Assembly (NCBI GenBank): GCA_025458245.1
Contig: JALOSW010000008.1
Span: 1-32,919 of the forward strand
Direction of reading: 5' to 3'
Source: Burkholderiales bacterium
GTDB lineage: Bacteria; Pseudomonadota; Gammaproteobacteria; Burkholderiales; SG8-39
Length of the DNA stretch: 32,919 nt
The notes beneath the pieces are model-generated. The model had not been told where the DNA came from. It made no database searches and saw only the letters and a program-made list of their open reading frames with translations. Each line of letters begins with the position of its first letter. Positions within the stretch are counted from its first letter, which is position 1. Position numbers and translations under genes: made by a program. Below are positions 1 through 32,919 of this stretch, piece after piece.

Positions 1-1
1 G

Positions 2-580
<579 letters not shown>

Positions 581-685
581 GGCGATAGCAGCGCCGCCCC
601 GGGGCCCGCCGATCGCTGCGTTGCGCCCGCCCGGCCAAGGCGGCTTCGATGCCCCGGCGTTCGGGCGCTTGGCCGCACGCCGCGT

Positions 686-720
686 TCCGTGGTCCTCCGT
701 GTCCTTCGTGCCTCCGCGGT
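686..720 (-). repeat. Dispersed intergenic repeat, copy A
   Basis: Reverse complement ACCGCGGAGGCACGAAGGACACGGAGGACCACGGA; 31/35 to copy B. Confidence 0.8.
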
Positions 721-729
721 GGGCTTCCC

Positions 730-1212
730 CTACGCGACGCGACGCCGCGCCTCGTCCACGATCCCGTCGAGATAGCCCTCCGCGCCGTCGTAGATCGTGA
801 GCAGCCGCCGACGGGGCTCGCGGTCGAAGCTGAGGTGCACCCAGCGGCCGTATTCGAGCAGCACCGTGTCGTAATCCAGCGCCGAGGCGGCGATCGCGCG
901 GGCGACCTCGAGCGGCGGACCGAAGCGCGGACACGCGAAGTCCACGGCGAGGCCCGCGGTGTGCTGAGAGCGCGGCGCGCCACCGACCGCGACGTTGAGC
1001 GCCGGCGAGCGGTAGCCGCTCGATATCTCCAGGGGCTCGCCGAGAAGGCGGCGCACCCGGTCCAGCCCGCGCGCGAGCAGGCGCAGGTTGGCGACCACTT
1101 CCGGCGGCGGCGTGTTGTCGATGCCGCGCGCGGCGGCCGTGTCCGACGCGGTGAGCCGCGCGAGCGTGTACCACCGCGAGAGCTTCGGCGAGCGGTTCCG
1201 CTTGGCCGTCAT
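730..1212 (-). CDS. M15-family (peptidase_M15_3-like) D-Ala-D-Ala carboxypeptidase / endolysin-like protein
   Basis: ORF with EISSGYRSPALNVAVGG, SQHTAGLAVDF and GRWVHLSF motifs typical of M15A zinc peptidases. Confidence 0.8.
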   Translation of the reverse strand: MTAKRNRSPKLSRWYTLARLTASDTAAARGIDNTPPPEVVANLRLLARGLDRVRRLLGEPLEISSGYRSPALNVAVGGAPRSQHTAGLAVDFACPRFGPPLEVARAIAASALDYDTVLLEYGRWVHLSFDREPRRRLLTIYDGAEGYLDGIVDEARRRVA

Positions 1213-1295
1213 CGTCCCGAGTCTAGGCGAACTTCGGGCGCCCTCGCACGCCGGTCCGCGATAATCGCGATTCCCCCCGAGCCGGCGAACGGCCC

Positions 1296-1889
1296 ATGCG
1301 CAAGCTCACCTGGATCTTCGACCTCGACAACACGCTGCACGACGCCTCGCCGCACGTGTTCCCGCATCTCAACCGCAGCATGACGGCGTACTTGCGCGAG
1401 CACCTCGCCCTCGACGAGGCGGCCGCCAACGAGCTGCGCATGCGCTACTGGCGGCAATACGGGGCGACGCTGCTCGGCCTGATGCGCCATCACGGCACCG
1501 ACCCGCATCACTTCCTCTGGCACACGCATCAGTTCCCGGAGCTCGGGCGGATGGTCGTAGCAGACCGCGCCGCGCTCGCCGCGATCCGGCGTCTTCCGGG
1601 GCGAAAGATCCTGTTCTCGAATGCGCCCGCGCACTACGTGGAGGCGGTCGTCGCCCTGATCGGGCTGCGCTCGTGGTTCGACGCCGTGTACGCGATCGAG
1701 CACGTCCGGTTCGCGCCCAAGCCCTCGCCGCTCGCGTTTCGGCGCCTCCTCCGCGCCGCGCGCGTGATCCCGGAGCGCGCCGTGATGTGTCCGGGTCACC
1801 TCGGTGGGGGCATTGCGCCGTTACCCGGACGATCTCGCCGGGTCTTGATTCCGCGCCGGGATCCCGGTGGGCGAGCGCTCACCCCATAG
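1296..1889 (+). CDS. HAD-family pyrimidine 5'-nucleotidase, apparently with aberrant C-terminus
   Basis: WIFDLDNTLHDAS (HAD motif I), LFSNAP (motif II), APKPSPLAFR (motif III Lys); the expected motif IV (VEDS/T...) after ERAVM is absent. Confidence 0.8.
   Translation: MRKLTWIFDLDNTLHDASPHVFPHLNRSMTAYLREHLALDEAAANELRMRYWRQYGATLLGLMRHHGTDPHHFLWHTHQFPELGRMVVADRAALAAIRRLPGRKILFSNAPAHYVEAVVALIGLRSWFDAVYAIEHVRFAPKPSPLAFRRLLRAARVIPERAVMCPGHLGGGIAPLPGRSRRVLIPRRDPGGRALTP
1789..1830. repeat. Inverted repeat GTCCGGGT-N26-ACCCGGAC in the 3' part of the nucleotidase ORF
   Basis: 8-bp perfect arms at 1789-1796 and 1823-1830. Confidence 0.7.
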
Positions 1890-1953
1890 GCCGGGCTTGA
1901 GCTAGAATCGACGACATCCCAGCAAACGGCCGCCCCAGCGTCGAGGAGGCTCC

Positions 1954-2532
1954 ATGGCGACCCGCACCGGCGAGCGCAAGCTCCAGATTCTCCATGTCCT
2001 CGCGCAAATGCTCGAGGATCCGAAGGGAGAGCGGATCACCACGGCGGCGCTCGCGAAGCAGCTCGATGTCTCCGAGGCCGCGCTCTATCGTCATTTCGCC
2101 AGCAAGGCGCAGATGTTCGAGGGGCTGATCGAGTTCATCGAGGAAACCGTGTTCGGGCTCGCGAACAAGATCGCCGCCGAGGAGGAGAACGGCACCAAGC
2201 AGGCGCACGCGATCGTCGCGATGCTGCTCGGTTTCGCCGAGAAGAACCGCGGCATGACGCGCGTGCTCATCGGCGACGCGCTCGTGAACGAGGACGTGCG
2301 GCTGCAGGCGCGCGTGAACGCGCTGCACGATCGGCTGGAATCGACGCTGAAGCAGTCGCTGCGCGTAGCCGCGACGCAGGCGCCGGCCGGGGCGTCCGAG
2401 GCGCCCGATCCCGCTGCGCAGGCGAACGTGATGCTCTGCTACGTGATCGGCCGCTGGTCGCAGTTCGCGAAAAGCGGATTCAAGCGCAAGCCCACGGAGA
2501 TGTGGGACAAGCAGTGGCCGTTCCTCGTCTGA
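1954..2532 (+). CDS. slmA: TetR-family nucleoid occlusion factor SlmA
   Basis: MATRTGERKLQILHVLAQMLEDPKGERITTAALAKQLDVSEAALYRHFASKAQMFEGLIEFIEE...; SD GAGGAGGCT before ATG. Confidence 0.9.
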   Translation: MATRTGERKLQILHVLAQMLEDPKGERITTAALAKQLDVSEAALYRHFASKAQMFEGLIEFIEETVFGLANKIAAEEENGTKQAHAIVAMLLGFAEKNRGMTRVLIGDALVNEDVRLQARVNALHDRLESTLKQSLRVAATQAPAGASEAPDPAAQANVMLCYVIGRWSQFAKSGFKRKPTEMWDKQWPFLV

Positions 2533-2581
2533 GGACGGAACGCGGCGCACAGACGGTCGACGAACTCTGCACCCGGCGGTG

Positions 2582-3358
2582 TCATGAGCCCCGGTCGCCG
2601 GGCCGCCGTCCGCCGGGGCTGCACACCGCGCAGGCCGGGTCTTTCCGGATCCGGATCGCGCGCCAGTCCATCGAGAGCGCGTCGAGCAGCAGGAGGCGCC
2701 CTGCGAGCGTCTCGCCCGCGCCGGAAAGAAGCTTGAGCGCCTCGGCGGCCTGCGTGGCGCCGATGATCCCGACGAGCGGCGCGAAGACGCCCATCACCGC
2801 ACAACGCAGCTCCTCGACTTCCGTATCCTCGGGGAACAGGCACGCGTAGCAGGGCGCGTCGTCGCCGCGCAGATCGAAAACGCTCACCTGCCCGTCGAAG
2901 CGCACGCCGGCGCCCGAGACGAGCGGCTTGCGGTGCGCGACGCAGGCGCGGTTCACCGCGTGGCGCGTCGCGAAGTTGTCGCAGCAGTCGAGCACGACGT
3001 CGGCGTCGCTCACCGCGGCATCGAGGCGGGCGCCTTCGAGGCGCTCGGCCATCGCGACGACCTTCACCTCCGGATTGATGAGCCCGATGGTGTCGCGGCC
3101 GGACTCGACCTTGGGCCGGCCGATCGCCGGCGTCGTGTGCAGGATCTGGCGCTGCAGGTTGGTCAGGTCGACCGTGTCGTTATCGGCGAGCACGATGGTG
3201 CCCACTCCCGCCGACGCGAGATACAGCGCCGCCGGCGAGCCGAGTCCGCCTGCGCCGACCACCAGCGCGCGCGAGCCGACGATGCGTTGCTGGCCCTCGA
3301 CGCCGATCTCAGGCAGAAGGATGTGCCGCGAATAGCGCAGCAGCTGGTCGTCGTTCAT
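2582..3358 (-). CDS. moeB: HesA/MoeB/ThiF family adenylyltransferase
   Basis: MNDDQLLRYSRHILLPEIGVEGQQRI...VVGAGGLGSPAALYLASAGVG. Start placed at MNDDQ, not the upstream Met at 3412, because the extension would cross a terminator hairpin. Confidence 0.88.
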   Translation of the reverse strand: MNDDQLLRYSRHILLPEIGVEGQQRIVGSRALVVGAGGLGSPAALYLASAGVGTIVLADNDTVDLTNLQRQILHTTPAIGRPKVESGRDTIGLINPEVKVVAMAERLEGARLDAAVSDADVVLDCCDNFATRHAVNRACVAHRKPLVSGAGVRFDGQVSVFDLRGDDAPCYACLFPEDTEVEELRCAVMGVFAPLVGIIGATQAAEALKLLSGAGETLAGRLLLLDALSMDWRAIRIRKDPACAVCSPGGRRPGDRGS

Positions 3359-3372
3359 TCTCCGCGCCCGGA

Positions 3373-3407
3373 AACGAAAAGGCCGACCGGCTCGCGCGGG
3401 TCGGCCT
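3373..3407 (-). terminator. Rho-independent terminator between ctp and moeB
   Basis: Minus strand AGGCCGACC-N10-GGTCGGCCT followed by TTTCGTTTC; stem arms 3380-3388 and 3399-3407. Confidence 0.75.
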
Positions 3408-3424
3408 CGCATGTGTCGCGCCCT

Positions 3425-4855
3425 TCAGTTCTTCTTCGCCTCGGGTTTCTCGGGCGCCTTGTCCTCGGCCTTCGCCTGCTCGATCTTCGTCATCACCGGC
3501 AGGCCCTTCAGGTGGTTGATCGCCTGCTTGAGCTGGAAGTCGTCGGGCCCACCCAACTCGATCGGCTTCTGGTCTTTCGCGTCCTCCGCGGGCGCCGGCT
3601 CGGGCTTCGCCGCAGGCTTGTCCGCCGGCTTGGCGGCGGGCTTTTCGTCGCTGCCGGCGAGATGGCGCTGCAGGTCCGCCTCGCGGACGCGATCGCGCGG
3701 CGCACCCGGCTCGTCCACGAGGATGTCCGGCGTCACGCCCTTCGCCTGGATCGAGCGGCCGCTCGGCGTGTAGTAGCGGGCGGTGGTGAGCTTGATCGCG
3801 GTGTTGTTGGAGAGCGGGAGGATGGTCTGGACCGAGCCCTTCCCGAACGTCTGCGAGCCCATGATGGTCGCGCGCTTGTGATCCTGGAGCGCGCCCGCCA
3901 CGATTTCCGAGGCCGAAGCCGAGCCGGCATTCACGAGCACCACCATCGGCACCGACTTCACGGCGGCGGGCAGGTTACGCAGCACGTCCTCTTGCCGGCC
4001 CCGCACGTAATCTTCCGGGGCGGCGACGTACTTGCGACGCGCGTCCGGCGTGCGTCCGTCGGTCGAGACGACGAGCGCGTTCGCCGGCAGGAACGCGGCC
4101 GACACGCCCACCGCCCCGTTCAGGAGGCCGCCCGGGTCGTTGCGCAGGTCGAGCACCAAGCCCTTCAGCTGGCCATCCTTGTAGAGCGTGTTCAAGTGCT
4201 TCACCAGGTTCTCGACGGTCATCTCCTGGAACTGCGACAGGCGGACGTAGCCGTAACCCGGTTCGATCATCTTCGACTTCACGCTCTGAACGCGGATCTT
4301 GTCGCGCACCAGCGTCACGTCGAACGTCTTCGGTTCGCCCTTGCGCAGGATCGTCAGCCGGACGCTCGTCTTCGGCGCGCCGCGCATCTTCTTGACGGCG
4401 TCGTTCAGCGTCATGCCCTTGGTGGGCGTTTCGTCGATCTTCACGATCAGGTCGCCGGGCTTGAGCCCCGCGCGGAACGCGGGCGTGTCCTCGATGGGCG
4501 AAACGACTTTCACGAAGCCGTCTTCCATGCCGACCTCGATGCCGAGGCCGCCGAACTCGCCCTGCGTGCCGACCTGAAGCTCCTTGAACGCGTCCTGGTC
4601 GAGATACGCGGAGTGCGGATCGAGCCCGGTCAGCATGCCGGTGATCGCCTCGCTGATGAGCTTCTTGTCCTCGACCGGCTCGACGTAATCGGCCTTGATG
4701 CGCCCGAACACCTCGCTGAAAGTGCGCAGGTCCTCGTAAGGCAGCGGCGAGCGCAGCACCTCGCGTTGCGCGATGGCGGACAGGTTGAGGCTCAACAGGA
4801 CGCCCGCGAGGACGCCCACCATCACCAGCCCGAAACTCTTCATTTTCCCGCTCAT
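3425..4855 (-). CDS. ctpA: S41-family C-terminal processing protease (CtpA/Prc type)
   Basis: N-terminal membrane segment, PDZ (GIEVGMEDGFVKVVSPIEDTPAFRAGLKPGDLIVKID), catalytic NAGSASASEIVAGALQDHKRA and TFGKGSVQ. Confidence 0.93.
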   Translation of the reverse strand: MSGKMKSFGLVMVGVLAGVLLSLNLSAIAQREVLRSPLPYEDLRTFSEVFGRIKADYVEPVEDKKLISEAITGMLTGLDPHSAYLDQDAFKELQVGTQGEFGGLGIEVGMEDGFVKVVSPIEDTPAFRAGLKPGDLIVKIDETPTKGMTLNDAVKKMRGAPKTSVRLTILRKGEPKTFDVTLVRDKIRVQSVKSKMIEPGYGYVRLSQFQEMTVENLVKHLNTLYKDGQLKGLVLDLRNDPGGLLNGAVGVSAAFLPANALVVSTDGRTPDARRKYVAAPEDYVRGRQEDVLRNLPAAVKSVPMVVLVNAGSASASEIVAGALQDHKRATIMGSQTFGKGSVQTILPLSNNTAIKLTTARYYTPSGRSIQAKGVTPDILVDEPGAPRDRVREADLQRHLAGSDEKPAAKPADKPAAKPEPAPAEDAKDQKPIELGGPDDFQLKQAINHLKGLPVMTKIEQAKAEDKAPEKPEAKKN

Positions 4856-4865
4856 TCGCGCTCCG

Positions 4866-6074
4866 CTACCTGGTATTCACCCACGCCATCGGGTCGACCG
4901 GCCGACCCTGCTGACGAACCTCAAAGTATAAACCCGATTCCTCGGCGCCCCCGGTCGCGCCGACCGTCGCGACGACATCGCCGCTTCTCACTGCGTCGCC
5001 CGGGCGCCGCACGACCGACTGGTTGTTCCCGTAGATGGTGAGGAAGCCCTGCCCGTGATCGAGGACCAGCAGGTTCCCGAACCCCCGGAGCCAGTCGGCG
5101 AACACGACCCGGCCGGCTGCGACCGCGCGCACCTCTTCGCCTTCCGGCGCACGCACGAACACCCCTTTCCACACCAGGCCGCCGTCCCCACGTGGAGTGC
5201 CGAACCGGCCGGTTAGTTCCCCGCGCACCGGGAGCCGAAGCTGCCCCTTGAGGGACGAGAATACGCCGGCGGGCGGGCCGCCCTCAGGAACTTTTTCATT
5301 TCGCGGCAAGGACTTTTCGCTGCGCGCCGTCGCGGCGGGGGCGGGCCGAACCGCCTTGGCCAGTTCCTCCACGAGCCGTGCCAGGCGCTTTTCGTTCCGC
5401 TCGAGCGTGGCGAGCTGGCGCTGCTGCTTCCGGATCTGGTCGGACACGCTTGCGAGAACCGCCTTGCGCTCGGCCTGCTCCCGCACGAGACGCGCACGCT
5501 CGTCGCGCTGTGCGCGTTCCAGCGCGCCGAGCTCCTCGGCTTTCCTACGCCCGTCGTCGCCGAGCGTCGCCAGCCGGCGCTGGTCCGACTCGAGCGAGCG
5601 CACGAGGTCGGCATGCGCCCGCGACAGGTAGCCGACATACACGAGTTCCCGCGCGACCCGGCTCGGCGGGTCGCCAGAGAGCAGGACGGCGAGCGTCCCG
5701 GGACGGCCCGACACGTATCGCGCGTGCAGAAGCCCGGCGAGCTCGAGCTCGCGCGCGACCTTGGCGGCGCCGACGCGCGTCGTTTCGGCTTCGATCTCGC
5801 GCAGTTCGCCGCGCGCCGAGGAGAGGCTCGCTGCAAGCTCGCGCAGGGCGCGGTTCGCTTCCGAGATGGCGCGCTCCGACTCGCGCAGCTGGTCCGCGGC
5901 CTCGGCGCGGCTCTCTTCGGCGCCGGCGAGGTCGCCGCGCAGACGCTCGACGCGCTTGCGGAGCGCCTCGAGGTCCTCCTTCTCGCCCGGGCGAGCCGTT
6001 CCCGGGGCGAGCAGCGTCGCGGCGAGCGCGATCGCCGCCGCGATCAGCGGGGCGACGGCCCCGTGTCGGCTCAA
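4866..6074 (-). CDS. envC: EnvC-like murein hydrolase activator, M23 peptidase with coiled coil
   Basis: Signal-peptide-like N-terminus, coiled coil, C-terminal LytM domain ([13 protein letters not shown]...[20 protein letters not shown]). Likely TTG start overlapping the gpmA stop; the 912-aa ORF call extends spuriously upstream. Confidence 0.82.
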
Positions 6075-6820
6075 GCCCTGGCCTTGCCCTGGCTCGCGAC
6101 CGCGCTGATGGCCGCTTCGACGAGCGACGGGTCGCCGAGGTAGTAGTGGCGGAGCGGCTTCAGGTCGTCGTCGAGCTCGTAGACGAGCGGGATCGCGGTG
6201 GGGATGTTGAGTCCGACGATGTCGGCATCGGAGACGCCATCGAGGTGTTTGACCAGTGCACGGATGGAATTGCCGTGCGCCGCGATGATCACGCGCTGAC
6301 CGGCCCGCACCGCCGGCGCGATGGTGCCGTTCCAGTAGGGCAGGAACCGCGCCACCGTGTCCTTGAGGCATTCGGTCAGCGGCAGGTCGGATGGCGCGAG
6401 TCCGGCGTAACGAGGGTCGTTTCGCGGATTGCGCGCGTCCGACGCCTCGAGTCCCGGGGGCGGCGTGTCGTAGCTCCGCCGCCAGATCTTCACCTGCTGC
6501 TCGCCGAACTTCGCGGCCGTTTCGGCCTTGTTCAAACCTTGCAGCGCCCCGTAGTGCCGCTCGTTCAGTCGCCACGAGTTGTGGATCGGCAGCCACATCT
6601 GGTCCATCTCCTCGAGCGCGAGCCAGAGGGTCTTGATGGCGCGCTTGAGTACCGATGTGTAGGCGATGTCGAACGTGTACCCTTCGGCCTTCAGCGTCTC
6701 GCCGGCGCGCCGCGCTTCCTCGCGCCCGTGCTCGGAAAGTTCCACGTCGGTCCAGCCCGTGAAGCGGTTCTCGCGGTTCCAGACGCTCTCGCCGTGGCGG
6801 AGCAGCACCAGCTTTTTCAC
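6071..6820 (-). CDS. gpmA: 2,3-bisphosphoglycerate-dependent phosphoglycerate mutase
   Basis: [36 protein letters not shown]...; GTG start with GGGAGG SD. Confidence 0.95.
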
Positions 6821-6849
6821 GTTCGCCTCCCCTGTTGAGCAAAAGCAAT

Positions 6850-6860
6850 TTTATAATATG
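6850..6860. promoter_or_regulatory. Putative sigma70 -10 region in the gpmA / arsR divergent intergenic
   Basis: TATAAT at 6852-6857 in an AT-rich patch; TATA-like on both strands. Confidence 0.45.
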
Positions 6861-6884
6861 CCGCTTCGCTAATGCCCTTTTCCA

Positions 6885-7223
6885 ATGGCCGCTTCGACCA
6901 TCAGGCGCGACATCTTCGACCTTGCCGGCAGGCAGGAGCACATCGAGCAGGCCGCCCGCTCGATGAAGGCGATCTCGCATCCGCTGCGCCTCAAGATCCT
7001 GTGCGTGCTCGGCGACTCGGAGCAGAGCGTGCAGGACATCGTCGAAGCGGTCGGAACCTCCCAGTCGAACATTTCGCAACATCTCGCGATCCTGCGCGAC
7101 AAGGACGTGCTGCGCACCCGCAAGGACGCGAACCGCGTGTTCTACCGGGTTAGCGACGAGCGCACGCTGCAGCTGATCGCGATGATGCGCGAGGTGTTCT
7201 GCGGCGAGCCCGCCGGCCGGTAA
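6885..7223 (+). CDS. ArsR-family winged-helix transcriptional regulator
   Basis: MKAISHPLRLKILCVLGDSEQSVQDIVEAVGTSQSNISQHLAILRDKDVLRTRKDANRVFYRVSD; no metal-binding ELCVCDL motif. Confidence 0.88.
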   Translation: MAASTIRRDIFDLAGRQEHIEQAARSMKAISHPLRLKILCVLGDSEQSVQDIVEAVGTSQSNISQHLAILRDKDVLRTRKDANRVFYRVSDERTLQLIAMMREVFCGEPAGR

Positions 7224-7242
7224 CCCTTCCTTCAAGGCATCC

Positions 7243-7659
7243 ATGGAAATCTGGAAGTTCGTCCAGGAAAACGTCTTTCTGATCGCGATCGCGTTCGTAT
7301 CGGGCGGCATGCTCCTCTGGCCCGCCGTGCGGCGCTCGGCGGGCGGGCCGGCGGTGGACACGCTGGGCGCCACGCTGCTCATCAACAAGGACGACGCCCT
7401 GGTGCTCGACGTGCGCCAGCCGGCCGAAGTCGCGGCCGGGAAGATCGTGAACTCCCGGAACATCCCGCTCGGCGACCTCGACGCGCGCGTGAAGGATCTC
7501 GACAAGTGGAAGTCGAAGCCCGTGATCGTCGTGTGTGCGACCGGCAACCGGTCGGGGTCGGCAGTCGGCGTGCTGAAGAAGCACGGCTTCGAGAAAGTGT
7601 TCAACCTGAGCGGCGGCTACGGCGCCTGGCAACAGGCCGGGCTCCCCGTGGAGAAGTAG
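7243..7659 (+). CDS. Rhodanese-like domain protein with N-terminal membrane segment
   Basis: LVLDVRQPAEVAAGKIVNSRNIPLG and VCATGNRSGSAVGVLKKHGF (active-site Cys). Confidence 0.9.
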   Translation: MEIWKFVQENVFLIAIAFVSGGMLLWPAVRRSAGGPAVDTLGATLLINKDDALVLDVRQPAEVAAGKIVNSRNIPLGDLDARVKDLDKWKSKPVIVVCATGNRSGSAVGVLKKHGFEKVFNLSGGYGAWQQAGLPVEK

Positions 7660-7662
7660 CCG

Positions 7663-7920
7663 ATGGCGAAGGTGCTGATGTACGCCACCGAGACCTGCCC
7701 CTATTGCCAGCGCGCGGAGTCGCTCCTGCGCCGCAAGGGGGTGACCGATCTCGAAAAGATCCGTGTCGACCTGCAGCCGGAACGGCGCAGCGAGATGATC
7801 GCGCGCTCCGGACGGCGCACGGTGCCGCAGATCTGGATCGGCGAGCGCCACGTCGGCGGCTGCGACGACCTGCATGCGCTCGACGCGGCGGGCGGCCTCG
7901 ATTCCCTGCTCGCGGCCTGA
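7663..7920 (+). CDS. grxC: Glutaredoxin 3
   Basis: MAKVLMYATETCPYCQRAESLLRRKGV... with CPYC motif, TVPQIWIGERHVGGCDDL. Confidence 0.93.
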   Translation: MAKVLMYATETCPYCQRAESLLRRKGVTDLEKIRVDLQPERRSEMIARSGRRTVPQIWIGERHVGGCDDLHALDAAGGLDSLLAA

Positions 7921-7957
7921 CGGCGCGAGCCCCTCGATTCCTCAAACCGGAGCGCCC

Positions 7958-8422
7958 ATGAGCGACCAGCAGCAGCCCGTCTTCACCATCGAGAAGGTCT
8001 ACGTAAAGGACCTTTCGCTCGAGATCCCCAATGCACCGCAGGTCTTCCTAGAGTCGCAGGCGCCGCAGGTGGACGTCCAGATCGGCAGCTCGGCGAACCC
8101 CGTCCAGGACGGACTGTACGAGTGCGTGCTGACGCTGACGGTCACGGCGAAGACGGGCGACAAGACCTACTTCCTCGTCGAGGTGGCACAGGCCGGCATC
8201 TTCCAGATCCGCAACGTGCCGCAGTCCGATCTCGATCCGATCCTCGGCATCGCCTGCCCGAACATCCTGTTCCCGTACGGCCGCGAGGTCGTCGCCGACC
8301 TCATCTCGCGCGGCGGCTTCCCGCCGGTGCACCTCGCGCCCATCAACTTCGAGGCCGTGTACGCCCAGCGCATCCAGCAGCAGGCGCAGGCGGGCGGTCC
8401 GAAGATCGAGATCGCGCACTAG
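7958..8422 (+). CDS. secB: Protein-export chaperone SecB
   Basis: FTIEKVYVKDLSLEIPNAPQVFLE...CPNILFPYGREVVADLISRGGFPPVHLAPINFEAVYAQ. Confidence 0.96.
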   Translation: MSDQQQPVFTIEKVYVKDLSLEIPNAPQVFLESQAPQVDVQIGSSANPVQDGLYECVLTLTVTAKTGDKTYFLVEVAQAGIFQIRNVPQSDLDPILGIACPNILFPYGREVVADLISRGGFPPVHLAPINFEAVYAQRIQQQAQAGGPKIEIAH

Positions 8423-8433
8423 GCGGCGTGGCG

Positions 8434-8871
8434 ATGCGCGCCGGCGCGGCCTTCCTGGCGGTGTCGCTCCTCGCCTTCGCGGGCGGGGCATCGGCGGAGT
8501 TTCGCTCCGTCGTCGAGCCCGCGGTTGCATACGACACGCCGTCCGAGCGCGGAAAGAAGCTCTTCGTCGTATCGCGCGGGTACCCGGTCGACGCAGTCGT
8601 CACGCTGGAAGGCTGGGTGCGCGTGCGCGACCCCGCCGGCGAGCTCGCGTGGCTGCCCGCAAAGGCCCTGTCCGATCGGCGCACCGTGGTCGTCACCGCG
8701 CCCGCCGCAACGGTGCGCGAGCGTGCCGACGAGGATGCGCCCATCGTGTTCCAGGCGGCGAACGGCGTGATTCTCGACTACGCCGAGCCCGGTGCGCCCG
8801 GATGGGTTCGCGTGCGTCATCGGGACGGCCAGGCGGGGTTCGTGCGCATCTCGCAGGTCTGGGGCGGGTGA
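8434..8871 (+). CDS. Secreted SH3-domain protein
   Basis: Signal peptide [21 protein letters not shown] and two SH3_4-like repeats ([78 protein letters not shown]). Confidence 0.8.
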
Positions 8872-8938
8872 ACGCGCGCGCGGCGCATCGGCACGCGCGC
8901 GTCGTGCGGTTTGCCGGGAAGCGCGGCCGCCGAGGCTC

Positions 8939-9919
8939 ATGAAGATCGCCGTTTTAGGCGCCGGCGCCTGGGGAACCGCGCTTGCGATCGCGTTCTCGTC
9001 GCGGCACACGGTCGCGCTCTGGGCGCGCGAGGCGGCGAAAGCGGCCGAGATCGCCGCGACCCGCACCAATTCCTACCTGCCGGGCGTCACGCTGCCGGCA
9101 CTCCTCGAGGTCACCTCCGATCTCGACGGCGCGCTCCAAGGCGCGGATCTTGCGCTCGTCGCCGCCCCGACCGGGGCCCTGCGCGCGACCGCCGCGCGCA
9201 TCCGCGAACACGGTCCGATCCCGCTCGCGTGGGCGTGCAAGGGCTTCGAGGCCGACTCGGCGAAGCTGCCGCACGAAGTCGTCGCCGAGGCTTACGGCGA
9301 CGACCTGCCCTCGGGCGTGCTCTCCGGGCCGAGCTTCGCGCTCGAGGTCGCGAAGGGGCTGCCGACCGCCGTGACGTTCGCGTCGCGCGACGAGGCGTTC
9401 GCGCGCGAGACCGCGCTCGAACTGCACCAGCGCGCCTTCCGGGTCTATTTCACGACCGATCTTCCCGGCGTCGAGGTGGGAGGCGCCGTCAAGAACGTGA
9501 TGGCGATCGCCACCGGCATCTCGGACGGCCTCGGCCTCGGGCTCAACGCGCGTGCCGCGCTCGTGACGCGCGGGCTCGCCGAGATCACGCGGCTCGGGAT
9601 CCGCCTCGGCGGCCGGCCCGAGACGTTCATGGGCCTCGCGGGGGTCGGCGACCTGATCCTCACCGCGACTGGCGATCTCTCGCGCAACCGCAAGGTCGGG
9701 CTGGCGCTCGGGCAGGGCAAGAAGCTCGACGCGATCCTCGCGGAATTGGGTCACGTCGCCGAAGGCGTCAACACCGCACGCGCCGTCGAGCAAAGCGCGA
9801 CCGCGCACGACGTGGACATGCCGATCACGGCAGCCGTATGCGACGTCCTCTTTCGCGGCGTCTCACCCCGCGAGGCGGTGCAGGAGCTGCTCGCGCGCGA
9901 TCCGAAGGGCGAGGCCTGA
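8939..9919 (+). CDS. gpsA: NAD(P)H-dependent glycerol-3-phosphate dehydrogenase
   Basis: [30 protein letters not shown]...[22 protein letters not shown]...[18 protein letters not shown]. Confidence 0.95.
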
Positions 9920-9927
9920 AGCCTTTC

Positions 9928-9962
9928 ACCGCGAAGGCACGAAAGACACAGAGGACCACGAA
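9928..9962 (+). repeat. Dispersed intergenic repeat, copy B
   Basis: ACCGCGAAGGCACGAAAGACACAGAGGACCACGAA. Confidence 0.8.
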
Positions 9963-10050
9963 GGCGGTCGGGTGTTCCGGGAGAGCGCTGTCTCCGAGAT
10001 ATCGGGGCCCCGCCACGGCGAGCGCGCTGCGCGTTCCGCCGCATGACTTC

Positions 10051-10085
10051 TCTGTGGCCCGCCGTGCCCTGCGTGTCTCCGCGGT
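10051..10085 (-). repeat. Dispersed intergenic repeat, copy C (inverted relative to copy B)
   Basis: Reverse complement ACCGCGGAGACACGCAGGGCACGGCGGGCCACAGA; 29/35 to copy A. Confidence 0.7.
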
Positions 10086-10106
10086 GGATCAGTCGGTGCC
10101 GCGCGC

Positions 10107-10331
10107 TCAGTCCTCGTACTTGAACGAGAGCTGCACGCGCGTCCGGTAGGCGACCACCTTCCCGTTTTCGACCTTCATGTCCATCTTCGTCACCTCGGCG
10201 ATGCGCAGGTCGCGCAGGGACCGGGAGGCGGTCTCCACGGCATTGCGTGCGGCTTCTTCCCATGAGCTCTTGCTGGTGCCGATCGCATCGATGACACGGT
10301 AGACGCCCTCGCTCGCGCTCTTCTTGGCCAT
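10107..10331 (-). CDS. Dodecin family flavin-binding protein
   Basis: MAKKSASEGVYRVIDAIGTSKSSWEEAARNAVETASRSLRDLRIAEVTKMDMKVENGKVVAYRTRVQLSFKYED. Confidence 0.92.
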   Translation of the reverse strand: MAKKSASEGVYRVIDAIGTSKSSWEEAARNAVETASRSLRDLRIAEVTKMDMKVENGKVVAYRTRVQLSFKYED

Positions 10332-10356
10332 GCTTGCCTCCTTCGGAGTTCGGTTG

Positions 10357-10376
10357 CGCCGTGCCCGCGCACGGCG
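10357..10376. repeat. Perfect hairpin between trmL and dodecin
   Basis: CGCCGTGC-CCGC-GCACGGCG, no U-tract. Confidence 0.6.
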
Positions 10377-10384
10377 TGGCCATG

Positions 10385-10888
10385 TTACGCCCGCGGCGCG
10401 GCGTCGGCGGCCGGGCTGTCGCCTGCGCGGGCTCCGGCGAATCCGAGTTGCCGCCACGCTTCGTAGACCGCGATGGCGACCGCGTTCGAGAGGTTCAGGC
10501 TGCGGTTTCCCGCGCGCATCGGGATGCGGAGCCGGAGCGCGGTCGGAAACCCCGCGAGCACGGCGTCGGGCAAGCCCCGGGTTTCGGGCCCGAAGACCAG
10601 CACGTCGTCCGGGGCGAACGCCGCAGACGCATGGTCGACGGCGCCCCGCGTGGTGAATGCGTACATGCGGCGGCCAGCCAGCGCGTCGCGGCACCCGTCC
10701 CAGTGCGGATGCACGCGAACGTCGGCGATCGCAGCGTAGTCGAGCCCGGCGCGCTTCAGTGCGCGATCGGACAGCCGGAAGCCGAGCGGCCTGACGAGAT
10801 GCAGCCGCACGCCGGCGTTCGCGGCGAGCCGGATGACGTTCCCCGCGTTGGCCGGGATCTCCGGCTGGTACAGCACGACCTCAAGCAT
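10385..10888 (-). CDS. trmL: tRNA (cytidine(34)-2'-O)-methyltransferase
   Basis: [37 protein letters not shown]...[10 protein letters not shown]...[27 protein letters not shown] (SPOUT). Confidence 0.93.
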
Positions 10889-11588
10889 CGGGTATGGTGC
10901 GCGCGACCACCCAGTTCTCGACCTGCGCCGCGCCTGCCCGCTTCAGCGTGCGCGCCAGCTCGTCGAGACTCGCGCCCGTGGTCATCACATCGTCGACGAC
11001 CGCGATCCGCCGTCCGGCGAGCGACGCCTCGCACACGAACGCGCCGCGCACGTTGCGCGCCCGCTCGTCGGGGGCGAGCCCCGTCTGATCGGCCGTCTCG
11101 CGCGTGCGGCGGACGAGCCGCGTGGCGATGGGGATCCGCATGAGCCGTGCGAGCCGCTTGGCGATCTCGTGGGCCTGGTTGAAGCCGCGCTCGGCGAGCC
11201 GCCCGCGCGCGAGGGGCATCGCCACGACGAGCTCGGCCGTCGGCAGCGCCTCGATGCGCCCCGTGAGCTCACGGGCGAAGTAGCTCGCGAGCGCGAGCCG
11301 GCCGCGATACTTGAACGCCTGCACGAGCCGGTCCGCGTTGGGCGCATAGCGCCACAGCGCGATCGTGCGATCGAACGCTGGGGCGTCGCGAAGGCACGCG
11401 CCACAGACCTGCCCGCCGGGGCTCGGCATCGCGCAGCGCGGGCAGCTCTCGCCGAGCCATGGGAGGTCGGCGCGGCAGCCCGGGCACAGCGGCTCCGCGC
11501 CGCTCGGCGCCGCGCAGAGCACGCAGTCCTGGGGAAACACGGCGCTGAGCAGGCGCCGGCCGACGCCGCTCGCACTCGGCAAGTGCAC
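10881..11588 (-). CDS. comF: ComF family phosphoribosyltransferase-like protein
   Basis: [20 protein letters not shown] zinc-finger, [41 protein letters not shown]. Confidence 0.9.
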
Positions 11589-11661
11589 GACCTCCGTTTG
11601 ACAGGGCGAGGCGCGTCCAAGAAGATGGACCCGCGCCGCGGAGATTAGGAGGGTCGTGCAC
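11583..11661. repeat. Long inverted repeat spanning the comF start and SD, with nested inner hairpin
   Basis: GTGCACGACCTCC (11583-11595) and GGAGGGTCGTGCAC (11648-11661); inner GTCCA-AGAAGA-TGGAC. Confidence 0.65.
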
Positions 11662-11738
11662 CCGGGTCAACGACCCGACGCAGCGATCCGAAGCGCTTTC
11701 GCTCCGATCCGCACGCCTCGTTTCCCGCCGAACCGCGC

Positions 11739-12638
11739 TTGCCCCCGTCCCCTCCTTCTGCGCTCGATCGGACCGCCTCGCGGCGTGCGTTCGGCCGGGC
11801 GGCCGGCACCGTCGGACACGCCTCGTTCCTCGACCGCGAGATCGAGCGGCGCATGGCGGAGCGGCTCGAATACATCCGCCTCGATCCCATGCGTGTGCTC
11901 GATGCCGGCGCGGGCCGCGGCGCGAGTCTGCCGCTCTTGCGCGCGCGCTACCCGAAGGCGGAGATCGTCGCGGCCGACTTCGCCGAGGAGCTCGTGCGCG
12001 CCGGACGCGGCACGCCGACGCTGGCGGAGCGGGCGAAGCGGCTCCTCGGCGGAGCGCCCACCCGATTCGTGTGTGCCGACGTCGCCGCATTGCCGTTTCC
12101 GGCGGGCACCTTCGGGCTCGTCTGGTCGAACCTCGCGCTTTCGTTCGCGGCGGATCCTGGCACGACGCTCGCCGAGTGGCTGCGCGTGCTCGACGTCGGC
12201 GGGCTGACGATGTTCACCACCTACGGGCCCGACACGCTCAAGGAACTGCGCGCCGCGTTCGACGCGGCCGCACCGGGCGAGCGCGTGCAGACCTTCATGG
12301 ACATGCACGACATCGGCGACCTTCTCGTCGGCGCGGGATTCGCCGATCCGGTGATGGACATGGAGATGCTGACGCTCACGTACGACGACGTCGCGTCGGT
12401 GGTTCGCGACCTGCGGCAATCCGGTCAACAGAGCGCGCTCGCCGCGCGTCCGCGGGGCCTGACGACGCCGCGCATGTGGCGGCGTTTGGTGGACGCATAC
12501 GAGGCCGCGCGGGTGGACGGGCGCCTCCCGGTCACGATCGAAGTGGTGTACGGGCACGCGTGGAAGGCGGCGCCGCGAAACGTGGCGGACGGGCGCGCGA
12601 TCATCCGTTTTGATCGGGGCATCAGGCGCCGCGAATAG
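11739..12638 (+). CDS. bioC: Malonyl-ACP O-methyltransferase BioC
   Basis: SAM methyltransferase VLDAGAGRGASLPLLRARYPKAEIVAADF...WSNLALSFAADP...MFTTYGPDTLKELRAAF...FMDMHDIGDLLVGAGFADPVMDMEMLTLTY; TTG start. Confidence 0.88.
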   Translation: MPPSPPSALDRTASRRAFGRAAGTVGHASFLDREIERRMAERLEYIRLDPMRVLDAGAGRGASLPLLRARYPKAEIVAADFAEELVRAGRGTPTLAERAKRLLGGAPTRFVCADVAALPFPAGTFGLVWSNLALSFAADPGTTLAEWLRVLDVGGLTMFTTYGPDTLKELRAAFDAAAPGERVQTFMDMHDIGDLLVGAGFADPVMDMEMLTLTYDDVASVVRDLRQSGQQSALAARPRGLTTPRMWRRLVDAYEAARVDGRLPVTIEVVYGHAWKAAPRNVADGRAIIRFDRGIRRRE

Positions 12639-12828
12639 CGCTCGCGTGCGACCACACCGGGAGCCTCGCGCATGAACCGCCGGCTGGCGCGCTCGAAGAG
12701 TCGCCCGCTGTGACTGTCAAGAGCCCCGGTCAAAAAACCCCGAACTCCTTGCTCGCCAGAGCGGCGCTGTGCTACTTTACCGCGCTCTCTGGGCGGCCCC
12801 CGCCGGGCAACAGACAGCGGTCCCTCCG

Positions 12829-13335
12829 ATGCACGAAGAAGCGCCTCACGTCCTTCCGCGGATCGCGGCCGACGGCCACGGGTTCAGCGTGACGGTGAAG
12901 AGGAACTGCTCGATCTCGCCGCGCGCCGCGCTGGTCGCGTTCGCGGCGTGCGCGGCGGTGTGCTTCGCGATCGGAGCCGGATTCGCCGTCGCGGGCGCGT
13001 GGCTGATCCTGCCGTTCGCGGGCATCGAGATCGCCGCGCTTGCCGCGGCGATCGTCGTTTATGCCCGCCGCGCGGGCGACTACGAGCGCATTTCGATGCG
13101 CGACGGCCGCCTCAGAGTGGAGGTTTGCGACGCGGGCGGATCCGCGGTGCACGAGTTTCACCCCGCGTGGGCACGCGTGGCGATGCGGCGTGCGGCGAAC
13201 GAGCCCCGGCTCTTCGTGTGCTCGCACGGCCACGAGGTCGAGATCGGACGGCATCTCACGGTGCCGGCGCGCGGCGCGCTCGCGCGCGAGCTGCGGGCGC
13301 GCTTGCAGGGCGGGCGGAACGAATTTGGAATCTAG
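12829..13335 (+). CDS. DUF2244 membrane protein
   Basis: Two TM segments (LVAFAACAAVCFAIGAGFAVAGAWLILPFAGIEIAALAAAIVVYARR) followed by YERISMRDGRLRVE; positioned upstream of coxB. Confidence 0.78.
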   Translation: MHEEAPHVLPRIAADGHGFSVTVKRNCSISPRAALVAFAACAAVCFAIGAGFAVAGAWLILPFAGIEIAALAAAIVVYARRAGDYERISMRDGRLRVEVCDAGGSAVHEFHPAWARVAMRRAANEPRLFVCSHGHEVEIGRHLTVPARGALARELRARLQGGRNEFGI

Positions 13336-13353
13336 AGAGAAGACGGGGAGCGA

Positions 13354-14472
13354 ATGAAAAGAGTCTCCATCCTGAGCGGCGCGGGTTTCGCGGCGCTGTA
13401 CGCCGGCGCGGTTTCCGCGGCGCTGGAGTGGAACTTCCAGCCGCCGGCCACGCGCGTCGCGTCGGAGGTGAACGACCTGCACCTGCTGATGATGGCGATC
13501 ATCCTCGTCATCTTCGTGGGCGTGTTCGGCGTGATGTTCTACTCGATCTACGCGCACCGGAAATCGGTCGGCCACAAGGCCGACCAGTTCCACGAGAACA
13601 CCACGGTCGAGGTGATCTGGACGGTCGTGCCGTTCCTGATCCTGATCGCGATGGCCTGGCCGGCGACCCGCGCGCTGCTCAATATCCGCGACACCTCCGC
13701 GGCCGACATCACGGTCAAGGCGACCGGCTACCAATGGAAGTGGGGCTACGACTACCTGCAGGGCGATGGCACCGGCATCAGTTTCTACTCGTCGCTCTCC
13801 ACCCCGCGCGCGCAGATCGAAGGCACCGAGCCCAAAGGGCCGAACTACCTGCTCGAAGTCGACAACCCGCTGGTGGTGCCGGTCGGCAAGAAAGTGCGCG
13901 TCCTCACCACTGCGAACGACGTGATCCATGCGTGGTACGTGCCCGCCCTCGCCGTGAAGCAGGATGCGATTCCCGGGTTCGTGCGCGAGACCGCGTTCCG
14001 CGCCGAGAAGGAAGGCACGTTCCGCGGCCAGTGCGCGGAGCTGTGCGGCAAGGACCACGGCTTCATGCCGATCGTGGTCGAGGTGGTCTCGCAGGAAAAG
14101 TACGCGGCATGGGTCGCGGATCAGAAGAAGAAGATGGCCGCAGCGGCCGACGACCCCAACAAGCAGTGGACGCTTCCGGAACTGGTCGCCCGCGGCGACA
14201 AGGTGTACGCGGCGAACTGCGTCGCTTGCCACCAGGCGAACGGCAAGGGCGTCCCGGGTGCGTTCCCGGCGCTCGCCGGCTCGGCGTTCGTCGGCGGCCC
14301 CGCTGATGCAGTCGTGAAGACGCTGCTCGAGGGCCGCAAGGGCACCGCGATGGCCTCCTTCAAGCAGCTCTCCGACACGGAGATCGCGGCGGTCGTCGAC
14401 TACATCCGCAACAGCTGGGGCAACTCGCACGCCGAGGCCGTCCTCCCCGCGCAGGTCAAGGCCGCGCGCTAG
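13354..14472 (+). CDS. coxB: Cytochrome c oxidase subunit II with C-terminal fused cytochrome c
   Basis: TM hairpin, CuA region ([45 protein letters not shown]) then [22 protein letters not shown] heme-c motif. Confidence 0.95.
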
Positions 14473-14501
14473 CCACCCAACACGCATCGCAGGAGAGACT
14501 C

Positions 14502-16082
14502 ATGAGCGCAGTCCTCGACCAGCACGGCCACGGCCACGATCATCACCCCACCGGGCTGATGCGGTGGGTGACGACGACCAACCACAAGGACATCGGCTCG
14601 ATGTACCTGTGGTTCAGCTTCATCATGTTCCTGGTCGGCGGGGTGATGGCGCTCACCATCCGCGCCGAGCTGTTCCAGCCCGGCCTGCAGGTGGTGAATC
14701 CCGAGTTCTTCAACGCCATGACGACCTACCACGGTCTCATCATGGTGTTCGGGGCGATCATGCCGGCCTTCGTCGGCTTCGCGAACTGGCAGCTCCCGAT
14801 GATGATCGGCGCGCCGGACATGGCGTTTCCGCGCATGAACAACTGGAGCTTCTGGCTCCTGCCCCCGGCGGCCACGCTGCTGATCCTGTCGTTCTTCATG
14901 CCCGGCGGCCCCGCCGGCGTGGGCTGGACCATGTACGCGCCGCTCACGGTGCAGCAAGGCCCGGGGATGGACCTCACGATCTTCGCGGTGCACATTCTGG
15001 GCATGAGCTCGATCATGGGCTCGATCAACATCATCACCACCATCCTCAACATGCGCGCGCCGGGGATGACGCTGATGAAGATGCCGCTCTTTTGCTGGAC
15101 GTGGCTCATCACCGCGTACCTGCTGATCGCGGTCATGCCCGTGCTCGCGGGCGCGGTCACGATGACGCTGACCGACCGCCACTTCGGCACGACATTCTTC
15201 AGCGCGGCGGGCGGCGGCGACCCGGTGCTGTATCAGCACATCTTCTGGTTCTTCGGCCACCCCGAGGTGTACATCATCGCGATCCCCGCGTTCGGCGTGA
15301 TCTCGCAGGTGATCCCCGCGTTCTCGCGCAAGCCGCTGTTCGGCTACACCTCGATGGTGTACGCAACCGCCTCGATCGCGATCCTGTCGTTCATCGTGTG
15401 GGCGCACCACATGTACACGGTCGGCATGCCCACCGTCGGCCAGCTCTACTTCATGTACGCCACCATGCTGATCGCGGTGCCGACGGGCGTGAAGGTGTTC
15501 AACTGGCTCGCGACCATGTGGAAGGGCTCGCTCAGCTTCGAGACGCCGATGCTGTTCGCGCTCGGGTTCCTGTTCCTGTTCACGATGGGCGGTTTCTCCG
15601 GCCTCGTGCTCTCGCTCACCGCGGTGGACGTGCAGCTTCACGACACCTATTACGTGGTCGCGCATTTCCACTACGTGATGGTCGCCGGCGCGCTGTTCGC
15701 GGCCTTCGCGGGCGTGTACTTCTGGTTCCCGAAGTGGACCGGCCGGATGTACGACGAGAAGCTGGGCAAGCTGCACTTCTGGCTCTCGCTCATCTTTTTC
15801 AACGTCACCTTCTTCGTGCAGCACTTCCTCGGCCTCGCCGGGATGCCGCGCCGGATCCCCGACTACGCGCTGCAATTCACCGAATTCAACATGCTCTCGT
15901 CGATCGGTGCATTCGGCTTCGGGTTATCGCAGCTCCTGTTCCTGTACGTGATGATCAAGGGGATTCGCAGCGGCGAGAAGGCTCCGCAGCACCCGTGGGA
16001 AGGCGCCGACACGCTCGAGTGGACGCACCTGCCGACCCCGGCGCCCTACCACAGCTTCGAGACGCCCCCGGTGGTGAAGTGA
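14502..16082 (+). CDS. coxA: Cytochrome c oxidase subunit I
   Basis: [21 protein letters not shown]..., [49 protein letters not shown]. Confidence 0.97.
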
Positions 16083-16210
16083 GCGCGGCGCGGCCCGGCG
16101 TCACCGAAGAGCAGCGCAGGCGGAATCTCCGCACGGCGATCGTGCTCGCGTCGATCGTGGCCGCGTTCTTCTTCGGAATCATGCTCAAGTACTGGGCGCT
16201 GAACCAGTGA
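16079..16210 (+). CDS. Cytochrome oxidase small assembly protein (43 aa, one TM)
   Basis: GTG start overlapping coxA stop; [43 protein letters not shown]; overlaps ctaG start. Confidence 0.75.
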
Positions 16211-16761
16211 CCGCCGCCACCGCCCGCGACGTCTCGGCCGCGAACCGCCAGATGCTGAAGAAGCTCCTGGTCGTGACGGCCGTCATGTTCGGCTTCGGCT
16301 ACGCGCTCGTGCCGATGTACGAGAAGATCTGCGAGGTCACCGGCATCCGCAACCTGCTCAAGGCGGACGCCCTGCCCGCGAACACCCAGGTCGACGCGAG
16401 CCGGCTCGTCACCGTCGAACTCGACTCGAACACCCGCGGCCTGCCGTGGACCTTCAAGCCGGTCGCCGGGAGCCTGCGCGTGCACCCGGGCGAGCTCGCC
16501 ACGGTCGAGTACGAGGTGCGCAACAACCTCGACCGGCCCGTCACCGGGCAGGCCATTCCGAGCTATGCGCCGGACGAGGCGGGCCGGTACTTCCTCAAGA
16601 TGGAGTGCTTCTGCTTCCAGCAGCAGACGCTCGCACCGGGCGAAGTGCGCCGCATGCCGGTGGTGTTCCTCATCGATCCGGCGCTGCCGGCGAGCGTCGG
16701 CACGATCTCGCTCTCGTACACGTTCTTCGAGGTGGCGGGGCGGCAGGGCAAACCCGGCTGA
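16207..16761 (+). CDS. ctaG: Cytochrome c oxidase assembly protein Cox11/CtaG
   Basis: FGYALVPMYEKICEVTGI..., KMECFCFQQQTLAPGEVRRMPVVFLIDPALP (CFCF copper motif). Confidence 0.94.
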   Translation: MTAATARDVSAANRQMLKKLLVVTAVMFGFGYALVPMYEKICEVTGIRNLLKADALPANTQVDASRLVTVELDSNTRGLPWTFKPVAGSLRVHPGELATVEYEVRNNLDRPVTGQAIPSYAPDEAGRYFLKMECFCFQQQTLAPGEVRRMPVVFLIDPALPASVGTISLSYTFFEVAGRQGKPG

Positions 16762-16979
16762 TGTCCGGAGGCGAAAGCAAGGAGAGCGCGTCGATCGGTG
16801 CGGTCGCGCGCACGGTGTTCTGGTCGTTCTTCGGGGTGCGGCGGCGTGCCCACCACGAGGGAGAGACGGTCCGCGTCAAGCCCGTGCACGTGATCGTCGC
16901 GGGGGTGATCGGCGCAGCGGTGTTCGTGACGGTTCTGGTCGTGCTGGCGAGGCTGATCGTCGGCTCGGCCGCAGGTTGA
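16761..16979 (+). CDS. DUF2970 small membrane protein
   Basis: SIGAVARTVFWSFFGVRRRAHHEGETVRVKPVHVIVAGVIGAAVFVTVLVVLARLIVG; TGATG overlap with ctaG. Confidence 0.82.
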   Translation: MSGGESKESASIGAVARTVFWSFFGVRRRAHHEGETVRVKPVHVIVAGVIGAAVFVTVLVVLARLIVGSAAG

Positions 16980-16998
16980 GTAAAGGGAGAAAAGCAGA

Positions 16999-17862
16999 AT
17001 GGCGCACGCACTGAAAGCAGGGGAGCAGCCCTGGTACTACCTCCCGGAGCCCACGCGGTGGCCGATCTTCGGGTCGCTCGCGCTGTTCCTGCTCGGGTTC
17101 GGCGCCGGTTTGTGGTTCAACGATTTCGCGGCCGGGCCGTGGATCGTGCTCGCCGGCTTGGGCGTGCTGCTCTACATGCTCTTCGGCTGGTTCGGCCAGG
17201 TCATCGGCGAGTCCGAGAGCGGGCTCTATTCGAAGCGGGTCGACCTCTCGTTCCGCTGGGCGATGGGGTGGTTCATCTTCTCCGAGGTGATGTTCTTCGC
17301 CGCCTTCTTCGGCGCGCTCTTCTACGCCCGAGTGATCTCGGTGCCGGACCTCGGCGGCATCGATAACCGCCTGCTCTGGCCGGATTTCAAGGCGGCGTGG
17401 CCGACCGCCGGCCCCGACTTCAAGGGGACATTCGAGACCATTCCCGCCTGGGGCATTCCGGCGTTCAACACGCTGCTGCTGCTCACCTCGGGCGCGACGG
17501 TCACGTGGGCGCACTGGGGCCTCAAAGAGAACAAGCGCGGCCAGTTGATCATCGGGCTCGCGCTCACCGTGCTGCTCGGCGCGATCTTCCTTTACTTCCA
17601 GGCATACGAGTACGGGCACGCCTATTCCGACCTCAACCTGAAGCTCTCGACCGGCATCTACGGCTCGACGTTCTTCATGCTCACGGGCTTCCACGGTCTG
17701 CACGTCACGCTCGGGGCGATCATGCTGACCGTGATCCTGATCCGCTCGATCAAGGGCCATTTCACGCCGGACCACCACTTCGCGTTCGAGGCGGTGTCCT
17801 GGTACTGGCACTTCGTCGACGTGGTCTGGCTGCTGCTGTTCGTGCTGGTGTACTGGCTGTAG
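16999..17862 (+). CDS. coxC: Cytochrome c oxidase subunit III
   Basis: WYYLPEPTRWPIFGS..., FRWAMGWFIFSEVMFFAAFFGALFYAR..., LTGFHGLHVTLGAIMLTVIL...FEAVSWYWHFVDVVWLLLFVLVYWL. Confidence 0.96.
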   Translation: MAHALKAGEQPWYYLPEPTRWPIFGSLALFLLGFGAGLWFNDFAAGPWIVLAGLGVLLYMLFGWFGQVIGESESGLYSKRVDLSFRWAMGWFIFSEVMFFAAFFGALFYARVISVPDLGGIDNRLLWPDFKAAWPTAGPDFKGTFETIPAWGIPAFNTLLLLTSGATVTWAHWGLKENKRGQLIIGLALTVLLGAIFLYFQAYEYGHAYSDLNLKLSTGIYGSTFFMLTGFHGLHVTLGAIMLTVILIRSIKGHFTPDHHFAFEAVSWYWHFVDVVWLLLFVLVYWL

Positions 17863-17955
17863 GCAGAACGGCGGGCGGGCCCGAGGCGCGCGAGAAGCCG
17901 CTCGGGTCCGCAGGAACAACGAGGAGGAGGGGCCCCGCAAGGGGTATTCAAGGGA

Positions 17956-17984
17956 GCGCCGCACGACCTGCGGCGCTTTTTTTT
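17956..17984 (+). terminator. Rho-independent terminator downstream of coxC
   Basis: GCGCCGCA-CGACC-TGCGGCGC followed by eight T. Confidence 0.93.
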
Positions 17985-18046
17985 CCGCGGCGGGCCCGTC
18001 GCGGATCGCGCAGGATCCCGGGATAGCGCGTGCCGCGAGAGCTGCG

Positions 18047-18241
18047 CTACTGCCGGACCTGAAGGAACCCGAAGTAGTAGCCGGCCATCAGAAACAGGAA
18101 CAGTGCGATCGAGAGGCCGACGCGTATCGTCAGCGCTTTCACCGCGCGGTTCGATCCGCCCTTGTCGCGGATGAGGTATACGAGCGCGGACCCGAGCGAC
18201 AGCAGGATCAACGCGACGAAGACGACGATGACGATCCGCAT
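18047..18241 (-). CDS. Twin-transmembrane small protein (DUF2909-like)
   Basis: MRIVIVVFVALILLSLGSALVYLIRDKGGSNRAVKALTIRVGLSIALFLFLMAGYYFGFLQVRQ; two TM helices. Confidence 0.82.
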   Translation of the reverse strand: MRIVIVVFVALILLSLGSALVYLIRDKGGSNRAVKALTIRVGLSIALFLFLMAGYYFGFLQVRQ

Positions 18242-18301
18242 GGAGGGCGTAGGGGGCAATCCCGTGGACGGGGCGTCGAGTGTATCGGAACGCTTCGGGC
18301 G

Positions 18302-19042
18302 GTGCCAACGCGGAGCGCCGGCGGAGTGAGGATCGGGCCGTACCGTTTCGCTCCCGGCGCGTTGACGACGGTCGCGGCCGCGGCGTTCGTCGCGCTCACG
18401 GTGTCGCTCGGAAACTGGCAGACCGGGCGTGCGGCGCACAAGCAGGCCCTGCAGGACGCTTGGGATCGCGGCAGAGCAGCCGCCCCCGTCGATCTTGGCC
18501 GCGATGCCGGGCGCACGGTCGACGAACTCGCGCTGCAGCGTGTGACGGCGCGGGGCGAGTGGGATACGGCGCGCACCGTGTTGATCGACAACCGCGTGCA
18601 CGGCGGACGGCCCGGCTATCACGTCGTGACGCCGCTGCGGATCGAGGGAACGACTCGCTGGGTGCTCGTGAATCGGGGCTGGGCGCCGGCGGGCGCGACG
18701 CGCGCAACGCTGCCGGGCGTGCCGACGCCCACGGGCGCCTTGGTCGTGGAGGGCGTGGCGGTGGTGCCGCCCGAGAAAGTGTTCGAGCTCGGCGAGGTCC
18801 CGCCGGGGGAGAAGGTCTGGCCGAATCTGAACGTCGCCCGCTACGCGCGGTGGTCTGGGCTGGACCTCCTGCCCGCAGTGGTGCAGCAGACGAACGATGC
18901 GGGCGACGGGCTCGTGCGCGACTGGCCGCGCCCCGACTTCGGCATCGAGAAGCACAAGGCCTATGCATTGCAGTGGTACGCCCTCGCGGCGGTGACGGTG
19001 ATCCTCTATGTCGTCCTCAACCTCAAACGCGATCGATCGTGA
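18302..19042 (+). CDS. SURF1 family cytochrome oxidase assembly protein (start at 18302 or 18326)
   Basis: VSLGNWQTGRAAHKQALQ..., VLIDNRVHGGRPGYHVVTPLRIEGTTRWVLVNRGW, C-terminal TM. Confidence 0.92.
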   Translation: MPTRSAGGVRIGPYRFAPGALTTVAAAAFVALTVSLGNWQTGRAAHKQALQDAWDRGRAAAPVDLGRDAGRTVDELALQRVTARGEWDTARTVLIDNRVHGGRPGYHVVTPLRIEGTTRWVLVNRGWAPAGATRATLPGVPTPTGALVVEGVAVVPPEKVFELGEVPPGEKVWPNLNVARYARWSGLDLLPAVVQQTNDAGDGLVRDWPRPDFGIEKHKAYALQWYALAAVTVILYVVLNLKRDRS

Positions 19043-19607
19043 GCAGCAGCGGCGCGGCCGCCTGAAGGCACTCGGCATCTTCCTCGTGTGCCTGGCGCCC
19101 TTCGTCGCGGCGTACGTCACGTACTATCTGTGGGTGCCCGACAGCCGGATGAACTACGGCGAGGTGCTGCCGCTTCGCGCGCTGCCCGGCACGCTCGGCA
19201 CCCGCCCGGACGGCACGGCGCTGCAGGCGGCGGACCTCCGCGGCAAGTGGGTGCTCGTGCAGGCCGACGCCGGAGCGTGCGCCGAGCCGTGCCTGAAAAA
19301 ACTCTACGCGATGCGCCAGGTGCGGCTCGCGCAGGGCAAGAACTTCGAGCGCGTCGAGCGGGTCTGGCTCGTTCTCGACAATGCGCCCGTTTCGGTGCCG
19401 GAACCGCGCCTCCTCGAGGGCGTGCTCCCGGTGCGCACCGAAGGCCGGGCCGCTGCCGCCGCGTTCCCCGCGGAGGGCGACGTGCGCGACCACGTGTACC
19501 TCGTCGACCCGATGGGGAACGTCATGCTGCGCTTTCCGAAGGACGCGGATCCGAAGCGGATGCTCAAGGACCTGCAGCGGCTCCTCAAGGTCTCGCAGGT
19601 CGGGTGA
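19008..19607 (+). CDS. Membrane-anchored SCO/thioredoxin-like protein of the cox cluster
   Basis: One N-terminal TM (ALGIFLVCLAPFVAAYVTYYLW), then ADLRGKWVLVQADAGACAEPCLKKLYAMRQVR with CxxxC, and DHVYLVDPMGNVMLRFP. Confidence 0.75.
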   Translation: MSSSTSNAIDREQQRRGRLKALGIFLVCLAPFVAAYVTYYLWVPDSRMNYGEVLPLRALPGTLGTRPDGTALQAADLRGKWVLVQADAGACAEPCLKKLYAMRQVRLAQGKNFERVERVWLVLDNAPVSVPEPRLLEGVLPVRTEGRAAAAAFPAEGDVRDHVYLVDPMGNVMLRFPKDADPKRMLKDLQRLLKVSQVG

Positions 19608-19715
19608 GCATGTTCGTTCGGCTCGCCGGCTCCGCCCCACCGATGATGGCCCGCGGGTCGCGGCCGGCCCTCTCTGGCGTGATAAAATTCGCGCCCCGAT
19701 CCACGGGCTAGCGAC

Positions 19716-20615
19716 ATGTCGAGCCACGTCGCCCTCCAGGGCCCTCTGCACCGCCTGCGTCAGTTCTACGAGCTCACCAAGCCTCGCGTGGTGTCGCTCA
19801 TCGTCTTCTGCGCGGTGATCGGCATGTTCCTCGGCACGCCCGCCGGCGAGTGGGTGCCGCTCGGCGTGCTGCTCGCCGCGACGGTCGGGATCGCGCTCGT
19901 TGCCGGCGCGGCCGCGGCGGTCAACTGCCTCGTGGAGCAGAAGATCGACGCCGTGATGGCGCGCACGCGCGCCCGGCCGCTCCCGCGCGGCGAGCTCACG
20001 TCGATGCAGACGCTCTTCTTTGCGGCGATCATCGGCGGCGCGGGCATGTGGCTCCTGCATCAATTCGTGAACCCGCTGACGGCTTGGCTGACGTTCGGGA
20101 CATTCGTCGGCTACGCAGTGATCTACACCGTGATTCTCAAGCCGGCCACGCCGCAGAACATCGTGATCGGCGGCGCTTCGGGGGCGATGCCGCCGGTGCT
20201 GGGATGGGCGGCGGTCACGGGCGAGGTCGCGCCGCAGGCGCTGATCCTGTTCCTGATCATCTTCGCGTGGACGCCGCCGCATTTCTGGTCGCTCGCGCTC
20301 TACCGGACCCAGGAATACGCACGCGCCGGCCTGCCGATGCTGCCGGTCACGCACGGACGCAAGTTCACCCAGCTGCACGTGCTGCTCTACACGGTGATCC
20401 TGGTCGCCGCGAGCCTGATGCCGTTCGCCTTCGGCATGAGCGGCTGGCTGTACCTCGCTGCGGCCGTGCTGCTCGGCGGGGTGTTCCTCGGATACGCGTG
20501 GATGATCTTCCGCCGCTACGAGGACGCCGTGGCGCGGGCCGCGTTCAAGTACTCGATCGTCTACCTCGCGCTGCTGTTCGCGGCGCTGCTCGTCGATCAC
20601 TACATTCCCCGGTAG
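19716..20615 (+). CDS. ctaB: Protoheme IX farnesyltransferase (heme O synthase)
   Basis: [21 protein letters not shown]..., [54 protein letters not shown]. Confidence 0.95.
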
Positions 20616-20664
20616 CCCGAACGTTCGCGCCCCGGTGCGGCCCGTGTTCGGGGCAAAGACCAGC

Positions 20665-21252
20665 ATGCGACCACTCGCCCGTCTCGCCGCGATCTTCCTC
20701 GTTGCCTTTGCGGCCGCCTGCAGCCCGTCGGCGCCGTCGTTCAAGGCGACGGACATCACCGGCGCCGAATACGCCAAGGCATTCCAGCTCACCGATCACA
20801 CTGGTCGAGCGCGCACCCTCGCCGATTTCAACGGCAAGGCCGTGGTCGTGTTCTTCGGCTTCACGCACTGTCCGGACGTGTGCCCGACGACGCTCGCCGG
20901 GATGCGCGCGGTCATGGACATGCTCGGCGAGGACGCCAAGCGCGTCCAGGTGCTGTTCGTGACCGTCGACCCGGAGCGAGACACGAAGGAACTGCTCGCG
21001 CAGTACGTGCCGTCGTTCCATCCGAGTTTCGTCGGATTGTTCGGCGACGCGGACACGACTGCGCGCGTCGCGAAGGAGTTCAAGGTGTTCTATCAGAAGG
21101 TGCCGGGCACGACGCCCGGCAGCTACACGATGGACCACTCGGCGGGGAGCTACGTCTATGATCCCCAGGGACGGCTGCGGCTCTACGTCCGCCACGGCGC
21201 GAGCCCGGACGACATCGCTGCCGACCTGAAGCTGCTGCTCGCCGGCCAGTAG
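20665..21252 (+). CDS. SCO1/SenC family copper chaperone
   Basis: Lipoprotein-like N-terminus (FAAACSPS), FFGFTHCPDVCPTTLAGM, VTVDPERDT, MDHSAGSYVYDPQGRLRLY. Confidence 0.94.
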   Translation: MRPLARLAAIFLVAFAAACSPSAPSFKATDITGAEYAKAFQLTDHTGRARTLADFNGKAVVVFFGFTHCPDVCPTTLAGMRAVMDMLGEDAKRVQVLFVTVDPERDTKELLAQYVPSFHPSFVGLFGDADTTARVAKEFKVFYQKVPGTTPGSYTMDHSAGSYVYDPQGRLRLYVRHGASPDDIAADLKLLLAGQ

Positions 21253-21415
21253 CGCGGCGCGCGTTCCGCGCACGTCACTTTCGGTTCGCGGTTCGTCCGC
21301 TGCGAGACGGACCTCGCGAGCGCTCCTCCGTGCCCCTACGCGACAGCGGCGAAGGACGAGAGCGTCGCGCTGCGCAACAGTCCGATCGAGCGCGAAGGGT
21401 GAGAGGGGCTGAAGG

Positions 21416-21444
21416 CGAAACGCCCGGCGAGCCGGGCGTTTTCG
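21416..21444. terminator. Bidirectional terminator between SCO (+) and rpoH (-)
   Basis: AACGCCCGGC-GA-GCCGGGCGTT (21419-21440), short A/T flanks on both sides. Confidence 0.85.
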
Positions 21445-21460
21445 GTGTGGGTCGCGCCGC

Positions 21461-22315
21461 TCAGGCGGACATCAGGCCGCGCATCTTCTGCATGGCTTTC
21501 GCCTCGATCTGGCGGATGCGCTCGGCCGAGACGTCGAACTCGTCGGCGAGCTCCTGCAGCGTCGCTTCATCCTTCTCCCGCAGCCAGCGCGCCTCGATGA
21601 TGCGGCGGCTCCGCGGGTCGAGGCTCGCGAGGGCGGCGCGCAGCCCCTCCGCGCGGACGCGCTCGTTCTGCGCCTCCTCGACCACGCTCGAGGGTTCGCT
21701 GCCGGGATCGGCGAGGTAGGCGATCGGCGCATACGTGGCCTCGTCGTCGTCGTTCGCCGGTTCGAGGGCGACATCCTGCCCCGAGAGACGGGTCTCCATC
21801 TCCGACACTTCCTCCGGCTTCACCCTGAGCTCCGAAGCGATGCGCTTCACCTCGTCGGGCGTGAGGGTCGCGAGCCCGGGCTTCATGCTGCGGAGATTGA
21901 AGAAGAGCTTGCGCTGCGCCTTGGTCGTGGCGACACGAACCATCCGCCAGTTGCGCAGTATGAACTCGTGAATCTCTGCCTTGATCCAGTGGATGGCGAA
22001 CGACACGAGGCGCACTCCGCGCTCCGGGTCGAAGCGCTTCACGGCCTTCATCAGGCCGACGTTCCCTTCCTGAATGAGGTCGGAGTGCGGCAGACCGTAG
22101 CCGAGATAGCCGCGCGCCACCGCCACGACCAGACGCAGGTGCGAGAGCACCAGGTCGCGGGCGGCGTCGAGGTCGTTCGCGTCGCGATAGCGACGCGCGA
22201 GCGTCACCTCTTCCTCCGCCGAGAGCATTGGGAAGCGGTTGACGGCCTGGACATAGCTCTCCAGGCTGCCGACCGCAGACGGGATGGGGAAGGAAAGCAC
22301 CGTCGAATTGGTCAT
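21461..22315 (-). CDS. rpoH: RNA polymerase heat-shock sigma factor RpoH
   Basis: MTNSTVLSFPIPSAVGSLESYVQAVNRFPMLSAEEE..., LPHSDLIQEGNVGLMKAVKRFDPERGVRLVSFAIHWIKAEIHEFILRNWRMV; QRKLFFNLR RpoH box. Confidence 0.96.
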   Translation of the reverse strand: MTNSTVLSFPIPSAVGSLESYVQAVNRFPMLSAEEEVTLARRYRDANDLDAARDLVLSHLRLVVAVARGYLGYGLPHSDLIQEGNVGLMKAVKRFDPERGVRLVSFAIHWIKAEIHEFILRNWRMVRVATTKAQRKLFFNLRSMKPGLATLTPDEVKRIASELRVKPEEVSEMETRLSGQDVALEPANDDDEATYAPIAYLADPGSEPSSVVEEAQNERVRAEGLRAALASLDPRSRRIIEARWLREKDEATLQELADEFDVSAERIRQIEAKAMQKMRGLMSA

Positions 22316-22340
22316 TCGTTCTCCGTTCGCTTCAGTGCGC

Positions 22341-22370
22341 ATATTAGCACTCGCGAAGTTGGAGTGCTAA
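22341..22370 (-). promoter_or_regulatory. Putative rpoH sigma70 promoter overlapping CIRCE
   Basis: Minus strand TTAGCA-18 nt-TAATAT; -10 at 22341-22346. Confidence 0.5.
22344..22370. promoter_or_regulatory. CIRCE operator (HrcA binding site) upstream of rpoH
   Basis: TTAGCACTC-GCGAAGTTG-GAGTGCTAA: exact 9-9-9 match to the canonical CIRCE element. Confidence 0.95.
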
Positions 22371-22409
22371 ATCGACCAGGAGTTCCCTTGAAACGGTCTT
22401 GCTCCGCCC

Positions 22410-23306
22410 TCAGCGCCGATCACGTAAGTGGACACTCACTGATATCCACGCCCCCATCAGGCCTAGAATCGCTGCAAGGCCGGTGGCAGCGCCGATGAGC
22501 ATCGGCGGCGGGAGAATCGGGGTCGGCTCCCCGCCGTAGAGACGCGCCAGACCAGCCAGGAACGGCGTCAGGTACCAGGAGGCCGCGGCGACGATGGCGC
22601 CCGCCAACAGCGCGCCGAGCACCCCCTGGACCGCCCCCAGGTACAGGAACGGCCGCCGAATCCATGCGTCGGTGGCGCCGACGAGCCGGCTCACCTCGAC
22701 TTCGTCGCGACGCGTGGCGAGCTGCAGCCTGACGGTGTTGAACGTGGCGGCGACGAGCCCCACGCCGAGCAGGGCCGCGAGGACGAGCGTCGCCGCGCGC
22801 CCGAGCGCGAGGATCGACTGCAGGCGCTGCACCCAGGCGGTGTCGACCTGGACCTTCGCGACCTTGGCGAGGCCGCCAGCGCGCGACGCCGCGTCCTCGG
22901 CGGCGGCGCCTGGCGCGAGCCGCAAGACGAACGCGTCCGGCAAGGGGTTGCGCCCGAGCGCAGCGACGATCTCTGCGAGGCCCTCCGTCCTGCCCATTTC
23001 GGCGAGCGCCTGATCCTTCGGTACGAAGCGCACCTGCCGCACGCCCGGGAGCCTGGCGAGCTCCGCACGCAGCCGGTCGGCGTCCGCGCGGGTCGCGCCG
23101 AGGTCGAGGAACACCGACATCTCTGGCTCTGTGGCCGAAGTGGGGACGAGCCGTTCGACGGTCGCGAGCGCAACGAATGCGCCGAGCGGCAGCGCGAGTG
23201 CCACGCCGATGACGAGGGCGTTCAAAAGGCTGCCGAGCGGGTCGCGCGCCACCCGCCGCAAGGCGGCAGCGAGGCTTTGGCGATGGTGCCTCAGCCAGCC
23301 TCTCAT
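22410..23306 (-). CDS. ftsX: Cell division protein FtsX
   Basis: MRGWLRHHRQSLAAALRRVARDPLGSLLNALVIGVALALPLGAFVAL..., RRDEVEVSRLVGATDAWIRRPFLYLGAVQGVLGALLAG; ATGA overlap with ftsE. Confidence 0.92.
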   Translation of the reverse strand: MRGWLRHHRQSLAAALRRVARDPLGSLLNALVIGVALALPLGAFVALATVERLVPTSATEPEMSVFLDLGATRADADRLRAELARLPGVRQVRFVPKDQALAEMGRTEGLAEIVAALGRNPLPDAFVLRLAPGAAAEDAASRAGGLAKVAKVQVDTAWVQRLQSILALGRAATLVLAALLGVGLVAATFNTVRLQLATRRDEVEVSRLVGATDAWIRRPFLYLGAVQGVLGALLAGAIVAAASWYLTPFLAGLARLYGGEPTPILPPPMLIGAATGLAAILGLMGAWISVSVHLRDRR

Positions 23307-23962
23307 CGAGCCACCCGCCCGTGGTCGAGCCGGATGGTGCGCGAAGCGAAGCGCGCGGCGAGTCCGAGATCGTGCGTCGCGATGATCACCGTCACGCCGA
23401 CACCGTTGAAGTCGCGGAACATCGCCATGATCTCCGCGGCCAGGTCGGCGTCGATGTTCGCAGTCGGCTCGTCGGCGAGCAGGATGCTCGGGCGGTTGAC
23501 GATCGCCCGCGCGATGCAGAGGCGCTGCTGCTCGCCCCCGGAGAGCGTCGCCGGGTTGCTGCGCTCCCGGTCGAGCAGGCCGACCTTGTCGAGGGCCGCG
23601 CGCACGCGCTTTGCCGCGTCGCGCGGCGCGACGCCTGCCGCCGCGAGCGGCAGTACCACGTTTTCGAACGCGTTGCGGTCGTGCAGGAGCTTCTGGTCCT
23701 GAAAAACGAGGCCGAGGTTGCGGCGCAGGTACGGGATCGCCGGGGCGCGCATCCGGCCCACGTTCTGTCCGTTCACGAGCACCGCGCCCTGAGTGGGGCG
23801 CTCTACGGCGGGGATCAGCTTGAGGAGCGTGGACTTGCCCGCGCCCGAGTGACCCGTGAGGAACACCATGTCGCCCGGCTCGACGTCGAGCGTGACGCCG
23901 CGGAGCGCCTCGTGCCCGCCGGGATAGCGCTTGCCGACTTCCTTGAAGCTGATCGCGGACAC
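23303..23962 (-). CDS. ftsE: Cell division ATP-binding protein FtsE
   Basis: GHSGAGKSTLLKLI, LSGGEQQRLCIARAIVNRPSILLADEPTANID. Confidence 0.95.
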   Translation of the reverse strand: MSAISFKEVGKRYPGGHEALRGVTLDVEPGDMVFLTGHSGAGKSTLLKLIPAVERPTQGAVLVNGQNVGRMRAPAIPYLRRNLGLVFQDQKLLHDRNAFENVVLPLAAAGVAPRDAAKRVRAALDKVGLLDRERSNPATLSGGEQQRLCIARAIVNRPSILLADEPTANIDADLAAEIMAMFRDFNGVGVTVIIATHDLGLAARFASRTIRLDHGRVAR

Positions 23963-23980
23963 GCCGCTCCCGGCCGAACG

Positions 23981-24916
23981 CTAGTCGAGCAGCGCCCGCG
24001 CGAAATCCGCCGCGGAGAACGGGCGCAGATCGTCGATGCCCTCGCCGACGCCGATGAATACGAGCGGAACCGGGCGGTTCTTCGCGATCGCCGCGACCAC
24101 GCCGCCTTTCGCCGTGCCGTCGAGCTTGGTGAGGATGAGCCCGCTGAGCCCGAGCGCGTCGTCGAACGCTTTCACCTGGTTCACCGCGTTCTGGCCGGTG
24201 TTCGCGTCGAGCACGACCCACACCTCGTGCGGCGCGCCCTCCTGCGCCTTGGCGATCACGCGCTTCACCTTCTTCAGTTCTTCCATCAGGTGAAGCTGGG
24301 TCGGCAGCCGGCCCGCGGTATCGGCAAGGACAACGTCGATTCCCCGCGCGCGCGCCGCCTGGATTGCGTCGAAGATCACCGCCGCCGCGTCGCCGCCCTC
24401 CTGCGCGATCACCGGCACGCCATTGCGCTCGCCCCATGCGACGAGCTGCTCGCGCGCCGCCGCGCGGAACGTGTCGCCCGCGGCGAGGAGCACCGAGAGG
24501 CCTTCGCTACGGAGGAATTTCGCGATCTTGCCGATGGAGGTCGTCTTGCCGGCGCCATTCACCCCCGCGATCATGATCACGAAGGGTTTCGCCGCGCGCG
24601 GGTCGATGTCGCGCTCGAGGGGCGCGAGCTGTCCGGAGATCTCGGCCGCAAGCGCGTGGCGAAGTTCGGCGGGCGTTTCGATTTTCTCGCGCTTTACGCG
24701 CATGCGCAGCGCCGCGAGCAGGGCGTTGGTTGCCTCGACGCCCGCATCGGCCTGCAGGAGCGCGGCTTCGAGATCCTCGTAGAGCGCCTCGTCGATCTTC
24801 GTGCCGCCGAACAGGCCGCCGAGCGAGGAGCGCGTCTTCTTGAGGCCGTCCTTGAGCCGCGAGAGCCACGAGGCGCTCTCGGGACTGTCCTTGGATTTCT
24901 TTAGGAAGCCGAACAT
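23981..24916 (-). CDS. ftsY: Signal recognition particle receptor FtsY
   Basis: MFGFLKKSKDSPESASWLSRLKDGLKKTR..., GVNGAGKTTSIGKIAKFL, DTAGRLPTQLHLMEEL, LTKLDGTAKGGVV. Confidence 0.96.
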   Translation of the reverse strand: MFGFLKKSKDSPESASWLSRLKDGLKKTRSSLGGLFGGTKIDEALYEDLEAALLQADAGVEATNALLAALRMRVKREKIETPAELRHALAAEISGQLAPLERDIDPRAAKPFVIMIAGVNGAGKTTSIGKIAKFLRSEGLSVLLAAGDTFRAAAREQLVAWGERNGVPVIAQEGGDAAAVIFDAIQAARARGIDVVLADTAGRLPTQLHLMEELKKVKRVIAKAQEGAPHEVWVVLDANTGQNAVNQVKAFDDALGLSGLILTKLDGTAKGGVVAAIAKNRPVPLVFIGVGEGIDDLRPFSAADFARALLD

Positions 24917-24938
24917 CGGGCGGGAGGAGGGCGGGTCC

Positions 24939-24960
24939 GCGACACCGGGCCCGGTGTCGC
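24939..24960. promoter_or_regulatory. 22-bp perfect palindrome in the ftsY/rsmD divergent intergenic
   Basis: GCGACACCGGGCCCGGTGTCGC, no spacer. Confidence 0.6.
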
Positions 24961-24997
24961 CAACTCGAACCCGATAAGATGGCGCAGATTCTAGCAG

Positions 24998-26491
<1,494 letters not shown>

Positions 26492-26497
26492 TCGGGC

Positions 26498-28456
26498 TCA
26501 GGCGGCGGCAGCCACCGGCGGCTGGTCGCGATCGATGGCGCGGTTCGCGTCGCGGGCGTAACGCTCCAGGTCCGCGAGCTGCGCCCAGAGGGTGCGCTCC
26601 ACGGCGGAGAGCTCCGCAACCCGGTCTTCGAGCGTTTCGGTGGCCTGGTGGATGCGCTTCACCGACTCGAGTCTGCGCCGCAGCATCAGCTGGTGCTCGC
26701 GCACCTGGGACTCCATCGGCGCCATCACCGACCGCAGCCAGCGCTCCGTCTCGCGGTTCGCGTAGCGATAGAGCTTGCGCACCTGGCTCGCCAACGTCTC
26801 GAAAAACTTCTGGGTCAGCGTCATCTTCTCGTGGGTGAGTAGGTTGAGCGGCGTGTCGAACTGCGTCCGGTAGTGCTCCTCGAGCCGGTCGAGCTCCTTC
26901 TGGTAGCGCAGCAGCGAGAACCGGGTCGGCGTGCCGAGGCGCAGCCCGTGCTCCTCGGCGAACCGCCGATACATCGCTTCCATCATGGTATGGATGTCGC
27001 TCACGACCGCTGCCGATGCGTCGAGCTGATTGCGCACGCTCTTGAAATAGCGCGCCATGCCGGCGCGGACGCCCGCGGTGAACTGGCTCCTGCGGATCTC
27101 GTAGATCGTCTGCCGCGATTCCTCGTTGAGCGCATCCATGCCGAGGTGGGTGAAGAGCCGGTTCGTCTGCCGCGCAAACACGCCGCGCAGGGCCTGGAAG
27201 CGGGCGAGGCTGCGCTCGAAGTCCTCTTTCTCGATGCGCACCTTGCGCATGAGCGCGTCGACGACGTCGAGGTTCTTGCCCCGCAGGGCGCGGAGCTCGA
27301 CCAGTTGCTCCTGCACCGACGCAAGGCGCGCCTCGAGGATCGCGCGGACGTTGTTGAGAACGTCGGCAAGCTCGCCGCGGGTCGTATCCCGCACGATGTC
27401 GCGCTTCGCGGGAATGAGTTCCGTCGAGAGCGCGCGCTCGAGCGCGACGATGCCGCTGCGCTCGAGCAGGGGCTCGTCTCGGGTGATGCGTGCCACGAGC
27501 GCTTTCTGCGCCGAGACCGGAAAGATCCGCTCGCGTGCGAGCGTCAGCACCGAGGCGCAGTACGACGCCTGGTGCTCGATCTCGGCCGCGATGTCGGCGT
27601 CCTCGCGCAGCCCGTCCCAGAGCGAATCGATCTTGTTGAGGACGACCATCCGGCTCGCCGTCCTCGCCGAGGGGCGGCAGACGTGATCGCGCCAGATCGC
27701 GATGTCGCTGCGCGAGACGCCCGTGTCGAGCGCGAGCACGAACAGCACCGCATGCGCATTGGGGAGCAGGCTGAGCGTCAGCTCGGGCTCCGTGCCGATC
27801 GCGTTCAGGCCCGGCGTGTCGAGAATCACCAGGCCCTGCTGGAGGAGCGGATGCGGAAAATTGATGATCGCGTGGCGCCAGAGCGGAATCTCGACCGTGC
27901 CGTCGACGACTTCCACCGCGGCCTCCTCGGGCGTCTCGTCCAGGAACAGCCCGTAGTGCTTCGCTTCCTCGAGCGGCACGCGCCGGGTCGCGCGCACCTC
28001 CTGGAACGCTGCCGCGAGCGAATCGCCCGAGGTCACGTCCACCGGCAGCACCTTCCACTCGTCGGGATAGCGTTTGAACTCGCTCGTGCTCGCGTGACGT
28101 GCGCGGGTCTCGATCGGCAGCAGCTGGACCGACGGCGGCCTGGCCGGATCCCAGAGGATCTCGGTGGGGCACATCGTCGTGCGGCCGGTCGTCGAGGGAA
28201 GCAGGCGGCGTCCGTAGTCCGAGAAGAAGATCGCGTTGATGAGTTCGCTCTTGCCGCGGGAAAACTCCGCGACGAACGCGACGGTGAGGCGGTCTTCCTC
28301 GAGACGCTCGAGGAGCGCCTGCAGGCGCAGATCGGCTTGCGTGTCGGCGAGCTCGTTGGTGGCGAGCCAGCGGCGGAAGGACTGGATGCGAGCGGCCACG
28401 TCGCCGCGCCAGGCGGTGTAGGCCTGGAAGTGCCGGACGAGCCCGTCGCCGCTCAT
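26498..28456 (-). CDS. Bacterial dynamin-like GTPase
   Basis: VAEFSRGKSELINAIFF (G1), STTGRTTMCPTEI (G2), LVILDTPGLNAIG (G3), VVLNKID (G4); long alpha-helical C-terminus. Start at MSGDGLVRHF. Confidence 0.85.
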   Translation of the reverse strand: MSGDGLVRHFQAYTAWRGDVAARIQSFRRWLATNELADTQADLRLQALLERLEEDRLTVAFVAEFSRGKSELINAIFFSDYGRRLLPSTTGRTTMCPTEILWDPARPPSVQLLPIETRARHASTSEFKRYPDEWKVLPVDVTSGDSLAAAFQEVRATRRVPLEEAKHYGLFLDETPEEAAVEVVDGTVEIPLWRHAIINFPHPLLQQGLVILDTPGLNAIGTEPELTLSLLPNAHAVLFVLALDTGVSRSDIAIWRDHVCRPSARTASRMVVLNKIDSLWDGLREDADIAAEIEHQASYCASVLTLARERIFPVSAQKALVARITRDEPLLERSGIVALERALSTELIPAKRDIVRDTTRGELADVLNNVRAILEARLASVQEQLVELRALRGKNLDVVDALMRKVRIEKEDFERSLARFQALRGVFARQTNRLFTHLGMDALNEESRQTIYEIRRSQFTAGVRAGMARYFKSVRNQLDASAAVVSDIHTMMEAMYRRFAEEHGLRLGTPTRFSLLRYQKELDRLEEHYRTQFDTPLNLLTHEKMTLTQKFFETLASQVRKLYRYANRETERWLRSVMAPMESQVREHQLMLRRRLESVKRIHQATETLEDRVAELSAVERTLWAQLADLERYARDANRAIDRDQPPVAAAA

Positions 28457-28526
28457 GCGTCTCCCTCCCGAAAGACTGCCGGGAGACTCTAACACAGGCC
28501 TCTCCGGGCCTGGCGTATCCGAATAC

Positions 28527-29339
28527 TTATCTCTGGCAGCGCGGGCAGAGGTACGTCGAGCGTGCCCCCTGGACGATCCGGCGGATCGGCGTTCCGCACA
28601 CGCGGCAGGGCTCGCCATCGCGGCCGTAGACGAAGTATTCCTGCTGGAAGTAGCCCGGCGCCCCGTCCGAGCCGACGAAGTCGCGCAGCGTGGATCCGCC
28701 GGCCTCGATCGCGCGCTCGAGCGTCTCTCGTACTGCGGCGTGCAGCCTGACGCAGGCGGCACGCGACAGGCGTCCGGCACGAAGCCGCGGGTTCACCCGC
28801 GCTCTGAACAGGCTTTCCGAGGCGTAGATGTTGCCGACGCCGACGATGATCGCCGCGTTCATGAGCAGTTGTTTCACCGCGACCTTCCGCCCGCGGCTCG
28901 CCGCGAACAGGAAGCCGGCGGTGAACGCCGGGCCGAGCGGCTCGACCCCGAGGCCGGCGATGAGCGGATGCGCATCGGGCGCCCCCCGCTGCCAGAGCAC
29001 GGCGCCGAAGCGGCGCGGATCGCGCAGCCGAATGATCTTCTCGCCGAGTTGGAGGTCGAAGTGGTCGTAGGGGCCCGGGGGCTCGTCGGCGCGCGTCACC
29101 CGGAGGCTCCCCGACATCCCGAGGTGCACGATGAGCGTGGCGTCGCCGAGATCGAACAGCAGGTATTTCGCCCGCCGGCGCAACGCCGCGATCCGGTGTC
29201 CCGCGACTTTCGCGCCGAGGCCGCGCGGAACCGGCCAGCGAAGGCCGTGGTGGCGAACCGCCGCGCCCGTGATGCGCTCGCCCTCGACGTGGGGCGCGAG
29301 ACCGCGGCGGGTGGTTTCGACTTCGGGCAACTCGGGCAT
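28527..29339 (-). CDS. mutM: Formamidopyrimidine-DNA glycosylase
   Basis: MPELPEVETTRRGLAPHVEGERITGA..., NAAIIVGVGNIYASESLFRARVNP, C-terminal zinc finger CRVCGTPIRRIVQGARSTYLCPRCQR. Confidence 0.96.
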   Translation of the reverse strand: MPELPEVETTRRGLAPHVEGERITGAAVRHHGLRWPVPRGLGAKVAGHRIAALRRRAKYLLFDLGDATLIVHLGMSGSLRVTRADEPPGPYDHFDLQLGEKIIRLRDPRRFGAVLWQRGAPDAHPLIAGLGVEPLGPAFTAGFLFAASRGRKVAVKQLLMNAAIIVGVGNIYASESLFRARVNPRLRAGRLSRAACVRLHAAVRETLERAIEAGGSTLRDFVGSDGAPGYFQQEYFVYGRDGEPCRVCGTPIRRIVQGARSTYLCPRCQR

Positions 29340-29625
29340 CGCAGGCGCTCCGGTTCTCTGCGCGGCCATCGGGCGGCCGGGCGCGAAATATACCCGCCGC
29401 CGCGACACGCCGGTGCGCGCAATGTCGAGTTTGACCAGCCCGCGATGCACGCGCGGACGTAGCATCGACTGCCGGTGGCGCCACGCAGCATGGCGCGGGG
29501 CGGGCCTGATAAACTGCCTCGCAGTGTCGTCGCAAGCCCTGTCTGCGTCGGGGTTTTGCCGCCCCGGCCGATGCGCCGGTGCGGGCATCGCGCCGTAACC
29601 TTTTCGCGCAAGAGCGTAGGAACGA

Positions 29626-31437
29626 ATGAACGAACCTGTCGAGCCGGGCCGGCAACGCGGACCCGCGCACTTTGTTGCCCTGGGCGGTCGCGTCGCGCTG
29701 GTCGCCGCGCTCGCGCTGTTCGCCGCGAGCGGCTGCGCGCAGCAGCCTGCAAAGCCTGCCCCGGCGACCGTGGCTGCGGCGGCGGATGCCGACGATGACG
29801 ACGACGTGGACGTGATGGTCGAGTCCGCCCCGAGCGGCGCACTGCCCGACCAGGAACTCACCGCGGCGCTGCTCTACGAGTTTCTCGTCGCGGAGCTTTC
29901 GCTGCAGCGGGGCGATCGCGCGACGGCTGCGCGGCAATACGTGGACCTCGCGCGCAAGACACGCGACCCGCGCGTCGCGCGCCGCGCCGTCGAGCTCTCG
30001 CGGTTCGCGAACGACGTGCAGCTCGGGGCCGAGGCCGCGAAGATCTGGGCCGAGACCGACCCGACTTCGGTCACGGCGCAGAGTCAGCTCGCCATCGCCG
30101 TGATCCTCTCGGGACGCGCCGACGAGGCCGTGCCGTATCTGCAGCGCGTCCTCGCGACGCCCGGCGCGAACGTCGAGCAGGCGTTCACGCAGATCGGCCA
30201 GGTCTTGGGTCAGCAGCCCGACCGTGCGGCGACGCTGCGGGTGCTGCAGAAGCTCGCCGAGCCCTATCCGAACGAGCCGCGCGCCCGGTTCGAGGTGGCG
30301 CGCGCCGCCCTGGCGGCGAACGAAGACGCGCTCGCGCTCGCCGAGGTACAGCGGGCCGCGAAGCTCCGCCCGGGTTGGGAGCAGGCTGCGCTGCTCGAGG
30401 CGCTGGTGCTGCAGCGCAAGTCGAACGGGGCGGCGGCGGATTTTCTCGCCGGATTCCTGAAGGCGTATCCGAACGCGCGCGACGCACGGTTGCAGTACGC
30501 GCGCTACCTCTTCCTCGAGCGCAAGTACCCCGAGGCGCGTGCCGAGTTCCAGAAGCTGCTCGCGGACTTCCCCGACAACGTGGACGTCGTGTTCTCGGTC
30601 GCCGTCCTTTCCATGCAGCTCGAGGACTGGCCTCTGGCCGAAGCGAATCTGAAGCGGCTGCTCGATTTGCCGGTCCGCGACCGCAACACCGTGCTGCTCT
30701 ACCTCGGGCAGGTCGCCGAGGCGCAGAAGCGCTACGACGAGGCGCTCGGCTGGTACCGGCAGGTCGGCGGCGAGCCGGCGTTCCGCGCGCAGATCCTCCA
30801 GGCGCAGGTGCTCGCGAAACAGGGCGACCTCGCGGGCGCGCGCCAGCTGCTGCAGAAGGCGGACGCGACGCGCAACGAACAGCGCGTGCAGCTGATCCTC
30901 GCCGAGGCGCAGATCCTGCGCGATGCGAACCAGCCGAAGGAGGCGTTCCTGGTGGTCGAGCGCGGGCTCGACAGGCTGCCCGAGAACCCCGATCTGCTCT
31001 ACGACTACGCGATGCTCGCCGAGAAGCTCGACCGCGTGGACATCATGGAGTCGAGCCTGCGCAAGGTGATGCGCGTCAAGCCCGACCACGCGCATGCGTA
31101 CAACGCCCTCGGCTACACGCTCGCCGATCGCAACCAGCGGCTCGGCGAAGCCAAGGAACTGATCGAGAAGGCACTCGCGCTGGAGCCCGACAATCCCATG
31201 ATCATCGACAGCATGGGTTGGGTGCTGTTCCGGATGGGCGATTCCCAGGGGGCGCTCAAGTACCTCCAGCGCGCGTACGACCTCGGGCGCAAGGATCCGG
31301 AGATTGCAGCGCACCTCGGCGAAGTGCTCTGGTCGCTCGGGCGCCGCAAGGAGGCGATGGCCGTCTGGAACGAGGCGGTCTCGCGCGCGCCGGGCAACGA
31401 CGTCCTCGTCAACACCATCGGCCGGTTCAAGCAATAG
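29626..31437 (+). CDS. Tetratricopeptide-repeat protein
   Basis: N-terminal lipobox-like LFAASGCAQQ, multiple TPR-like repeats (NALGYTLADRNQRLGEAKELIEKALALEPDNPMIIDSMGWVLFRMGDSQGALKYLQRAYDL). Confidence 0.88.
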   Translation: MNEPVEPGRQRGPAHFVALGGRVALVAALALFAASGCAQQPAKPAPATVAAAADADDDDDVDVMVESAPSGALPDQELTAALLYEFLVAELSLQRGDRATAARQYVDLARKTRDPRVARRAVELSRFANDVQLGAEAAKIWAETDPTSVTAQSQLAIAVILSGRADEAVPYLQRVLATPGANVEQAFTQIGQVLGQQPDRAATLRVLQKLAEPYPNEPRARFEVARAALAANEDALALAEVQRAAKLRPGWEQAALLEALVLQRKSNGAAADFLAGFLKAYPNARDARLQYARYLFLERKYPEARAEFQKLLADFPDNVDVVFSVAVLSMQLEDWPLAEANLKRLLDLPVRDRNTVLLYLGQVAEAQKRYDEALGWYRQVGGEPAFRAQILQAQVLAKQGDLAGARQLLQKADATRNEQRVQLILAEAQILRDANQPKEAFLVVERGLDRLPENPDLLYDYAMLAEKLDRVDIMESSLRKVMRVKPDHAHAYNALGYTLADRNQRLGEAKELIEKALALEPDNPMIIDSMGWVLFRMGDSQGALKYLQRAYDLGRKDPEIAAHLGEVLWSLGRRKEAMAVWNEAVSRAPGNDVLVNTIGRFKQ

Positions 31438-31447
31438 CCGGGCGGTC

Positions 31448-31993
31448 ATGCGCGCGCTCGCGGCCGCCGCATTCGTCGTGCTCGCGGGCTGCGCGACGCT
31501 TCCCCCGCCCGCGGCGCCGCTCGCGGGTGACGCCTTCGAGGTCACGGGCAGGTTCGCTGCGCGCCACGGGGCGGAAGGCGGCAGCGGACGCATCCAGTGG
31601 CGCCACAGCGCCGCGGAGGACGATCTCGTGGTGTCGAACCCGCTCGGCCAGGGGATCGCGCGCATCACCCGCCGCGAGGGCGTGTACACGCTGGAGACGG
31701 CGGACGACCGGCGGTTCACGTCCACCGACGCCGACGCGCTCGCTGCCCAGGCGCTCGGATGGCCGCTGCCCGTCTCGGGTCTGCCGGACTGGCTGCGCGG
31801 CAGGCCCGTCGCGGGACGGCCGGCCGTGGTGGAGCGGGGCGCGAACGGCGAGCCGATCCGCCTCGAGCAGGACGGGTGGCGGGTCGAGTACCTCGCGTTC
31901 GACGACGCCGGGATGCTGCCGACGCGCCTGAAGGTCTCGCGCGGCGACCTCGATCTGCGTTTCAGCATCGAGTCATGGAACGTCGCCCGCTAG
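31448..31993 (+). CDS. lolB: Outer-membrane lipoprotein LolB
   Basis: Lipobox VVLAGCAT, FEVTGRFAARHGAEGGSGRIQWRHSAAEDDLVVSNPLGQGIARI; precedes ispE. Confidence 0.88.
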   Translation: MRALAAAAFVVLAGCATLPPPAAPLAGDAFEVTGRFAARHGAEGGSGRIQWRHSAAEDDLVVSNPLGQGIARITRREGVYTLETADDRRFTSTDADALAAQALGWPLPVSGLPDWLRGRPVAGRPAVVERGANGEPIRLEQDGWRVEYLAFDDAGMLPTRLKVSRGDLDLRFSIESWNVAR

Positions 31994-32865
31994 ACCCGTG
32001 GGCGCTGGCGTGGCCGGCGCCCGCGAAGCTCAATCTCTTCTTGCATGTCGTCGGCCGCCGCGCCGACGGCTACCACCTGCTCCAGAGCGTGTTCCGGTTG
32101 ATCGATCTCGCCGACACGTTGCGGTTCGCGCCACGCACGGATGGCGAAGTGCGCCGCGCGACGGGCGCGGAGGGCGTGCCCGAAGACGAAGACCTCGTCG
32201 TACGCGCCGCGCGGTCGCTGAAGGCCGCAACAGGCTGTGCCGCCGGGGTCACCATTTCCGTGGAGAAGCGCATCCCGATGGGAGGGGGTCTGGGCGGGGG
32301 CAGCTCGGATGCCGCCACGACGCTCGCGGCCCTGAACCGGCTCTGGGGGCTGGGGTTGCCCGTGGCCGAACTCATGCGCATCGGGCTCGCGCTCGGCGCG
32401 GACGTGCCGTTCTTTCTGCTTGGCCGAAACGCGTTCGTCGAAGGGGTCGGCGAACGGCTGCACCCGATCGATCTGCCGCCCGCCTGGTACGTGGTCCTGG
32501 TGCCCGGAATCGCCGTGCCGACGCGGGAGATCTTCGCTGCTCCTGAATTGACACGAGACACGAAACCCATCAAAATCCAAGGCTTTTCCACGAGCGCCGG
32601 TCGGAACGATCTGGAGCCCGTGGTGCGGCGGCGGTATCCGGCCGTGGCGCGCGCGATCGACTGGCTTTCCGGCCTCGGCGATGCGCGCATGACCGGCTCC
32701 GGCGCCTGCGTTTTCGCGGAATTTCGCACCGAGCGCGAGGCGCGCGCGGTGCTCTCCCGGATGCCGGCAGACATGTGCGGCGTGGTGGCGAGAGGGCTCG
32801 ACCACCACCCGATTTCCGATCTTCCGGGCGATGCAGGTCAGTTGGGGAGTCGCCAAGTTGGTTAA
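31975..32865 (+). CDS. ispE: 4-diphosphocytidyl-2-C-methyl-D-erythritol kinase
   Basis: PAPAKLNLFLHVVGRRADGYHLLQSVFRLIDL..., IPMGGGLGGGSSDAATTLAALN, ARMTGSGACVFAEF. Confidence 0.95.
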   Translation: MERRPLDPWALAWPAPAKLNLFLHVVGRRADGYHLLQSVFRLIDLADTLRFAPRTDGEVRRATGAEGVPEDEDLVVRAARSLKAATGCAAGVTISVEKRIPMGGGLGGGSSDAATTLAALNRLWGLGLPVAELMRIGLALGADVPFFLLGRNAFVEGVGERLHPIDLPPAWYVVLVPGIAVPTREIFAAPELTRDTKPIKIQGFSTSAGRNDLEPVVRRRYPAVARAIDWLSGLGDARMTGSGACVFAEFRTEREARAVLSRMPADMCGVVARGLDHHPISDLPGDAGQLGSRQVG

Positions 32866-32919
32866 GGCAGCGGATTTTGATTCCGCCATACGAGGGTTCG
32901 AATCCTTCCTCCCCAGCCA
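32843..32919 (+). tRNA. tRNA-Gln (anticodon UUG), encoded CCA
   Basis: TGGGGAG...CTCCCCA-G-CCA acceptor; anticodon arm GCGGA-TTTTGAT-TCCGC with TTG; GGTTCGAATCC T-arm. Confidence 0.96.

Follow-up and report, generated by a model that had tools for sequence, protein, structure and literature searches.

The DNA analysed here (the window, a whole stretch of 32,919 nt from a Burkholderiales bacterium) carries a CIRCE-type inverted repeat just upstream of rpoH, which raises the question of whether the gene for the heat-shock sigma factor is itself controlled by the HrcA repressor and, if so, through which promoters.

A CIRCE operator upstream of rpoH

The initial annotation described a perfect CIRCE 28 bp before the rpoH start codon, and both observations were borne out. 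The site, TTAGCACTC-N9-GAGTGCTAA (full site TTAGCACTCGCGAAGTTGGAGTGCTAA), occupies positions 22344-22370 (no strand assigned) with zero mismatches, is a predicted HrcA operator, and is separated from the ATG at 22315 by exactly 28 nt. The slightly broader interval originally annotated (22341-22370) encompasses this operator and three extra bases that complete a TAATAT hexamer. No other CIRCE occurs in the window when up to three mismatches are allowed, and none arose at the same threshold in 100 dinucleotide shuffles of the window. Together with the assembly-wide scan and the conservation of the site at rpoH in relatives described below, the shuffles rule out a chance occurrence.

The downstream gene (21461-22315, reverse strand) is a true rpoH, encoding a sigma-32 of 284 aa that exceeds the cut-off of two NCBIfam models: TIGR02392, an equivalog (411.8 bits versus a cut-off of 323.1), and NF005143 (429.9 bits). 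A GGAG Shine-Dalgarno sequence (22321-22324, reverse strand) lies 5 nt 5' of its ATG. An in-frame ATG at 22342 is an unlikely start, because it falls inside the predicted -10 hexamer and has no Shine-Dalgarno sequence. Upstream, on the same reverse strand, lie ftsX (22410-23309, start approximate; PF18075 and PF02687, with TIGR00439 at 248.6 bits, just below its cut-off of 255), ftsE (23303-23962; TIGR02673, 272.4 bits) and ftsY (23981-25141; TIGR00064, 332.1 bits), the last two over cut-off. The stretch between ftsX and rpoH yielded no terminator, so that readthrough from ftsX is possible and rpoH may not be uncoupled from ftsYEX in the way suggested earlier.

HrcA and CIRCE sites in the genome and in related species

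The search for hrcA and for additional CIRCE sites proposed in the initial annotation returned both. The assembly (2.98 Mb in 267 contigs, 77% complete) contains one hrcA, a 347-codon ORF without internal stops (PF01628, E 1.2e-69) that is divergent from a gene reading as NAD kinase. At up to three mismatches, only two CIRCE sites were identified in the whole assembly: the one at rpoH and a second, with one mismatch, located on contig C13, 83 nt 5' of the start of a groES gene truncated at the end of the contig. The visible HrcA regulon hence comprises groES(L) and rpoH, and the groES site rules out a regulon restricted to the latter. Divergent from groES and adjoining it, the same contig encodes an apparent secreted protein (L003:413-1530) with several repeat copies resembling LTPEER-A-Q-KMQAA-TPEERQKIRDEHRA, separated by Pro- and Gly-rich sequence.

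No CIRCE was detected at the hrcA gene of this genome, and HrcA autoregulation in the window's family was rejected, since none of its 30 hrcA loci presented the operator at up to three mismatches; one of them (L146) has a single four-mismatch match. Many gammaproteobacteria do present a third CIRCE near hrcA (e.g. G122:C1:2162220, G120:C1:1971260, G121:C11:108375 and G101:C2:131353), suggesting autoregulation, unlike in the window's family.

We searched 40 relatives, 24 from the same genus or family and 16 from the same order. All the rpoH orthologue loci fetched from them carry CIRCE just upstream, with zero or one mismatch, hrcA was identified in 41/41 relatives examined, and nearly all relatives have exactly two or three CIRCE sites per genome. 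The groES sites used for comparison below also derive from these genomes (34 of 35, the remaining one being that of the window's own genome). In one relative (G020) groES is present twice, and both copies have a CIRCE without mismatches (G020:C24:94119 and G020:C98:695).

To these we added 80 loci from named genomes or MAGs in a genome collection, including Thauera, Aromatoleum, Nitrosomonas, Cupriavidus, Bordetella, Burkholderia, Paraburkholderia, Herbaspirillum and Methyloversatilis. Pooling both sets yielded 109 distinct betaproteobacterial rpoH loci with enough upstream sequence (the window's locus counted once, with possible overlap of species), and CIRCE was present upstream of rpoH in 106 of them at up to three mismatches and in 100 at one or none. 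The conservation check called for in the initial annotation thus gave a positive answer, and this result, combined with the class-wide conservation reported below, rules out a lineage-specific oddity.

Predicted promoter elements nested in the operator

Inspection of the 106 betaproteobacterial rpoH regions anchored on CIRCE revealed that WAT follows the right arm, GAGTGCTAA, generating TG-C-TAAWAT, with A (0.90) and T (0.98) dominating bases 28 and 29 after the CIRCE start. In the window, the right arm and the three bases that follow it form TGC-TAATAT (22341-22349, reverse strand), the extended -10 of a predicted sigma-70 promoter. A weak candidate -35, TTAGCA (22365-22370, reverse strand), can be read directly 18 bp from it and appears as TTGGCA in many relatives. 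A simple scanner returned no consensus sigma-70 promoter here, placing TTAGCA-18-TAATAT below its threshold, and the extended -10 is therefore argued from conservation. The earlier placement of -35 and -10 elements in the CIRCE arms hence holds in that TTAGCA-18-TAATAT is present and its extended -10 is conserved; its -35 is not.

The position of the -10 predicts a start site at approximately 22333-22335 (reverse strand) and a leader of about 19 nt. Such a short leader had been taken to leave little room for an RNA thermometer, but it does not exclude one, because the E. coli rpoH thermometer lies largely within the coding region. Folding of the mRNA 5' end (z -2.03 here versus -1.46 in E. coli) was neither special nor excluding, and judging a thermometer by fold alone was set aside as uninformative.

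The sites at groES provide an internal reference for these patterns. In the same genomes, groESL carries the same 27-bp operator, for which the same repressor is expected. There, however, CIRCE directly follows a sigma-32 promoter (CTTGAAA-N14-CCCTAT) that abuts the operator, the loop starts with G (0.89, n=35), and the extended -10 and the sigma-E elements described below are absent. A T occupies the third position past the right arm in 87 of 97 sites at rpoH versus 2 of 35 at groES (p 7e-20). The promoter-like bases hence belong specifically to rpoH regions rather than to the HrcA site itself. Furthermore, departures from the CIRCE consensus at rpoH affect the left arm rather than the right arm, which doubles as -10: the left-arm variant TTGGCACTC occurs in 44 cases, against 3 matching right-arm variants, whereas groES sites present 4 and 4 (p 0.006 for the contrast).

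A second conserved block, GGAACTT, was detected in the 106 rpoH regions at positions -16 to -10 relative to CIRCE, and the CIRCE loop in these regions tends to start with TAA. Joined to the fixed TC of the left arm, these elements define GGAACTT-N16-TCTAA, the form of a sigma-E promoter, which is nested in the same operator and which the initial annotation had overlooked. The window presents a sigma-E (RpoE)-type -35, GGAACTC (22380-22386, reverse strand; column consensus GGAACTT), followed after 16 nt by a -10, TCCAA (22359-22363, reverse strand), that spans CIRCE left arm and loop. This GGAACTC-N16-TCCAA motif scores 10 of 11, a value reached by 0.7% of shuffles of the flank sequence. A score of at least 9 of 11 was reached by 67% of order loci, compared with 6% of the same kind of shuffles, and by 73% of class loci, compared with 5% of shuffles, with the -35 offset fixed at -16 or -17 in most loci. 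In Burkholderia, Bordetella and their relatives the sigma-E-like motif is located some 28 to 35 nt ahead of CIRCE, which would put the sigma-E start at or within the operator.

The motif is also associated with rpoE. Among CIRCE-bearing rpoH loci, a good GGAACTT was identified in 55 of 81 genomes with rpoE versus 1 of 11 without it (p 3e-4; the Fisher tests used here treat genomes as independent and ignore shared ancestry). RpoE is present in a same-genus relative and in 37/41 genomes, and no RpoE over the family cut-off was found in the window's own 77%-complete assembly. This assembly does encode an RpoE-like sigma factor (G000:C48:5248-5799; 213 bits, below the family cut-off), which has a counterpart in the same-genus relative and is a possible RpoE paralogue.

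The result in our own assembly fits an alternative in which HrcA represses rpoH via CIRCE and the sigma-70 promoter alone is real, GGAACTT being a leftover or serving some other role. So does the existence of lineages with CIRCE and the -10 that lack GGAACTT; a convincing sigma-E-type motif is missing from roughly a quarter to a third of CIRCE-bearing loci. We consider this alternative unlikely, given that GGAACTT sits at a fixed offset, is enriched over shuffles and is associated with rpoE, and that its -35 and spacing are the same as those of the E. coli rpoH promoter that depends on sigma-E.

Loci in which the operator has decayed bear on the same point. In Nitrosospira (L044) the CIRCE arms are lost and GGAACTT-N16-TCTTA is kept; Lautropia (L110) and a further genome (G033, in which no RpoE over cut-off was found) have degenerate operators and keep TGCTAGTAT; and two other genomes (G153 and G077) keep GAGTGCTAAAAT with the left arm absent. 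Persistence of the promoter after loss of the operator is expected under a model of nested promoters.

Class-wide association of CIRCE at rpoH with hrcA

We sampled 143 genomes, approximately one per family, from the GTDB class Gammaproteobacteria, which includes the Betaproteobacteria, searched them for rpoH, hrcA and CIRCE, and read the upstream regions of all 130 rpoH genes over cut-off. CIRCE was present at rpoH in 89 of the 95 genomes with hrcA versus 8 of the 35 without it (Fisher p 2.7e-15, inflated by shared ancestry), and in none of 15 further gammaproteobacteria lacking hrcA. Six class genomes have hrcA yet no CIRCE at rpoH. Among the eight in which CIRCE was found at rpoH and hrcA was not detected, four are 62 to 85% complete, so that their assemblies may just not include hrcA, and four have an estimated completeness of 97 to 99%.

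Outside the class, CIRCE was identified at rpoH in 1 of 23 genomes with hrcA and in 0 of 7 without it. In one non-class genome (G213, locus L401; family f169) the rpoH operator has three mismatches, TTAGCACTC-N9-AAGTGCCAG, and could reflect transfer or independent gain; members of its family carry several rpoH-like genes. Elsewhere, the rpoH upstream region of genome G050 (locus L308) presents a GAGTGCTAAAATTT half-site directly abutting a full CIRCE, as if an operator-promoter unit had been duplicated.

The loss of CIRCE along with hrcA bears on a further explanation, in which CIRCE would act mainly in RNA, with readthrough from ftsX carrying a hairpin that protects or gates the rpoH mRNA. 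A 9-bp hairpin can form from CIRCE, and the lack of a detectable ftsX-rpoH terminator would allow for such readthrough. Nonetheless, the asymmetry of the arm changes (44 left-arm G versus 3 on the right) fits promoter overlap better than a stem, and both predicted starts lie within or after CIRCE, so the main transcripts would not contain both arms. With CIRCE disappearing where hrcA does, a primary role in RNA appears very improbable. Least credible of all is that CIRCE at rpoH is an idle, neutral relic: in Mesorhizobium loti a site matching the CIRCE consensus need not confer strong heat induction (PMC3989490), but here, in about 100 families, 18 positions are kept near-perfectly on either side of a loop that varies freely, and the operator is lost where hrcA is lost.

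A putative HrcA-controlled circuit for rpoH

The region upstream of rpoH hence contains a CIRCE and promoter-like elements that are conserved, specific to rpoH and associated with the presence of hrcA and rpoE. On these sequence grounds, HrcA probably blocks both sigma-70 and sigma-E transcription of rpoH via CIRCE in a GroEL-dependent manner. The HrcA control of rpoH put forward in the initial annotation is thus supported by the presence of hrcA and by an operator that is conserved, tracks hrcA and overlies the predicted promoters; we infer HrcA binding, repression, promoter use and GroEL dependence at rpoH from these features.

Under this model, a control region of about 46 bp would have the sigma-70 promoter, with its extended -10, and the sigma-E promoter sharing DNA with a single CIRCE. 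With HrcA on CIRCE, neither holoenzyme would gain access and rpoH expression would stay low. HrcA activity requires GroEL, as established in B. subtilis, and HrcA would therefore fall off when unfolded protein occupies the chaperonin, allowing rpoH to be transcribed. Released rpoH would have a basal output from sigma-70 and a higher one from sigma-E under envelope stress. Transcription of groESL by sigma-32 would follow, the CIRCE at groESL being freed simultaneously. Because CIRCE is present at both groESL and rpoH, HrcA would repress groESL as well as its activator, sigma-32, and the recovery of GroEL would restore HrcA, closing a feed-forward arrangement through chaperonin feedback.

Comparison with known systems

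The presence of CIRCE at rpoH is of a kind already known. A perfect TTAGCACTC-N9-GAGTGCTAA was predicted upstream of rpoH, at position -51, in Geobacter sulfurreducens (Rodionov et al. 2004, PMC545781, Table 8), bearing out the earlier remark that a link between HrcA and sigma-32 might not be new in principle. The passages of that study consulted here also place groESL and hrcA-grpE-dnaKJ of G. sulfurreducens under CIRCE, and describe no nested sigma-E promoter at its rpoH (PMC545781). The species belongs to a different phylum-level lineage from that of the window's organism. In the open literature, this prediction was the only direct precedent found for CIRCE at rpoH, and text on HrcA or rpoH was absent from Leyn et al. 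2016. Nor did the open literature searched yield a description of the class-wide breadth, the association with hrcA or a nested sigma-E promoter, although an earlier report may exist.

E. coli resembles the window in its ftsYEX-rpoH gene order and in the presence upstream of rpoH of TGAACTT-N16-TCTGA, the sigma-E-dependent rpoH promoter P3. It differs in lacking CIRCE at rpoH, and no HrcA family match was obtained in the E. coli control genome. The E. coli rpoH gene has a longer intergenic region with several promoters, and sigma-32 is set by translation, stability and these promoters, with no HrcA involved. In the window's organism, and in most members of its class that have HrcA, a single short DNA segment appears to receive the signals of both chaperone shortage and envelope stress, an arrangement absent in E. 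coli.

The comparative data lead us to favor the view that rpoH in the Gammaproteobacteria, Betaproteobacteria included, is mostly, and probably was ancestrally, controlled through an HrcA operator over nested sigma-70 and sigma-E promoters. E. coli and other hrcA-less lineages would be derived, having lost the GroEL-sensing repressor, with the sigma-E promoter kept in E. coli. If so, GroEL availability would determine the sigma-32 level through transcription in most of the class, and a chaperonin-sensing repressor would stand above the heat-shock sigma factor, also gating its envelope-stress input, in most of the class as sampled here. Provided that the architecture works as predicted, GroEL, HrcA, sigma-E and sigma-32 would be linked in a single circuit, testable in many tractable species. 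E. coli serves as the textbook case for the heat-shock response, and the comparison suggests that the E. coli wiring would be a reduced version of this circuit.
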